Of a stretch of 64,000 nucleotides of DNA, positions 1-64,000 are shown piece by piece. The stretch is taken from positions 2,976,001 to 3,040,000 of the forward strand of contig NZ_PEBF01000001.1 of NCBI RefSeq assembly GCF_002742625.1, written 5' to 3'. How positions within the stretch are numbered: the first letter of the stretch is position 1; each line of letters begins with the position of its first letter. Both the position numbers and the translations under genes were made by a program. A model generated the notes under the pieces. It was not told the origin of the DNA. It worked only from the letters and a program-made list of their open reading frames with translations, and made no database searches. The stretch comes from Caulobacter sp. FWC2 (GTDB taxonomy: Bacteria > Pseudomonadota > Alphaproteobacteria > Caulobacterales > Caulobacteraceae).

Positions 1-70
1 CCCAGTCCTTGGTCTTGGCCTTGCCCGACTGCATGGCGTTCTTGGCGGGGCGATAGATGCGGGCCAGCAT
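1..70 (-). CDS. NDUFS4-like complex I accessory subunit (5' part only)
   Basis: Only the first 23 codons are present; the rest lies beyond the left edge. They read MLARIYRPAKNAMQSGKAKT followed by KDW, the typical opening of the bacterial 'ETC complex I subunit conserved region' family related to mitochondrial NDUFS4. In alphaproteobacteria these small soluble proteins attach to the peripheral arm of NADH:ubiquinone oxidoreductase. The ATG is at 68-70. A tRNA-Pro gene lies about 40 bp upstream on the same strand. The family call rests on a short peptide. Confidence 0.7.
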   Translation of the reverse strand, partial: MLARIYRPAKNAMQSGKAKTKDW

Positions 71-110
71 GGACCTCTCCCAGAGTACCTTACCGAGAAT
101 ACCTTGCCGA

Positions 111-187
111 TGGTCGGAGCGGCAGGATTTGAACCTGCGACATCCTGGTCCCAAACCAGGCGCGCTACCAGACTGCGCTACGCTCCG
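111..187 (-). tRNA. tRNA-Pro (anticodon TGG)
   Basis: A 77-nt cloverleaf can be drawn on the minus strand. The acceptor arm CGGAGCG pairs with CGCTCCG, with discriminator A and an encoded CCA (111-113). The anticodon stem CCTGG/CCAGG encloses loop TTTGGGA, giving anticodon TGG. The T-arm has the standard GTTCAAATC loop. A second, different proline tRNA (GGG) is at 17512-17588. Confidence 0.97.
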
Positions 188-252
188 AAACATCGGCAGG
201 CGCGTGCTCTACAGGGGTTCGATGCGCGGATCAACGATCCGAACGCCCCAAT

Positions 253-741
253 TCACCCCTTCGGGAAGATTCGATGCATAACCCGGTCGCCAGGCAGGAT
301 GCCCAACTGCGCCGCGCGACCGCCCGCCAGCTCCAGAACGCCCAGCACTAGGCCGCCGGAGGCCAGCGGCGTCTCGTCGTGCGGACGGGCGTTGCGGGCG
401 ATCGACAGGATCTTGCCGTTCGGCGCGATGTAGATGATGTCGAGCGGAATCAGGGTGTTCTTCATCCAGTAGGCCACGCGTTGCGGCTTGGCGTAGGTGA
501 AGAGCATCCCGTGGTCTGGGGCCAGGCTCTTGCGGAACATCAGCCCCCGCTCCTGCTGGGCGCGGGTTGCGGCGATCTCCACCTGGAAGCTCTGGCGACC
601 ACGCATGGTGACGATCTCGACCGTCTCCAGCTTGCCGCCAGCCGACTTGCCCTGAGGCGCGGCCCTGGCGCTGGCGCCCGCGCCGACGCCAAGCATCAAC
701 CCGGCCAGCAGCGCCCGCCTTCCGATCATCCGTTCCGCCAC
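253..741 (-). CDS. DUF192 family exported protein
   Basis: A 162-residue protein with an N-terminal signal-like segment (RRALLAGLMLGVGAGASARA, about residues 8-27) followed by a DUF192 domain. Diagnostic stretches are the RAQQERGLMFRKSL region, GMLFTY, VAYWMKNTLIPLDIIYI and the LELAGG..LGI..GD ending. DUF192 proteins are small beta-rich proteins, mostly secreted or periplasmic, of unproven function. The first codon is GTG at 741, with GAGG six bases upstream; an in-frame ATG four codons later is the alternative. It sits 89 bp downstream of the cold-shock gene on the same strand. Confidence 0.85.
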   Translation of the reverse strand: MAERMIGRRALLAGLMLGVGAGASARAAPQGKSAGGKLETVEIVTMRGRQSFQVEIAATRAQQERGLMFRKSLAPDHGMLFTYAKPQRVAYWMKNTLIPLDIIYIAPNGKILSIARNARPHDETPLASGGLVLGVLELAGGRAAQLGILPGDRVMHRIFPKG

Positions 742-830
742 GCATCACCTCGGTGAAAGCCAATCTCGACCGAGACTAGCCTTCCCCCAGAGATCGAGGA
801 AGCGAGATGGCGAAAGCGAGGCGGCGAAAG

Positions 831-1421
831 TCAGGCGTCGCCGGCGGTGATTTCCGCGACCACCAAGCCTTTGGGCCCGCGCGCGAACCGCACCAGGACG
901 TCGTCGCCCGGCTGCAGATCCTCGAGCCCCCCCCTGCGGAGCGTCTCGATATGCACGAAGATGTCGCCCGGCTCGGCGTCACGAATGACGAAGCCGTAGC
1001 CCTTGGTGCGGTTGAACCACTTGACCTTGGCGTGCTCGGCCGGCCCCTCGGGCTCCAGGGCGTGACGCCCGTGGCCTTCCCGCATCGGATCGCGGCGCGG
1101 CGGCCCCTCGGCGAACGTTCGCCTCTGCCGCTCAAGCGGCGCGGCGGCGCTGCTTTCGTCAAGATTGACGACCTCGCACACTTGCCAGCCTTTCGGCCTT
1201 CGCACCACGTCACACACGATCACCGCCCCCTCCATGGCGGTTTCGCGGCCGCAGTTACGCAGCGATGTCACATGTAGAAGCACGTCCTTGAGCCCGGTTT
1301 GGCCCGGATCATCCGGTACGATGAACCCGTAACCCTTGCCGGCGTCGAACCACTTCACCTTACCGCTGATGCGCACGAACTCTTCGTGCGCCGCAGCGTC
1401 CTCAAAATCGAAACCAGACAT
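831..1421 (-). CDS. Cold-shock protein with two cold-shock domains
   Basis: A 196-residue protein made of two cold-shock domains joined by a charged linker. The first (about 18-82) has [15 protein letters not shown] and the second (about 130-195) has [15 protein letters not shown] plus DIFVHIETL, so both carry the RNP1 (KGYGFV/I) and RNP2-like nucleic-acid binding motifs. Such proteins bind single-stranded RNA or DNA and act as RNA chaperones. Caulobacter is known to have double-domain members (CspC, CspD) besides single-domain CspA/B; I cannot tell which this is. The start ATG is preceded by a purine-rich AGGGGTGGG. Confidence 0.92.
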
Positions 1422-1593
1422 CCCACCCCTCTGGCTCGCCCAATCAGCCCATCGGAGCGAGCACTACAAGAACAGTGTTCTCGCGTGAGGAGAGCCGTCA
1501 ATGACGAATTCACGTCAAAACGGCGCTCATAGGCGAACCGCGACATTTCGTCGCAGAAACACCACAGAAACAATTCTGAAATACAGCCGAAGG

Positions 1594-1668
1594 TGGCAGT
1601 CCCTAGGGGAGTCGAACCCCTCTCTCCAGATTGAAAATCTGGCGTCCTAACCGATAGACGAAGGGACC
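1594..1668 (-). tRNA. tRNA-Glu (anticodon TTC), copy 1
   Basis: A 75-nt cloverleaf on the minus strand. Acceptor GGTCCCT pairs with AGGGACT (first pair G:T), discriminator G, encoded CCA. The anticodon stem CCAGA/TCTGG with loop TTTTCAA gives TTC. The T-arm is AGGGG-TTCGACT-CCCCT. The whole body is identical to the second copy at 1715-1789, 46 bp away. Confidence 0.97.
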
Positions 1669-1714
1669 ACGTCGCCGCCGAAGCGGAACACAGCCGAAAT
1701 ATAGCCTCGCGGGG

Positions 1715-1789
1715 TGGCAGTCCCTAGGGGAGTCGAACCCCTCTCTCCAGATTGAAAATCTGGCGTCCTAACCGATAGACGAAGGGACC
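1715..1789 (-). tRNA. tRNA-Glu (anticodon TTC), copy 2
   Basis: Identical in sequence to the tRNA-Glu at 1594-1668, same strand, with the same TTTTCAA anticodon loop and encoded CCA. The two copies are separated by a 46-bp spacer and could be co-transcribed, with this copy first. It follows the end of recJ by about 100 bp. Confidence 0.97.
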
Positions 1790-1890
1790 ACGGCCCCGCG
1801 AGGAAGCGGGTGTATAGCCGCGACCTTAGGGGTGCGCAAGCGGGCGAAAGTCATTTTTTCGGTCCGCCCACACCGCCTGCGTCAAGGCGG

Positions 1891-3720
1891 CTAATCCGAG
1901 TACCTTGCGCGAGGATCGTGAGCGTCCTCGATCTCCAGCTGGACGCCATTGCGGCCCATGTAATCGTCCGGCTTCAGCTTGCCGACCACATCCAGCGCGC
2001 CGCCGCCGGCCAGCAGGCGCTGGCCCAGCGGTGTCTCGGCGCTGCGCCAGCTGATGGCCTTGATGCGGTCGCCGGTCGGACCGACGAGGTCCATGCGGAC
2101 ATGCCCCCCCTTCAGGGCCGAGACGCGGTCGGGCCGCACCTGGGTGAGCGCGAACATCGGCTCTGGATTGCCGGGTCCGAACGGCGCCAAGCGCTGGAAG
2201 TCATCGAGCAGCGCCCGATTCGCCGCGCGCGGCTGCACCAGGGCGTCGATCTCGACCGATTCGATTCCCACGGCCTCCATCTCTCCGGCCAGCCGCTCTT
2301 CCAGGAAGGCGCGGAACTCGGGAATCATCTCGGGACGGATCGACAGACCGGCCGCCATGGCGTGGCCGCCGCCGGCCATCAGCAGGCCGGCCTCGAAAGC
2401 GGCCTGGATAGCGCGCCCCAGATTGACGCCGGGCTGCGAGCGGCCGGAGCCCTTGCCGACATTGGCGGCGCGGTCGATGCCGATGACCACCACCGGCTTG
2501 CGATAGCGCTCGCGCAGGCGACCGGCGACGATGCCGATGACGCCGGGATGCCAGTCTTCGCCGGCCACAACGATCACCGGCGCTTCGGTGTTGAAATTGC
2601 CGCGCTCCAGAACGGCGGCGGCCTCTTCGACCACGGCGGCCTCGACGGCCTTGCGCTCGGTGTTGAGGCCGTCCAGCTCCTCGGCCAGGGCCGCAGCCTC
2701 CAGCGGATCGTCGGTCGACAGCAGCATGGCGCCAAGGTCCGAACGCCCGATACGCCCACCGGCGTTGATGCGCGGCCCCAGGATGAAGCCGGCGTGGAAC
2801 ACGGACGGTTCGCCCGAGCCCTTGCCGACCTCGAACAAGGCCTTCAGTCCGGGATTGGCCCAGGCGCCCATGGTCCGCAGGCCCAGCGCCGTCAGGGCGC
2901 GGTTGAAGCCGACCAGCTGGGTGACGTCGCAGACCTCGCCCAGGGCCACAAGGTCGAGCCATTGGCGCAGGTCCGGCTGCGGCCGCTCGTCGGTGAATAG
3001 ACCGCGCTTGCGGGCCTCGCGGTTCAAGGCGGCCAGCAACACGAAGGTGACCCCGGCGGCGGCCAGAACCCCCTGCCCGCTCTGACAGCCCGGACGGTTG
3101 GGATTGACCACGGCGGCGGCGGCCGGCGGGTCCTCGCGCATCAGGTGGTGGTCGATGACCACGACCTCCAGGCCGATCTCGCCGGCGCTGGCGATGGCGT
3201 CATAGGCCGCCGCCCCGCAATCCAGGGTCACGACCAGTTCGGCCCCGCCATCGCGGATCGTCTTGAACGCCGCCGGGCTTGGGCCGTATCCCTCGGTTAG
3301 TCGGTCGGGAATGTAGATGGGCAGTTCGACGCCCATATAGCGGAACCAGCGAACCAGTTGCGCGGCGCTGGTGGCCCCGTCGACATCATAGTCGGCGAAG
3401 ACCATGGTCGGCCGGCCCTGCTCCAGAGCGTCGATCAGGATCTCGGCAGCCCGGTCCATGTCGGTGAAGCTGGACGGATCGGGGAACAGCGCCTTCAGGG
3501 TCGGACGCAGATAGTGCTCGGCCTGCTCCAGCGAGACGCCGCGCGAGGCCAGGGCCCTAGCCAGCGGCTCGGTCAGGCCGTGCCGCTGCTGGATGTCGCG
3601 CACCACGGCCATGTCGGCCGGCCGCTCGCGCCAGGCGCGGCCGCTCAGCGAGCGTTCGACGCCCAGGAAGGCGCTGGGCAAGGCGCTGGCGGAAATATCG
3701 GTGACACCATCGGCAGGCAT
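1891..3720 (-). CDS. recJ: Single-stranded-DNA-specific exonuclease RecJ
   Basis: A 609-residue DHH-superfamily protein that degrades single-stranded DNA 5'->3' in RecF-pathway and mismatch repair. Visible motifs are FADYDVDGATSA (metal-binding aspartates at about 110 and 112), VTLDCGA (about 164-170) and VVIDHH (about 188-192), followed by the DHHA1 region with GG(G)HAMAAG and the C-terminal OB-like domain. The ATG at 3718-3720 (MPADGVTDIS) is taken as start; ATGs at 3756 and 3831 extend the frame by up to 37 residues that look unlike RecJ. It is the last gene of the minus-strand run alaC-hom-glpX-fbp-recJ. Confidence 0.95.
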   Translation of the reverse strand: MPADGVTDISASALPSAFLGVERSLSGRAWRERPADMAVVRDIQQRHGLTEPLARALASRGVSLEQAEHYLRPTLKALFPDPSSFTDMDRAAEILIDALEQGRPTMVFADYDVDGATSAAQLVRWFRYMGVELPIYIPDRLTEGYGPSPAAFKTIRDGGAELVVTLDCGAAAYDAIASAGEIGLEVVVIDHHLMREDPPAAAAVVNPNRPGCQSGQGVLAAAGVTFVLLAALNREARKRGLFTDERPQPDLRQWLDLVALGEVCDVTQLVGFNRALTALGLRTMGAWANPGLKALFEVGKGSGEPSVFHAGFILGPRINAGGRIGRSDLGAMLLSTDDPLEAAALAEELDGLNTERKAVEAAVVEEAAAVLERGNFNTEAPVIVVAGEDWHPGVIGIVAGRLRERYRKPVVVIGIDRAANVGKGSGRSQPGVNLGRAIQAAFEAGLLMAGGGHAMAAGLSIRPEMIPEFRAFLEERLAGEMEAVGIESVEIDALVQPRAANRALLDDFQRLAPFGPGNPEPMFALTQVRPDRVSALKGGHVRMDLVGPTGDRIKAISWRSAETPLGQRLLAGGGALDVVGKLKPDDYMGRNGVQLEIEDAHDPRARYSD

Positions 3721-3846
3721 CGCTGGAGAGTAGCTGGTCACTTGGATTCGGACCATGCGGCGCCGAGACGACAGTCCCGGACGTGGGGAGTCTTTGCTTG
3801 GCGCGCGATGGCCGCCGAAACCGGCGACCACTTTCGGCTATCGCGC

Positions 3847-4824
3847 TTAGCCGGCCTGAACCTCGCGACGGACCGCCTCGACCTCGTTGGCCGAACCCAG
3901 CACCACGGGCACGCGCTGGTGCAGCTTGGTCGGCTGGATGTCGAGAATATCCGTGACACCCTCGATCGACTTGCCGCCCGCCCGCTCAATCAGCAGGCTC
4001 ATCGGGTTGGCCTCGTACATCAGGCGCAGCTTGCCGGGCTTGGCCGGCTCGCGAGCGTCCCACGGGTACATGAAGATCCCGCCGCGCATCAGGATGCGGT
4101 GGACGTCGGCGACCATCGAGGCCACCCAGCGCATGTTGAAATTCTTGCCCCGCGGGCCATCCTTGCCGGCCAGGCAACCGTCGATGTAGCGGCGCACGGG
4201 CGGCGCCCAGTGGCGTTGGTTGGACATGTTGATCGCGAACTCGGCCGTGTCGGCCTTGATCGCCAGGTTCGGGTGGGTCAGCAGCCACTGGCCGTCGGCG
4301 CTCAGCGTGAAGCCATCGACGCCGTCCGACAGGGTCAGGACCAGCATGGTCTGCGGGCCGTAGACGGCGTAGCCGGCCGCGACCTGATTTCTGCCCGACT
4401 GCAGGAAGTCGGCCTCGGTCGGCGCATGGCCGCCGGGCGCGGGCAACACCGAAAAGATCGTCCCGACCGAGACGTTGACGTCGATGTTGCTGGAGCCGTC
4501 CAGCGGGTCGAAGGTCACCAGATAGCCGCCCACACGGCCGGTCGGCTCGACCTCTTCCAGTTCTTCCGAGGCCAGGCCAGCGACGGCGGCGCAGGCTTTC
4601 AGGGCGTCGCTCAACATGTCGTTGGTGATGACGTCGAGCTTCTTCTGCTCCTCGTCCTGGACATTGGTGCTGCCGGCCGCGCCCAGGCTGCCCGACAGGG
4701 CGCCGCTGGCGACGACCCGGCTGATCTCCGCACAGGTCTTGGAGATCGTCAGGACGACGTCCTTGAGGGCGGCGTCGGCCGGCTCGGCCGCGAGCCGGGC
4801 GGCCAGGTCGACAAAGGCAGTCAT
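3847..4824 (-). CDS. fbp: Fructose-1,6-bisphosphatase, class I
   Basis: A 325-residue class I FBPase, hydrolysing fructose-1,6-bisphosphate to fructose-6-phosphate in gluconeogenesis. The metal-binding core [14 protein letters not shown] lies at about 104-117, with acidic metal ligands in ASEELEEVE (about 85-93), and the sugar-phosphate region ...[14 protein letters not shown] is near the C-terminus. Length fits the family (about 330). It follows glpX, a non-homologous class II FBPase, after 63 bp, so two enzymes for the same step are encoded side by side. Confidence 0.96.
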
Positions 4825-4887
4825 CTATAATCCTCGAAACCGAAAGCAGAGCGGTCGCCTCTACACGGCGGCCGTGACAGGAAGATC

Positions 4888-5841
4888 CTAGACCTTCCGC
4901 TTCATGCGAACCTCGCGGACCGTGCCCGTCGAGGAGTTCATAACCAGGGTATGGGTGTGGACGCAGCCATCGCGGAAGACGACGCCGTCCAGCAGTCCGC
5001 CGCGGGTCACGCCGGTGGCGGCGAAGATCGCCTCGTCCCGGACGATCTCATGCAGGTCGTACTTCTTGTCGAGTTCGGTGATGCCCCACTTGGAGGCGCG
5101 CGCCCGCTCGTCGTTGTTGCGGAACAACAGGCGTCCCTGGAATTGGCCGCCGACGCACTTCAACGCCGCGCAGGCCAACACGCCTTCCGGCGCGCCGCCC
5201 GAGCCCAGATAGAGGTCGATACCGGTCGAAGGATCGGTGGTGTTGATCACCCCAGCCACGTCGCCGTCCGTAATCAGATGGATGCGGGCGCCGGCGGCCC
5301 GGACTTTGGCAATGATGTCGGCGTGACGCGGACGATCCAGCACGCAGACGGTGATCTCGGTCTCGGCCACGCCCTTGGCGTCGGCGATGGCCTTGATGTT
5401 CTCGGCTGGCGAGCGGTCCAGGTCGATCACCCCGGCGGGCAGGCCCGGACCGCAGGCGATCTTGTCCATATAGGTGTCGGGCGCGTTCAGCAGCGTCCCC
5501 TTCGGCGCCCAGGCCATCACCGTCAGGGCGTTAGGCTGGGCCTTGGCCGCCAGGGTCGTGCCTTCCAGCGGATCCAGGGCGATGTCGACCTTGGGGCCTT
5601 TGCCCGTACCGACCTTCTCGCCGATGTACAGCATTGGCGCTTCGTCGCGCTCACCTTCGCCAATGACGATCTCGCCATCGATATCCAGCGTGTTCAAGGC
5701 GTTGCGCATCGCGTCGACGGCGGCCTGGTCGGCGGCCATCTCGTCGCCACGACCAAGCATCGTCCACGAGGCGATGGCGGCGGCTTCGGTTACGCGAACG
5801 GCGTCCAGGACCAGCGAGCGGTCCAGGGTGTTCGAACTCAT
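4888..5841 (-). CDS. glpX: Fructose-1,6-bisphosphatase, class II (GlpX)
   Basis: A 317-residue class II FBPase of the lithium-sensitive phosphatase fold. Motifs are GEGERDEAPML (61-71, Glu/Asp metal ligands), DIALDPLEGTT (86-96), and YLGSGGAPEGVLACAALKC (phosphate/substrate loop). It does the same reaction as fbp and may also hydrolyse sedoheptulose-1,7-bisphosphate in some bacteria. It lies between hom (77 bp upstream) and fbp (63 bp downstream), all minus strand. Confidence 0.95.
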   Translation of the reverse strand: MSSNTLDRSLVLDAVRVTEAAAIASWTMLGRGDEMAADQAAVDAMRNALNTLDIDGEIVIGEGERDEAPMLYIGEKVGTGKGPKVDIALDPLEGTTLAAKAQPNALTVMAWAPKGTLLNAPDTYMDKIACGPGLPAGVIDLDRSPAENIKAIADAKGVAETEITVCVLDRPRHADIIAKVRAAGARIHLITDGDVAGVINTTDPSTGIDLYLGSGGAPEGVLACAALKCVGGQFQGRLLFRNNDERARASKWGITELDKKYDLHEIVRDEAIFAATGVTRGGLLDGVVFRDGCVHTHTLVMNSSTGTVREVRMKRKV

Positions 5842-5917
5842 CCGTCTCTCCCGACCGCCCCGAAAGAAGGCGGCCTTGTTCCCAATGTCGCCTTCAACGC
5901 CGAGTTTTCTCGGTCGT

Positions 5918-7207
5918 CTAGATGCGCGCGACGCGCAGGAGGCGGGGACGCTCTAGCACGGTATCGAGCTTTTCGATGCGGCTAATCGCGTCCAGAAGTT
6001 TCGATTCCGGCGTCGCATGGGTAACGAGCACGATCGGCACGCCACCTGCGCCTTCGACGGGCTTTTGCAGGAAGCTGTCGATCGAAACGCCGCATTCGGC
6101 CAGGGTTTCGGAGATGGCGGCGATCACGCCCGGCTGGTCCTTAACCATCACGCGCAGATAGGCCTTACCCACCGCGCGGGCCGGATCGATGGCGATGAAC
6201 GGGGCCAGATCGCCGGCCGGAGCCTGGAACACGGGGCGCACGGCCTTGGTCATCACGTCGGCGATGTCGGCGGCGACTGCGGCGGCTGTCGGACCCGCGC
6301 CCGCGCCCGGCCCCTGGATGAAGATCCGGCCGATGCGCTTGCCCTCGATGAACAGCGCGTTGAGCGCGCCGCCCGCCTGAGCCAGCGGGTGCTCCAGCGG
6401 GGTCAGCGACGGATGCACCTTCACGGCCACGCCATCGTCGGTCTTGGCGGCGCTGGCGACCAGCTTGATGCGGTAGCCCAGATCCTTGGCCAGCTTGATG
6501 TCGAGCAGTTCGACATCGCTGATGCCCTCGATCTCGGCGGCCGCAAAGTTCGGGGCGCAGCCAAAGGCCAGGGCGGCCAGGATGCTGATCTTGTGACCGG
6601 CGTCGAAACCGCCGACATCGGTGGTCGGATCGGCCTCGGCATAGCCCAGGCCCTGGGCTTCGCGCAGCACGTCGGCGAACGAACGGCCCGTCTTCTCCAT
6701 CTCGGTGAGGATGAAGTTGCAGGTGCCATTGAGGATGCCCGCCACCGAGACCACGTCGTCGCCGACCATGGCCTCGCGCAGCATCTTCACCGCCGGGGTG
6801 CCGCCCATCACGGCGGCCTCGAACAGCAGCGGCACGACCTGGGATTCAGCCAGGGCGGCCAGTTCGGCGCCGTGCACGGCGATAAGCGCCTTGTTGGCGG
6901 TTACCACCGGCTTGCCGGCCTTCAGGGCGGTTTCGACCGCGACCTTGGCCGGGCCGTCGCTGCCGCCGACCAGCTCGACGAACAGATCGATATCCGGAGA
7001 GCCTGCCAGGGCCACCGGATCATCGAACCAGGCCAGGTTCGAGATGTCGACCGTGCGCGCCCGCGACTTGTTGCGGGCCGAGACGGCGGTGATCACCGCC
7101 CGGTCGCCGGCCGGCGCGAAATCCGGGCGCTCGGCCAGGAACTGCAGCAGGCCGCCGCCGACGGTGCCCAGGCCCGCGACGCCGATGCGCCAGGTCTTCT
7201 TCGTCAT
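5918..7207 (-). CDS. hom: Homoserine dehydrogenase
   Basis: A 429-residue monofunctional homoserine dehydrogenase, reducing aspartate semialdehyde to homoserine on the way to threonine and methionine. An N-terminal nucleotide-binding loop (GVAGLGTVGGGLL, about 9-21) is followed by TANKALIA, the catalytic core with GILNGTCNFILTEM and GLGYAEADPTTDVGGFDAGHK, and a C-terminal ACT domain (YLRVMVKDQPGVIAAI...) that usually gives threonine feedback. It starts 30 bp after alaC, so the two probably share a transcript. Confidence 0.96.
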   Translation of the reverse strand: MTKKTWRIGVAGLGTVGGGLLQFLAERPDFAPAGDRAVITAVSARNKSRARTVDISNLAWFDDPVALAGSPDIDLFVELVGGSDGPAKVAVETALKAGKPVVTANKALIAVHGAELAALAESQVVPLLFEAAVMGGTPAVKMLREAMVGDDVVSVAGILNGTCNFILTEMEKTGRSFADVLREAQGLGYAEADPTTDVGGFDAGHKISILAALAFGCAPNFAAAEIEGISDVELLDIKLAKDLGYRIKLVASAAKTDDGVAVKVHPSLTPLEHPLAQAGGALNALFIEGKRIGRIFIQGPGAGAGPTAAAVAADIADVMTKAVRPVFQAPAGDLAPFIAIDPARAVGKAYLRVMVKDQPGVIAAISETLAECGVSIDSFLQKPVEGAGGVPIVLVTHATPESKLLDAISRIEKLDTVLERPRLLRVARI

Positions 7208-7237
7208 CTTAGAATCCTTGGAGGCAGAACCGGCCCT

Positions 7238-8458
7238 TTAGGCCTGTTCCATCTTGTTGTGGGCCTTGGCCAGGATGGAGTCAGCGTTGGCGATGAATTT
7301 CTTCACGTTGCGCGCGGCCTGGCGGATGCGGTGCTCGTTCTCGACCAGACCGATCCGCACATAGCCCTCGCCGTACTCGCCAAAGCCGATGCCGGGGGCG
7401 ACGGCGACGCCGGCCTCCTCGATCAGCAGGCGCGAGAACAGCATCGAGCCGGCCTCGCGATAGGCCTCGGGGATCTTGGCCCAGGCGAACATCGAGGCCG
7501 GCGGATTGGGGATGTCCCAGCCCGCGCCCTTCATCGACTTGATCAGGGTGTCGCGACGGCTCTTGTAGATCCCCCGGATCTCATCGACGCAGTCCTGCGG
7601 ACCGTTCAGCGCGGCGGCCGCGGCCACCTGCACCGGCGTGTAGGCGCCGTAGTCGAGATACGACTTCACGCGCGCCAGGGCCGCGCAGATGCGCGCGTTG
7701 CCGACCACCATGCCCACGCGCCAGCCGGCCATGGCGTAGGTCTTCGACAGCGAATTGACCTCGACCGCGATGTCCTTGGCGCCGTCGACCTGCAGGATCG
7801 ACGGCGGCGGGTTGTTGTCGAAATAGATCTCGCCATAGGCGACGTCGCTGATCACCAGCAGATCGTGCTTCTTCGCCAGAGCGACGGCGTCCTTGTAGAA
7901 GTCGAGATCCACCCACTGCGCGGTCGGGTTCGACGGATAGGACAGGATCAGCACGGAGGGCGGCGGCACCGAGTGCTTCACCGCGCGGCTGATATTGGAG
8001 AGGTACTCTTCCGGCGACAGGGCCGGCACGTGGCGGATGATGCCGCCAGCCATGATGAAGCCGAAGGCGTGGATCGGATAGGCTGGGTTCGGGCAGATGA
8101 TCACGTCGCCCGGACCGGTCAGGGCCTGGGCCAGGTTGGCGAAGCCTTCCTTCGACCCGAGCGTAGCGATCACCTCGGTGTCGGGGTTCAGCTTCACGCC
8201 GAAGCGACGGCCGTAGTAGCCGGCCATGGCCTTGCGCAGGCCGGGTATGCCCTTGGAGGCCGAATAGCGCCCCGCCTTGGGGTCGCGCGCGGTCTCGATA
8301 AGCTTGTCGACGATATGCTGGGGCGTGGGCATGTCCGGATTGCCCATGCCGAAGTCGATGATGTCGGTCCCCTCGGCGCGGAGGCGCGCCTTGATCTTGT
8401 TGACCTCTTCGAAGACGTACGGCGGCAGGCGGCGGATACGGTGAAAATCGGTGCTCAT
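7238..8458 (-). CDS. alaC: AlaC-like PLP aminotransferase
   Basis: A 406-residue fold-type I aminotransferase. The Schiff-base lysine is in SLSKTYAMAGWRVGM (K239), preceded by ISDVAYGEIYFD (PLP ring Asp/Tyr) and SYPSNPTAQWVD. The sequence resembles the AlaC/YfdZ group (glutamate-pyruvate aminotransferase), often found next to hom; older annotations call it aspartate aminotransferase, and LL-diaminopimelate aminotransferase is a related possibility. The ATG at 8456-8458 (MSTDFHRIRRLPPY) is the family-like start; an upstream in-frame ATG at 8545 adds 29 unconvincing residues. The gene leads the alaC-hom run. Confidence 0.82.
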   Translation of the reverse strand: MSTDFHRIRRLPPYVFEEVNKIKARLRAEGTDIIDFGMGNPDMPTPQHIVDKLIETARDPKAGRYSASKGIPGLRKAMAGYYGRRFGVKLNPDTEVIATLGSKEGFANLAQALTGPGDVIICPNPAYPIHAFGFIMAGGIIRHVPALSPEEYLSNISRAVKHSVPPPSVLILSYPSNPTAQWVDLDFYKDAVALAKKHDLLVISDVAYGEIYFDNNPPPSILQVDGAKDIAVEVNSLSKTYAMAGWRVGMVVGNARICAALARVKSYLDYGAYTPVQVAAAAALNGPQDCVDEIRGIYKSRRDTLIKSMKGAGWDIPNPPASMFAWAKIPEAYREAGSMLFSRLLIEEAGVAVAPGIGFGEYGEGYVRIGLVENEHRIRQAARNVKKFIANADSILAKAHNKMEQA

Positions 8459-8567
8459 GAGGGCTCTGTGCGCCGCTTCGGCGCTCTGGGAGCTGAAAGT
8501 CGGGCATGGATAGACCCCGAGCGGGGCCGCGCCAAGCCAGTTCAAGGAAGATTATGCCTCCGTCGCC

Positions 8568-9008
8568 CTATTTGGGCTGGGACGGAGGCGCGCTAGCTCG
8601 GCCGCGTGCGTCACGGGCGAAGGCTTCGGTCGCCGCGCGGTCGGCGTCGGTCGGGGCTTCGAAGGCCGGCGGCTTGGCGTCGCGACGGGCCTTGGACGCG
8701 TAGGTTTCGCTGTCCTTGAGTTCCCAGGTGCTGGGCGCGGTGGCCGCAGTCAGGGCGTCGCCGGCGCGTTGCTGCTGCACCACAGCCGCGCGGACCTGGT
8801 CGGCGGTCGGGACGTCGGTGGGGATCGCCGGGATGTCCGAGAACTTGCGGCGCTCGCCCTTGGCCTTGGCCGCAGCGGTGGCGCGGGCGGCGACCGGCGA
8901 GCTGGGATCGACCTTGGCGGTCGAGAACGGCGTCGCGCACGCGGCTACGCCAGCCGTCAGGCCGACGATCAGAGCAACACTTACGATTTTGCGGGTTTCG
9001 CCGTTCAT
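8568..9008 (-). CDS. Small predicted lipoprotein, function unknown
   Basis: A 146-residue protein. A basic start (MNGETRK) and hydrophobic stretch end in a lipobox-like GVAAC with Cys about 23, so it is probably a lipoprotein. The mature part is Ala-, Asp- and Lys-rich, with the segment RRKFSDIPAIPTDVPTADQV and no catalytic motif I recognise. Proteins with this 'IP..PTD.R' theme are found as lipoproteins in Caulobacterales; no function is claimed. It is divergent from phaC across an 82-bp gap. Confidence 0.7.
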   Translation of the reverse strand: MNGETRKIVSVALIVGLTAGVAACATPFSTAKVDPSSPVAARATAAAKAKGERRKFSDIPAIPTDVPTADQVRAAVVQQQRAGDALTAATAPSTWELKDSETYASKARRDAKPPAFEAPTDADRAATEAFARDARGRASAPPSQPK

Positions 9009-9090
9009 TGGTTCTGGTCTTATGCGATGATCGCGACGAGCGAAAGGCGTTCGACGCTGCTTTTCGCGAACACAACAGGCGGAGGAACTC

Positions 9091-11091
9091 ATGGCCACGG
9101 CGAAGGCGGCTCCCAAGGCCCGGAAGAAGGCTTCCTCCAAGGACGAGACCGCCGATTCCAAGGCCAAGGCCGCGCCGAAGACCGTCAAGGCGAAGGCCGC
9201 GCCGAAGGCCCCGGAACCGCCGCCGAAAGCCGAATCGGCCGGCAAGGCGTCGGGCGGCTTCCACGGGAGGGCGACACCCCCGCCCTTCCCGCCGTTTGAG
9301 AACGTGCTCTCGGCCGACCAACTGAAAATGGTCGAGACCCTGTCGGCGAACCTGGCCCGCGCCGCCGTCACCGCCCAGGGCGCGATCGCCGAGGCCGCAT
9401 TGCGGCAGGCCGACCGTCCGGCCGCCCTGACCCCGGATCCGTTCCATGTCGCGCCGGCCCTGAACGAGGTGATGACCCGCCTGGCCGCCCAGCCCGATCG
9501 GCTGATGCGGGCCCAGGCGGATCTGTTCAGCCAGTACATGGATCTCTGGCAGTCGACCGCCCGCCGCGCCGCCGGCGAAGCCGTCACGCCCGTGGTCGCC
9601 CCGGCCGCCGGCGATAAGCGCTTCAACGACCCGGACTGGGCCTCCAACCCGATGTTCGACCTGATGAAGCAGTCCTACCTGCTGTCATCCAACTGGCTGA
9701 ACGGCCTGATCGCCGAGGTCGAGGGCGTCGAGCCGGGCGCCAAGCGCCGGGTCGAGTTCTTCACCAAGATGCTGACCGACGCCTTCTCGCCGTCGAACTT
9801 CCTGATCTCCAACCCCGCCGCCCTGCGCGAGGTGGTCCAAACCCAGGGCCAGAGCCTCGTGCGCGGCATGGAGAACTTCGCCGCCGACCTGGAGCGCGGC
9901 GGCGGCCAGCTGGCGATCAGCCAGACGGATCTGGCCAAGTTCAAGGTCGGCGAGAACGTCGCCACCGCCCCCGGCAAGGTCGTCTACCAGAACGACATCC
10001 TGCAGCTGCTGCAGTTCGATCCGACCACGGAAACGGTCTGCGAGATCCCGCTGCTGATCTTCCCGCCGTGGATCAACAAGTTCTACATCATGGACCTGCG
10101 GCCCGAGAACTCGATGATCCGCTGGCTGACCGGCCAGGGCTTCACGGTGTTCGTCGCCTCGTGGGTCAATCCGGACCAGACGCTCGCCGCCAAGACCTTC
10201 GAAGACTACATGTTCGAAGGGATCTACGACGCCACCCAGCAGGTCATGACCCAGTGCGGCGTCGATCGCGTCAATACGGTCGGCTACTGCATCGGCGGCA
10301 CCCTGCTGTCGGTCGCCATGGCCCACATGGCCGCGCGCGGCGACAAGCGGATCAATTCGGCCACCTTCTTCGCCGCCCAGCAGGACTTCGCCGAGGCTGG
10401 CGACCTTCTGCTGTTCACCAATGAAGAGTGGCTGCAGTCGATCGAGCAACAGATGGACCAGGCCGGCGGCTTCCTGCCCAGCCAGTCGATGGCCGACACC
10501 TTCAACGCCCTGCGTGGCAACGACCTGATCTGGTCGTTCTTCGTCAGCAACTACCTGATGGGCAAGGAGCCACGGCCGTTCGACCTGCTGTTCTGGAACG
10601 CCGACCAGACGCGGATGCCCAAGGCCCTGCACCTGTTCTATCTGCGCAATTTCTACAAGGACAACGCCCTGACCACGGGCAAACTCAGCCTTGGCGGCGA
10701 GCATCTGGACCTGAGCAAGGTCAAGACGCCGATCTATGTGCAGTCCTCAAAGGACGACCACATCGCGCCCTATCGCAGCGTCTATCGCGGGGCCAAGGCG
10801 TTCGGCGGTCCGGTGACCTTCACCATGGCCGGCTCGGGCCACATCGCCGGGGTCATCAACCACCCGGACGCCAAGAAGTACCAGCACTGGACCAACGAAA
10901 GCCTGCCCGGCGACGTCGGTGAATGGATCGCAGGCGCGCAGGAGCATCCCGGCTCTTGGTGGCCGCACTGGTCAGCCTGGCTGAAGTCTCGCTCGGGCGA
11001 TCAGGTCCCAGCCCGCGACCCGGCCAAGGGCAAGCTGAAACCGCTTGAAGATGCGCCAGGCTCGTTCGTAATGGTCCGGTCGAGCGACTAA
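9091..11091 (+). CDS. phaC: Class I polyhydroxyalkanoate synthase
   Basis: A 666-residue PHA synthase, polymerising (R)-3-hydroxybutyryl-CoA into storage granules. The lipase-like box GYCIGGT carries the catalytic Cys400. Asp556 (in SSKDDHIAPY) and His584 (GSGHIAGVINH) complete the triad; the 28-residue Asp-His spacing equals that of the Cupriavidus enzyme (480/508). The core is class I, but residues 1 to about 65 are a Lys/Ala/Pro-rich head (AKAAPKARKKASSK..., KAKAAPKTVKAKAAPKAPEP) not found in short class I enzymes and reminiscent of histone-like tails. A long PhaC of this kind is known in Caulobacter. The gene is monocistronic or read with the DUF1287 gene 54 bp downstream. Confidence 0.96.
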   Translation: MATAKAAPKARKKASSKDETADSKAKAAPKTVKAKAAPKAPEPPPKAESAGKASGGFHGRATPPPFPPFENVLSADQLKMVETLSANLARAAVTAQGAIAEAALRQADRPAALTPDPFHVAPALNEVMTRLAAQPDRLMRAQADLFSQYMDLWQSTARRAAGEAVTPVVAPAAGDKRFNDPDWASNPMFDLMKQSYLLSSNWLNGLIAEVEGVEPGAKRRVEFFTKMLTDAFSPSNFLISNPAALREVVQTQGQSLVRGMENFAADLERGGGQLAISQTDLAKFKVGENVATAPGKVVYQNDILQLLQFDPTTETVCEIPLLIFPPWINKFYIMDLRPENSMIRWLTGQGFTVFVASWVNPDQTLAAKTFEDYMFEGIYDATQQVMTQCGVDRVNTVGYCIGGTLLSVAMAHMAARGDKRINSATFFAAQQDFAEAGDLLLFTNEEWLQSIEQQMDQAGGFLPSQSMADTFNALRGNDLIWSFFVSNYLMGKEPRPFDLLFWNADQTRMPKALHLFYLRNFYKDNALTTGKLSLGGEHLDLSKVKTPIYVQSSKDDHIAPYRSVYRGAKAFGGPVTFTMAGSGHIAGVINHPDAKKYQHWTNESLPGDVGEWIAGAQEHPGSWWPHWSAWLKSRSGDQVPARDPAKGKLKPLEDAPGSFVMVRSSD

Positions 11092-11145
11092 ATTCAAAAT
11101 TGCAGGCGCTCGCGTTTCGATTGTTCTTAATCGCCTGCAAGACCC

Positions 11146-11823
11146 ATGTTCGCCCAAATGCCGCCCCGATCGTGGCGGAGCTTCCGCGCCATGCTCACGC
11201 TGGATCGTAGAACTGTTTTGGGAATGGCCGTCGCCGCGCCCTTCGCGGCCGGCGGCGACGCAAGCCATGCTCTGATCCCGGACGCCGGGCACAAGCTGGC
11301 CATGGCCGCCCGCCAACAGGTCGGCGTGACGGTCGACTACGATCCCAGCTACCGAAACATCGGCTATCCGAACGGCGACGTGCTGCGCACCAGCGGTGTC
11401 TGCTCCGACGTGCTCGTCCGCGCCGCCCGCGACGCCTGGGACATCGACCTGCAACAGCGGGTGCACGAGGACATGCTCAAGGCCTTCTCGGCCTATCCGT
11501 CACGCCGCGAGTGGGGCCTGTCCAAGCCGGACGCCAACATCGATCACCGGCGGGTGCTGAACCTGGAGACCTTCCTGGCGCGGCAAGGCGCCAGCCTGCT
11601 CCTGCCCGCCCGGCGGCCGTTCGGCGGCGACGGCTTCGACGCGCCGCAGCCCGGCGACGTGCTGACTTGGCGGCTGAGCGGCGGCCGGCCGCACTTGGGC
11701 GTCGTGGTCGACGGTCCTCAGCACGTGCGGGTGGCGCACAACATCGGCGAGGGCGTTCGCGAAGAACCCCTCTGGATGTTCAAGCTGCACAAGCCCGCCG
11801 GCCACTACCGCTGGCGGGTTTGA
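11146..11823 (+). CDS. DUF1287 family exported protein
   Basis: A 225-residue protein with the DUF1287 core: YDPSYRNIGYPNGDV followed by GVCSDVLVRAARDAWDIDLQ, DANIDHRRVLNLETF and PGDVLTWRL..GRPHLGVVVD. The Cys/His/Asp pattern resembles NlpC/P60-type cysteine peptidase folds, but the activity is unproven. A Tat-like signal DRRTVLGMAVAAPFAAGG follows Met16, so the real start may be ATG 11191 rather than 11146. It sits 54 bp after phaC and converges on argC (9 bp between stops). Confidence 0.82.
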   Translation: MFAQMPPRSWRSFRAMLTLDRRTVLGMAVAAPFAAGGDASHALIPDAGHKLAMAARQQVGVTVDYDPSYRNIGYPNGDVLRTSGVCSDVLVRAARDAWDIDLQQRVHEDMLKAFSAYPSRREWGLSKPDANIDHRRVLNLETFLARQGASLLLPARRPFGGDGFDAPQPGDVLTWRLSGGRPHLGVVVDGPQHVRVAHNIGEGVREEPLWMFKLHKPAGHYRWRV

Positions 11824-11832
11824 AGACGCCCC

Positions 11833-12786
11833 TTAGAGGCCCGCGTCTTCCTTGAGGCCCAGGGCGATGTTCATGTTCTGAACGGCCGCGCCCGAAGCGC
11901 CCTTGCCCAGATTGTCCAGTAGCGCCACCAGACGCGCCTGGCCACTGCTGTCCGAACCGAACACGAACAGCTTCAACCGGTTGGTGCCGTTCAGGCCCTC
12001 CGGGTCCAAGGTCGTCAGGCTCTTGGCTTCGTCCAGCGAGGCGACCTCCACGAACGGCTCGCCCTTGTAGTGCTTCGCCAGCACGCTGTGGATGTCGCCC
12101 AGCGACGGGGCGCCGTTCAGGGTCGAGAAGTGCAGCGGCATCTCGACGATCATGCCCTGCAGGTAGCGGCCCACGGCCGGCATGAAGATCGGCCGGCTCA
12201 GCAGGCCGCCGTGCATCTGCATTTCCGGCACGTGCTTGTGGCCCATCGACAGGCCGTAGATGCGGTACGGGACCTTGGTGAAGTTTGCGGCGCTCTCGTC
12301 CTCGAACTCGGCGATCATGGCCTTGCCGCCGCCGCTGTAGCCCGAGACGGCGTTGTACGAGACCGGCAGTTCCGGCGGCAGGATACCGGCGCTGACCAGC
12401 GGCCGCGTCAGGGCGATGGCGCCGGTCGGATAGCAGCCGGGGTTGGAGATGCGCTTGGACTTGGCGATCTTGCCGCGCTGTTCCTTGTCCAGCTCGGCGA
12501 AGCCGTAGGTCCAGCCCTCGGCGGTGCGATAGGCGGTCGAGGCGTCGATGATCACGGTGTTCGGGTTGGTGACCAGCGCCACGGCCTCCTTGGCCGCGTC
12601 GTCGGGCAGACACAGGATCACCGCGTCGGCGCCGTTCAGCATCTCGGCGCGGGCGTCGGCGTCCTTGCGCTTGTCGGGGTCGATCGAGATCAGTTGCAGA
12701 TCGGCGCGGGAGATCAGGCGCTCACGGATCTGCAGGCCGGTGGTGCCGGCTTCGCCGTCGATGAAGACCTTGGGCGCGCTCGCCAT
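11833..12786 (-). CDS. argC: N-acetyl-gamma-glutamyl-phosphate reductase (short type)
   Basis: A 317-residue ArgC of the shorter 'type 2' form, making N-acetylglutamate semialdehyde in arginine synthesis. The NADP loop is [15 protein letters not shown] (about 9-23), the catalytic cysteine lies in [12 protein letters not shown], and the ending KLFVFGSD...[18 protein letters not shown] is typical. The start is the ATG at 12784-12786 ([10 protein letters not shown]), since upstream sequence is Ser/Arg-rich and unlike the family. It is separated from rpsI by a strong minus-strand terminator, so it has its own promoter or some read-through. Confidence 0.95.
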
Positions 12787-12880
12787 GCTGCTACTCCTCG
12801 ACCTGGACAGGGACGCCCAGTCTTTCAACGTCGTGTGACGGATGTCGTGGTGGGTCCTGATCGACCCAAGAGGAAGTCCA

Positions 12881-12916
12881 AAAGAAAAAGGGCGCTTCGG
12901 ATAACCGAAGCGCCCT
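12881..12916 (-). terminator. Rho-independent terminator of rplM-rpsI
   Basis: A perfect 12-bp stem (AGGGCGCTTCGG with CCGAAGCGCCCT) and a 4-base loop, followed on the minus strand by TTTTTCTTT. It lies 24 bp after the rpsI stop codon. Confidence 0.9.
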
Positions 12917-12939
12917 CTTCCAAACGCGTGCGACCGCGC

Positions 12940-13413
12940 TTAGCGCTTCGAGAACTGGAAGCTGCGGCGGGCCTTGGCCTTGCCGTACTTCTTACGCTCG
13001 ACGACGCGGCTGTCGCGGGTCAGGAAGCCGTGCGGCTTCAGGACCGGACGCAGGCCGGGTTCGTAGTAGGTCAGGGCCTTGGACAGGCCGTGACGGATGG
13101 CGCCGGCTTGACCCGACAGACCCGAGCCTTCGACGGTCACGACGACGTCGAATTGACCCAGACGATCGGTCACTTCCAGCGGCTGGGCGATCATCATGCG
13201 CAGCACCGGACGCGCGAAGTAAACTTCCTGGTCGCGGCCGTTGATGGTGATGGAACCCTTGCCCGGCTTGATCCAGACGCGAGCGATCGCGTTCTTGCGC
13301 TTGCCGGTCGCGTACGAGCGGCCTTGGGCGTCGATCTTCGGTTCGGCCGGAGCGGCAGCTTCCGGGTTGCTGGACAGGCTGGCCAGCGCTTCAAAGCCTT
13401 GTGCGTCGGTCAT
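12940..13413 (-). CDS. rpsI: 30S ribosomal protein S9
   Basis: A 157-residue S9 with a family-typical C-terminal domain: [37 protein letters not shown] stretch ([18 protein letters not shown]), and the basic tail [17 protein letters not shown] ending in SKR. A roughly 28-residue Ala/Glu-rich N-terminal extension is common in alphaproteobacteria. It follows rplM with a 3-bp gap, the usual rplM-rpsI operon. Confidence 0.98.
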
Positions 13414-13416
13414 GGC

Positions 13417-13890
13417 TTAGAGGCTCCGGGTGTTCTTGGCGTTGCGGGCCGCGAAGTCGATGACTTCGGGGCTTTGCGCTTGGTGCGGGTGCTCGCCGTT
13501 GTTGTAGATGAGCAGGTGCGTCAGCTGCTTGCGAGCCAGCGGGCTCTCCTTCGGCAGCATGCGCTCGACGGCCTTTTCCAGAACGCGTTCCGGGAACTTG
13601 CCGCCCAGCACCTTGCGCGGGGTGGTCGACTTGACGCCGCCCGGGTGACCGGTGTGACGGTAGTAAACCTTGTCGTCCATCTTCTTGCCGGTGAACTTCA
13701 CCTTGTCGGCGTTGATGACGACGACGAAGTCACCGCAATCGACGTGCGGGGTATAGTCGGGACGGTGCTTGCCGCGAAGACGCATGGCGATGAACGTCGC
13801 CAGACGACCGACAACGGCGTCCTGGGCGTCGACCACGATCCACTTCTTCTCGACCTCGGCCGGCTTCAACGAAGCCGTGATCTTTTGCAT
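13417..13890 (-). CDS. rplM: 50S ribosomal protein L13
   Basis: A 157-residue L13. The family pattern is clear: [63 protein letters not shown], and [15 protein letters not shown] helix followed by [17 protein letters not shown]. It is the first gene of the rplM-rpsI operon; an AT-rich block with a perfect palindrome lies 150 bp upstream. Confidence 0.98.
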
Positions 13891-14040
13891 GGGATTGATC
13901 CGTAATTTCTAGGCGTCCGACCCCGAGAAATCCGGTTTCGTCCGTGTGAGGCGCGGCATGTACGGGAGGCTTCGCGGACTGTCAACAACAGCGACGCAAT
14001 AAACTTATAAATCTTAGCAAAATCAATGAGATAGATATTA

Positions 14041-14056
14041 CGGTATTATAATACCG
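14041..14056. promoter_or_regulatory. 16-bp perfect palindrome in an AT-rich block
   Basis: CGGTATTATAATACCG reads the same on both strands. It ends an unusually AT-rich stretch (about 13990-14056) in otherwise GC-rich DNA, between the alkaline phosphatase stop (14115) and the rplM start (13890). Possible roles are a repressor or activator site for rplM or AT-rich promoter DNA; as a hairpin it lacks a GC-rich stem for a typical terminator. Confidence 0.5.
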
Positions 14057-14114
14057 CATCAACTCGCCGTTCGGAGTTCAGGCGGCCGCCAGAACCTGAC
14101 GACCGCCGCTCCGA

Positions 14115-15674
<1,560 letters not shown>

Positions 15675-15749
15675 GCTCCATGAGGAATCGGCCCGATTTG
15701 CGCCTGGCGTGTGACAGTTGTTCGGGGACTCTGTTTCAGCCCCCGAAAT

Positions 15750-16781
15750 TCAGGGCCTCCGGACCCGCCACGCGAAGACAGTCGCCGTCGCCAGCAGCAC
15801 GGCCGCTCCCGCCTGGTGCAGCACGCCCAGGAAGATCGGCACGCTGGCCATCAGCGTCCAGATCCCCAGGGCCGCCTGCAGGGTGACCACAATCGCCACT
15901 GCCAAGGCCACGGCCTTGCTGCCCGCCGCCAGTGGACGGTCACGGCGCGCCAGGAAGGCGACGGCCAGGCCAGCCGCGAACAGGGCGTAGGCCATCAACC
16001 GGTGGTGCAGCTGAACAGCGCCCTGGCTGTGCGCTAGCGTGCCCCAGAAGCCCTTTCCCAGATATTCGGCCGGGAAGAAGGCTCCATTCATCAGCGGCCA
16101 GTCATTATAGACAAGGCCGGCGTCGTTGCCGGCGACCAGCGCGCCCAGCAGGCTCTGGAAGAACACCGCGCCCAGGAACGCCAGGGCCCAGCCGCGCCAG
16201 GCCGAGCGTTCCTCGACCCGCGGCGAGCCGCTCCAGGCGTCCAGCGCCGTCCAGATCAGGGTGACGAACAGGGCCAGCGCCAGGCCCAGGTGGGTCATCA
16301 GCCGCTCGGGCGCGACCGAGACCCGCTCGGAAAGACCGCTGGAGACCATCCACCAGCCGACCAGCCCTTGCAGTCCGCCCAGGCCCAGCATGACGGCGCA
16401 GCGCCAGATCAGGCGGCGCGGGATGTGGCGGCGGATCAGGAAGACGGCGAACGGGATGGCGAACGCCACGCCCACGGTCCGGCCCAGCAGGCGGTGCGCC
16501 CATTCCCACCAGAAGATGCCCTTGTACCCCTCCAGGGTCATGTCGGGGTTCACCAGCTGGAACTGGGGGATTTTCTTGTAGAGCTCGAAACTCTCCCGCC
16601 AGGCCTGCTCGGACAGCGGCGGCAGCGAGCCCATGATCGGCTTCCACTGGGTGATCGAAAGGCCTGAGTCGGTCAGGCGGGTCGCGCCGCCCACGACGAC
16701 CATGGCGAACACCATGGCGGCGACGATGAAAAGCCAGATCGCGACGGGTCGCGAACGGTCGGAACGCAGGAAGGACGTCAT
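15750..16781 (-). CDS. ctaA: Heme A synthase
   Basis: A 343-residue membrane protein of the CtaA/COX15 family, oxidising heme O to heme A for aa3-type cytochrome oxidase. About eight transmembrane segments are visible. Heme-ligand regions include [29 protein letters not shown] (His), ALFVTL..., and [12 protein letters not shown] and [13 protein letters not shown] (paired histidines). The length and the TRLT..GLS..QW.P signature fit the alphaproteobacterial type. It lies 75 bp upstream of the alkaline phosphatase gene on the same strand. Confidence 0.95.
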
Positions 16782-16930
16782 GGGGCCTGAAAAGCGTCAC
16801 TACTGGGCCGAAATGCGGCGAGACCTCCCTACGCCCGACGCCGGCCCGCATCAATGTTTCTGTGGCTCAGCATGACGGCGCCGCGACTTCGTGCGAAAAG
16901 CAGCGATCTCGCGCGGGGCGGAACAAGGCA

Positions 16931-17182
16931 ATGAGCGGCATGGGCGTATTCGCTGCGGCGGTGATCGGCATCCTGGCCGGATGGATCGCCGACATCGTGT
17001 TGGGTCGCCGCCACTCGCTGTTCATCAAGCTCTTGATCGGCGTGATCGGCTCGTTCATCGGAGCTTTCATCGCCTCGCGCATCGACCTGCACCTGGTCGG
17101 ATTCGTCGGCGAGCTGATCGTCTCCAGCGTGGGCGCGATCCTGTTCCTGGCCGTGCTCGGCCTTTTCCGGAGAACCGCGTGA
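16931..17182 (+). CDS. GlsB/YeaQ/YmgE family small membrane protein
   Basis: An 83-residue protein with about three transmembrane helices (VFAAAVIGILAGWIADIVLG; LFIKLLIGVIGSFIGAFIA; LIVSSVGAILFLAVLGLF). The repeated Gly-rich helices match the GlsB/YeaQ/YmgE ('transglycosylase-associated') family, whose function is unknown but often stress-linked. The start is ATG 16931; upstream in-frame codons encode a charged segment unlike the family. Its TGA stop overlaps a GTG start of the next gene. Confidence 0.85.
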   Translation: MSGMGVFAAAVIGILAGWIADIVLGRRHSLFIKLLIGVIGSFIGAFIASRIDLHLVGFVGELIVSSVGAILFLAVLGLFRRTA

Positions 17183-17430
17183 GCGATCCCATGATTCCAG
17201 CCCGCCAGATCCCCGCGAGACTGCGCAAGCTGATCGGCTCGTTCGCCGTGATGGCTGTGCTGTTCGCCTGGATCTGGGCCTTCACCAGCCTCTACGATCA
17301 CCTGCCGCAGAACCGCTTCGTGCATCTGGTCTACTTCGTGGCCCTGGGGATGGGCTGGGTGCTGCCCGTGATTCCGCTGATCACGTGGATGGGCAAGGCC
17401 GACAAGCCGCTGGACGTCGGCCAAAGATAA
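17179..17430 (+). CDS. DUF2842 family small membrane protein
   Basis: A protein of 83 residues from GTG 17179, or 79 from ATG 17191. The GTG start shares GTGA with the stop of the preceding gene, suggesting translational coupling. Two hydrophobic helices (SFAVMAVLFAWIWAFTSLYD and HLVYFVALGMGWVLPVIPLI, ending WM) match DUF2842, a short two-helix family of alphaproteobacteria with unknown role. A terminator follows 30 bp downstream. Confidence 0.78.
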   Translation: MSDPMIPARQIPARLRKLIGSFAVMAVLFAWIWAFTSLYDHLPQNRFVHLVYFVALGMGWVLPVIPLITWMGKADKPLDVGQR

Positions 17431-17459
17431 TTAGGGCCAGCGCCGATCCCGGACATGAA

Positions 17460-17485
17460 AAAGGCCGCCCCGAAGGGCGGCCTTT
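17460..17485 (+). terminator. Rho-independent terminator after the DUF2842 gene
   Basis: A ten-base stem AAAGGCCGCC / GGCGGCCTTT with a 6-base loop, followed by C-G-T-C-TT. An A-run at the left gives the opposite strand T residues too, so it may also stop minus-strand transcription from the tRNA-Pro at 17512-17588. Confidence 0.8.
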
Positions 17486-17511
17486 CGTCTTCCGTTCTTT
17501 CCCGAAGGAAA

Positions 17512-17588
<77 letters not shown>

Positions 17589-17650
17589 ACGGAAGAGGCG
17601 CTCTTATAGGCGCCGCTCCCGCGTTGGGCAACAGCGATTTCGGACGAATT

Positions 17651-18079
17651 TCACCCCCTGACGAGAAGACCGTCCAGGCGTGATTTGATGGCCGTCAGGT
17701 CGTCCAGCGCGAAGGCCAGACGATCGCGCGCGCGTGCGTCCAGGCGCTTGGCGGGCGCTTCCGAAATCTTGTAGTCGAAATTGGGATCCAGGCTGGCCGA
17801 GCCGTTCGAGCCGATGCCGGCGGCGATCACCTGGGCCAGGCCCTGATCACGGTGCAGCTTCTGCACGCCCTTGATGGTCAGGCCTTCGCTGTGCAGCAGG
17901 GTCCGGACACCGTTCAGCACGGCCACGTCCTGCGGGCGATAGAAGCGCCGCCCGCCCGCCCGTTTCATCGGGCGGATGAAGGAGAACTTGGTTTCCCAGA
18001 AACGCAGGACGTGCTGCGGCACGCCCAACTCGTCGGCGGCCTCGGAGATCGTGCGGAAGGCGTTAGGCCCCTTCGCCAC
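17651..18079 (-). CDS. MerR-family transcriptional regulator
   Basis: A 142-residue protein. The N-terminal winged-helix domain is typical of Mer[23 protein letters not shown] (helix-turn-helix) then [40 protein letters not shown]. The remaining 60 residues are short and lack metal-binding cysteines, so an effector cannot be guessed. A MerR-like gene after ihfA is a conserved alphaproteobacterial arrangement. The gap to ihfA is 12 bp, indicating one operon (ihfA first). Confidence 0.9.
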
Positions 18080-18091
18080 CGCATCGAACTC

Positions 18092-18394
18092 CTAGTCGCC
18101 GAGGGCGCGGTCGATTCGCGCCTTCATGACCTGGGAAGCGCGGAAACCGATCACCCGACGGGGTTCGATCTCGGCCGGCTCGCCGGTCTTGGGATTACGC
18201 CCCATGCGGGCGCGCTTGGCGCGGACCTGGAAGACGCCGAAACCGGAAAGCTTGACCGTTTCGCCCTCTTCGAGCGCCTCGGCCACGAGATCCAGGGTGC
18301 GTTCCACGAGCCCGGCGCAGTCCTGACGGGTCAAACCGACCTCTTCATGGACCGCCTCGCACAGGTCGGCCCGGGTCAAAGTAGCGCCCTTCAT
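18092..18394 (-). CDS. ihfA: Integration host factor alpha subunit
   Basis: A 100-residue HU/IHF-family DNA-bending protein. [30 protein letters not shown] is the dimerisation half, [26 protein letters not shown] the core, and [16 protein letters not shown] the DNA-intercalating arm and closing helix. The length, the 'SGFG.F..R.K..R.GRNP.TGE' signature and the plsX-fabH-ihfA order make it the alpha subunit. The start is ATG 18392-18394. IHF acts at sigma-54 promoters and in Caulobacter development. It lies 257 bp after fabH, so it may have its own promoter. Confidence 0.94.
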
Positions 18395-18651
18395 GCAACC
18401 CCCTTCACGCGTATCTTGGCGGTCCAACAGACCACCTCCGATGGAGTACTCGCGGCGAACCTGAGTATGCCGCGACCGCCCTCAACAGGCCGCGCCCAAA
18501 TTCACCGACGACCTCATGCCGTGATTATCGCATGAAGTCAAAGGCTCAACACCAACAGTTCAGGCCGGGCGAGAACTCCGGGCAAGTTGCGCCTTAAAAG
18601 CGCGATAGCCCAAAGTGAATGCCGGTTTCGGCGACCATCGCGCGTAAAGCC

Positions 18652-19629
18652 CTAGAGCCGCAGAACGCAGGCGCCCCAGGTCAGGCCGCCCCCCATGGCT
18701 TCCAGCAGCAGGAGGTCGCCCTTCTTGATCCGACCATCCTTCACGCCGTGCGCAAAGGCCAGCGGGATCGAAGCAGCCGAGGTGTTGGCATGGATCGCGA
18801 CCGTCGAGATCACCTTGTCCTCGTCGATGCCGCAGCGATGCGCCACGCCGGCCAGGATGCGCTGGTTGGCCTGGTGTGGGATGAACCAGTCGACATCGGC
18901 CACCGCAACATCGGCCTGAACCGCCGCCGCGTGGATGGCCTCTGAGATATTGACCACAGCGTGCTTGAAGACCTGGTTGCCCAGCATCCGCAGCTTGCCG
19001 ACCGTGCCGGTCGTGGAGACGCCGCCGTCGACATAGAGCAGATCCTGCTTGGTCCCGTCGGCGCGCAGGGCGAAGCCCAGCATGCCCTGGTCCTCGGTGG
19101 TCCCCTCGCCTTCCTTCGGCTCCAGCACAACCGCGCCGGCCCCATCGCCGAACAGCACGCAGGTGCCGCGGTCGCTCCAGTCCATCAGGCGGGTCATGGT
19201 CTCGGCGCCGATCACCAGGGCGCACTTGGCGTGGCCGCGCGCCACGAAGCCGTCGGCGACGCTCAAGGCGTAGACGAAGCCCGAGCAGACGGCCTGGATG
19301 TCGAAGGCGATGCCGACCGGCGCGCCCAGCTTGCGCTGAACCATGGTGGCGACGGCGGGAAAGGTCAGGTCGGCGGTGGTGGTGGCCACAATGATCAGAT
19401 CAACGTCGGCGGCGGACTTGCCGGCGGCTTCCAGAGCCTCCTTGGCCGCTTCGACGGCCAGATCCGAGACCGGCTGGTCGTCGGCGGCCTGGTGGCGCTG
19501 GCGGATACCCGTGCGCTCGATGATCCAGGCGTCGCTCGTGTCGACGAACTTGGCCAGGTCGTCGTTCGTCACGATCTTCGGCGGCAGGTACGCGCCGACG
19601 CCAGTCACTGCACTGCGAGTTACGCTCAC
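18652..19629 (-). CDS. fabH: Beta-ketoacyl-ACP synthase III
   Basis: A 325-residue KAS III, condensing acetyl-CoA with malonyl-ACP to start fatty-acid synthesis. The triad is visible: Cys115 (AVCSGFVY), His252 (PHQANQRI) and Asn282 (HANTSAASIPLA). The ending GDLLLLEAMGGGLTWGACVLRL is typical. Its start overlaps the plsX stop by four bases (ATGA), so the two genes are translationally coupled. Confidence 0.97.
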   Translation of the reverse strand: MSVTRSAVTGVGAYLPPKIVTNDDLAKFVDTSDAWIIERTGIRQRHQAADDQPVSDLAVEAAKEALEAAGKSAADVDLIIVATTTADLTFPAVATMVQRKLGAPVGIAFDIQAVCSGFVYALSVADGFVARGHAKCALVIGAETMTRLMDWSDRGTCVLFGDGAGAVVLEPKEGEGTTEDQGMLGFALRADGTKQDLLYVDGGVSTTGTVGKLRMLGNQVFKHAVVNISEAIHAAAVQADVAVADVDWFIPHQANQRILAGVAHRCGIDEDKVISTVAIHANTSAASIPLAFAHGVKDGRIKKGDLLLLEAMGGGLTWGACVLRL

Positions 19630-20690
19630 TCGGCCGCTCCCTGCCCCTGCTCCGGGGCTTCGCTCTTGGCCGCGACAGCGGTCAGACGCTTCAGATTTCT
19701 GTCGATCTCGGCGCGGAAATCGCTGCGCGCGAGGTTGGTCGCGACCCGGATGGCCGACTCGAAACCGTTGGCGTCCGCGCCGCCGTGGCTCTTCACCACG
19801 ATCCCGTTCAGGCCCAGCAGCGGCGCCCCGTTCACCCGGCTCGGGTCGAGCCGCTTGCGCATCTTGGAGAGCGCGCCCGAGGCGATCGCCGCGCCCAGCA
19901 TGGCCAGCGGGCCCGAGGTCAGGGTCGACTTGATCTCGTTCGAGAAGAACCGCGCCATGCCCTCGGCCGTCTTCAGGGCCACATTGCCGGTAAAGCCGTC
20001 GGTGACCACGACATCGACGGTCCCATAGGCGATGTCGTTACCCTCGACGAAGCCGTGGTAGTCGAAATCGAGCTTGGCTTCGCGCAGGATGGCGTGGGCT
20101 TCCCGGACCTCCTCGTGGCCCTTCTGGTCCTCGGAGCCGACGTTCAGCAGGCCCACGGTCGGGCGCTTGGAGCCATGCACGGCGTGATGGAAAGCCGCGC
20201 CCATGATCGCGAACTCGACCAGCTGCGCCGCATCGCTTTCGACATTGGCGCCGACGTCCAGAACAGTGGTCACGCCCTTCATGTTGGGCCAGTTGGCGAC
20301 GATCGCCGGTCGCTCCAGGCCCGCGCCCATCCGCAAAATCAGCTTGGAGATCGCCATCAAGGCGCCGGTGTTGCCGGCCGATACGCAGGCCTGGGCCTCG
20401 TTCTCGCGCAGAGCCTCGATGGCGTTCCACATCGACGAGCCCTTGCCCCGGCGCATAGCCTGGGCGGGCTTCTCGTCCATGGCGATCACCTTATCGCTAT
20501 GGCGGATCTCGCTAACCAACTTGGCGGCGGGACATTTGGCCAGCTCGGCCTCGATCTTCGCGCCGTCGCCATGCAGCAGGAACCGCACCTCCGGATGGGC
20601 CTTGGCCGCTTGCGCGACACCGGGCACGACGACGGAGGGGCCGTGGTCGCCGCCCATGGCGTCGACCGAAATGACTACGGATTTGGACAC
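19626..20690 (-). CDS. plsX: Phosphate acyltransferase PlsX
   Basis: A 354-residue PlsX, converting acyl-ACP to acyl-phosphate for PlsY-dependent phospholipid synthesis. It starts SVDAMGGDHGPSVVVPG, and contains SAGNTGALMAISKLIL and DVVVTDGFTGNVALKTAEG, all family hallmarks. The start is taken as GTG 20688-20690 (VSKSVVISVDAMGGD), because upstream in-frame sequence is Arg/Pro-rich. It sits between a DUF177 gene and fabH in the standard order. Confidence 0.96.
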   Translation of the reverse strand: MSKSVVISVDAMGGDHGPSVVVPGVAQAAKAHPEVRFLLHGDGAKIEAELAKCPAAKLVSEIRHSDKVIAMDEKPAQAMRRGKGSSMWNAIEALRENEAQACVSAGNTGALMAISKLILRMGAGLERPAIVANWPNMKGVTTVLDVGANVESDAAQLVEFAIMGAAFHHAVHGSKRPTVGLLNVGSEDQKGHEEVREAHAILREAKLDFDYHGFVEGNDIAYGTVDVVVTDGFTGNVALKTAEGMARFFSNEIKSTLTSGPLAMLGAAIASGALSKMRKRLDPSRVNGAPLLGLNGIVVKSHGGADANGFESAIRVATNLARSDFRAEIDRNLKRLTAVAAKSEAPEQGQGAAE

Positions 20691-20784
20691 GTGGCGCTGT
20701 GAGCTCCGAGAGGCGGTCTCGCCGGGCGGCGGACGATACATCCGCGTGAATATCACGCAAGCGGTCGAGTCGGGCGCTTGCGCC

Positions 20785-21321
20785 CTACTCGCTCTTGCCT
20801 TTCAGGCTCTTCAGCGCCGCGAACGGGGACAATTCGACCGGCTCGGGCGGCTGGACGAACACCGCGCCCGGCTTGCGGGGAAACGGATCCAGCTCCAGGG
20901 CCAGGTGTTCGATGACGTAACCCGAGACGTCGATCTTGTCGCCCTCCAGCACGTCCGGCGGATCGTCGGCGTCGGGATCGACACCCAGATCGCCGCTGTC
21001 CTCGTCCTGCGGCGCGTTCCTGCTGTTGGCCGGCAGCACGCGCAGGTCGAAGCGCGCGTCGATCGGCGTTTCGAAATCGTCGGCAGTCGCGCTGCAGGTC
21101 TGAACGACTCGGGCGCGCAGGATGCCCGAGACCTCGGCCCCGTCCAGCCACGAGGTCAGGAACACCTCGGCGCTCAGCTCTTCCAGGCTGACCAGACCCA
21201 GCTGCTTGGCGATCGCCTGCCGCTGTTCGGCCGACGGCTCCAGGCGCAGCTTGACGGCGCCACGGTCGACCTGGGCCAGCGGGATTTCACACGGCCAGGG
21301 CGCGGTCACGGGTTCGGCCAC
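20785..21321 (-). CDS. YceD/DUF177 family protein
   Basis: A 178-residue acidic protein of the DUF177 (YceD, Rrp-associated L) family. The conserved GILRARVVQTCSATADDFETPID has the family's single Cys, and the ending DPFPRKPGAVF...SPFAALKSLK is characteristic ('NPFA.L..LK' type). YceD has been linked to 23S rRNA maturation in other lineages; rpmF, its usual partner, is not here. Its start overlaps the end of the Cbp3-like gene by 16 bp. Confidence 0.9.
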   Translation of the reverse strand: MAEPVTAPWPCEIPLAQVDRGAVKLRLEPSAEQRQAIAKQLGLVSLEELSAEVFLTSWLDGAEVSGILRARVVQTCSATADDFETPIDARFDLRVLPANSRNAPQDEDSGDLGVDPDADDPPDVLEGDKIDVSGYVIEHLALELDPFPRKPGAVFVQPPEPVELSPFAALKSLKGKSE

Positions 21322-21836
21322 GTCACGTCTCCTTGCAGCAGGCTCTCCAGCGGCTGTTCCGCCAGGGACTCGCGCGTCTTGATCACATAGGCGGCCAGGG
21401 CCGCCGTGTCGCCCTCGCCGCGCTCCTCGAACGCGGTGCGGGCCAGGAAGTCGGTCACGCCCGCCCGTTCAGGCAGGGTGGCGACGGCTTCATCATAGGC
21501 CTTCAGGCGGCCGTAGAAGGCGCCAGCCAGCTTCTTCATCTTCTTGCCGACCGCGGTGTCGGAGACGCCGATCTCGCGGAAGGCGTCGTCCAGGCCCTTC
21601 ACATACGAGTCGAACACCGCCTGAGAGGTCTCGGCCGCCGCTTCGCCCTGCCCCTTCAATCGCTCGATCAGGAAGATGACGTGAAGGCTGAACAGTTCGA
21701 ACCGGCCTTCCAGCGAGTCGCGAACGCCAAGATCGCGATAAAAGGCCACGGAACGGGCCTGGGCCACCGCGCCAGCATAGAGCTTGGCTCCCGCCGCCTT
21801 GGCGGGCCTGGGCTTGAGCCACCGATCCAGAAACAT
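21306..21836 (-). CDS. Ubiquinol-cytochrome c chaperone (Cbp3/UQCC1-like)
   Basis: A 176-residue all-helical protein of the ubiquinol-cyt_c_chap family. Signatures are AGAVAQARSVAFYRDLGVRDSLEGRFELFSLHVIFLI, then FDSYVKGLDDAFREIGVSD and VGKKMKKLAGAFYGR. In mitochondria Cbp3 helps synthesise and assemble cytochrome b; the bacterial homologue is inferred to help bc1 assembly. It is first in a minus-strand run into DUF177, plsX and fabH (16-bp overlap with DUF177), and divergent from bamE. Confidence 0.88.
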   Translation of the reverse strand: MFLDRWLKPRPAKAAGAKLYAGAVAQARSVAFYRDLGVRDSLEGRFELFSLHVIFLIERLKGQGEAAAETSQAVFDSYVKGLDDAFREIGVSDTAVGKKMKKLAGAFYGRLKAYDEAVATLPERAGVTDFLARTAFEERGEGDTAALAAYVIKTRESLAEQPLESLLQGDVTWPNP

Positions 21837-21956
21837 GAAACGCCTCGATTTCGCCGCGACATCCCGCTAGACGCAGGGTCCGCTTTCACGCGGGCATTGA
21901 ACTAAGCTCCTGCGGGCGATAGGTCAAAGTCTGCATTTTTCCGGTTCGGAGCCTTG

Positions 21957-22439
21957 ATGTCTCGCCCCGCCGTTTTCGCCGCCGCCATTCTGGGCCTGGC
22001 GATCGCCACCTCCGCCTGTACGCCGCTGACCAGCTACTCCGGCTTTCAGGCCATCGAGGCCAAGCCCACCGACATGAAAGTCGGCGAGGACAGCAAGTCG
22101 ACCCTGATGGAAAAGCTGGGTTCGCCGTCGGCGGTTTCGACCTTCGACAACAACACCTGGTACTACATCTCGCAGACGACCGACCGCGTGGCCTTCTACA
22201 TGCCGCGCGTGATCAAGCGCGACGTGGTGGCTATCAAGTTCAACCAGGCCGACGAAAAGGTCGCGTCGGTGAACACCTATTCGCTGAAGGACGGCAAGGT
22301 CATCGCCTACAACGGCCGCGAGACCCCGACCCGCGGCCGCGAGATGACCATTCTCGAACAGCTGCTCGGCAACGTCGGCCGCGGCGGCATGCTCCCGCAG
22401 GATGACGAGGCGCCGGGCCAGCGTCCAGGCGGCCGCTAG
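21957..22439 (+). CDS. bamE: Outer membrane assembly lipoprotein BamE
   Basis: A 160-residue SmpA/OmlA-family lipoprotein of the BAM complex. A signal peptide ends in lipobox ATSAC. The mature part has the BamE pattern: DMKVGEDSKSTLMEKLGSPSAVSTFDNNTWYYISQ, then VVAIKFNQADEKVASVNTY. The start is ATG 21957; a TTG directly before it is possible. A C-terminal Gly/Pro-rich tail (LLGNVGRGGMLPQDDEAPGQ) is typical for alphaproteobacteria. A terminator follows. Confidence 0.94.
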   Translation: MSRPAVFAAAILGLAIATSACTPLTSYSGFQAIEAKPTDMKVGEDSKSTLMEKLGSPSAVSTFDNNTWYYISQTTDRVAFYMPRVIKRDVVAIKFNQADEKVASVNTYSLKDGKVIAYNGRETPTRGREMTILEQLLGNVGRGGMLPQDDEAPGQRPGGR

Positions 22440-22471
22440 ACCAAAAAGTCGACAACTCGACAGATCACATA

Positions 22472-22501
22472 AGCCGTCCACTGCAAGGTGGGCGGCTTTT
22501 T
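22472..22501 (+). terminator. Rho-independent terminator of bamE
   Basis: Stem AGCCGTCCAC / GTGGGCGGCT (one G:T pair) with a 6-base loop, then TTTTT. It is 32 bp after the bamE stop. Confidence 0.88.
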
Positions 22502-22703
22502 CGCGCGCTGATTATATCGCCGCCCGCCGCTATCGGCGCAGCTTAGTAAATCCAGGCCATTTAATCTGAATTCGATATTCACCGTCTCAATTCAGAGATG
22601 GAACCCGACCATCAACACTTCATAAACCCGAAATGGGTCACGATCGACTCAAGCCACCTAAGTCGTGGCGCGATGAATTCACGGCGACGTTGGGAGACGC
22701 ACT

Positions 22704-23246
22704 GTGGAGGGCATGGACCTTCGTGACGTATCGGTGCTTCTGGTCGACGACAACGCGAACATGCGCAAGCTCGTGGGCGAAATGCTCAAGGCCGCCGGCG
22801 TTCGCAGGATCCGCGAGGCGGGTGATGGCCTTGGCGGGCTGAAGATCTTTCAGACGCAGGAGATCGACATCGTCTTCACCGACCTGATGATGTCGCCCGT
22901 CGACGGCCTGGCGTTCATTCGCTGGATCCGCACCTCGAGCGCCAGTCCCAATCCGTACGTGCCGATCATCATGATGACGGGCCACGCCACCCAGCGGACG
23001 CTGACCGCCGCGCGCATGGCCGGGGTCACGGAGTTCCTGGCCAAGCCGCTGACCGCGCGCGGGGTCATGCACCGGATCAATGAGATCGTGAACAATCCCC
23101 GGCCTTTCGTGCGGGCCAGCGCGTATTTCGGCCCCTGTCGGCGCCGGCGGATCGACCATGAGTTCTCAGGCGTCGAACGCCGCGGAGATCCGGCGGACGA
23201 GATCACGGACGCCCTGGCGCAGATGGATCACGAAGACGTCTACTGA
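22704..23246 (+). CDS. Single-domain response regulator (CheY-like receiver)
   Basis: A 180-residue protein with one receiver domain (about 8-125). The acidic pair is Asp15/16 (VLLVDDN), the phosphoacceptor Asp60 (DIVFTDLMM), the switch Thr92 (IIMMTGHAT) and the conserved Lys114 (FLAKPL). No output domain follows, only a 50-residue polar tail with an Arg cluster (CRRRRIDHE). It is likely a signalling relay or protein-interaction partner. The start GTG 22704 has GGGAGA seven bases upstream; ATG 22713 is an alternative but its GGAGG is too close. No kinase gene is adjacent. Confidence 0.9.
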   Translation: MEGMDLRDVSVLLVDDNANMRKLVGEMLKAAGVRRIREAGDGLGGLKIFQTQEIDIVFTDLMMSPVDGLAFIRWIRTSSASPNPYVPIIMMTGHATQRTLTAARMAGVTEFLAKPLTARGVMHRINEIVNNPRPFVRASAYFGPCRRRRIDHEFSGVERRGDPADEITDALAQMDHEDVY

Positions 23247-23288
23247 TCTCCCCGCACCACCCTCACCGAGGATGGGCCCGGAAAACAA

Positions 23289-23316
23289 AACGCCCCGGAG
23301 GAAACTCCGGGGCGTT
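23289..23316 (-). terminator. Rho-independent terminator of hppA
   Basis: A perfect 12-bp stem AACGCCCCGGAG / CTCCGGGGCGTT with a GAAA (TTTC) loop, followed on the minus strand by TTGTTTTCC. It lies 26 bp after the hppA stop and also separates the convergent response regulator gene. Confidence 0.9.
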
Positions 23317-23342
23317 CCAGTTTCAGGCGTGCTCCCGAAGGA

Positions 23343-25478
23343 TCAGCCGTGGGCCAGCACCGCCAGCAGCAGCAGAGCCACGATGTTGGTGATCTTGATC
23401 ATCGGGTTCACGGCCGGACCCGAGGTGTCCTTGTAGGGGTCGCCGACGGTGTCGCCGGTGACGGCGGCCTTGTGAGCCTCCGAGCCCTTGGTGTGCAGGA
23501 CGCCATTCTTGTCCGTGAAACCCTCTTCAATGACCTTCTTGGCGTTGTCCCAGGCGCCGCCGCCGCTGGTCATCGAGATGGCGACGAACAGGCCCGTGAC
23601 GATCACGCCCATCAGCATGGCGCCGAGCGACGCGAAGGCGTCGACCTTGCCGGCGATGGCCTTGATCACGAAGAACAGCACCACCGGCGAGACGACCGGC
23701 AGCAGGCTGGGCACGATCATCTCGCGGATGGCGGCCTTGGTCAGGATGTCCACGGCCTTGCCGTACTCGGGCTTGACCTCGCCGGTCATGATGCCCGGGT
23801 TCTCGCGGAACTGACGACGCACCTCGGCGACGACCGACTCGGCCGCGCGCCCGACGGCGGTCATCGACATGCCGCTGAACAGGAACGGCAGCAGGCCGCC
23901 GAACAACAGGCCGACCACGACGTACGGGTTGGACAGATCGAAGCTGACCGGCCCCATGCCGTCGAAGAAGCTGCCCGGCGTTGCATTGGCCGAGAAGAAC
24001 TTCAGATCCTCGGTATAGGCGGCGAACAGCACAAGGGCGCCCAGGCCGGCCGAACCGATGGCGTAGCCCTTGGTGACGGCCTTGGTGGTGTTGCCGACGG
24101 CGTCGAGGGCGTCGGTGGTGACACGAACCTCGGGCGGCAGGCCGGCCATTTCGGCGATGCCGCCCGCGTTGTCGGTGACCGGACCGAAGGCGTCGAGCGC
24201 GACGATGAAGCCGGCCAGCGACAGCATGGTCGTGGTGGCGATGGCGATGCCGAACAGGCCCGCCAGATTATAGGTCACCACGATGCCGACGATGATGGTC
24301 AGGGCCGGCAGGGCCGTGGCTTCCAGCGACATGGCCAGGCCCTGGATCACGTTGGTGCCGTGACCCGAGACCGAGGCCTGGGCCACCGACTTCACCGGAC
24401 GGAAGTTGGTGCCCGTGTAGTACTCGGTGATCATGACGATGGCGGCTGTGACCGCCAGACCGACGAGGCCGCAATAGAACAGGCCGTCGGCGGTATAGGT
24501 GCGCGCGGCCGTCACGACCGGGGTCGGGATCAGGTCATGCAGCACGTACCAGACGGCCGGGATCGAGAGCACGCCGGTCACGATGAGGCCCTTGTAGAGA
24601 GCTCCCATGATGTTCTGGCTCTTGCCCAGGCGGACGAAGAACGCGCCGATGATCGACGTGACGATGCAGACCGCGCAGATCGCCAGCGGCAGCAGCATCA
24701 TCGCGCCCACGGCCTCGGTGCCGCGGAAGAAGATGGCGGCCAGGACCATGGTGGCGACCGTGGTCACCGCATAGGTCTCGAACAGGTCGGCGGCCATGCC
24801 GGCGCAGTCGCCGACATTGTCGCCGACGTTATCGGCTATGGTGGCGGCGTTACGGGGGTCATCCTCGGGGATACCGGCTTCCACCTTGCCCACCAGGTCG
24901 CCGCCCACGTCGGCGCCCTTGGTGAAGATGCCGCCGCCCAGACGCGCGAAGATCGAGATCAGAGAAGCGCCGAAGCCCAGGGCCACCAGGGCGTCGACAA
25001 CGCCGCGGCCGGTGGGCTCAAGGCCCAGCGGGCCCGTCAGCAGCCAGTAGTAGCCCGCGACGCCCAGCAGGGCGAAGCCGGCCACCAGCATGCCGGTGAT
25101 GGCGCCGGACGTGAAGGCCAGCGACAGACCCTTGGCTAGGCCTTCGGAGGCGGCCTGGGCGGTGCGGACATTGGCCCGGACCGAGATCAGCATGCCCGCG
25201 AAACCAGCCGCGCCGGAAAGCACCGCGCCGACCAGGAAGCCCAGAGCGGCCCAAAGGCCGATCAGCAGATAGACGGCGACGAGGATGACCGCGCCGACGA
25301 CCGAAATGGTGAGATATTGCCGACGCAGATAGGCCTGGGCCCCTTCCTGGATCGCCGCGGCGATCTCCTGCATCCGCGCATTGCCGGGCGACGCCCGCAT
25401 CAGACTGGCCGTCTGCACGGCTCCGTAAAGCACCGCCAGCAGCCCGGCCGCTATGGCCAGATAAAGCCAAAGACTCAT
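23343..25478 (-). CDS. hppA: Membrane proton-translocating pyrophosphatase
   Basis: A 711-residue integral membrane pyrophosphatase with about 16 helices, coupling PPi hydrolysis to ion pumping. The PPi/Mg site is in [25 protein letters not shown], with further acidic motifs [15 protein letters not shown] and the C-terminal [21 protein letters not shown]. The segment [13 protein letters not shown] has Lys where K+-dependent enzymes have Ala (GNTTAA), so this should be a K+-independent H+ pump as in Rhodospirillum. The start is ATG 25476-25478 ([14 protein letters not shown]). It supports PPi recycling and membrane energisation. Confidence 0.96.
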
Positions 25479-25683
25479 TAGGTTCTTCGCCCCTTCGCGC
25501 TTCCAATCACGAGGGGGATGCCGGTCCCGGCGGCTGGAGGTAATGACGCACGTCAAACCACCGCCCGGATCGACGGGCGGGCCTTTGGCCTCGTGCCCCC
25601 TCGATGCTCCCAAAATGACAGCCGAACGGCGTCATCCGAAAGAGACTGTCAGATGGCCGGGGGGCGCGCAACCCGTGTCGGCG

Positions 25684-25716
25684 CAAGCCTTTGCAGCGAC
25701 AAGGCTTGGCTTTTTT
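25684..25716 (+). terminator. Orphan plus-strand terminator (candidate small RNA 3' end)
   Basis: CAAGCCTT / AAGGCTTG form an 8-bp stem with a 9-base loop, followed by GC-TTTTTT on the plus strand. No plus-strand gene lies upstream: hppA runs away on the minus strand and the next gene (25724-26221) is minus too. On the minus strand the hairpin has no T-run. This fits the end of an unannotated plus-strand transcript within 25479-25716. A second hairpin (CCGCCCG / CGGGCGG, 25561-25580) lies in the same 245-bp gap and could belong to that RNA or to the hppA leader. Confidence 0.55.
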
Positions 25717-25723
25717 GATGGAA

Positions 25724-26221
25724 TCAGGGGTGCAGATCGCCCTGGCTGGGCGGCTTGACGCCGGACTTGGGCGGCATCAGCTGCTGGCGTGGGATCTGCT
25801 TGACGATCTCGACGGAGGCCACCTTGCCCTTGCCCAGAAGCACGCCGCATTGGCTGAGGACGAAGCTGGTCAGGCGCGGACCATCCACTTCCTTCCAGGT
25901 GTCGGCGCGGGTGAACGGGGTCTTGTAGGCCGCGCGCACGATGGCGTCGCGCAACATCGGCTCCTGATCCTTCAGCGCTGCGGCGTCGGCGCCTTCCTTC
26001 AGCTTCAGGGTCATGGCCACGAAGACGTAGTTGACGATCCGACCGTTGGCGATGATCGGGATCGTCATGGAGCCCAGCTTGTAGGTAGGGTCGAGCGCCT
26101 GGCCCTCGCCCTCCTTCTTCTTCTCCTCCTTCTTGCCGCTGCTGGCGAAGGCGGGCGCGGAAACGGCCGCGAAGGCGGCGGCGAGCAGGAGGCGGCGCGA
26201 GGGCGTGACAAGACGGGTCAT
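25724..26221 (-). CDS. Exported protein, function unknown (weakly FliL-like)
   Basis: A 165-residue protein from ATG 26219-26221. A signal sequence (PSRRLLLAAAFAAVSAPAFA) is followed by a Lys/Glu-rich spacer (SGKKEEKKKEGEG) and a domain with MTIPIIANGRIVNYVFVAMTLKLKEG, then KDQEPMLRDAIVRAAYKTPF. The pattern 'beta strand, then paired charged residues, P.LRDAI' recalls the periplasmic domain of FliL, but there is no membrane anchor beyond the signal, and homology is not established. It lies 68 bp after thiL on the same strand. Confidence 0.6.
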   Translation of the reverse strand: MTRLVTPSRRLLLAAAFAAVSAPAFASSGKKEEKKKEGEGQALDPTYKLGSMTIPIIANGRIVNYVFVAMTLKLKEGADAAALKDQEPMLRDAIVRAAYKTPFTRADTWKEVDGPRLTSFVLSQCGVLLGKGKVASVEIVKQIPRQQLMPPKSGVKPPSQGDLHP

Positions 26222-26289
26222 GGCGTCATCCATAACCGACAGGGCTTGAGATTAACCTAACCGGCGCCTTGCAGGGGCCGTGAGGGGGA

Positions 26290-27327
26290 TCAGCCGTGCA
26301 GCCAGCCCAGACGGGACGGCGTGACGTCGCGCCCCTTGTAGTAGGCCGAGACCCCCTCGCCTTCCACGAACTCGCCGATCTCGCTGACCTTCACGCCGGC
26401 CGCGGCTGCGGCGATGCGGAAGTTCCAGGCCTCGTTCGGGTCGACGGCGCAGATGATCTCGTAGTCGTCGCCGCCGGAGGCCAGGGAGATGCGCCCCTCG
26501 ACCTGCTCGGGCTGCTGTTCCAGCCAGGCCTGGCCGCCAGGCGACAGCGGCAGGCGCTCCAGATCGACCCGCACGCGGCAGCCGCTGGCCTTGGCGATAT
26601 GGGCGCTGTCGGCCAGCAATCCGTCGGAGACGTCGGCGGCGGCCTTGGCGTGGACGCGCATGGCGTCGCGCAGGGTGACGCGCGGCTCGGGCTGGCGATA
26701 GCGGCGCAGCATGGCGCCATCGGCGTCCATCACCTCGCCCCACTGGGCCAGGAGACCCAGCCAGCCGTCGCCGATCGTGCCGGAGACCATCAGGCGATCG
26801 CCCGGCTTGGCGCCCCGACGCAGAATGGCGCCGCCTTCCGGAACCCATCCCAGCAGCGTGGCCGAGACGACCAGTGGTCCGGAGGTGGTAACCGTGTCGC
26901 CGCCCAGCAGCGACATGTCGAACAGAGCGCCGTCCTCGGCGAGCCCTCGGGCGAAGGTCTCACGCGAGGCGACGTCGGAGCCGGACGGCCAGCCGACGGC
27001 CAGGAAATAGCCGTAGGGCTCGGCCGCCTTGGCCGCCAGGTCGGAGAGATTGGTGCGCAGCAGCTTGCGAGCGACGACGTCCAGGGCCTCGTCCGCCAGG
27101 AAGTGCACGCCGGCGACCATGGCGTCCTTGGTGATGACCAGGTCGTAGCCCGGACGCGACGGCAGCACGGCCGCGTCATCCAACAGATCCAGGGCCACGG
27201 GGTCCCCGCGGGTCAGCGGGCGCAGCAGCCGCGCGATATGGTCGAATTCAGTCGGCGCCGCCTCCGCCGCGGCGGGCGCTGCGGCGTCGTCTTCGGCAAA
27301 CCAGTCGTCTTCGTCAGTCTCGTGCAT
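26290..27327 (-). CDS. thiL: Thiamine-monophosphate kinase
   Basis: A 345-residue ThiL, phosphorylating thiamine monophosphate to thiamine pyrophosphate. After an acidic N-terminal segment come DDAAVLP (Mg/ATP Asp), [42 protein letters not shown] and [18 protein letters not shown], all core AIR-synthase-like motifs. The start ATG 27325-27327 ([10 protein letters not shown]) overlaps the end of nusB by 14 bp, consistent with coupling. The ribH-nusB-thiL order is conserved in alphaproteobacteria. Confidence 0.94.
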
Positions 27328-27763
27328 CACGGGCGATCGCGTCGAGGGCTCCATTGATGAAGCCTGACTCGGGACCTTCAAAAAAGGATTTAGCGATCTC
27401 GACATACTCATTGATGACGACTTCGGTCGGAACATCCGGCCGGTACATCAATTCGTAGGCGCCGGCGCGCAGCACGGCGCGGGCCGTGGCGTCCAGGCGC
27501 TCCAGTCGCCAGCCCGAGGCCAGGCGCTTGACGATGCCCTGGTCGATCTTGGACTGGTTGCTCACCACGCCCTTGGCCAGTTCGGCGAAGAAGGTCTCGT
27601 CGGCGGCGGCCAGACGCTCGCCCTCGACGTCTCGGTCGAACCGGTGCTCGCCGAACTCGCGGACCACGGCGTCGACGCCCGCACCCGAGACTTCCATCTG
27701 GTACAGGGCCTGGACGGCGGCGAGACGCGCCACCGAGCGCGGTTGGATGCGGTTGCCGCTCAT
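27314..27763 (-). CDS. nusB: Transcription antitermination factor NusB
   Basis: A 149-residue helical NusB with [16 protein letters not shown] near the start and the C-terminal [37 protein letters not shown]. It binds boxA RNA with S10 in rRNA antitermination. It overlaps ribH by four bases (ATGA) upstream and thiL by 14 bases downstream. Confidence 0.96.
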
Positions 27764-28224
27764 CGGGCCTGTCCCAGCAGTTGACGCTTCAGCCCGATGG
27801 TCTCGAGGCAGGCCTTGGCGGCCGAACCGCCGCGATCGCCTTCGCTGACCCGCGCCCGGGTCCAGGCCTGGTCCTCGTCGTCGACGGCAAGGACGCCGAA
27901 GCCGATCGCCAGCCGCTTGCCAATGCCCAGATCCTGCAGGCCGCGAGCGGTTTCGTTAGCGACCAGTTCGAAATGGTAGGTTTCGCCCCGGATGACCGCG
28001 CCGAGCGCGACATAGCCGTCGTAACGCACGCCCACGGGGCGGTGACCGGCTTCCTCGGCCATGGCGATCACCGTCGGGATCTGCAGGGCGCTGGAGACCG
28101 TGATCACGTCATATTCCGCGCCCTGGGCTTCGATCGCCTGCACGGCTCCGCGCAGCAGTTCGTCGGAGATCCCCGAATGGCTTCGGCCCTCCACGATCAG
28201 CAAGCGGATGTTGTCTTGAACCAT
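27760..28224 (-). CDS. ribH: 6,7-dimethyl-8-ribityllumazine synthase
   Basis: A 154-residue lumazine synthase, condensing the butanone phosphate and pyrimidine precursors of riboflavin. [20 protein letters not shown] begins the fold; [15 protein letters not shown] and [19 protein letters not shown] (catalytic His) form the active site. The C-terminal phosphate loop reads [13 protein letters not shown] rather than the common NKG.EAA. It lies 65 bp after nrdR with no ribD, ribE or ribBA between them, unlike the longer rib cluster of many relatives, so riboflavin genes must be elsewhere or this is a second paralogue. Confidence 0.93.
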
Positions 28225-28289
28225 CTAGCTTCGAATCTCCACGGCCGCGCTGGCGGCGCGCACACAAACACACATCAGGGATTAACGGA

Positions 28290-28763
28290 TTATAGCTCTT
28301 CTTCGACCGTGTCGCTCAGACCTTCTTCGGTCAAGAACTTGGCGAAGTCGCTGGTTTCCTTGAAATCCCGGTAGACTGAGGCGTAGCGGACATAGGCGAC
28401 GTCATCGAGCGATTTCAACGCCTTCATGACCATTTCACCCACCGACGACGACGGAAGCTCGGTCTCGCCCATGCTTTCCAGCTGTCGGACGATGCCATTG
28501 ATCATGCGCTCGACGCGCTCGCCCTCGACGGGACGCTTCTGGGTGGCCAGGGCGATCGAGCGCACCAACTTGTCGCGATCGAATGGCGACCGCCGGCCGG
28601 AGCGCTTCAAGATGATCAGTTCGCGCAACTGCACGCGCTCGAATGTGGTGAAGCGGCCACCGCATTCGGGGCACATCCGACGACGTCGGATCGCCGCGCC
28701 GTCTTCCGACGGCCGGCTGTCCTTGACCTGGCTTTCGGCATGGCCGCAGAAGGGGCAACGCAT
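28290..28763 (-). CDS. nrdR: Ribonucleotide reductase repressor NrdR
   Basis: A 157-residue NrdR. An N-terminal zinc ribbon (MRCPFCGH...[10 protein letters not shown]) is followed by an ATP-cone (about 49-139; [24 protein letters not shown] stretch). It senses dATP/ATP and represses nrd genes. The C-terminal tail is acidic (DTVEEEL). It sits 31 bp after glyA, in the usual glyA-nrdR pair. Confidence 0.97.
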
Positions 28764-28794
28764 GATGTGGCCCCTCCCGCGGCGCCTATTGCCA

Positions 28795-30081
28795 TTAGTT
28801 GTAGATCGGGAACCGAGCCGTCAAGGCCAGCACTTCCTCACGGACCTTGGCCTCGACCTCGGCATTGCCTTCCGGACCGTTGGCGGCGAGGCCGTTGACC
28901 ACTTCACCGATCAGTTCGCCCACGCGAGTGAACTCGGCTTCCTTGAAGCCGCGCGTGGTGCCCGCGGGCGTGCCCAGACGGATGCCCGAGGTGATCGTGA
29001 ACGGCGCGGTGTCGAACGGCACGCCGTTCTTGTTGCAGGTCATGTTGGCGCGCTCGAGGCTGTGCTCGGCGTCGCGGCCGGTCACGCCCTTGGGGCGCAG
29101 GTCCACCAGCATCAGGTGGCTGTCGGTGCCGCCCGAGACGATGTTGACGCCCGACTTGCCCAGCGCATCCGCCAGGGCCCTGGCGTTGGCGATGACCTGA
29201 GCGGCGTAGTCCTTGAAGGCCGGCTGCAGCGCTTCACCGAAGGCCACGGCCTTGGCGGCGATGACATGCTCCAGCGGACCGCCCTGCAGGCCCGGGAAGA
29301 CGGCCGAGTTGACCTTCTTGATGATCGCTTCGTCGTTGGTCAGCACCATGCCGCCGCGCGGACCGCGCAGGGTCTTGTGGGTGGTGGTGGTGACGACGTG
29401 GGCGTGCGGGATGGGGCTGGGGAACGCGCCGCCGGCCACCAGGCCGGCGAAGTGGGCCATGTCGACCATCAGATAGGCGCCGATGCTGTCGGCGATCTGG
29501 CGGAAGCGGGCGAAGTCGATCTCGCGGCTATAGGCGCTGCCGCCGGCGATGATCAGCTTGGGCTTCTCGCGCTCGGCCACCTCGGCGACATTGTCGTAGT
29601 CGATCAGCTGGTCCTGCTGACGCACGGTGTAGGACACCGGCTTGAACCACTTGCCCGATTGGTTGGCGGGGCTGCCATGCGTCAAATGGCCGCCGGCGGC
29701 CAGGTCCATGCCCAGGAAGCCGTCACCCGGCTGCAGCAGGGCCATGAACACCGCCTGATTGGCCTGCGAGCCCGAGTGCGGCTGGACGTTGGCGAAGCCG
29801 GCGCCGAACAGCTGCTTGGCGCGCTCGATCGCGATCGTCTCGATCTCGTCGACATATTCGCAGCCACCGTAGTAGCGCTTGCCGGGGTAACCCTCGGCGT
29901 ACTTGTTGGTCAGGATCGAGCCCTGGGCCTCCAGCACGGCCTTCGAGACGATGTTCTCGGACGCGATCAGCTCGATCTGGTTCTGCTGACGGTCCAGCTC
30001 ACGACCGATGCGGTCGAAGATGTCCTTGTCCGCGGTGGCGAGGTCCGCGCCGAAAAAGGCGCTGGTGTTGGCTTGGGTCAT
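28795..30081 (-). CDS. glyA: Serine hydroxymethyltransferase
   Basis: A 428-residue PLP enzyme converting serine and tetrahydrofolate to glycine and 5,10-methylene-THF. The Schiff-base lysine is in [16 protein letters not shown]; other markers are [34 protein letters not shown] and [14 protein letters not shown]. It is the first gene of a minus-strand group with nrdR, divergent from mucR. Confidence 0.97.
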
Positions 30082-30245
30082 TTCGCTCTCCGGGCGTTTG
30101 GGGGAGTCGGCAGAGGCGCCCTCTTTAACGGGATAGGCGCGGCGATCAATCTCGGAACCACATGTCGCGTTTCGCGTTGCCGTCCTGCAGGGCGGTGCTC
30201 ACCCCCCGCGAAGTTCAAGCGACAACAACGGTAATGGGGTATCTC

Positions 30246-30689
30246 ATGGCGTCTCAGGGCGGCGGCACGGACACGGCGAACGACAATGACGTCGATATCC
30301 TGGGGCTCAGCGCCGAGATCGTGGCGGCTTATGTCGGTCAGAACACAGTCTCTCAGACGGCCATTCCGGACCTGATCCGTACGGTCCATCAAGCGCTCGC
30401 CTCGCTCAATAATGGCGGCGAGCCCCCGCAAACCGTCGAAAAGGCCAAGCCGGCGGTGCCGGTGAGCCGCTCCGTGCAGCACGACTACATCGTGTGCCTG
30501 GAGGACGGGAAGAAGCTCAAGATGCTGAAGCGCTATCTGCGTTCGCACTACGACATCAGTCCCGAGGAATACCGTCGCAAGTGGGGCCTGCCGCCCGACT
30601 ATCCGATGGTGGCGCCGGCCTATGCGGCCCGGCGCTCGGACTTCGCCAAGAAGATCGGCTTGGGCAAGGGCGTGCGACGCGGCAGCTAG
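30246..30689 (+). CDS. mucR: MucR/Ros family zinc-finger transcriptional regulator
   Basis: A 147-residue MucR-type regulator. The N-terminal part (LGLSAEIVAAYVGQNTVSQTAIPDLI) is the conserved oligomerisation segment; the C-terminal half holds the prokaryotic zinc-finger domain (HDYIVCLEDGKKLKMLKRYLRSHYDISPEEYRRKWGLP...YPMVAPAYAARRS), with Cys, two His and Asp candidates as ligands. Caulobacter has MucR1 and MucR2, which silence S-phase/CtrA-dependent genes; the position next to hemA fits MucR2 from memory of that genome. The start ATG 30246 has GGGG six bases upstream; ATG 30234 is an alternative. Confidence 0.93.
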   Translation: MASQGGGTDTANDNDVDILGLSAEIVAAYVGQNTVSQTAIPDLIRTVHQALASLNNGGEPPQTVEKAKPAVPVSRSVQHDYIVCLEDGKKLKMLKRYLRSHYDISPEEYRRKWGLPPDYPMVAPAYAARRSDFAKKIGLGKGVRRGS

Positions 30690-30714
30690 ACGCCCCCCAC
30701 CCTCCAGCCACGCG

Positions 30715-30745
30715 AACGCCGCCGGGCTCCGGCGGCGTTCTTCTT
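30715..30745 (+). terminator. Rho-independent terminator of mucR
   Basis: An 11-bp stem AACGCCGCCGG / CCGGCGGCGTT with a 3-base loop, then TTCTTCTTTTT-like run (CTTCTTTTT). It is 26 bp past the mucR stop, between convergent mucR and hemA. Confidence 0.9.
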
Positions 30746-30791
30746 TTTGGCGATGAGCGGTTTGGTCGAAGTTGAAGGTGCGTCTTTTCCT

Positions 30792-32018
30792 TTAGGCTGC
30801 GTGGCCGCCCATGCGGGCGACATTGCAGTGGGCCCACAGCTTTTCCATCGCCGCGACCAGCTTGCGCATCATGTCGTCGGTGTGGAACGGGGTCGGGGTG
30901 AAGCGCAGGCGCTCGGTGCCGCGCGGCACGGTCGGATAGTTGATCGGCTGCACATAGACGCCGTGATCGGCCAGCAGCATGTCGCTGATCAGCTTGGTGT
31001 GGACCGGATCGCCGACCAGCACCGGCACGATGTGGCTGTCGTTTTCCATGACCGGCAGACCGGCGGCCTTGAACATGGCCTTCAGGGTCTTGGCGCGTTC
31101 CTGGTGGATCTCGCGCACTTCCGGATGTTGCTTCAGCCAGCGGACACTGGCCAGGGCGCCGGCCACCAGGGCGGGCGGCAGCGATGTGGTGAAGATGAAG
31201 CCAGCGGCCATCAGGCGGATGGCGTCGATCACTTCGGCGTCGCCGGTGATGTAGCCGCCCATGACGCCGAACGCCTTGCCCAGCGTGCCTTCGATGACGT
31301 CGATCTCGCCCATCAGGCCTTCGCGCTCGGCGACGCCGCCGCCGCGCGGGCCGTACATGCCGACCGCGTGGACCTCGTCCAGATAGGTCATGGCGCCGTA
31401 CTTCTTGGCGAGCGCCGCCGTCGCGCGGATGTCGGCGATGTCGCCGTCCATCGAATAGACGCTCTCGAACGCGACCATCTTGGGCGCGTCGGCCGGGGCG
31501 GCCGCCAGCAGCTCTTCAAGATGCGCCAGGTCGTTGTGGCGGAACACCTTGCGCGGACCACCGCCGTTGCGGATGCCGGCGATCATCGAGGCGTGGTTCA
31601 GTTCGTCCGAGAAGATGATCAGGCCGGGCAGGATCTTCTGCACCACCGACAGGCTGGCCTCGTTCGAGACATAGCCCGAGGTGAACAGCAGCGCGCCTTC
31701 CTTGCCGTGCAGGTCCGCCAGCTCCTGCTCCAGCAGGACGTGGTCGTGGTTGGTGCCCGAGATGTTGCGGGTGCCGCCCGAGCCCGAGCCGTGCGCGTCG
31801 ACGGCGGCCTTCATGGCGTCCATGACGACGGGGTTCTGGCCCTGGCCGAGATAGTCGTTGCTGCACCAGACCACGACTTCGCGTTCCGAGCCGTCCTGGC
31901 GGGTCCAGGTGGCGCGCGGGAACTGCCCACGCTGTCGCTTCAGGTCGGCGAAGACCCGGTATCGGCCCTCTTCGCGGATCTGGTCGACGGCGCTGCGGAA
32001 CGCGGCTTTGTAGTCCAT
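30792..32018 (-). CDS. hemA: 5-aminolevulinate synthase
   Basis: A 408-residue PLP enzyme that condenses glycine and succinyl-CoA to 5-aminolevulinate, the C4 route to heme typical of alphaproteobacteria. Lys248 in [15 protein letters not shown] is the PLP lysine; [27 protein letters not shown] and YLDEVHAVG are class markers. hemB is in the same window (39631-40632). A perfect 7-bp inverted repeat lies about 50-70 bp upstream. Confidence 0.97.
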
Positions 32019-32067
32019 TTCGGCCTCTAAACCTTCCGGCCAGATGGTCCGGAGGTCCCCTTATTCA

Positions 32068-32087
32068 TGGTGCGGTTTTTCGCACCA
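32068..32087. promoter_or_regulatory. Inverted repeat upstream of hemA (possible operator)
   Basis: TGGTGCG / CGCACCA form a perfect 7-bp inverted repeat with a 6-base spacer, 50-69 bp before the hemA start codon. The 20-bp size with two facing half-sites suits a dimeric repressor or activator. The plus strand has a T-run inside the loop, not after the stem, so it is not a normal terminator. No known regulator consensus is recognised. Confidence 0.4.
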
Positions 32088-32196
32088 AGCGCCAGCAGTG
32101 TCTATCTAAGGACGTTTACCTAGCAAATTGAATTGCGCGATTGGCCGCATCGACTTCGTCAATGGACACTCTCGCGGACGCGGCGTCTTGGACGAT

Positions 32197-33093
32197 TCAC
32201 GTAAGCTGCGCCAGCTTTCCGCGCAGCAACTCGATGATGGCCGAGAAGTCCTTGCCGCCGAAACCATTGCCGTCGAACAGCGCGTAGAGGGCCTCGGCCT
32301 GCGCGCCCATTGGCGTGCTGGCGCCGGCCTTGGCGGCCGCTTCCTGCGACAGCTTCAAGTCCTTCAGCATCATGGCGGTGGCGAAACCGCCCTCGTAGTG
32401 GCGGTCGGCCGGGGTCTGCGGACCGACGCCCGGGACCGGACAATAGCTGGTCACCGACCAGCACTGGCCCGAGGACTTGCTGGCGATCTCGAAGAAGCGA
32501 TCGGCGGCCAAACCCAGCTTGTCGGCCAGGACGAAGGCCTCGCAGGTCCCCAGCATCGAGACGCCCAGCAGCATGTTGTTGCAGATCTTGGCCGCCTGCC
32601 CCGCCCCATGGTCGCCAGCGTGGATGGTCACGCGCGACATCGGGTCCAGCGCCGCCTCGATGATCGGGAAGTCCACGGCCGCGCAGCCCACCATGAAAGC
32701 CAGGCTCCCGGCCTCGGCGGCCATGACGCCGCCCGACACCGGCGCGTCGGCGAAGCGGAAACCGGCCTCGGCCGCCTGCGCGGCCACGACGCGGGCGCTT
32801 TCGACGTCGATGGTCGAGCAGTCGATCAGCAGGGCCGACTTTGGCGCGCTCTTCAGGATCTGGTCGCCGTAGACCGAGCGGACATGCGGACCGGCCGGCA
32901 GCATGGTGATCACCACCTCGGCGTCCGCCACGGCCTCGGACACGGAGGCCGCCGCCTGGCAGCCAGCCGCCACCGCCCGCTCGACCGCCGCCGCCGACAG
33001 ATCGAAGGCGCGAACCGTGTGGCCGGCCCTGGCCTGATTGGCGGCCATGCCGCCGCCCATGTTGCCCAGGCCGATGAAGGCGATGCGGGTCAT
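32197..33093 (-). CDS. mmsB: 3-hydroxyisobutyrate dehydrogenase
   Basis: A 298-residue beta-hydroxyacid dehydrogenase oxidising 3-hydroxyisobutyrate to methylmalonate semialdehyde in valine breakdown. The NAD loop is FIGLGNMGGGMAANQARAGH, the substrate site DAPVSGGVMAAEAGSLAFMVG, and the catalytic Lys lies in GHGAGQAAKICNNMLLG-like sequence (DHGAGQAAKICNN). It is the last member of a valine-degradation set, 76 bp after the lipoprotein methyltransferase gene. Confidence 0.93.
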   Translation of the reverse strand: MTRIAFIGLGNMGGGMAANQARAGHTVRAFDLSAAAVERAVAAGCQAAASVSEAVADAEVVITMLPAGPHVRSVYGDQILKSAPKSALLIDCSTIDVESARVVAAQAAEAGFRFADAPVSGGVMAAEAGSLAFMVGCAAVDFPIIEAALDPMSRVTIHAGDHGAGQAAKICNNMLLGVSMLGTCEAFVLADKLGLAADRFFEIASKSSGQCWSVTSYCPVPGVGPQTPADRHYEGGFATAMMLKDLKLSQEAAAKAGASTPMGAQAEALYALFDGNGFGGKDFSAIIELLRGKLAQLT

Positions 33094-33169
33094 TGTAGAG
33101 CTCCCTGAAAATGCGAACCGCGCCTCATGGGCGCGGCTCTTATCGTTGAGTATCGAGACGCCCTTGGGC

Positions 33170-33973
33170 TCAGCGCGCCGTGGCCGGCTTGCGGAACTTG
33201 TAGACGAACTGGTCGGTCTTGCCGCGGATCGACGGGTCGAAGACGTTGACCTTGCGGGTGTCGCCCGGATCCTTCAGCACGCGGCTCTCGCCCTCGAAGA
33301 CGAAGCCGGCGGCCGTGACCTCGGACCTGACCACCGCTGAGTCGATGCGGTGCAGGGTCTCGGTGTCACGCAGGCCCGAGCCGGCCTCGGCCGAGTGGTC
33401 GATGACCAGGAACACGCCGCCCGGCTTCAGGGCCTTGAAGATCTGGCGGTTCACGACCGACAGGTCGGCCGGGCCCATGAACTTGTCGTGCATGTCGTGA
33501 TAGTTCTGGGCGGTGAACACCAGATCCAGCTTCTCCGGCGCGGAGAAGTTAGGCAGCGTGTTCAGGATCACCTTCACGTTCGAGTAGGCCGGATCGCGGG
33601 CGATGGCGTTCACAGCCGGTTCGCGCTTGGCCAGCTTGGTCAGCTCGTCCGGCACATAGGCGTAAACCACGCCCCTGGGGCCGACCGACTTGGCCAGGAT
33701 ACGGGTGAAGTAGCCACCACCCGGAATCAGGTCGGCGACCTTCGCGCCCGGCCGCACGCCGGCGAAGGTCAGGACCGCGCCCGGATGGCGGTTCTCGTCT
33801 CGGACCATATCGGCGGCCGGACGCGACGGATCGCTGAGCGCGGCGGCGATGTTCGGCGAGATGGCCGCGGCCACCGGGCCCGAAGGCGGCGGGGGCGGAG
33901 GTGCCATCATCGGCTGGGTGGCGCAGGCCGCGAGGCCCAGCACGGCGACGAGACTGAGAAGCGGCTTACGCAT
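33170..33973 (-). CDS. Predicted lipoprotein with SAM-methyltransferase-like domain
   Basis: A 267-residue protein. A signal peptide with lipobox LAAC (Cys about 17) is followed by a Pro-rich linker (MMAPPPPPPSG) and a Rossmann-like methyltransferase domain: ADLIPGGGYFTRILAKSVGP (SAM loop, with PGGG in place of GCGTG), LDLVFTAQNYHDMHD, and LKPGGVFLVIDHSA. This matches the COG4798-like 'predicted methyltransferases' that carry signals. SAM in the periplasm is not expected, so true methylation is doubtful. It sits inside the valine gene group, 56 bp after the hydrolase gene. Confidence 0.82.
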   Translation of the reverse strand: MRKPLLSLVAVLGLAACATQPMMAPPPPPPSGPVAAAISPNIAAALSDPSRPAADMVRDENRHPGAVLTFAGVRPGAKVADLIPGGGYFTRILAKSVGPRGVVYAYVPDELTKLAKREPAVNAIARDPAYSNVKVILNTLPNFSAPEKLDLVFTAQNYHDMHDKFMGPADLSVVNRQIFKALKPGGVFLVIDHSAEAGSGLRDTETLHRIDSAVVRSEVTAAGFVFEGESRVLKDPGDTRKVNVFDPSIRGKTDQFVYKFRKPATAR

Positions 33974-34029
33974 GGCAATCCTTCCGAACCGACGTGTTCT
34001 TGTTGTGCGACCCTAGCCTAGCGTGACGG

Positions 34030-35082
34030 CTACGTCAGCGGCCTCCATTCCTCGCCGCGGGGAAGCGGAGCGAAAATCTCATCGAGCATGGCGTCCGTGA
34101 CGCCCTCAAGGGTCGCGGGGTTCCACTTCGGGGCGCTGTCCTTGTCGACGATCACGGCCCGGACGCCCTCGATGAAGTCGTGCTTCATCACCACCCGAGA
34201 GCCGATCCGGTATTCCATGACCATGTTGTCGGCGAAGTCGGTCATGGCCGCGCCGCGCTTCAATTGCTCGAAGGCGACCTTCAGCGTCTGGGGCGACTTG
34301 GTCTTCATGACCTCGAGTTGGGCCTTGCCCCAGTCGCTGGAGTCGAGGGTCAGGAATTCGACGATCTGCTCGACGCTCTCGCCGACGAACAGGCGGTTGA
34401 GGTCCTGCTCGAAGCCCAGCAACGCGGCCTTGCCGGCGTCTGCGCGGTATTTCTTGAGGATATCTTCGATGCGGCGCGGGTCGGCGATGATCGCCTTCTT
34501 CAGCCCCGCGACGGCGCCGAACTCGACGAAGTGGGTGGCGATACCCAGGCGCATGCAGTCCGCGCCCTTGATCCGAGCGCCGGTGAGGGCCAGCCACAGC
34601 CCCGCCTTGCCCGGCAGGCGCGGCAGGTACCAGCCGCCGCCGACGTCCGGGAACAGGCCTATGCCGGTCTCGGGCATGGCGAAGGTGGTCCGCTCCGTGG
34701 CGATCCGGATGTGGGCCGGCATCGAGATCCCGACGCCCCCGCCCATGACGATGCCGTCCATCACCGCCACGACGGGCGTGTCATAGGTGAACAGCAGGTG
34801 GTTCAGCTGGTACTCGGTGTGAAAGAACCGCCTGGCCTCGACGCCATCCTTGGCCCCACTGTCGGCCAGCATGCGGATGTCGCCGCCGGCGCAAAAGCCC
34901 CGCTCGCCCGTATGGTCGATCAGGACCATGTAGACCTCGGGGTCTTCCTGCCAGTCCAGCAGCGCGCCGATCATGGTCTCGCACATGCCGAGCGTCAGGG
35001 CGTGCAAGGCCTTGGGACGATTGAGCGTGATGCGGCCGACGTTCTTCTCGACGCGGATGAGGACTTCAGGTTCGTCGGTCAT
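34030..35082 (-). CDS. 3-hydroxyisobutyryl-CoA hydrolase (enoyl-CoA hydratase fold)
   Basis: A 350-residue crotonase-superfamily protein. Oxyanion-hole motifs are GFCAGGDIRML and VMDGIVMGGGVGISM; MPETGIGLFPDVGGGWYLPRL carries the Glu and Asp typical of HIBCH rather than of plain hydratases, and the extra C-terminal 100 residues (SSDWGKAQLEVMKTKSP..., MEYRIGSRVVMKHDFIEGVRAVIVDKD) fit the hydrolase family. It releases 3-hydroxyisobutyrate from its CoA ester in valine degradation, giving the substrate of mmsB. It begins 9 bp after the phosphatase gene. Confidence 0.9.
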   Translation of the reverse strand: MTDEPEVLIRVEKNVGRITLNRPKALHALTLGMCETMIGALLDWQEDPEVYMVLIDHTGERGFCAGGDIRMLADSGAKDGVEARRFFHTEYQLNHLLFTYDTPVVAVMDGIVMGGGVGISMPAHIRIATERTTFAMPETGIGLFPDVGGGWYLPRLPGKAGLWLALTGARIKGADCMRLGIATHFVEFGAVAGLKKAIIADPRRIEDILKKYRADAGKAALLGFEQDLNRLFVGESVEQIVEFLTLDSSDWGKAQLEVMKTKSPQTLKVAFEQLKRGAAMTDFADNMVMEYRIGSRVVMKHDFIEGVRAVIVDKDSAPKWNPATLEGVTDAMLDEIFAPLPRGEEWRPLT

Positions 35083-35091
35083 CGATAGGTC

Positions 35092-35691
35092 CTAGACGGG
35101 TTCTTCGATCGGCGCGCAGTCGAAGCGGTCGACCTGGCCGGCCATCAGGCGATAGACGGCGTCCTGCGGGATGTCCTGGCGCAGCGTGTGGTCTCGCGAC
35201 AGTCCGGCATAGGCGCCGCGCAGCAGCCGGCCGGCGACGCCGTGGCTGACCACGATCAGTCGGCGCTCGGGCTCGGCCGCCTGCTCGGCAAGCCAATGGG
35301 TGATGCGGGCCATCATGGTCTCGTAGGTCTCGCCGCCCGGCGCGTGGAAGCCCCAGGCGTCGTCGCCGCGCAGATGCGGGTTTTCGCCCCTCACCTCCTC
35401 GCGCAGCCGGTTGGACCATTCGCCGACGTCGATCTCGACCAGGCGTTCGTCGGTCGCGACCGGCAGGCCCAGGCGCGCGCCGATGATCTCGGCCGTGTCC
35501 CGCGCCCGGCGCAACGGGCTGGCGACGATGCGCCAATCCGCGGGCGGGTCGCGGCGGACGAGGTCGAACAGCAGGTCGCTCATGGCGCGCGCCTGGGCGT
35601 GGCCCAGCGGCGTCAGGTCCGACTCCGACCGCCCCTGCAGGCGGCCTTCGCGATTGTGGAAGGTCTCACCATGGCGGCAGAGATAGATCAT
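35092..35691 (-). CDS. Histidine phosphatase family protein
   Basis: A 199-residue phosphoglycerate-mutase-like phosphatase. The catalytic LCRHGETFHNREGRLQG (His at about 7) opens the protein; further markers are ASPLRRARDTAEII, GEWSNRL and IVVSHGVAGRLLRG (second His). Substrate unknown. Its start overlaps the stop of the 120-residue gene by four bases, and the HIBCH gene follows after 9 bp. Confidence 0.93.
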   Translation of the reverse strand: MIYLCRHGETFHNREGRLQGRSESDLTPLGHAQARAMSDLLFDLVRRDPPADWRIVASPLRRARDTAEIIGARLGLPVATDERLVEIDVGEWSNRLREEVRGENPHLRGDDAWGFHAPGGETYETMMARITHWLAEQAAEPERRLIVVSHGVAGRLLRGAYAGLSRDHTLRQDIPQDAVYRLMAGQVDRFDCAPIEEPV

Positions 35692-36050
35692 TTGGCCTCG
35701 AAACGCGCTTTCCGCTCGGCGACTACATCAGCCACAGCCGACAACATCGGCAATCCCAGATCATCGTTCAGGTCGAACCAATAGACGGGATTCTTGGAGA
35801 CGATGAGTTCGGAACCGACCATACAAAACGCGAGGAATAAGGCTTGCGCGGAATCTTCGCCGCCGATCCGCCGGATTCGCACGCGGCCATCGGGCCACGT
35901 CGTCTGCACGGGGCACTCCCAGCCCACCTCCATCGGCTGCGGCTGAAGCCAGCGGATAAACAGCGGGCGCGGCTCGCCATCCATGACGATCCAGTAGGTT
36001 CGCTCGCAGGCGACGCCTTCGGCCAGCGGGACCTGAAGCGCGTCGCTCAC
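35688..36050 (-). CDS. Uncharacterised 120-residue protein
   Basis: A soluble protein with CERTYWIVMDGEPRPLFIRWLQPQP, then VGWECPVQTTWPDGRVRIRRIGGEDSAQALFLAFCMVGSELI and a C-terminal LGLPMLSAVADVVAERKARF. It is beta-rich with a conserved-looking Trp/Cys segment. Proteins of this look are annotated as small DUF (possibly DUF6968) proteins; I do not recognise a function. Four-base overlaps on both sides tie it to the acyl-CoA dehydrogenase and the phosphatase. Confidence 0.72.
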   Translation of the reverse strand: MSDALQVPLAEGVACERTYWIVMDGEPRPLFIRWLQPQPMEVGWECPVQTTWPDGRVRIRRIGGEDSAQALFLAFCMVGSELIVSKNPVYWFDLNDDLGLPMLSAVADVVAERKARFEAK

Positions 36051-37186
36051 TGCCGAAACATCTCGCGGGCGATGATGACGCGCATGATCTCGTTGGTCCC
36101 TTCCAGGATCTGGTGCACCCGCAGGTCGCGGACGATGCGCTCCAGCGGATAGTCCTGGAGGTAGCCGTAGCCGCCGTGCAGCTGCAAGGCGTCATTGGCC
36201 ACCTGGAAACCGGCGTCGGTGGCGAAGCGCTTGGCCATGGCGCACAGCTTGGTCGCCTCGGGATGCTTGTTGTCCAGGGCGTGGGCGGCGCGGCGCACCA
36301 TCAGGCGGGCGGCCTCCAATTCCGTGGCCATGTCGGCCAGCTTGAACTGCAGGGCCTGGAAGTCCTTCAAGGCTTTGCCGAACTGGTTGCGGGTTTCCAT
36401 GTAGGCCTTGGCCGTGTCGAGGGCGAATTGCGCGCCGCCCAGCGAGCACGAGGCGATGTTCAGGCGTCCGCCGTCCAGGCCCATCATGGCGAAGCGGAAG
36501 CCCTCGCCTTCCTGGCCGATGCGGTTCTCGATCGGCACGCGGCAATTGTCGAAATTCACCTGCGCCGTCGGCTGGGCGTTCCAGCCCATCTTGCGCTCAT
36601 TGGCCCCGAAGCTGAGCCCGTCCGTCCCCTTCTCGACCACGAAGGCCGAGACGCCCTTGGCGCCGTCGCCGCCCGTGCGGGCCATGACGACATAGACGTC
36701 CGAGACACCGCCGCCCGAGATGAAGGCCTTGCCGCCATTCAGCACATAGTTGTCGCCGTCCAGCTTGGCGCTGGTGCGCATATTGGCCGCGTCCGAGCCC
36801 GAGCCCGGCTCGGTCAGGCAGTAGCTGGCGATCAGCTCCATGGTCGTAAGGCGCGGCAGGTAGCGCTGACGCAGATCGTCCGAGCCGAAGCGGTCGATCA
36901 TCCACGACGCCATGTTGTGGATGGTCAGATAGGCGGCAGTCGGGACGTCGCCGTAGCTAAGCGCCTCGAAAATGATCGAGGCGTCCAGGCGCGACAGGCC
37001 GCTGCCTCCGACATCTTCGTTCACATAGATGCCGGCGAAGCCCAGCGCGGCGGCCTGGCGCAGGGTCTCGACGGGGAAGTGCTTCTTCTCGTCCCACTCA
37101 GCCGAGAACGGGGCAAGCTGTCCCTCGGCGAAGGCGAGAGCAGCCTCCTGGATTGCGACTTGATCTTCGTTCAGAGCGAAATCCAT
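36047..37186 (-). CDS. Acyl-CoA dehydrogenase, isobutyryl-CoA type
   Basis: A 379-residue flavoprotein. Features are AYLTIHNMASWMIDRFG, YCLTEPGSGSDAANMRT and the end LHGGYGYLQDYPLERIVRDLRVHQ then ILEGTNEIMR, with catalytic Glu362 at the C-terminal position used by ACAD8/short-chain members. Context with HIBCH and mmsB supports isobutyryl-CoA dehydrogenase. It passes electrons to ETF and on to ETF-QO (55695-57368). The start ATG 37184-37186 follows a strong GGGAGGAAG. It is first in the operon. Confidence 0.92.
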   Translation of the reverse strand: MDFALNEDQVAIQEAALAFAEGQLAPFSAEWDEKKHFPVETLRQAAALGFAGIYVNEDVGGSGLSRLDASIIFEALSYGDVPTAAYLTIHNMASWMIDRFGSDDLRQRYLPRLTTMELIASYCLTEPGSGSDAANMRTSAKLDGDNYVLNGGKAFISGGGVSDVYVVMARTGGDGAKGVSAFVVEKGTDGLSFGANERKMGWNAQPTAQVNFDNCRVPIENRIGQEGEGFRFAMMGLDGGRLNIASCSLGGAQFALDTAKAYMETRNQFGKALKDFQALQFKLADMATELEAARLMVRRAAHALDNKHPEATKLCAMAKRFATDAGFQVANDALQLHGGYGYLQDYPLERIVRDLRVHQILEGTNEIMRVIIAREMFRQ

Positions 37187-37468
37187 GCGCACTTCCTCCC
37201 GTTCGGGGCAGAACAACCCCGCCCCTATCGGGGCTTTCTTGCCGGCTGACGTGCCGCGCGGCGGCCCGCCTGTCAATCGCGCGAGGCCTCGATGTCAGGT
37301 CGCCCATACACGTTTCGATCCGCGAGCGGACGGTGTGACCTGAAATCCTCCGTTACACGGTGTGAATCGGCAAAGGCGCCACACCCACTTGATAACCATG
37401 GTCATTCGCTCCAAATGCCGTGTCACGGGGATGGCGTCCTCCAACTCTTTTTTACTGCTCAGAACACA

Positions 37469-37933
37469 ATGCGTTTCGTGAAACTTGCACTGGCCGCTCT
37501 CGTGGCTGCCCTGGGGATGGCTGCGGTCTCGGCTCCCGCCTATGCGGCCGAGGGCGGCGACGTCGCGCGCAGTTACGGCGTGTGGCGCAATCCGCACAAC
37601 ACCGTGCACCTGGAAATCAAGGACTGCGGCCCCAGCACCTGTGGCGTCGTGGTGTGGGCCAGCGCCAAGGCCGAGGCCGACGCGCGAAAGGCTGGCGCAG
37701 ACACCCTGATCGGCAAGCAACTGCTGCGCGACTTTGAAAGCCAGCGCGACGGTTCGCTGAAGGGCCGCGTCTGGGTTCCGACCTTGAAGGTCACCCTGGT
37801 GGGGTCGGCCGACATCATCGACCCGAGGACCATGCGCGCCAAGGGCTGCGTGATCGGCAACTTCCTGTGCAAGTCGCAGCTGTGGACCCGCATCGACGGC
37901 CCGGCGATGCTGGCCTCGCGCGCCGCGCCCTGA
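37469..37933 (+). CDS. DUF2147 family exported protein
   Basis: A 154-residue protein with a signal peptide (MRFVKLALAALVAALGMAAVSAPAYA) and a DUF2147 domain: YGVWRNPHNTVHLEIKDCGPSTCGVVVWAS, LIGKQLLRDF and WVPTLKVTLVGSADIIDP then KGCVIGNFLCKSQLWTR. The two Cys pairs may form disulfides. The family is periplasmic and of unknown function. The ATG at 37469 is used because upstream frame is unlike a signal peptide. It is divergent from the valine operon across 282 bp. Confidence 0.85.
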   Translation: MRFVKLALAALVAALGMAAVSAPAYAAEGGDVARSYGVWRNPHNTVHLEIKDCGPSTCGVVVWASAKAEADARKAGADTLIGKQLLRDFESQRDGSLKGRVWVPTLKVTLVGSADIIDPRTMRAKGCVIGNFLCKSQLWTRIDGPAMLASRAAP

Positions 37934-38073
37934 TCTCTCATCCCACCGCGCGCATAACACCCTTGATTCAGCGCAAAGGGCGCGCGAACACTCTAAGTGT
38001 ACGTTGATAACCCAGGCGTCCGAAGAGACGCCGGGCAACTTGGCCGCCTGTCGGCCAGCACGGGAGGAACGGC

Positions 38074-39573
38074 ATGACCGAAGCGGCGACGCTTTCCGGG
38101 ACCGCGCCAGGAGCGGCGGTACAGCATTTCGACGTGCTCATCGTGGGCGCGGGCATTTCCGGGATCGGAAGCGCCTACCACCTCGGCGCGCAAAGACCGG
38201 GCACGACCTTCACGGTGCTGGAGGCGCTCGAGAGTTTTGGCGGCACCTGGCTTACGCACACCTACCCCGGCATCCGCTCGGACAGCGATCTCTACACCTT
38301 CGGCTATCGCTTCAAGCCCTGGGTCGGCCCGCCGATCGCCACCGCCGCGGAAATTCTCGACTACATGGGCGAAGTGATCGCCGAGAACGACCTGGCGCGC
38401 CACATCCGCTATCGGCGACGGATCGCCTCGGCCAGTTGGTCGTCCGCCGACAAGCTCTGGACGCTGGAGGTGACCGGTCCGGACGGCGCCGAGCGCTACA
38501 CCACCAACTTCCTGTGGATGTGCCAGGGCTATTACCGTCACGCGGTGGGCTATACGCCCGACTGGCCGGGCATGTCCGACTACAAGGGCCGGATCGTGCA
38601 TCCGCAAACCTGGCCCGACGACCTAGACCTGAAGAACAAGCGGGTGGTGGTGATCGGATCGGGCGCGACGGCCGCGACCCTGGTTCCCAACATCGCCGGC
38701 GACTGCGCCCATGTCACCGTGCTGCAGCGCTCGCCGACCTACTTCGTGCCTGGCCGCAACGAGAACGAGTTGGCCAACACCCTGCGCCAACTGGAGATCG
38801 ACGAGACCTGGATCCACGAGATCGTGCGCCGCAAGGTGCTGTTCGATCAGAACGAATTCACCCGGCGCTCGCTTGAGGAGCCCGAGGTGGTCAAGGCCGA
38901 GCTGCTGGAGGGCGTGAAGGCGTTCCTGGGTCCGGACTCCGACATTCAGACCCATTTCACGCCGCGCTATCGTCCCTGGCGGCAGCGCATCGCCTTCGTG
39001 CCCGACGGCGACCTCTTCCAGGGGATCGCCTCCGGCAAGGCCTCGGTCGTGACCGACGAGATCGACCGCTTCACCGAGACGGGCCTGCTGCTCAAGTCCG
39101 GCGAGACGCTGGACGCGGATGTCGTCGTCACGGCGACGGGCTTCGACCTCAGCGTCCTGGGCGACATCGCGTTCGCGGTGGACGGCAAGCCGCTCGACTT
39201 CGGCAAGACGGTCACCTACCGCGGCATGATGTTCACGGGCCTGCCGAACCTCGTCTGGGTCTTCGGCTATTTCCGGGCCAGCTGGACCCTGCGCGCCGAC
39301 CTGATCGGCGACTTCGTCTGCCGCCTGCTCGCCCACATGGCGGCGAAAGGCGCGCGACAGGTCGAGGTCGCCCTGCGGCCGCAGGACGACGACATGAAGA
39401 TCGGGAGCTGGATGGATCCGGAGGACTTCAATCCCGGCTATCTGATGCGGAACATGCATCTGCTGCCCAAGGCGGGCGACAAGCCGGAGTGGCGGCACAC
39501 CCAGGACTACTGGACCGAGAAGGACCTCTTCCCGACTCTCGACCTGGACGATCCGGCGTTCCGCTATTCTTGA
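38074..39573 (+). CDS. Flavin-containing monooxygenase (Baeyer-Villiger type)
   Basis: A 499-residue FAD/NADPH monooxygenase. The FAD-binding loop is IVGAGISGIGSAYHLG, followed by a Baeyer-Villiger-like signature YKGRIVHPQTWP (fitting F/Y-x-G-x3-H-x3-W-P), and the NADPH loop VVVIGSGATAATLVPNIAG. A late motif DVVVTATGFD is family-wide. Substrate is unknown; candidates are ketones or other small carbonyls. It is followed by hemB 57 bp later, though no common function is apparent. Confidence 0.9.
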   Translation: MTEAATLSGTAPGAAVQHFDVLIVGAGISGIGSAYHLGAQRPGTTFTVLEALESFGGTWLTHTYPGIRSDSDLYTFGYRFKPWVGPPIATAAEILDYMGEVIAENDLARHIRYRRRIASASWSSADKLWTLEVTGPDGAERYTTNFLWMCQGYYRHAVGYTPDWPGMSDYKGRIVHPQTWPDDLDLKNKRVVVIGSGATAATLVPNIAGDCAHVTVLQRSPTYFVPGRNENELANTLRQLEIDETWIHEIVRRKVLFDQNEFTRRSLEEPEVVKAELLEGVKAFLGPDSDIQTHFTPRYRPWRQRIAFVPDGDLFQGIASGKASVVTDEIDRFTETGLLLKSGETLDADVVVTATGFDLSVLGDIAFAVDGKPLDFGKTVTYRGMMFTGLPNLVWVFGYFRASWTLRADLIGDFVCRLLAHMAAKGARQVEVALRPQDDDMKIGSWMDPEDFNPGYLMRNMHLLPKAGDKPEWRHTQDYWTEKDLFPTLDLDDPAFRYS

Positions 39574-39630
39574 GCCTCTTAAGGGCCCCATGAACTTGCC
39601 TAGAGGGGCGGCGCGGTCCAAATCAACGCC

Positions 39631-40632
39631 ATGACCGTTCCGTCCCTCGCCCCCTACCCCGCCACCCGCCTGCGTCGCGTGCGTCAGGCCGACTGGACCC
39701 GCCGCCTCGTCCGCGAGACCGAGGTCCGACCGTCGGACCTGATCTGGTCGATGGTGGTGCACGAGGGCGAAGGCGTGATCCCAGTGGCCTCGATGCCGGG
39801 CGTCGAGCGCCTCTCCGTCAAGGAGGCCGCCAAGGCCGCTGTCCGCGCCCGCGACCTCGGCATCCCGGCCATCGCCATCTTCCCGCACATCGACGGCTCA
39901 CGGAAGGATGCGAGCGGCTCGATCGCCGCCGATCCGGACGGCGTCATTCCGCGCGCCGTCAAGGCTATGAAGGACGCCGCCCCCGAGGTCGGCATCATGT
40001 GCGACGTCGCCCTGGACCCGTTCACCGACCATGGCCACGACGGCGTGATCGAAGGCGGCAGGATTCTCAACGACCCGACCATCGAGCGCCTGATCGAACA
40101 GGGCCTGATGCAGGCGGAAGCCGGCGCCGACATCCTGGCGCCGTCCGACATGATGGACGGCCGCATCGGCAAGCTGCGCGCGGCGCTGGAAGGCGCGAAC
40201 TTCCAGGACACGATGATCATGTCCTACGCCGCCAAGTACGCCTCGGCCTTCTACGGCCCGTACCGCGACGCCATCGGCTCGGCGAAACTCGCGGGCGGCC
40301 AGGGAGACAAGAAGACCTACCAGATGGACCCCGCCAACACCGAGGAAGCCCTCCGCGAGGTCGCGCTCGACATCGCCGAGGGCGCCGACATGGTCATGGT
40401 CAAGCCGGGCATGCCATATCTGGACATCTTGCGCCGCCTGGTCGACGAATTCCGCATGCCGACCTACGCCTTCCAGGTGTCGGGCGAGTACGCGATGATC
40501 ATGGCCGCCGCCCAGAACGGCTGGATCGATCACGACCGCGCCATCCTCGAAAGCCTGACCGCCTTCAAGCGGGCCGGCGCGGCGGGCGTCATCACCTATT
40601 TCGCCCCCTGGGCCGCCGAGAAGCTGGGTTAG
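39631..40632 (+). CDS. hemB: Delta-aminolevulinic acid dehydratase
   Basis: A 333-residue porphobilinogen synthase, joining two 5-aminolevulinates. Schiff-base lysines are Lys202 (MSYAAKYASAFYGPYRDA) and Lys258 (MVMVKPGMPYLD). The metal region CDVALDPFTDHGHDG has one Cys and several Asp/His, matching the Zn-independent, Mg-type enzymes of alphaproteobacteria. It acts directly after hemA. The AraC gene starts one base after its stop. Confidence 0.97.
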   Translation: MTVPSLAPYPATRLRRVRQADWTRRLVRETEVRPSDLIWSMVVHEGEGVIPVASMPGVERLSVKEAAKAAVRARDLGIPAIAIFPHIDGSRKDASGSIAADPDGVIPRAVKAMKDAAPEVGIMCDVALDPFTDHGHDGVIEGGRILNDPTIERLIEQGLMQAEAGADILAPSDMMDGRIGKLRAALEGANFQDTMIMSYAAKYASAFYGPYRDAIGSAKLAGGQGDKKTYQMDPANTEEALREVALDIAEGADMVMVKPGMPYLDILRRLVDEFRMPTYAFQVSGEYAMIMAAAQNGWIDHDRAILESLTAFKRAGAAGVITYFAPWAAEKLG

Positions 40633-40633
40633 G

Positions 40634-41497
40634 ATGGCCTCGTCGAGAACCGCCTTCAGCCAAGGCCGGTTCTACGGCGCGCCCACCGTCGAGCGTCAGC
40701 TGCCCGGCGTACGTCTCGCGCACTTGGAGGCCACCAAGCGCGCCGAGCATGTCGACGAGCACAGCCACGACGACGCCCACTTCGTGCTGGCCACTCATGG
40801 CCGCTACCTGACCACCGCCGCCGGCCCCGAGACCGAGGGGCCGGTGCTGGTCTTCAACCCGCCGGGCGTCGTCCACCGCGACCGCTTCGTGGATGTCGGC
40901 GGCTACTTCCTGGCCGTCAGCTTCGCCCCCACCGACTGGCGCACCCTGGCCGACGCCGGACGCGGCGCGGCGATCGACGCCCTGCGGCTGACCGGACCCG
41001 CCGCCCGCCGCGCGGCCCTGCGCCTGACCCGCTCGCTGCTGGCCCGCGACGCCGAGACACTGTCACTGGAAGGCCTGAGCCTGGAGCTGGCCGCCCAGGC
41101 CCTGACGCCAGCCTCGGACGGCGACAAGCGCCCCCCGTGGCTGGACCGCGCCGAGACCTATCTGGCGGATGCGTTCGACCAGCCGATCAGCGTCGCGGAT
41201 CTGGCCGAGATCGCCGGGGTGCATCCGGTCCACCTGGCGCGCGGCTATCGCCGCTGGCTAGGCGCGGCGCCCGGCGACCGACTGCGCACGCGCCGGCTGG
41301 AGCGGGCCGCCGACCTGCTGATGCGCGGTCGCGACCCGATCGGCGAGATCGCCCTGGCCTCCGGCTTCTGCGACCAGAGCCACCTTAATCGCCAGTTCCT
41401 CAAGGCCTATGGCGTCACGCCCGGTGAGTTCGCCCGGCTGTGTGGTCGCCGGCCGGGTGTTGCAAGCGTCCAAGACGAGGCGGCCGACGCGGCCTAG
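40634..41497 (+). CDS. AraC-family transcriptional regulator
   Basis: A 287-residue regulator. An N-terminal cupin-like segment (HVDEHSHDDAHFVLATHGRYLTT, VFNPPGVVHRDRF) is followed by a two-HTH AraC domain (YLADAFDQPISVADLAEIAGVHPVHLARGYRRWLGAAPGDRLRTRRL, then IGEIALASGFCDQSHLNRQFLKAYGVTPGEF). It starts one base after hemB and may be co-transcribed. The ligand is unknown. Confidence 0.93.
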   Translation: MASSRTAFSQGRFYGAPTVERQLPGVRLAHLEATKRAEHVDEHSHDDAHFVLATHGRYLTTAAGPETEGPVLVFNPPGVVHRDRFVDVGGYFLAVSFAPTDWRTLADAGRGAAIDALRLTGPAARRAALRLTRSLLARDAETLSLEGLSLELAAQALTPASDGDKRPPWLDRAETYLADAFDQPISVADLAEIAGVHPVHLARGYRRWLGAAPGDRLRTRRLERAADLLMRGRDPIGEIALASGFCDQSHLNRQFLKAYGVTPGEFARLCGRRPGVASVQDEAADAA

Positions 41498-41527
41498 ACG
41501 GCAGAGGTTCCTTTTGGAGTTCCCGCC

Positions 41528-42613
41528 TTGAAAGCCTTCGCGTTCGCCGCCGCCCTCGTACTGGCGCCCCTCTCAGTTCACGCCGCCGACTGGCCCACGG
41601 CCGCGCCCGCCGCCGAAGGCCTTTCCGCCGCTAAACTCGAAGCAATGTCGGCCGCGATCAAGGCCGGCCAGTTCCAGCAGATCACCAGCGTCCTGATCGC
41701 CCGCCACGGCAAGCTTGTGTTCGAGGCCTATTACGACGCCGATCAAAAGGACGGCGGTCCCGAGGCGCGGCGTAATACCCGCTCCGCCACCAAGACCGTC
41801 ACCGCCATGCTGGCCGGGGCCGCGATCGCGCGCGGCGCCCTGCCCAGCGTCAATGCTCCCATCAAGGCCTATCTGAAGGGCCGCCCGCCGGTGGCCAATC
41901 CCGACCCGCGCAAGGACAAGGTCACGGTCGAGGACCTGCTGACCATGAGCTCCATCGCCGAGTGCGATGACGACAACGAGTTCTCGCGCGGCAACGAAGA
42001 GCGGATGTACCTGATCGAGGATTGGGTCGGCTTCTACCTCGACCTGCCGGTGCGCGGCTTCCCGGACTGGATGCCCAAGCCGGAGGCCTCGCCCTATGGC
42101 CGGAGCTTCAGCTACTGCACCGCCGGCGTGACCACGCTGGGCGCGGTGATCCAGAGCGCGGTGAAAAGGCCCCTGCCCGACTTCGCCGACGAGGCGCTGT
42201 TCAAGCCCCTCGGGATCGAGAACCCGCACTGGCAAAAGTCGCCGCTGGGTCTGGCCCAGGGCGGCGGCGGCCTGGGCCTGCGCAGCCGTGACCTGCTGAA
42301 GCTGGGCCAGCTCTACGCCAATGGCGGCCAGTGGGACGGCAAGCAGGTGCTGCCGGCCGACTTCGTGAAAGCCGCTGTCGCGCCGCACGCCAATGCCCGC
42401 GAGAACACCGACTACGGCTATCTGATCTGGCTGCAGACCTTTGCCGGCCACAAGGCCTGGACGATGAGCGGCACGGGCGGCCAGAAGGTCGCCGTGGTGC
42501 CGGATCTCGATCTGGTCGCCGTGATCACCACCACCAACTTCGGTGTCCGCCAGCCGCACGTCATCGCCGAAAAGCTGCTGACCGAGCATGTCCTGGCGGC
42601 GGTCGAGAAGTAG
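41528..42613 (+). CDS. Beta-lactamase-family serine hydrolase, exported
   Basis: A 361-residue protein with signal peptide ([20 protein letters not shown]) and class C beta-lactamase/DD-peptidase fold. Ser86 and Lys89 form SxxK ([11 protein letters not shown]), a Tyr is in FSYCTAG, and GTGGQKVAV replaces KTG. The enzyme may be an esterase or peptidase. The start is TTG 41528, with GGAG about 9 bases upstream; no ATG gives the signal peptide. Confidence 0.87.
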
Positions 42614-42649
42614 CGACGCGAATCTGGAGGGCGCGGCTATCCTGCCGGG

Positions 42650-43042
42650 ATGAGCCGCGTCCTCGACATCGTCACCGCCGTGATCCGCGACCAGGACGGC
42701 CGCATGCTGCTGGTCCGCAAGCGCGGCACGACCGCCTTCATGAAGCCCGGCGGCAAGCGCGACGCCGGCGAGGACGACCTGACCACCCTGGCCCGCGAAC
42801 TCAATGAGGAGCTGGGCTGCGGCCTGGTCCACGCCGAACTGCTGGGCCATTTCTCGGCCCCGGCCGCCAATGAGGCCGGCTTCACCGTCCAGTCGGCGAC
42901 CTATCTGGCGACGGTCGAGGGCGCGATCGCCGCGCGGGCCGAGATCGAGGAACTGGCCTGGATCGACCCCGCCGCGCCGGGCGAGCTGCGCCTCGCGCCC
43001 TTGCTGACCGAGCAGGTCCTGCCCGCGCTGCTCCGCGCCTAG
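42650..43042 (+). CDS. Nudix hydrolase
   Basis: A 130-residue Nudix protein. The Nudix box reads GGKRDAGEDDLTTLARELNEELG, matching GX5EX7REUXEEXGU closely. It starts RVLDIVTAVIRDQDGRMLLVRKRGTTAFMKPGGK. Substrates (nucleoside diphosphates linked to X) cannot be inferred. Its TAG stop overlaps that of the convergent TetR gene (shared CTAG at 43039-43042). Confidence 0.93.
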   Translation: MSRVLDIVTAVIRDQDGRMLLVRKRGTTAFMKPGGKRDAGEDDLTTLARELNEELGCGLVHAELLGHFSAPAANEAGFTVQSATYLATVEGAIAARAEIEELAWIDPAAPGELRLAPLLTEQVLPALLRA

Positions 43043-43644
43043 GCCTTGCTGCCCATGGCGGTGATCCGCCCCGCGACCATCTCCAGCGCCAGCTCGCGCG
43101 CCCGCTCAGACGGACGCCCCAGCAGTTCGCTGAGCGTCGGCCCGAACAGGCCCACCCCGATCGCCAGCACGATGTTCAGCAGGATGAAGTCGATGATCTT
43201 CTCGCGCTCGACCCCGACGTCGCGGGCCAGCCGGGTCTGAACCACCTCGTCGACGACCTCGCGCACCAGGGTCATGCGCCGCCCTTCCCCGGTCAGCTCC
43301 AGCCACGCCGCCAGCCGCGCCACGCCCTTGGCCTCGAAGGCGTCGAACAGCGCCTGGGCGCCGAAGCCGGGCGAGGCGCCCTGTTCGTTGAAGCCGACGA
43401 TGATCTTGTCGGCCAGTTGCCGGATCATCCGCTCCATCAGCGCCGTCTCGACTCCGGCGATCGAGCCGAAATGGTGGATGACATTGGCGTGGACCACCCC
43501 GGCGGCCTTGGCGACATCCGCCAGCTTGATGGCCTGAGGGCCGTGCTCGACCAGCAGGACTTCGGCGGCGGCGAGGATGTTCTCGCGCGCGGCCTCGGGC
43601 GTCCGGCGCACGCGCGTCTTCGGGGCTGAAGCCTCTATTGACAT
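43039..43644 (-). CDS. TetR-family transcriptional regulator
   Basis: A 201-residue regulator. The N-terminal HTH is in ARENILAAAEVLLVEHGPQAIKLADVAKAAGVVHANVIHHFGS. The C-terminal ligand half is helical. It is divergent from a PF10118 metal-dependent hydrolase gene (73-bp gap), which is a likely target. A perfect TGACA/TGTCA palindrome overlaps its start codon, suggesting autorepression. Confidence 0.93.
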   Translation of the reverse strand: MSIEASAPKTRVRRTPEAARENILAAAEVLLVEHGPQAIKLADVAKAAGVVHANVIHHFGSIAGVETALMERMIRQLADKIIVGFNEQGASPGFGAQALFDAFEAKGVARLAAWLELTGEGRRMTLVREVVDEVVQTRLARDVGVEREKIIDFILLNIVLAIGVGLFGPTLSELLGRPSERARELALEMVAGRITAMGSKA

Positions 43645-43652
43645 TTTTGTCA
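43639..43652. promoter_or_regulatory. Palindrome overlapping the TetR start codon (probable operator)
   Basis: TGACATTTTTGTCA is a perfect 5-4-5 inverted repeat. The start codon of the TetR gene (43642-43644) lies inside it. It lies in the divergent region with the PF10118 gene. Position and symmetry suit binding by the TetR protein. Confidence 0.5.
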
Positions 43653-43717
43653 GTACAACTCACTCTGCGCCCATCGAGAGGCTTAGACAGCCCTAAACCG
43701 GCGGAGCGCATAACGCC

Positions 43718-44575
43718 ATGATCGACACCCAAACCCCTCAGACGAAGTCCACCCCGGCCGAACTGGACGTCACCCCGCGCGACATCCGCTTCGACTTGAC
43801 AGAGGCCCAGAAGGGCCACTGGCTGGGCGGCGATCCCGTCGGCACGGCGGTGTTCAACGCCCTGTCCCTGACCTTCCCGGACGGCGAGCGCCTGTTCATG
43901 GACGCGGTGCGCAACTACCGCCACTTGCTGACCGGCAAGCTGCTGGACGACGCCCGGAACTTCATCGCCCAGGAAGCCATCCACTCGCGCGAACACCATC
44001 AGCTGAACAGCCTGATCGACCGCGACCGCTACCCGGTCGCCGAGATCGAGGAGACCGTCCGCGGCCGCGTGAAGATGGCCCGCGAGCGCGGCAAGATGGC
44101 CATGCTGCTGTCGACCATCGCCCTGGAGCACTTCACGGCGATGATGGCCGAGATGCACGTGCGCCATCAGGACCTGTTCGACAACGCCCATCCCGAGGTC
44201 GAAAAGCTGTGGCGCTGGCACGCCATGGAAGAGACCGAGCACAAGGCCGTCGCCTACGACGTCTTCATGGTCGCGACCAAGGACTGGTCGCCGCGTCGCC
44301 GTTACATGATGCGCTGCCGGGCGATGTTCTTCGTGACCATCATGTTCACCCGCAACATCAGCCGCTACGCCGCCCGCCTGCTGGAGGCCGACGGCTATTC
44401 GCCCAAGGCGGCGCTGAAGGCGGTCAGTGCGTACGTGTGGGGCAATCCCGGCATCTTCCGTCGAGGCTGGAAGACCTACTTCGCCTGGTACCGCCCCGGC
44501 TTCCACCCCTGGGACCAGGACGACCGCGCGGCGTTCGCTGGGTGGAAGGCGGAGTTCGACGCGGCGGCGGCTTAA
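43718..44575 (+). CDS. PF10118-type metal-dependent hydrolase family protein
   Basis: A 285-residue protein with FIAQEAIHSREHHQLNSLID, IALEHFTAMMAEMHVRH and WRWHAMEETEHKAVAYDVF, a di-iron-like set of Glu/His typical of PF10118, and hydrophobic C-terminal helices. Members are annotated as metal-dependent hydrolases, but the Glu/His spacing (E..H..E..H) resembles ferritin-like oxygen-activating proteins. The reaction is unproven. It is divergent from the TetR gene. Confidence 0.87.
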   Translation: MIDTQTPQTKSTPAELDVTPRDIRFDLTEAQKGHWLGGDPVGTAVFNALSLTFPDGERLFMDAVRNYRHLLTGKLLDDARNFIAQEAIHSREHHQLNSLIDRDRYPVAEIEETVRGRVKMARERGKMAMLLSTIALEHFTAMMAEMHVRHQDLFDNAHPEVEKLWRWHAMEETEHKAVAYDVFMVATKDWSPRRRYMMRCRAMFFVTIMFTRNISRYAARLLEADGYSPKAALKAVSAYVWGNPGIFRRGWKTYFAWYRPGFHPWDQDDRAAFAGWKAEFDAAAA

Positions 44576-44604
44576 CTCGACCCATAGTTGATTTACTGCG
44601 AGCC

Positions 44605-44949
44605 ATGCCTCAGCTTTGGGGCATGGTGCCGCGCGACGCTTCCATCGCCGTCTACATGATGGCCAACAAGCCCTACGGCACGCTCTACATCGGCGTGACG
44701 AGCCTGTTTGAGGCGAGGATCGTTCAGCATCGCGAGAAGCTGATCAAAGGCTTCACCCAGAAATACGGACTCACGCGGCTCGTCTGGTACGAGACCCATG
44801 AAGACATGACCGTCGCCATCCATCGCGAGAAGCGGCTGAAGGAATGGCCCAGGCAGTGGAAGATCAATCTGATCGAGCAGGACAACCCGCGCTGGGATGA
44901 CCTCTATGATCAGGTGCTGAACTGGACGCCCGTACCGCGCCAGTTTTAG
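44605..44949 (+). CDS. Small GIY-YIG endonuclease
   Basis: A 114-residue single-domain GIY-YIG nuclease of the COG2827 type. AVYMMANKPYGTLYIGVTS is the GIY-YIG core, EARIVQHREKLIKGFTQKYG holds the catalytic Arg and His, and VAIHREKRLKEWPRQWKINL contains the metal-binding Glu; DNPRWDDL ends the domain. ATG 44605 is used; ATG 44623 is equally possible. It is 29 bp after the PF10118 gene and 14 bp before a perfect 31-bp inverted repeat, a likely genome-repeat neighbour. Confidence 0.9.
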   Translation: MPQLWGMVPRDASIAVYMMANKPYGTLYIGVTSLFEARIVQHREKLIKGFTQKYGLTRLVWYETHEDMTVAIHREKRLKEWPRQWKINLIEQDNPRWDDLYDQVLNWTPVPRQF

Positions 44950-44962
44950 CCCCCAACCAACT

Positions 44963-45078
44963 CCGTCATCCCGCGCTTTATGCGCGGGACCCATGGTTCA
45001 GCTTCCGCGTGAGAGCCTAGGCCCGCACTTCACTTGCGGCGGGCAAATGGGTCCCGCGCATAAAGCGCGGGATGACGG
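44963..45078. repeat. 31-bp perfect inverted repeat element with internal hairpins
   Basis: Arms 44963-44993 and 45048-45078 are exact reverse complements (31 of 31). Each arm contains its own hairpin, CCCGCGC-(5)-GCGCGGG, and begins CCGTCATCC. The 54-bp spacer holds another small palindrome (GCCTAGGC, near 45016). The structure resembles BIME/REP-type intergenic repeats. It lies between the GIY-YIG gene and the end of glyS, converging ends, so it may also act as a bidirectional terminator. Confidence 0.8.
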
Positions 45079-45105
45079 TGCTTGTTGTTGGAATGGAGCT
45101 AAAAG

Positions 45106-47214
45106 CTACCCCGCAATCAACCCGAAGTCCGCCACCCTACCCATTTCATCCCGCACCGCCGCCAGGGTCCGCAGGCGGTTGTCGCGGTGCTCGGGTTCGT
45201 TGACGAAGACGCCGTCGAGATAGGCGTCGACCGGGCCGCGCAGCTCGGCCAGCTGGGTCATGGCGCCGGTGAAGTCCTCGGCGTCCAGGGCGTCCTTCAG
45301 CGGCTTGGCCAGCAGGCGCAGGGCGTTGTAGAGGCCCACCTCGGCGTCGCTGTCGGCGGCGGGTTCCTCGGGAGCCCCGACCGGCAGAGCGCCCTTCTTC
45401 TCCTCGGCCTTGAGGATGTTGGAGGCGCGCTTGTAGCCGGCCATCAGGCTCTTACCGTCGTCGGTCTTCAGGAAGCCGTCCAGCGCCTCGACCCGCGCGA
45501 CGATCCGCGCCAGGTCGTCGTCGCCCAGGGCGAAGACGGCGTCGACAAGGTCGTGGCGCTTGCCTTGGTCGCGGAGGGTGACCTTCAGGCGGTCGGCGAA
45601 GAAGGCGATCAGGTCGATAACAACGGTCGGATTGAGCGGCACCGGGCGGCCGTTTTGCAAACCGCCCTTGTCATCCACGTCAAAGAGCGTGCGATCGCCA
45701 TTCGCCGCTTCATGCGTCCGCTCGTGAGCGGGCTTCAAGACCTGAGACAGCGGGAAGCGCTTGTTAGATTCCAGGATGATCCGGATCACGCCCAGCGCCG
45801 CGCGACGAAGGGCATAGGGATCCTTCGAGCCTGTGGGCTTCTCATCGATCGCGAAGAAGCCCACCAGCGTGTCCAGCTTATCCGCCAGCGCCACAGCCAC
45901 GCTCACCGGCGCGGTCGGCACAGCATCCGAGGGGCCTTGCGGCTTGTAGTGGTCGCGCACAGCGTCAGCGATCTCGCCGTCCAGGCCGAAGGTGCGGGCG
46001 TAGTAGCCGCCCATGATGCCTTGCAGCTCAGGGAACTCGCCGACCATCTGCGAGGCGAGGTCCGCCTTGGCGAGGCGCGCGGCTTCCTTGGTCTTTTCGA
46101 CATCGGCGCCGACCAGCGGGGCGATCTCGCCGGCCAGGGCGACGATGCGCTCGACGCGCTGGGCCATCGTGCCCAGCTTGGCGTGGAAGGTGACGCCGTT
46201 CAGCTTTTCCAGCCACGGCTCGAAGCCGACCTTGACGTCCTCGTCCCAGAAGAAGCGAGCGTCGGACAGGCGCGAGGACAGCACCTTGGCGTTGCCGGCC
46301 GCGATCACCGCGCCGCCGTCGGCCGCCTGGATGTTGGCGATGGTGATGAAGTGCGGGGCCAGGCCCTCTTCCCCGGCCTTGCGGACGGCGAAGTACTTCT
46401 GGTGCGTGCGCATCGAGGTGCGGATCACCTCGGGCGGCAGGCTGAGGAACACCGGGTCCATGTCGCCCAGCACCGGGGTGGGCCATTCAGCCAGGCCGGC
46501 GACTTCTTCCAGCAGGCCCTGGTCCTCGACCAGTTCCAGGTGACGCGCGAAGCACAGGGTCTTGCAGCCTTCGAGGATGCGCTGCTTGCGCTCCTCGACG
46601 TCGAGCACGACGTAGTGGGCTTCCAGACCGGCCGCGTATTCGTCGAAGTCACGCGCCACGAATGGCTGGGCGTCGCCCATGAAGCGGTGGCCCTCGGAGA
46701 TGTCCCCGCTCGGGATGCCCTCGATGGCGAACGGCACGACCTCGCGGTCGAGCACGCACAGGATGCGCTTGAGCGGACGCACCCAGCGCAGCTTCTTGGT
46801 TCCCCAGATCATCGACTTGGGCCAAGGGAAGCCGCGAACGATCGCCTCGACCATCTCGGCGACGATCTCCGGCGTCGGGCGGCCCTTCTTCTCGATGAAG
46901 GCCATGTAGACGCCGTCGCGCTCTACCAGCTGGTCCTGGGTCAGGCCGGCCTTGCGCAGGAAGCCTTCCATGGCTTGCGGCGGGGCGCCGACGCGGGGGC
47001 CTTTCAGCTCTTCCTTGCGGTCGGCCTGGGCTAGCGGCAGGCCTTCGACCACCAGGGTCAGGCGGCGAGGGCCGGCGAAGGTCTTCAGCGCCTCGGGCAG
47101 GAAGCCGGCGGCGGCCAGGTGCTCGCGCGCCATGCGCTCCAGGTCCTTGGCGGCCTGGGCCTGCATACGGGCGGGGATCTCTTCCGAGAACAGTTCGAGG
47201 AGAAGTTGGGGCAT
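45106..47214 (-). CDS. glyS: Glycyl-tRNA synthetase beta subunit
   Basis: A 702-residue beta subunit. It opens with MPQLLLELFSEEIPARMQAQAAKDLERM and has the family segments FLRKAGLTQDQL, FPWPKSMIWG, VIRTSMRTHQKYFAVR, SSRLSDARFFWDED and a C-terminal anticodon-binding helical domain (VNEPEHRDNRLRTLAAV). With GlyQ it charges tRNA-Gly. It follows glyQ by 6 bp. Confidence 0.97.
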   Translation of the reverse strand: MPQLLLELFSEEIPARMQAQAAKDLERMAREHLAAAGFLPEALKTFAGPRRLTLVVEGLPLAQADRKEELKGPRVGAPPQAMEGFLRKAGLTQDQLVERDGVYMAFIEKKGRPTPEIVAEMVEAIVRGFPWPKSMIWGTKKLRWVRPLKRILCVLDREVVPFAIEGIPSGDISEGHRFMGDAQPFVARDFDEYAAGLEAHYVVLDVEERKQRILEGCKTLCFARHLELVEDQGLLEEVAGLAEWPTPVLGDMDPVFLSLPPEVIRTSMRTHQKYFAVRKAGEEGLAPHFITIANIQAADGGAVIAAGNAKVLSSRLSDARFFWDEDVKVGFEPWLEKLNGVTFHAKLGTMAQRVERIVALAGEIAPLVGADVEKTKEAARLAKADLASQMVGEFPELQGIMGGYYARTFGLDGEIADAVRDHYKPQGPSDAVPTAPVSVAVALADKLDTLVGFFAIDEKPTGSKDPYALRRAALGVIRIILESNKRFPLSQVLKPAHERTHEAANGDRTLFDVDDKGGLQNGRPVPLNPTVVIDLIAFFADRLKVTLRDQGKRHDLVDAVFALGDDDLARIVARVEALDGFLKTDDGKSLMAGYKRASNILKAEEKKGALPVGAPEEPAADSDAEVGLYNALRLLAKPLKDALDAEDFTGAMTQLAELRGPVDAYLDGVFVNEPEHRDNRLRTLAAVRDEMGRVADFGLIAG

Positions 47215-47220
47215 CGTGAC

Positions 47221-48120
47221 TTACGCGGCTTCCTGCTGATCGACCCAGGCGTTGGCGCACAGCTTACAAAGGTCGCGGATGCGGCCGATGTAGCTGGCGC
47301 GCTCGGCGACGGCGATCGCGCCGCGGGCGTTCATCAGGTTGAAAAGGTGGCTGGCCTTGAGGACCATATCGTAGGCGGGCAGCACCAGGGCCTTGCCCTG
47401 GTACGAGCGGGCCAGCATCAGCGGCACCTGCTCTTCCATCTGCTCGAACTGCTGCTTGAGCACGGCGACGTCATAGCCGTGGAAGTTGGCTTCCGACTGC
47501 TGGCGCTCGTTCTCCAGGAACACGTCGCCATAGGTCGTCGCGCCCAGCGGCGAGTCCGGGTCGTTGAACGGCAGGTCATAGACGTTGTCGACGCCGAACA
47601 CGTACATGGCCAGGCGTTCCAGGCCATAGGTCAGCTCGCCAGCCACCGGCGAGACGTCCAGGCCGCCGACCTGCTGGAAGTAGGTGTACTGGCTGACTTC
47701 CATGCCATCGCACCAGACTTCCCAGCCCAGGCCCCAGGCCCCGACGGTCGGGTTCTCCCAGTCGTCCTCGACGAAGCGGATGTCGTGGGTGCGCAGGTCC
47801 AGGCCGATCGCTTCCAGCGAGCCGAGATACAGGTCCTGCATGTTCTCGGGGTTCGGCTTCAGGATCACCTGGTACTGGTAATAGTGCTGCAGGCGGTTGG
47901 GGTTCTCGCCATAGCGCCCGTCGCCCGGACGGCGCGAGGGCTGCACATAGGCCGCGTTCCAGGGCTTGGGACCCAGGGCGCGCAGGACCGTAGCGGGGTG
48001 CAGGGTCCCCGCCCCCACTTCCACGTCATGCGGCTGCAGGATGATACAGCCCTGCCGGCTCCAATAGTCATGGAGCGTCAGGATCAGGCTTTGGAAGGAC
48101 TTGGGTTTTTCGCGCGACAT
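47221..48120 (-). CDS. glyQ: Glycyl-tRNA synthetase alpha subunit
   Basis: A 299-residue alpha subunit carrying the class II catalytic core: [50 protein letters not shown], and [22 protein letters not shown]. The glyQ-glyS pair is transcribed on the minus strand. A terminator from the upstream fasciclin gene separates it from that gene. Confidence 0.98.
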
Positions 48121-48138
48121 GTATCGAAGCAGGCCTAG

Positions 48139-48171
48139 AAAAAAGTCGGCGGACCATAGGGCCCGCCGACT
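48139..48171 (-). terminator. Rho-independent terminator of the fasciclin gene
   Basis: AGTCGGCGG / CCGCCGACT form a 9-bp stem with 9-10 base loop extended by GGCCC-type bases; the minus strand then reads TTTTTT. It lies 35 bp past the fasciclin stop and 19 bp before the glyQ start. Confidence 0.88.
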
Positions 48172-48205
48172 GCTGCTTCAAGCGAAGTCCGAGGCTGTGG
48201 AAGCC

Positions 48206-49129
48206 TTAGTTGCCCTTAGGGACCGTACGCTTGCCGGCGTTCGAGTCCGGCTTGCCGTACTTGGCGCGGTTGGCGACGGTGTCGGCGACCGGCGGGTTGG
48301 ACACCACATTGGCGTCACCGGCCTTCAGCGAGGCCTGGGCCTCCGGCGACTGCGACGACACCGGCACGACGCCCGAGGTGTTCACGCCAGCGTCCGGCGC
48401 CGCCGTGGCCGCCGGCATGGCGGGGCTGGCGGCCGGGTCGGAGGCCATGTCCGTGGTGGTGGTCGGAGTCGGCACGGACTGGGCGGGATCAGCCGACATC
48501 GCCTGACCGGCCGGAGCCATCTGCTCGTTGGCGGCCACCTGCATCGTCGCATTGGCGTCGGTCGCCGAGGCGGCGGCCTGCAGGCCGGGGACGTCCTTAG
48601 GGATCAGCACCTTGTCGACCACGTGCAGCACGCCGTTGGTGGCCATCACGTCGGTCTGGGTGATCGTGGCGGTGTCGACCATCGGCGCCGCGCCCGAGCC
48701 GTCCAGCAGCAGCGGCGAGCCCTCGACGCTCTTCACTTCGCCCTTGGAGCCCTTGATCTTGGTGGAGTCCACCTTGGCGTTGATCAGGTGATAGGTCAGC
48801 ACCTTCTGCAGCATCGGCCCGTTTTCGGGCAACATTAGCTTGTCCAGCTCACCGGCCGGCAGGGCGGCAAACGCCGCGTCGGTCGGGGCGAACAGGGTCA
48901 GGTTCTGGTTGGTCTTCAGGACGCTGGTCAGGTTCACGGCGCCGACCGCCTTCAGGAAGGTGGTGAACTGGCCCGAAGCCTCGGCGGTCTGGATCAGGTC
49001 GCCCTTGGCGACGACGGGCGAGGACGCGGCCGGCGCTGGCGCGGCGGGCGCCGCGGCGTCCTGGGCATGGGCGAATCCGGTCATCAGGGCGACCGCGGCG
49101 GCGGCGGTCAGAAGACGCTGAGTAATCAT
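48206..49129 (-). CDS. Fasciclin-domain exported protein
   Basis: A 307-residue secreted protein. A signal peptide (RLLTAAAAVALMTGFAHA) is followed by an Ala/Pro linker and one fasciclin domain (about 45-180): FTTFLKAVGAVNLTSVLKTNQNLTLFAPTDAAFAALPAG, LTYHLINAKVDS, and NGVLHVVDKVLIP. The C-terminal 110 residues are low-complexity (Pro/Ala/Thr/Ser-rich). Bacterial fasciclin proteins are linked to adhesion, but no role is shown here. It stands alone upstream of glyQ. Confidence 0.93.
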   Translation of the reverse strand: MITQRLLTAAAAVALMTGFAHAQDAAAPAAPAPAASSPVVAKGDLIQTAEASGQFTTFLKAVGAVNLTSVLKTNQNLTLFAPTDAAFAALPAGELDKLMLPENGPMLQKVLTYHLINAKVDSTKIKGSKGEVKSVEGSPLLLDGSGAAPMVDTATITQTDVMATNGVLHVVDKVLIPKDVPGLQAAASATDANATMQVAANEQMAPAGQAMSADPAQSVPTPTTTTDMASDPAASPAMPAATAAPDAGVNTSGVVPVSSQSPEAQASLKAGDANVVSNPPVADTVANRAKYGKPDSNAGKRTVPKGN

Positions 49130-49854
<725 letters not shown>

Positions 49855-49880
49855 CGCATCGGGAAAAGGGGATACCGACG

Positions 49881-51410
49881 ATGAAACTCACCTTCAAACC
49901 GCTGGCCGGGCTGTTGCTCGCCGCGACCCTGGCGGGGGCTCCGCTGGGCGCCACCGCCTTCGCCCAGGAGGCCGCGCCCGCGCCGGCCGCCGCCATGACC
50001 GCCGCCGCGCCCGCCGAGGCCGCGCCCGCCGCCACGCCGGCTCCCGCCCCGGCCGCCGCGCCCACCATCGTCGACAAGAACGACAAGGGTGACAACGCGT
50101 GGATGCTGACGTCCTCGCTGCTGGTCCTGCTGATGATCATCCCGGGCCTGGCCCTGTTCTACGGCGGCCTGGTCCGCACCAAGAACATGCTGTCGGTGAT
50201 GATGCAGGTCTCGACCGTCGCCATCATCGGCTTCGTCGCCTGGGTGCTGTGGGGCTATAGCTTCGCCTTCACCGACGGCGGCAGCTGGGACACCTTCGTG
50301 GGCGGCCTCGGTCGTCTCTTCCTGAAGGACGTGACCCCGGCCAGCAACGTCGCGACGTTCTCGACCGGCGTGGTGATCCCCGAGTTCACCTTCATCTCGT
50401 TCCAGTCGACCTTCGCGGCCATCACCGCCGCCCTCGTGGTCGGTTCGCTGGTCGAGCGCATGAAGTTCGCCGCCATCGTCGCCTTCGCCGTCCTGTGGCC
50501 GCTGCTGTCGTACTATCCGATGGCGCACATGGTCTGGTGGTGGCCGGGTCCTGACGCGATCGCGCTCGCCCCGACCGCTCCGATCAAGTCGGGCCTGATC
50601 TGGGGCTTCGGCGCCCTGGACTTCGCCGGCGGCACCGTCGTCCACATCAACGCTGGTATCGCTGCTCTCGTCGGCGCCCTGATCCTCGGCAAGCGCCAAG
50701 GCTACGGCAAGGAGCCGATGCCCCCGCACTCGCTGACCCTGACCCTGGTCGGCGCCGGCCTGCTGTGGGTGGGCTGGTTCGGCTTCAACGCCGGCTCCAA
50801 CCTCGAGTCGAACGGCTACGCCTCGCTGGCCATGATCAACACCTTCGTCGCCACCGCCGCCGCCGGTCTGTCGTGGATCGTCGTCGAGTGGGTCACCCGC
50901 AAGAAGCCGTCGGCCCTGGGCCTGGCCTCGGGCATCGTCGCCGGCCTCGTCGCCGTCACCCCGGCCGCCGGCTTCGCCGGTCCGATGGGCTCGGTGATCC
51001 TGGGTCTGGTCGTCTCGCCGATCTGCATCTTCTTCTGCTCGGTCGTGAAGAACGCCTTCAAGTATGACGACAGCCTGGACGCCTTCGGCATCCACGGCAT
51101 CGGCGGCATTGTCGGCGCCATCGGCACCGGCCTGCTGGTCAACCCCGCCTGGGGCGGCGCCGGCATCGTCGACTACACGAGCTGCGCCAAGGACGGCGAC
51201 CTCTCGACCTGCGACAACGCCGTCTACAGCCTGGGCACGCAAGTGATCGCCCAACTGAAGGCCGTCGGCGTCACGGTCGTGTGGTCGCTGGTGGCCTCGC
51301 TGATCGTCTTCTTCGTGATCAAGCTTGTCATCGGCCTGAAGGCTTCGCCGGAAGCCGAAGAAGAAGGCCTGGACATCTCGGAACACGGCGAACGCGCCTA
51401 CCACAGCTAA
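49881..51410 (+). CDS. amtB: Ammonium transporter AmtB
   Basis: A 509-residue ammonium channel. A signal-like start (LLLAATLAGAPLGATAFAQ) and Ala/Pro-rich segment precede about 11 helices. The twin-His pore is in LDFAGGTVVHINAG and GIHGIGGIVGAIGTG; other markers are VSTVAIIGFVAWVLWGYS and WVGWFGFNAGS. The C-terminal tail (GLDISEHGERAYHS) is the GlnK-contact region. It forms the glnK-amtB pair and ends at a strong terminator. Confidence 0.97.
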   Translation: MKLTFKPLAGLLLAATLAGAPLGATAFAQEAAPAPAAAMTAAAPAEAAPAATPAPAPAAAPTIVDKNDKGDNAWMLTSSLLVLLMIIPGLALFYGGLVRTKNMLSVMMQVSTVAIIGFVAWVLWGYSFAFTDGGSWDTFVGGLGRLFLKDVTPASNVATFSTGVVIPEFTFISFQSTFAAITAALVVGSLVERMKFAAIVAFAVLWPLLSYYPMAHMVWWWPGPDAIALAPTAPIKSGLIWGFGALDFAGGTVVHINAGIAALVGALILGKRQGYGKEPMPPHSLTLTLVGAGLLWVGWFGFNAGSNLESNGYASLAMINTFVATAAAGLSWIVVEWVTRKKPSALGLASGIVAGLVAVTPAAGFAGPMGSVILGLVVSPICIFFCSVVKNAFKYDDSLDAFGIHGIGGIVGAIGTGLLVNPAWGGAGIVDYTSCAKDGDLSTCDNAVYSLGTQVIAQLKAVGVTVVWSLVASLIVFFVIKLVIGLKASPEAEEEGLDISEHGERAYHS

Positions 51411-51434
51411 GGCTGGCGTAAGCACCAAGTCGAA

Positions 51435-51467
51435 GGGCGCGGAGGGCAACCTCCGCGCCCTTTCTGT
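51435..51467 (+). terminator. Rho-independent terminator of glnK-amtB
   Basis: An 11-bp stem GGGCGCGGAGG / CCTCCGCGCCC with GCAA loop, followed by TTTCTGTTT. It is 24 bp after amtB. Confidence 0.92.
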
Positions 51468-51529
51468 TTGGCCCTTTCCAAACGGGGAAGCGATCGGCCA
51501 AGCTCGCCCTGCCCCGCCTGGAGACCGCC

Positions 51530-52333
51530 GTGGACGCCCAACTGTTCCTGCTCTGCGTCCTGACCTTCGTGATCCACCTGATCGGAGCCCTGGCCTACGC
51601 GGTGCGCATCGCGGGCGTCCGCACGCGTCGGATCGCCATGTCGTTCGCGCTGTTCAACGTGCTGGTGCTGCTGTCGCGCGCCTCGAACGCCTTCCAGGGC
51701 CCGTTCCTGTCCAAGCGGATCGAGAGCGACCTGCTGCATGGTACGGGTCAGAACCTGCTGGCCGACTTCCAATGGCTGATGGCCAGCGCCAGCCTGGCGG
51801 CGATCATCGGAGCTCTGGCGATCCCGACCGCCCAGCGCCTGTTCACCCGCGCGGTCGCCCACTTCCAGATCCACCGTTCCGTGCCCAAGCTCCTGATGCA
51901 CGCTTTCGCCAAGGGCGGCGTCGGCTATATCCGCGACGCGGTCGCCCTGCCCTCGCCGCGCCACCTCGACGGGCTGAAGCAGAAGATCGACGTCCCCGCC
52001 CGAGTGATCGTGCTGAACGTCCTGGCCCAGGCCCTGCTGACCGTCGGGGTCTTCGCCTCGCTCTACGCCGGCTATCTGGATCCTCAGTTCCGGGTCACGG
52101 CCGTCAGTCTGTCCTCGGTGATCAACGGCGTGGCGACGATCCTGCTGTTCGTGCTGATCGACCCGGCCCTGTCGATCATGACCGACGACGTGATGGACGG
52201 CCGGGTGAGCGAGCCCGCCTTCCGCCGCGCCGTGGTCTGGTTCGCCGGCAGCCGCGTGGCCGGCACCGTTCTGGCCCAGCTGCTGCTGGTCCCCGCAGCC
52301 AGCGCCGTCGTCTTTCTGGCGCGGATGATCTAG
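51530..52333 (+). CDS. Amj-family (DUF2837) lipid II flippase-like protein
   Basis: A 267-residue membrane protein with about six helices. The N-terminal FVIHLIGALAYAVRIAGVRTRRIAMSFALFNVLVLLSRASNAFQGPFLSKRIE is the Amj signature. In Bacillus subtilis Amj flips lipid II when MurJ is absent; activity here is inferred. It starts with GTG 51530 and a GGAG eight bases before. Its TAG stop overlaps the convergent cyclophilin gene stop. Confidence 0.85.
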   Translation: MDAQLFLLCVLTFVIHLIGALAYAVRIAGVRTRRIAMSFALFNVLVLLSRASNAFQGPFLSKRIESDLLHGTGQNLLADFQWLMASASLAAIIGALAIPTAQRLFTRAVAHFQIHRSVPKLLMHAFAKGGVGYIRDAVALPSPRHLDGLKQKIDVPARVIVLNVLAQALLTVGVFASLYAGYLDPQFRVTAVSLSSVINGVATILLFVLIDPALSIMTDDVMDGRVSEPAFRRAVVWFAGSRVAGTVLAQLLLVPAASAVVFLARMI

Positions 52334-52965
52334 AGCCGCCGCGCCGTGACGATCGGCACGACCGGATCGAGCATCTGCCCCTTCATCACCGGATTGATCG
52401 CCTCGCCGGGCGTCGGCAAGTTCAGGATCTTGCGAACGATCTCCATGCCCTTGATCACCTGACCGAAGGCGGCGAAGCCGAGGTTGTCGCCGTCCGCCGC
52501 CGGATTTGCGTCCAGGTACGGGGCGTCGCCCGCGCAGATGAAGAAGTCGCTGTCGCCGCTGCCCGGCTCGCGTCGCGCCAGGGACAACGTGCCGTCGACG
52601 TGGAGCAGGCCCGTCTGGGTGGTCGGTTCGTGGGCGACGGGTTTCAGCACCTTCTTCGGATCGCCGGCCAGGCCGCCTTCGATCAGGCCGTAGTCGACCG
52701 AGCCCGGCGCCTTGGCCGCGCGCCAGAAGCTGGCCCCGTCATAGAGCTTGCCGTCGACATACTGGAGGAAGTTGGCCGTGGTCAGCGGCGCCTGTTTGGC
52801 CTTCAGGGCGATGATGATGGCGCCCAGACTGGTGTCCAGGCTGACCACGATGTCGCCGGCCCCGGGCACGATCGGCGTCGGGGCCAGGTTCAGGATCTGG
52901 GCGTTGGCCAGGCCAGGCGCGGCGACCAGACCCCCAAGGGCGGCGAGAACGTCACGGCGCTTCAT
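52330..52965 (-). CDS. Tat-exported cyclophilin-type peptidyl-prolyl isomerase
   Basis: A 211-residue cyclophilin. The Tat signal KRRDVLAALGGLVAAPGLANA is followed by a cyclophilin domain: IIIALKAKQAPLTTANFLQYVDG, YDGASFWRA, DGTLSLARREPGSGDSDFFICAGDAPYLD and FAAFGQVIKGMEIVRKIL. Catalytic Arg/Gln/Phe are divergent (FWRA rather than FHR). ATG 52965 has GAGGA at good spacing; ATG 52971 is too close. It follows ispE by 10 bp. Confidence 0.9.
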   Translation of the reverse strand: MKRRDVLAALGGLVAAPGLANAQILNLAPTPIVPGAGDIVVSLDTSLGAIIIALKAKQAPLTTANFLQYVDGKLYDGASFWRAAKAPGSVDYGLIEGGLAGDPKKVLKPVAHEPTTQTGLLHVDGTLSLARREPGSGDSDFFICAGDAPYLDANPAADGDNLGFAAFGQVIKGMEIVRKILNLPTPGEAINPVMKGQMLDPVVPIVTARRL

Positions 52966-52975
52966 GTCCATTTCC

Positions 52976-53848
52976 TCAACTCAGGCGGCAGCGCCGCACC
53001 CACCAGTCGGGGCGCATCGCCTCCAGGCGGTCGACCAGCCCCTCGGCCTCGATGTCGCCGGCGCAGAGGGCGAAACAGGTCGCCCCGGAGCCGGACATCC
53101 GGACCAGCAGACTTTCGGGCTCATCACGCAGCATATCCAGCACCTCGCCGATGCGCGGCTCCAGCGCCACGGCCGGCGCCTCCAGGTCGTTGCGGGTGGC
53201 GACGGAGAGCCAGGCGGCGACTTCCTCGACGCTTTCCAGGTCGGACGGCATGCACGGGCGCTCGGCGCCGTCAGGATGCACGGCGGCGTCATAGGCGCGA
53301 TAGACCGCTCCGGTCGGTGACGGGACGCCCGGATTGACCAGCACCGCGTGGAGCTCGGGCAAGGCCGGGGCCGGCGACAGGACCTCCCCTCGCCCTTCGG
53401 CCATCAGGGCCGTGGCCCGCAGGCAGGCCGCGCCGTCCGCGCCCAGGCTGGCGGCCAGAGGTTCCAGGTCGTCGTCGGACAGGCCCGGGGCCAGGGCGTC
53501 GCGCAACAGCTTCAGGGCCGCGCCCGCGTCGCTGGAGCCGCCGCCCAGCCCAGCCGCGATCGGCAGGTGCTTCTCGAGGATCAGCCGGTACGGCGGGATC
53601 GGCCCGCCCAGCTTGGCGTGAAAGGCCCGCGCGGCGCGGACCACCAGGTTGTCGCCGCCGGCCGGGATCGCGCCGCCGAACGGACCCGAGGTCTCGAAGT
53701 CGGGGGCGTCGCTGGGCTGGATCATCACCCGGTCGCCGACATCGGCGAAGACCATCAGGCTGGCGATCGGATGATAGCCCTCCGCGTCCGGCCCGCCCAC
53801 GTGCAGGAAGAGATTGACCTTGGCCGGCGCGAAGGCGGAAAGCCGCAT
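52976..53848 (-). CDS. ispE: 4-diphosphocytidyl-2-C-methyl-D-erythritol kinase
   Basis: A 290-residue GHMP kinase of the MEP isoprenoid pathway. PAKVNLFLHVGG (Lys/Asn), LPIAAGLGGGSSDAGAALKLL (ATP loop) and VRMSGSGATCFAL are present. The usual GADVPF/V motif reads GADGAACL, a notable change near the substrate loop. The start is ATG 53846-53848. It lies in a run with the TPR lipoprotein gene upstream (41 bp). Confidence 0.94.
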   Translation of the reverse strand: MRLSAFAPAKVNLFLHVGGPDAEGYHPIASLMVFADVGDRVMIQPSDAPDFETSGPFGGAIPAGGDNLVVRAARAFHAKLGGPIPPYRLILEKHLPIAAGLGGGSSDAGAALKLLRDALAPGLSDDDLEPLAASLGADGAACLRATALMAEGRGEVLSPAPALPELHAVLVNPGVPSPTGAVYRAYDAAVHPDGAERPCMPSDLESVEEVAAWLSVATRNDLEAPAVALEPRIGEVLDMLRDEPESLLVRMSGSGATCFALCAGDIEAEGLVDRLEAMRPDWWVRRCRLS

Positions 53849-53889
53849 GATCTCTGGACCCAAGCTGAAACGGACGAAAGCCCGATAGC

Positions 53890-55620
53890 CTAGTTGTGGG
53901 CCACCGTCGACGCAGTCGCCGCCGCGCCGGTCGCGGCCAGGCCGTTCTTCAGCTTGGCTTCGGACTCGGCCTTCTGCTTTTCGTCGGGCTCCAGGCTAAG
54001 CACGCGCTGCCATTGGAACTGAGCCTCGGTCTTGCGACCGACCCGCCAATAGGCGTCGCCCAGGTGGCCGTTGACGTCCGGATCGCCGGGCTCCAGCTCA
54101 ACGGCGCCTTCCAGCTTCTCGACGGCGTTCTTGTAGTCGCCGAGGCGGTAATAGGCCCAGCCCAGGCTGTCGAGCATGGCGCCCGACTGCGGCCGGGCGG
54201 CGACGGCCTTCTGGACCATGGCCAGGGCCTCGGCCAGGTGCTCGTTGCGGTCGATCCAGCTGTAGCCGAGGAAGTTCAGCAGTTCCGGCTCGTTCGGATT
54301 GATCTTCAGGGCCGCCTGCAGGTCGCGCTCGGCCTCGGGCCAGCGCTTGGCCTGCTCCAGGGAGACGGCGCGCAGATAGAGCACGCGCCAGTCAGGGGTG
54401 GCGCTCTCGCGCTCGACCACCTTGTCCAGCACCGCCACCGACTCGTTCCACTGGCTGCCCGCCCGCAACAGGTCGGCCAGGGCCAGTTGCGCGTCGCGCT
54501 CGTTGGGCGCGGCCGTGGCGGCGGCGCGAGCGACGTCCAGCGCCTTGGCCTTGTCGCCGAGTTCGTTCCAGGCCCAGGCGATCTTGCTCTGGGCCGAGGC
54601 GTACTGCGGCGAGCCCGAGGGCACGTGGCCATAGGCCTCGATCGCGCCCTGCGGATCCTCGCCCTGGTTCAGCAGGTCGCCGACCAGAACCCACGCCTCG
54701 TCACGGGCGGGATCCAGGCGCAGAGCCAGGCGCAGATAGGCCAGGGCGAACTGGGCCTGGTGCTCACCGGCGAAGGTGGCGGCGCAGGCCACCAGCCCCT
54801 CGGCCGCGCCCTGGCGCAGGGTCGGCATCGGCGGCGGCGCGCCCTTGGCGGCGGCGCGGGCGCGAGCCCGCAGCAGGCCCGTATCGTTGGGCGCGGCGCG
54901 TAGAGCCGTATCGTACAGGGCCACGGCGTCATCGTGGCGCTTGCGGCGCTCCAGGAACGCGCCGTAGTCGATCGTGAATATGCTGGCCGTGGCGGCGTTG
55001 CCGGTCAGGGCCTTGTAGTCGGTCTCGGCCTCGTCATAGCGCTTGGCCCGCTCGTAGAGGCGCGCCTGGCCCTGCTGGCCGAAATACTGCACCAGCCTGT
55101 CGGTGCGCAGGGTCGGCTGGACGATCGCGGCCTCGTTGTCGCCGGCCGCCGCAGCGGCCCAAGGCGTCAGCAGCGCGGCGGCCTGCTGGTGCGGAAAGCC
55201 GAGCGGCTCGGCCTTCAGCAGCGCCTGGGCGTCCTTGCCCTTGTTGGTGGCCAGCGCCTCGACCACGCGCGTGAGCACGCCCATGCGCTGGACGGCCTCG
55301 GTGGCGTCGGGACCCGTCGGGGCCGCGGCGGCGGCGCGGGTGATCTCGCCGGCCAGCAGCAGGGCCGAGAAGGAGCGTTCGCCGATCACGCCCGGGTCGT
55401 CGCCCAGCACCGCGGCCGTGCCGAAATAGGTGGCCGCTTCCTTGGACTTGCCGTCGCGCAGGGCCGCCTGGCCCGCCAGGAACTGGCCATACGAGGAGCG
55501 GGTGTCGAACAGGGGCGAGCCCGCCACGGGGCCTCGTAGCGTGACCGTGCTGGGTCCCTGGGCGCAGGCCGCCAGGGCGGAAACGGAAACACAGGCGAGG
55601 AGGACTTTGAAACGCGTCAT
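53890..55620 (-). CDS. TPR-repeat lipoprotein
   Basis: A 576-residue protein. Signal MTRFKVLLACVSVSALAAC ends in a lipobox. It then carries many TPR units: FLERRKRHDDAVALYDTALRAAPND, AQFALAYLRLALRLDPARDEAWVLVGDLL, ALKINPNEPELLNFLGYSWIDRNEHLAEAL, and a C-terminal ENAVEKLEGAVELEPGDPDVNGHLGDAYWRVGRK. It probably acts as a protein scaffold at the outer membrane. The start is ATG 55618-55620 with GGAGGG-like RBS. Partner unknown. Confidence 0.92.
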   Translation of the reverse strand: MTRFKVLLACVSVSALAACAQGPSTVTLRGPVAGSPLFDTRSSYGQFLAGQAALRDGKSKEAATYFGTAAVLGDDPGVIGERSFSALLLAGEITRAAAAAPTGPDATEAVQRMGVLTRVVEALATNKGKDAQALLKAEPLGFPHQQAAALLTPWAAAAAGDNEAAIVQPTLRTDRLVQYFGQQGQARLYERAKRYDEAETDYKALTGNAATASIFTIDYGAFLERRKRHDDAVALYDTALRAAPNDTGLLRARARAAAKGAPPPMPTLRQGAAEGLVACAATFAGEHQAQFALAYLRLALRLDPARDEAWVLVGDLLNQGEDPQGAIEAYGHVPSGSPQYASAQSKIAWAWNELGDKAKALDVARAAATAAPNERDAQLALADLLRAGSQWNESVAVLDKVVERESATPDWRVLYLRAVSLEQAKRWPEAERDLQAALKINPNEPELLNFLGYSWIDRNEHLAEALAMVQKAVAARPQSGAMLDSLGWAYYRLGDYKNAVEKLEGAVELEPGDPDVNGHLGDAYWRVGRKTEAQFQWQRVLSLEPDEKQKAESEAKLKNGLAATGAAATASTVAHN

Positions 55621-55655
55621 CCCGCCACCCTCGGTGGTTTCGAGGTCGGTCGCAA

Positions 55656-55687
55656 GAAAAAGCCTCCCAGCCGACGGCCGGGAGGCT
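55656..55687 (-). terminator. Rho-independent terminator of ETF-QO
   Basis: AGCCTCCC / GGGAGGCT stem (extended by GCCG/CGGC with one mismatch), followed on the minus strand by TTTTTC. It lies 8 bp past the ETF-QO stop. Confidence 0.87.
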
Positions 55688-55694
55688 GTTCCAT

Positions 55695-57368
55695 TTACAT
55701 GTTGGGGTAGTTCGGTCCGCCGCCGCCTTCCGGCGTGGTCCAGACGATGTTCTGCGACGGATCCTTGATGTCGCAAGTTTTGCAGTGGACGCAGTTCTGG
55801 GCGTTGATCTGGAAGCGCGGATCGGACCCTTGCTCGTTATAGAGCACCTCGTAGACGCCGGCCGGACAGTAGAGGCGCGCCGGCTCGCCGTACTTGGGCA
55901 GGTTGACCGAGATCGGGATCGACGGGTCCTTCAGCTTCAGGTGCGCCGGCTGGTCTTCCTCGTGGTTGGTCGCCGACAGGAACACCGAGCTCAGCTTGTC
56001 GAAGCTGATCACGCCATCCGGCTTGGGATAGACGATCGGCTTGTAGTCCTTGGCCAAACCGGTCGAGGCCGCGTCGGTCTTCTCGTGCTTCATGGTGCCG
56101 AAGAACGAGAAGCCGCCCAGCAGGTGGGTGCACCACATGTCGAACATGCTGACCGCGCCGCCAAGGGCGGTGCCGAACTTGCCCAGCATCGGCTTGGCGT
56201 TGCGGACGACCTTCAGCTCCTTGGCGACCCACGACTTGTCGTAGGCGGTCTGGTAGCCGGTCAGTTCGTCGCTGGCGCGGCCGGCCTGGACCGCCTCATA
56301 GGCGGCCTCGGCGGCCATCATGCCGGTCTTGACGGCGTTGTGGCTGCCCTTGATGCGCGGCACGTTGACGAAGCCGGCCGAGCAGCCGATCAGCACGCCG
56401 CCCGGGAAGGTCAGCTTCGGCACCGACTGATAGCCGCCCTCGGTGATGGCCCGCGCGCCGTAGGCGATGCGCTTGCCGCCTTCCAGGTACGGACGCACAC
56501 CCGGATGCTGCTTGAAGCGCTGGAACTCGTCGAACGGCGAGATCCACGGGTTCTTGTAGTTCAGGTGCACGACGTAGCCGATGGCCACGTAGTTGTCCCC
56601 GAAGTGGTACATGAAGCTGCCGCCGCCGGTCTGGTTGTCCAGCGGCCAGCCGGTGGTGTGCTCGGCCAGGCCGGGCTGGTGCTTCTCGGGCGGGACCTGC
56701 CACAGCTCCTTGATGCCGAGGCCGTACTTCTGCGGCGACTTGCCGGCCGACAGATCGAACTTCTCGATCAGCTGCTTGGCCAGCGAGCCGCGCACGCCCT
56801 CGGCGATGAAGACGTACTTGCCGTGCAGCTCCATGCCCGGCTGGAAGTCCGGCTTGTGGTGGCCGTCCTTGGCGATGCCGACGACGCCGACGACGACGCC
56901 CTTCACCGAGCCGTCTTCATTCCAGACCAGATCCGAGGCGGCGAAGCCCGGATAAATCTCGACGCCCAGCTCCTCGGCCTTGCCGGCTAGCCAGCGGGTC
57001 AGGTTGCCCAGCGAGGCGATGTAGCAGCCGTGGTTGTGCATGAACGGCGGCATGGCGAACATCGGCAGGGTAAGCTCGCCCTGCGGACCCAGCAGCTTGA
57101 AGCGGTCCTTGGTGACCGGAGTCTCCAGCGGCGCGCCTTCTTCTTTCCAGTTGGGGAAGAGTTCGGCCAGGCCCTTGGGATCGATCACCGCGCCCGACAG
57201 GATGTGGGCGCCGACTTCCGAGCCCTTTTCCAGCAAGGCCACGGAAATCTCAGTCCCGGCCTTGGCGGCCAGTTGCTTCAGGCGGATGGCCGCGGAAAGG
57301 CCCGCGGGACCACCGCCGACGATGACGACGTCGTATTCCATCGACTCGCGTTCGAGGTCTTCGCTCAT
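55695..57368 (-). CDS. Electron transfer flavoprotein-ubiquinone oxidoreductase
   Basis: A 557-residue ETF-QO that moves electrons from ETF to ubiquinone. FAD loop VVIVGGGPAGLSAAIRLKQ, GAHILSGAVIDP, NYVAIGYVVHLNYKNPWISPF, and the 4Fe-4S cluster C...CVHCKTCDIKDPSQNIVW near the C-terminus. It receives electrons from acyl-CoA dehydrogenases such as the valine enzyme in this window. It is divergent from the UDG gene over a 241-bp region. Confidence 0.97.
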   Translation of the reverse strand: MSEDLERESMEYDVVIVGGGPAGLSAAIRLKQLAAKAGTEISVALLEKGSEVGAHILSGAVIDPKGLAELFPNWKEEGAPLETPVTKDRFKLLGPQGELTLPMFAMPPFMHNHGCYIASLGNLTRWLAGKAEELGVEIYPGFAASDLVWNEDGSVKGVVVGVVGIAKDGHHKPDFQPGMELHGKYVFIAEGVRGSLAKQLIEKFDLSAGKSPQKYGLGIKELWQVPPEKHQPGLAEHTTGWPLDNQTGGGSFMYHFGDNYVAIGYVVHLNYKNPWISPFDEFQRFKQHPGVRPYLEGGKRIAYGARAITEGGYQSVPKLTFPGGVLIGCSAGFVNVPRIKGSHNAVKTGMMAAEAAYEAVQAGRASDELTGYQTAYDKSWVAKELKVVRNAKPMLGKFGTALGGAVSMFDMWCTHLLGGFSFFGTMKHEKTDAASTGLAKDYKPIVYPKPDGVISFDKLSSVFLSATNHEEDQPAHLKLKDPSIPISVNLPKYGEPARLYCPAGVYEVLYNEQGSDPRFQINAQNCVHCKTCDIKDPSQNIVWTTPEGGGGPNYPNM

Positions 57369-57549
57369 GGGGTCTCCCGGTAAAGGGGGCTCGGCCGCCC
57401 GTCTTATGACTGTTTGAATCAGAGCTTATCCGAACGTGACGCAGTGGCGGTCAAGCGCCTAGCGCCTCTTTTTTGCTGCGACGCAGCGTGGAGCCCGGCG
57501 ACATTCCGCGACCGAGCCCGCGCAAGGCAGGCTCGATCCCATACTTTTT

Positions 57550-57596
57550 GAGCGTGGCGGACGCCAAAACCGCTCACACTTTTGGCTGCCACGCTC
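57550..57596. promoter_or_regulatory. Strong hairpin just before the uracil-DNA glycosylase gene
   Basis: GAGCGTGGC / GCCACGCTC (9 bp) and GCCAAAA / TTTTGGC (7 bp) nest with a small bulge and a ten-base loop. It ends 13 bp before the UDG ATG, which itself has no clear Shine-Dalgarno. A leader structure, protein site or short attenuator is possible. Confidence 0.5.
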
Positions 57597-57609
57597 TAAT
57601 TACGTTCTC

Positions 57610-58431
57610 ATGAGCCTCGCCGTCGATCAACGCGCCGTCGAAAGCCTGCTAGCCTTCTGGGCCGATGCGGGTGTCGACACGTCCTACGCGGACGCGCCGA
57701 TCGACCGCCTGGCCGAAGGCGCGGCGATGCTGCGGGCTCGCAGCCAGCCGCCGCCTCCCCCGCCGCCCGTCGCTCGTCCGGGCCTGACCCTGGCGCGCGG
57801 CCCTGATGTCGGCACCGCCGTCGCCGCCGCCAAGGCCGCCGCGGCCGCCTGTGACGACCTGGAAAGCCTGGCCGCCGCCATAGCCGCGTTCGACGGCTGC
57901 CCGTTGAAGATGCAGGGGGCGAAGCAGGCCGTGTTCTCGCGCGGCGTCGGCGACGCACCGCTGATGATCATCGGCGAAGGCCCCGGCGCCGACGAGGACG
58001 CCCAAGGCCAGCCGTTCGTCGGTCGGGCCGGCAAGCTGCTGGACCGCATGCTGCAGGCCGCCGGCCTGGAAGGCCGCGTCTTCATCACCAACACCGTCTT
58101 CTGGCGCCCGCCCGGCAACCGCACGCCGACGCCCCAGGAGCAGGCGACGTGCGCTCCGTTCGTCGAACGCGCCATCGCCCTGGTGAAGCCGAAGATGCTG
58201 CTGTTGGCCGGCGGAGCCTCGGCCAAGGCCATGCTGAAGCGCGAGGAAGGCATCCTGTCCATGCGCGGCCGCTGGTTCGAATGGCTGTCCGAGGACAAGT
58301 CCATCGAGCTGCCGGCCATGCCGACCCTGCACCCGGCCTTCCTGCTGCGCACGCCCGCCCAGAAGAAGAAGGCCTGGCAGGATCTTCTGACTCTGACCGA
58401 GCGACTTGATCGTCCGGACCGCCCGCACTAG
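57610..58431 (+). CDS. Uracil-DNA glycosylase family protein
   Basis: A 273-residue UDG-superfamily protein. Core motifs are GEGPGADEDAQGQPFVGRAGKLLDRML (motif 1), FITNTVFWRPPGNRTPTPQE, and PTLHPAFLLRTP (motif 2). Family 4 enzymes use a 4Fe-4S cluster bound by a CxxC plus two Cys; here only three separate Cys are seen, so the cluster is likely absent. It removes uracil or related bases from DNA. Its end overlaps a possible start of the transglycosylase gene. Confidence 0.88.
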   Translation: MSLAVDQRAVESLLAFWADAGVDTSYADAPIDRLAEGAAMLRARSQPPPPPPPVARPGLTLARGPDVGTAVAAAKAAAAACDDLESLAAAIAAFDGCPLKMQGAKQAVFSRGVGDAPLMIIGEGPGADEDAQGQPFVGRAGKLLDRMLQAAGLEGRVFITNTVFWRPPGNRTPTPQEQATCAPFVERAIALVKPKMLLLAGGASAKAMLKREEGILSMRGRWFEWLSEDKSIELPAMPTLHPAFLLRTPAQKKKAWQDLLTLTERLDRPDRPH

Positions 58432-58492
58432 AACTGCGTTCGACCAATCGGAACGGGGGACGCGCGCCTGCGGGGGAGCGCGGAAACGGTTT

Positions 58493-60124
58493 TTGCGGAT
58501 TTTGGCTCGTCCTTTGGCCGTGTTGTCGGCCCTGTTCCTGTGCGCGACGGCCCTCTTTTCCATGGGGGGCGCAGCGCTCGCGGGCGCTCTTGACCCCTTG
58601 TCTCCGGAAGACGTTCGCGCCTATCGCGCCGCCTTCGCCGCTACCGACCGGGGCGATTTCGACGCCGCCGCCGCGGCCTTCGCCAACGCCCATGATCGCA
58701 GCCTGGCCGGCCGCTTGGCCTTCGCCAAGGTCATGCACCCTACTCGCTTTTCGGCCAGCTACGACGACCTGACCCGCTGGCTGCGCACCTATGCCGACGA
58801 GGCGGGCGCCGACCGCGTCTACGCCCTGGCCCTCAAGCGCAAGCCGACCCGCAAGCGCGTCGCCGCCGCGCCCGTGCCCGAACTGTTCATCGGCGACGAA
58901 ACGGCGCCGCCGCCCGCCGACAAGGGCCGCGCCGCTCGCGAAGCCTATTATTCCGGCGATGTCCAGAAGGCCCTGAGCCTGGCCGTGGCCGGCGGCGAGA
59001 CCTGGATCGCGGGCCTGTCGGCCTATCGCCTGGGCGACTACCGCACCGCCCAGAGCTATTTCGAGCAGGTCGCCCACGACGAACACGAGGACGAGTGGCT
59101 GCGGGCCGCCGGCGCCTTCTGGGCGGCCCGCGTGGCCAGCCAGGCCGGCCACGGCCGCGACGCCCAGGCCTTGCTGAGCGAAGCCGCCCGCTCGCCGCAC
59201 ACCTTCTACGGCATGATCGCCGTCCGGCAGCTGGCCATGGCGGGCGTCACGATCGCCGAAGACAACTACGACCCGATCGCCAGCCTGCTGACCCGCGCCA
59301 GCTATGTCGGTCCCGACACCGCCTCGCTGGAACAGCTGGTGAAAAACGATCCGCGCGCCCGTCGCGCCACCGCCCTGGCCCAGGTCGGCCGCTGGCGCGA
59401 GGCGGGCATGGAGCTGCGCGCCGGCCTCTCTCTGGCCGACACCCAGGAACTTCGCGACGATTGGACCGCCCTGGCCCTGGCCTTGAACGCCAACGCCCCG
59501 CTGAACGCCGGCCGACCGGTGCGCCGGGTGGGCGGCGAGGACTATCCCCTGCCCCCGCTGGATCCGGTCGGCGGCTTCACCATCGACAAGGCCATGGTCT
59601 ACGCCCTGGTGCGGCAGGAAAGCCGGTTCGACCCGATGGCCGTCTCGGCCGCCGGCGCCATGGGGCTGATGCAGGTGCGCCCGTCCTCGGCCGCCGACGT
59701 GGTGGGCGACGACAAGCTGCTGGCCGACAACAGCCCGCTGTTCGATCCCGCCTACAATCTGCGCGCCGGCCAGGACTATTTCACCTGGCTGATGGATCGC
59801 GGCGTCAAGAGCCCCGACCTGCTGCGCACTGTCGCCGCCTACAACGGCGGGCCGGCCACCCTGAACCGCACGGCGGCCCAGCTGGGCGCGGACTGCGACA
59901 CCCTGCTGCTGATCGAGAGCCTGCCGTTCAAGGAGACCCGCAACTACGTCGAGAAGGTGATGGCCAGCTACTGGACCTATCGCCGGTTGATGGGGGCGGA
60001 GAACAAGACCCTGGACGCCGTGGCCAGCGGCGCGCGGACGGTGGACTTCCGCCTGGACCCGCAGGTCGCCGCCCCGACGTCGATCGACCAGTTGATGACG
60101 CAGTTGGCGCAGGTTCAGCCCTAG
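58493..60124 (+). CDS. Lytic transglycosylase (SLT domain), exported
   Basis: A protein of 543 residues if the TTG at 58493 is used; an ATG at 58406, inside the end of the UDG gene, would give 572. The signal region is LARPLAVLSALFLCATALFS. After a helical TPR-like U-domain comes the catalytic SLT domain: MVYALVRQESRFDPMAVSAAGAMGLMQVRPSSA (catalytic Glu in QES) and TVAAYNGGPATLNR. It cleaves peptidoglycan to anhydro-muramic ends. The start is uncertain. Confidence 0.9.
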   Translation: MRILARPLAVLSALFLCATALFSMGGAALAGALDPLSPEDVRAYRAAFAATDRGDFDAAAAAFANAHDRSLAGRLAFAKVMHPTRFSASYDDLTRWLRTYADEAGADRVYALALKRKPTRKRVAAAPVPELFIGDETAPPPADKGRAAREAYYSGDVQKALSLAVAGGETWIAGLSAYRLGDYRTAQSYFEQVAHDEHEDEWLRAAGAFWAARVASQAGHGRDAQALLSEAARSPHTFYGMIAVRQLAMAGVTIAEDNYDPIASLLTRASYVGPDTASLEQLVKNDPRARRATALAQVGRWREAGMELRAGLSLADTQELRDDWTALALALNANAPLNAGRPVRRVGGEDYPLPPLDPVGGFTIDKAMVYALVRQESRFDPMAVSAAGAMGLMQVRPSSAADVVGDDKLLADNSPLFDPAYNLRAGQDYFTWLMDRGVKSPDLLRTVAAYNGGPATLNRTAAQLGADCDTLLLIESLPFKETRNYVEKVMASYWTYRRLMGAENKTLDAVASGARTVDFRLDPQVAAPTSIDQLMTQLAQVQP

Positions 60125-60130
60125 GCTTCC

Positions 60131-60586
60131 TCAGTAGTCCAGCCGCTTGGCTCGTAGCGCCTTGGCCAGGGCCTTTTCGTCACCGCCGCCCATAGGCCAG
60201 TCGAGCCGCCGCACGAGCACGCCATGCAGGCGCGGCGAGAGCTTGCTGAACAAGCCGCCCGGAGCCGCCAGAACCGCCGCGCCGCCCGCCCCGCCGGCCA
60301 AGTGCTTCTCGACCGGCTCACGCCAGCCTTCGCGCAGGACCGGCGTCGCGCGCAGGGTCAGGATCCAGTCCCCTCGCGCCACCGCCGCGCCGGCCGCCAG
60401 GCGATCGCCGGGGGTCGTCACCAGCCGTGCGCCGCTATCCTCGGCCAAGGCCTCGACGCCCGGCTCGCCGCCCGAGACCAGCACCACCTCCTTGACCAGC
60501 CCATCCACGGCGGCGGGCACCAGCATGGCCATTTGGGCGGCCAGGCCCTGAAGGTCTTCGGAGGCGACGAGGACAACGGAGATCAT
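60131..60586 (-). CDS. Small glycosyltransferase-2-like protein
   Basis: A 151-residue protein with MISVVLVASEDLQGLAAQMAML, VLVSGGEPGVEALAEDSGARLVTTPGDRLAAGAAVARGDWILTLRA, a short GT-A-like fold. The length and lack of a clear DxD mean it is a reduced member; it could be a regulator or a nucleotide-binding relative. It converges on the lytic transglycosylase gene (6 bp) and follows the radical SAM gene in the opposite order, i.e. separate strand. Confidence 0.65.
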   Translation of the reverse strand: MISVVLVASEDLQGLAAQMAMLVPAAVDGLVKEVVLVSGGEPGVEALAEDSGARLVTTPGDRLAAGAAVARGDWILTLRATPVLREGWREPVEKHLAGGAGGAAVLAAPGGLFSKLSPRLHGVLVRRLDWPMGGGDEKALAKALRAKRLDY

Positions 60587-60639
60587 GGCCTTGCTTGGCC
60601 AGCGGCGGCGATGGGGTCAAGGCCTTCCTAATCAGAGCG

Positions 60640-61722
60640 CTACCCGAACAAATCCATCTGCACGCTCGGCTTCCTGGGCGGCGTGAACTGGGTCGCGTCC
60701 AGCGGCGCCCATGGCTGGTCCAGCCCGAACTTCTTGACCGCCAGGTGGAAGCGCTGACGCAGCACCTCGGCCACCGGGCCGTCGCCGACCATCCGCTCGC
60801 CCCAACTGGCGCTATAGGTCTCGCCCTTGCGGATCTGGCGAACCAGCGACATCACCTTCTTGGCCCGATCCGGATGGTCGGTCTCCAGCCACTCCTGGAA
60901 CAGCTGAGCGATCTCGCGCGGCAGGCGCAGGGCGACATAGCCCGCGCCGCGCGCGCCGGCCTTGGCCGCCGCCTCCAGCACCGCCTCGCACTCATGGTCG
61001 TTCAAGCCCGGAATGGCCGGCGCGAACATCACGGTCACCGGCACGCCGGCGTCGGTCAGCCGCCGCACCGCCTCGATCCGCTTGCCCGGCGTGGCCGCAC
61101 GCGGCTCCATGCTGCGGGCCAGATGGCGGTCCAGAGTCGTGATCGAGATCGCCACCCGGGCCAGCTTGCGCTCGGCCATCCGGCTCAGCACGTCCAGGTC
61201 GCGCAGGATCAGGGCCGACTTGGTGATGATCGTGAACGGGTGGCTGACGCGGTCCAGCACCTCGATGATCTGTCGCGTCACCCGAAGTTGCTTCTCGTCG
61301 GGCTGGTAGGGATCGGTGTCGCCGCCGATGTGGATCGTCGCCGGCTTGTACGACGCCTTGGCCAGTTCCTTCTCCAGCAGCTCGCCAGCATGTGGCTTGA
61401 AGAAGATCTTGCTCTCGAAATCCAGCCCGGGCGACAGGCCCAGATAGGCGTGGGCAGGCCGGGCGTAGCAGTAGATGCAGCCGTGGCTGCAGCCGCGATA
61501 AGGGTTGATCGAGCGGTCGAAGCCGATGTCCGGGCTCTGGTTGCGGGCGATGATCGTCCGCGACTTCATCGGCTGCAGCTCGGTCTTCAGCTGCTTGGGC
61601 TCTTCGTCCTCACCCCAGCCATCATCGAACGTCTCGCGCGTCCGAGCTTCGAACCGTCCGGTTTGATTTGACTTCGCGCCCCGTCCGCGCGGAGCGGGGA
61701 CTCGTTTCGCTGCCTCGGCCAT
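60640..61722 (-). CDS. PA0069-family radical SAM protein
   Basis: A 360-residue radical SAM protein. NPYRGCSHGCIYCYARPAHAYLG holds the CxxxCxxC cluster; other motifs are IHIGGDTDPYQPDEKQL, FTIITKSALILRDLDVL and a C-terminal conserved GETYSASWGERMVGDG. The family is distantly related to spore photoproduct lyase (SplB), with an unsettled role, often DNA-damage linked. The start is ATG 61720-61722; the upstream ATG 61752 lies in an SOS box. That box (61747-61761) supports LexA control. Confidence 0.91.
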   Translation of the reverse strand: MAEAAKRVPAPRGRGAKSNQTGRFEARTRETFDDGWGEDEEPKQLKTELQPMKSRTIIARNQSPDIGFDRSINPYRGCSHGCIYCYARPAHAYLGLSPGLDFESKIFFKPHAGELLEKELAKASYKPATIHIGGDTDPYQPDEKQLRVTRQIIEVLDRVSHPFTIITKSALILRDLDVLSRMAERKLARVAISITTLDRHLARSMEPRAATPGKRIEAVRRLTDAGVPVTVMFAPAIPGLNDHECEAVLEAAAKAGARGAGYVALRLPREIAQLFQEWLETDHPDRAKKVMSLVRQIRKGETYSASWGERMVGDGPVAEVLRQRFHLAVKKFGLDQPWAPLDATQFTPPRKPSVQMDLFG

Positions 61723-61746
61723 GGCGCGATCATGCGCCGCTAACCA

Positions 61747-61761
61747 GAACATAACAAGAAC
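61747..61761 (-). promoter_or_regulatory. LexA/SOS box upstream of the radical SAM gene
   Basis: GAAC-ATAACAA-GAAC on the plus strand, equal to GTTC-TTGTTAT-GTTC on the minus strand, matches the alphaproteobacterial SOS consensus GTTC-N7-GTTC exactly. It lies 25-39 bp before the ATG, the position of a promoter. Confidence 0.8.
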
Positions 61762-61816
61762 AGTTTTGCGCGACGCGAAAATGCGCCAGCTCGACCAAGC
61801 TTGACCATGCGCCCGA

Positions 61817-62356
61817 TCAGGCTGGCTTTTCAGCCTCGGCCTTCATGTTGGCCAGGCCCGCTTCGAAATCCTTGCCGACCACCTTGTCCATGTCGAAGAC
61901 CAGGCCCATGACCTTGGCCATGAACGGGCTCGCGCCCTCCATGGACCAAGTGACCAGGGTGGAGTCGCCAGCCGGCTCGAAGGTGAAGCGCCCCACATTG
62001 TCGGCCTTGAACGGCTTGACGAAATGCAGGTCGAACGCGACCTCGCGGCCCGGCGTGACTTGCGTGATCTCCATGTCGCCAGTGCCGACCTTGGCGCTGC
62101 CGACCCAGGCATAGGTCGCGCCGACTCCCTTGTCCGGGCCGCCATAGGCGCGGGTCATGTCGGGATCGATCTTCTCCCAGGGCGACCACAGCCGCCATTG
62201 GTGGAAGTCCTCGACCAGAGCCGACAGCGCCTCGGGCCGCGCCTTGATGGTCGCGGCGCGCTTGACCATGAACCTGTCCGGCCGCGTGGCGGCCAGACCC
62301 AGCAGCGCGATGACGGCGATCGCGATCACCCCCAGAACGATCTTCAGAACCAGCAT
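61817..62356 (-). CDS. SRPBCC-family protein
   Basis: A 179-residue protein. An N-terminal anchor helix (MLVLKIVLGVIAIAVIALLGL) precedes an SRPBCC/polyketide-cyclase-like domain: VKRAATIKARPEALSALVEDFHQWRLWSPWEKIDPDMTRAYGG, GDMEITQVTPGREVAFDLHFVKPF and FDMDKVVGKDFEAGLANMKAEAE. It probably binds a small hydrophobic ligand. It lies 14 bp downstream of the sigma factor gene and may share its operon. Confidence 0.9.
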   Translation of the reverse strand: MLVLKIVLGVIAIAVIALLGLAATRPDRFMVKRAATIKARPEALSALVEDFHQWRLWSPWEKIDPDMTRAYGGPDKGVGATYAWVGSAKVGTGDMEITQVTPGREVAFDLHFVKPFKADNVGRFTFEPAGDSTLVTWSMEGASPFMAKVMGLVFDMDKVVGKDFEAGLANMKAEAEKPA

Positions 62357-62370
62357 ATGCCCCTCTCCCT

Positions 62371-63618
62371 CTACCCCGCCTCGGCCGCGACGCGGTCGAG
62401 ATATTGGCGGATATTGGCGGCCTCGGCCGCGGTGTTGGCCAGCGAAATCGCGCGATCGAAAGCTTCCCGCGCCTCGGCCTTGCGCCCGGCCTGCAGCAGG
62501 AAGGCGCCGCGCGCGCCGTGATAGTGAAAATAGGCGTTCAGCCGCGCGCCCAACGGTTCGATCATCGCCAGCGCCGCCACCGGGCCGCGCACCTTCGCCG
62601 TCGCCACCGCGCGGTTCAGCGTGATCACCGGCGAGGGCTGCATGATCTCCAACGTAGCGTAGAGCGCATCGATGCCGAGCCAGTCGGTATCACCGGCCGT
62701 GGCGGCGCGGGCATGCAGGGCGGCGATGGCGGCCTGGACCTGGTACGGCCCCGGATCGCGCTTCAGCATCGCCTTGTCGATCAGGGCGAGCCCCTCGCCG
62801 ATCATCTTGCGATTCCAGAGGCTTCGATCCTGATCCTCCAGCAGGATCGCCGCGCCGTCGGCGGCGAAACGCGCGTCGGCGCGGGCGTGCTGCAGCAGGA
62901 GCAGCGCGGTCAGGCCCATCATCTCCGGCTCGGCCGGGAACAGGCGCAGCAGCAGGCGCGCCAGGCGGATGGCCTCGTCGCACAGTCCGCCCTTGGCCTC
63001 GACCGCCTGGCCGCTGGCCGAATAGCCTTCGTTGAAGACGAGGTAGAGCATCGCCGCCACGGTCGCGAAGCGCTCGGCGCGCTCGACCGGCCCCGGCGCT
63101 TCAAAGGTCGCCTCGCCGGCCCCGATGCGGGCCTTGGCGCGGGTGATCCTCTGCTCCATGGCCGCCTCGCTGACCACGAAGGCGCGGGCGATCTCGCGCA
63201 CCGACAGACCCGAGACGATACGCAGGGCCAGGGCGATCTGCTGGGTGGCCGGCAGGTCCGGATGGCAGCAGATGAACAGCAACCGCAGCACGTCGTCGCG
63301 ATAGTGCGAGCCGTCCAGCCGCTCGGCGGCCTGCGCCTCCGCGTCCTCAAGGTCGGAGAGCAGTTCCTCGGGCGGCAGGGCCACGTGGCGGCTGGTCTTG
63401 CGGACGGCGTCGATGGCGGCGTTGCGGCCGACCATGATCAGCCAGGCGGTCGGGTCGCGGGGCGGACCGTTCTTGGGCCAGGCCTTCAGGGCGCGCAGGC
63501 AGGCGTCCTGGAACGCCTCCTCGGCCGCATCCATGTCCCGGAAGTAGCGCAGCAGCGCCGCCACGGCCTGGGGCCGCGCGGCGCTGATCGCCCCTTCGAT
63601 CCACCCGAGGTCGGTCAC
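62371..63618 (-). CDS. ECF sigma factor with C-terminal TPR extension (ECF42-like)
   Basis: A 415-residue sigma factor. Region 2 (VAALLRYFRDMDAAEEAFQDACLRALKAW, then GRNAAIDAVRK) and region 4 (QQIALALRIVSGLSVREIARAFVVSEAAMEQRITRAKARI) are clear. It continues with about 240 residues (LYLVFNEGYSASG..., LLLLQHARADARFAADGAAILLEDQDRSLWNRKMI). This long extension and the adjacent DGPF/YCII gene are the marks of ECF42. No anti-sigma factor is adjacent; the extension may regulate. It overlaps the YCII gene by four bases. Confidence 0.93.
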   Translation of the reverse strand: MTDLGWIEGAISAARPQAVAALLRYFRDMDAAEEAFQDACLRALKAWPKNGPPRDPTAWLIMVGRNAAIDAVRKTSRHVALPPEELLSDLEDAEAQAAERLDGSHYRDDVLRLLFICCHPDLPATQQIALALRIVSGLSVREIARAFVVSEAAMEQRITRAKARIGAGEATFEAPGPVERAERFATVAAMLYLVFNEGYSASGQAVEAKGGLCDEAIRLARLLLRLFPAEPEMMGLTALLLLQHARADARFAADGAAILLEDQDRSLWNRKMIGEGLALIDKAMLKRDPGPYQVQAAIAALHARAATAGDTDWLGIDALYATLEIMQPSPVITLNRAVATAKVRGPVAALAMIEPLGARLNAYFHYHGARGAFLLQAGRKAEAREAFDRAISLANTAAEAANIRQYLDRVAAEAG

Positions 63619-64000
63619 GTTTCGGCGGACTCCTGGCCGCCAGACTCCTGGCCGGCGAACGTCGGATTCGGGGCCGGGTTGAACAGCGCGATCGGACGGA
63701 TCTCGTAGGAGCCGCCGGGATTGGCCTTGCCCAGGTCCTTGGCGATGTCGAGCGCGCCGTCCAGACTGTCGCAGTCCACCACGTAGAAGCCCAGGAGCTG
63801 CTCCTTGGTCTCGGCGAACGGTCCGTCCAGCACCAGAGGCGGCTCACGATCCTTGCGCAGGGTGGTGGCGGCCGTGGTCGGCATCAGGCGGGCGACGGGG
63901 CCCAGCCGGCCCTCGCGCGCCAGCTTCTCCTGGACGACGCCCAGTTTCTCCATGACGCCGTCCTCATGCGCCTTGGACCAGCCGCAGATCACGTCTTCCT
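63615..64000 (-). CDS. YCII/DGPF-domain protein (5' end missing)
   Basis: The gene is cut by the window end; 128 codons remain and the frame is open to the edge. MEKLGVVQEKLAREGRLGPVARLMPTTAATTLRK leads to VLDGPFAETKEQLLGFYVVDCDSLDGALDIAKDL and a C-terminal YEIRPIALFNP. This is the DGPF (YCII-related) domain that partners ECF42-type sigma factors. The stop overlaps the sigma gene start (ATGA), so they are coupled. Function in the pair is unknown. Confidence 0.9.
   Translation of the reverse strand, partial: EDVICGWSKAHEDGVMEKLGVVQEKLAREGRLGPVARLMPTTAATTLRKDREPPLVLDGPFAETKEQLLGFYVVDCDSLDGALDIAKDLGKANPGGSYEIRPIALFNPAPNPTFAGQESGGQESAET

Follow-up and report, generated by a model that had tools for sequence, protein, structure and literature searches.

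Most of the small GIY-YIG nuclease genes examined here adjoin CGTC-type palindromic repeats or lie between them. This association of gene and repeat is real and apparently undescribed in the open-access literature, preprints excluded: among the papers listed by the searches, none connects a GIY-YIG nuclease with REPs in its title or the start of its abstract. The most likely reading of the comparative data is a REP/REPIN-like selfish system in which a GIY-YIG nuclease replaces RAYT, with cleavage and mobilisation as the steps we infer. From the sequences, the small nuclease is predicted to cut the neighbouring CGTC-type hairpins and so to disperse them, gene and repeats together forming a selfish element of two parts, an account that we consider probable.

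The locus that led to this proposal lies in a window of 64,000 nucleotides, the whole stretch of Caulobacter sp. FWC2 DNA that was analysed; the 5.5-Mb genome containing it is coded G000. The relevant features are as follows.

44603 to 44626, + strand: hairpin CCATGCC...GGCATGG across both candidate start codons, from the sequence and the fold of the 37-nt start region
44623 to 44949, + strand: single-domain GIY-YIG nuclease gene of 108 aa (114 aa from an alternative upstream start at 44605), from PF01541, the motif residues and the structural model
44950 to 44962, + strand: G-free tract immediately 5' of arm 1, CCCCCAACCAACT
44963 to 44994, + strand: CGTC-type REP arm 1 (CGTCA, 8-bp stem, 5-nt loop, CCCA tail)
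44995 to 45046, no strand: dimer spacer, with GGTTCAGCTT and GCGGCGG(G/A)CA-type motifs that recur in other dimers of the same genome
45047 to 45078, - strand: CGTC-type REP arm 2, head-to-head with arm 1
45079 to 45092, - strand: G-poor tract immediately 5' of arm 2, read on the - strand

The window protein has a single PF01541 domain (48.9 bits in a Pfam profile search, against a cut-off of 22.6) with the Y, YIG, R, H, E and N residues by which GIY-YIG proteins of the COG2827/UPF0213 kind are recognised; we take COG2827 to be the label for the family. Across alignments of 21 and 23 proteins, the Y, Y-x-G, R, H, E and N residues show no or almost no variation. Among named relatives of the gene, the closest are in Caulobacter, and its neighbours are a PF10118 gene on one side and the convergent glyS on the other. 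The original prediction of a 114-residue GIY-YIG gene was right as to the domain: relatives begin at the ATG at 44623, giving 108 aa, which makes its start at 44605 doubtful. The TAG stop codon ends at 44949. The 37-nt start region has a predicted fold of -19.3 kcal/mol; a start-codon hairpin was rejected as a general family feature, being strong in the window gene and variable among other loci. PADLOC returned no match for the two proteins submitted, and one of three proteins matched in NCBIfam, with a score below the cut-off. The predicted structure of the window nuclease (pLDDT 86.9) resembles UPF0213 BH0048, Slx1 and UvrC, with E-values that are weak throughout, the lowest being 0.003. Solved single-domain UPF0213 proteins (PDB 1zg2 and 1ywl), compared by sequence and fold, are its best PDB sequence matches and among its best fold matches, and repeats are not described for them in the literature consulted. 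The likeness to Slx1 and to the N-terminal GIY-YIG domain of UvrC is one of fold, whereas these are multi-domain or partnered repair enzymes.

The palindromic element beside the gene is 116 bp long and begins 13 bp past the nuclease stop codon. An inverted repeat with self-folding arms had been proposed here, and the arms at 44963-44994 and 45047-45078 are indeed exact reverse complements, over 32 nt. Within each arm the hairpin reads TCCCGCGC-TTTAT-GCGCGGGA and is followed by CCCA; Rfam has no match within 44500-45300. Judged by sequence, the window repeats match the CGTC-tagged REP superfamily. The available part of a survey of that superfamily (Di Nocera, De Gregorio, Rocco 2013, PMC3733652) gives tag variants TGTC/CCTC, a stem of 8-9 bp, a loop of 4-5 nt and a CCA-type tail, in head-to-head dimers found mainly in alphaproteobacteria, with C. 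crescentus CGTC-positive. The same part of the survey presents the superfamily as apparently without a dedicated transposase, and the string 'GIY' is absent from its text. The arms of the window type, called type A, share the tag, the stem and loop, the CCA-like tail and the predominant head-to-head dimers. At stem positions 1-2, where the superfamily has complementary A/T residues, type-A arms have T-A at the first pair only, and the next outer A faces C. The difference from the published description is the GIY-YIG family tied to the repeats here. A count of stem covariation (8 of 8 pairs with double changes, 152 of 152 cells paired) was given little weight, being biased because its 19 arms were hand-picked after a hairpin filter.

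The type-A arm is far from unique to the locus, which answers the question the original prediction had left to a genome-wide count. At up to 3 mismatches it has 29 copies in G000 and a reversed-pattern control has 0, so its number is far beyond chance. All except one single arm (28 of 29) form 14 head-to-head dimers of about 112 bp, and the tag is CGTC in 28 of 29 and CGCC in 1. A second repeat family, type B (GCTCATCCCCGCGAAAGCGGGGACCC), occurs at 14 loci in G000, 13 of them gene-less; its arms deviate from the CGTC superfamily in their 7-bp stem and CTC-type tag. The other small GIY-YIG gene of G000, the paralogue L030 and the sole one found, sits between two inverted type-B arms, and at one type-B locus a type-A dimer is nested inside the type-B dimer. 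A third GIY-YIG match in G000 is a 693-aa open frame, presumably UvrC, with no flanking inverted repeat.

RAYT-REP/REPIN systems consist of GTAG-tagged REPs and a Y1/HUH transposase. The analogy to them that was drawn from the window fits the anatomy: hairpin doublets are inverted and dispersed, single-gene copies of an enzyme are flanked by the same repeats, and gene-less copies lie elsewhere. However, the enzyme here is a GIY-YIG protein without HUH or tyrosine-transfer chemistry, and the tag is CGTC rather than of the GTAG/GGAG type. A search for Y1/RAYT transposases (PF01797) gave 0 matches in G000. Such a transposase is present in 22 of the 75 Caulobacter genomes searched, and CGTC arms adjoin none of the 10 Y1 loci examined (of 33 Y1 matches listed). 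Another type of inverted repeat, mostly with GGGGACA-like ends, is found at 7 of these 10 loci (L336, L337, L339-L342 and L344).

The association extends well beyond the window genome. A genus search gave 173 nuclease matches, fragments included, in 75 Caulobacter genomes, with a match in 65 and 0-7 per genome. From these, 91 loci were taken: for each of 30 genomes its best locus, in addition L030 as the paralogue, and then the 60 matches that scored next highest, with one short-flank match skipped and lower-scoring matches left out. Another 110 loci came from named genomes and a class search; they include the window itself (L233) and duplicate some genes of the genus set. An inverted pair was defined by arms no shorter than 18 nt, with an identity of 85% or more, within 260 bp of the gene or spanning it. 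Such pairs occur at 84 of these 110 loci versus 7 of 287 shifted windows. Over both sets, 158 of 201 loci have an inverted palindrome pair flanking or spanning the nuclease gene and 43 have none, and the repeats lie variably upstream, downstream or around the gene. A gene-end test that added phylum-level loci, kept to loci with 260 bases on both sides and used other gene ends in the same loci as its control bore out the link between arm and gene that had been put forward for checking: inverted pairs accompany 100 of 131 nuclease genes, whereas of the 86 control genes 10 have one (Fisher p 4e-22), and the nuclease figure is 16 of 25 in the phylum-level loci alone. Among the positive loci are ones from Sphingomonas, Brevundimonas, Shinella, Maricaulis, Undibacterium and records labelled Chloroflexota and Planctomycetota, and these groups also contributed some negative loci; many of the positive loci from outside Caulobacter are metagenome bins whose labels are taken as recorded. 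Dispersed gene-less copies were counted in Caulobacter only.

Gene and repeats are each present or absent at orthologous sites. Downstream of glyS, both the gene and a window-type dimer are absent from G029, G012 and G013 (the last two carry another short palindrome), a dimer without the gene is found in G069, the gene with a dimer in G000 and G061, and the gene with two dimers in G045 and also in G073, where the gene is split. This region (window 44576-45105; loci L124-L142) holds palindromic repeat families that differ among Caulobacter species. Elsewhere, flanks are contiguous without the dimer in G029 at 5 of the 7 sites tested, out of 13 prepared. Of 113 pairs of nucleases from different genomes with an identity of 80% or more, 43 share their context and 70 do not, with short contigs possibly inflating the latter. 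No clean insertion junction was found in 10 plus 6 site pairs and no target duplication was resolved, the sites being diverged or deleted. At the site of a G045 dimer, G072 retains a single perfect hairpin (L357), as if by deletion between repeated half-arms, and a similar hairpin with poorly aligned flanks at another site in G069 (L363) is a probable deletion product; decay thus also shapes the repeats. A further dispersed repeat (up to ~110 bp, 82-95% identical), seen in the flank of L353 at query positions 1972-2081, has many copies in G026, G070, G063, G072 and G043.

The nuclease and its adjacent arm co-vary. Arms share a frame of tag, stem, loop and tail, and their stems vary: an automatic hairpin parser, which underlies the distance tests as well and misread some arms, distinguishes 64 stems in 148 arms. 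Nuclease distance correlates with arm distance over 132 loci, which are the 148 with a parsed arm minus identical nucleases (Mantel r 0.36; 0 of 2000 permutations as high), and within Caulobacter alone over 68 loci (r 0.50; 0 of 5000 permutations as high). For 40 loci with a second nuclease in the same genome, the arm is nearer to the arm of the nearest nuclease elsewhere than to that of its sibling in 36, with the reverse in 3 and a tie in 1. Physical linkage of gene and arm alone could yield such co-variation; because linkage can contribute, unlinked copies were counted too.

Genome copy numbers, which include the dimers adjoining a nuclease gene, track the cognate nuclease for one arm type and argue against strict dependence for another. 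The 7 genomes with a window-type nuclease have 2, 18, 19, 21, 22, 22 and 24 window-type arms; of the 68 without one, 54 have none and 3 have at least 10 (p 3e-7 over 75 related genomes, phylogeny ignored). In two of the 7, G022 (L038) and G073 (L050), the window-type nuclease gene is apparently broken, by a stop or a split frame. Arms of the TTCCCGCC type number 10-37 in all 8 genomes with their cognate nuclease and reach at least 10 copies in 13 of the 67 genomes without it. No cognate was found in the five genomes richest in these arms (G009, G006, G003, G074 and G033; 46-98 copies), in a search that left out one more distant family member each in G003, G009 and G033; this argues against a strict one-to-one dependence. 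In copy-rich genomes of this kind the nuclease may have been lost after expansion, a related nuclease may act in trans, or the repeats may have another mover. The 10 genomes without any nuclease match have at most 12 TTCCCGCC arms and at most 7 window-type arms.

These cognate-less genomes are also among the reasons to consider a homing-type passenger, in which the nuclease cuts REP dimers made otherwise, recombination between repeats copies the gene in, and the repeats are landing sites. The dimer-gene-dimer layouts of G045 and other genomes, and a glyS REP site that hosts different nuclease types in different species, would suit such a passenger. It accounts less readily for the REP-gene-REP layout, in which a single arm of the gene's own family stands on either side of it, or for dispersed window-type copies that track the presence of the cognate nuclease. 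It would, moreover, leave the repeats of G000 with no Y1 enzyme to move them, Y1 being the transposase class searched. On balance we think it unlikely, while still the strongest of the competing accounts.

Under the preferred reading, a two-part selfish element spread by its nuclease, several steps can be proposed. The nuclease would recognise an arm in its folded state, whether extruded or single-stranded, close to the CGTC tag and would nick it. GIY-YIG enzymes hydrolyse DNA, and no rejoining activity is known for them; a copy entering a new, G-poor site between genes would therefore need host repair or replication for its completion. Among the members of such a system, head-to-head dimers without a gene would be non-autonomous, and REP-gene-REP or dimer-gene-dimer units autonomous. 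At both ends of the dimers, a G-poor tract of ~14 nt immediately precedes the CGTC tag on its 5' side. Over 240 flanks of 120 dimers, many of them related, G content outside the tags is 1-11% at positions 5-12 from the tag C versus about a third beyond 25 nt; in G000 the values are 9.6% versus 40.6% for type A and 10.8% versus 38% for type B. The G-poor flank suggests a target or recognition preference. Complementarity between the two flanks of a dimer beyond composition was considered and rejected (z about 1, not significant), and the G-poor tract remains.

GTTC-N7-GTTC boxes, which we take to be the alphaproteobacterial LexA site, occur within 150 bp upstream of the gene at 33 of 199 nuclease loci (4 of the 33 being second records of the same gene) versus 1 of 1149 control windows. 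One lies upstream of the paralogue L030 and none upstream of the window gene, and SOS control of some nuclease copies is possible. A more specific model, to which we give an even chance, casts small and often SOS-controlled GIY-YIG nucleases as the movers of CGTC-tagged REPs: in this transposition-like system a purely hydrolytic, structure-specific enzyme would copy hairpin dimers via host repair, and enzyme and stem would be co-evolving matched pairs.

The same boxes are compatible with a repair role too, which counts against the spreading model. The nuclease could be a DNA-repair or anti-cruciform enzyme, with the adjoining palindromes as its regulatory or terminator elements. The weak fold matches include Slx1, whose entries describe action on branched DNA, and the available part of a 2007 paper (PMC1839093) reports that C. 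crescentus has three small COG2827 genes whose role is unknown, one of them carrying an SOS box. Regulatory elements would nevertheless be expected neither to lack a fixed position relative to the gene nor to have many copies elsewhere in the genome, and the gene itself is patchy, with its 0-7 matches per genome in many contexts; we regard a repair role as the full explanation as improbable. That the association is a by-product of a shared preference for the same intergenic regions is very improbable: gene and repeats are both intergenic at the window locus, and in other Caulobacter the orthologous region 3' of glyS is home to several REP-like families, but inverted pairs are scarce at other gene ends in the same loci (10 of 86), CGTC arms are absent from the Y1 loci examined (0 of 10), and arm type co-varies with nuclease type.

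The selfish-element reading thus names a candidate enzyme family for the CGTC REPs, left without a dedicated transposase by the published survey in its available part (PMC3733652). Matched enzyme-repeat pairs are now on hand, two of them in one genome, and through this pairing a function may emerge for small nucleases whose role has been unknown. Confirmation would place GIY-YIG nucleases beside HUH enzymes as movers of REPs.
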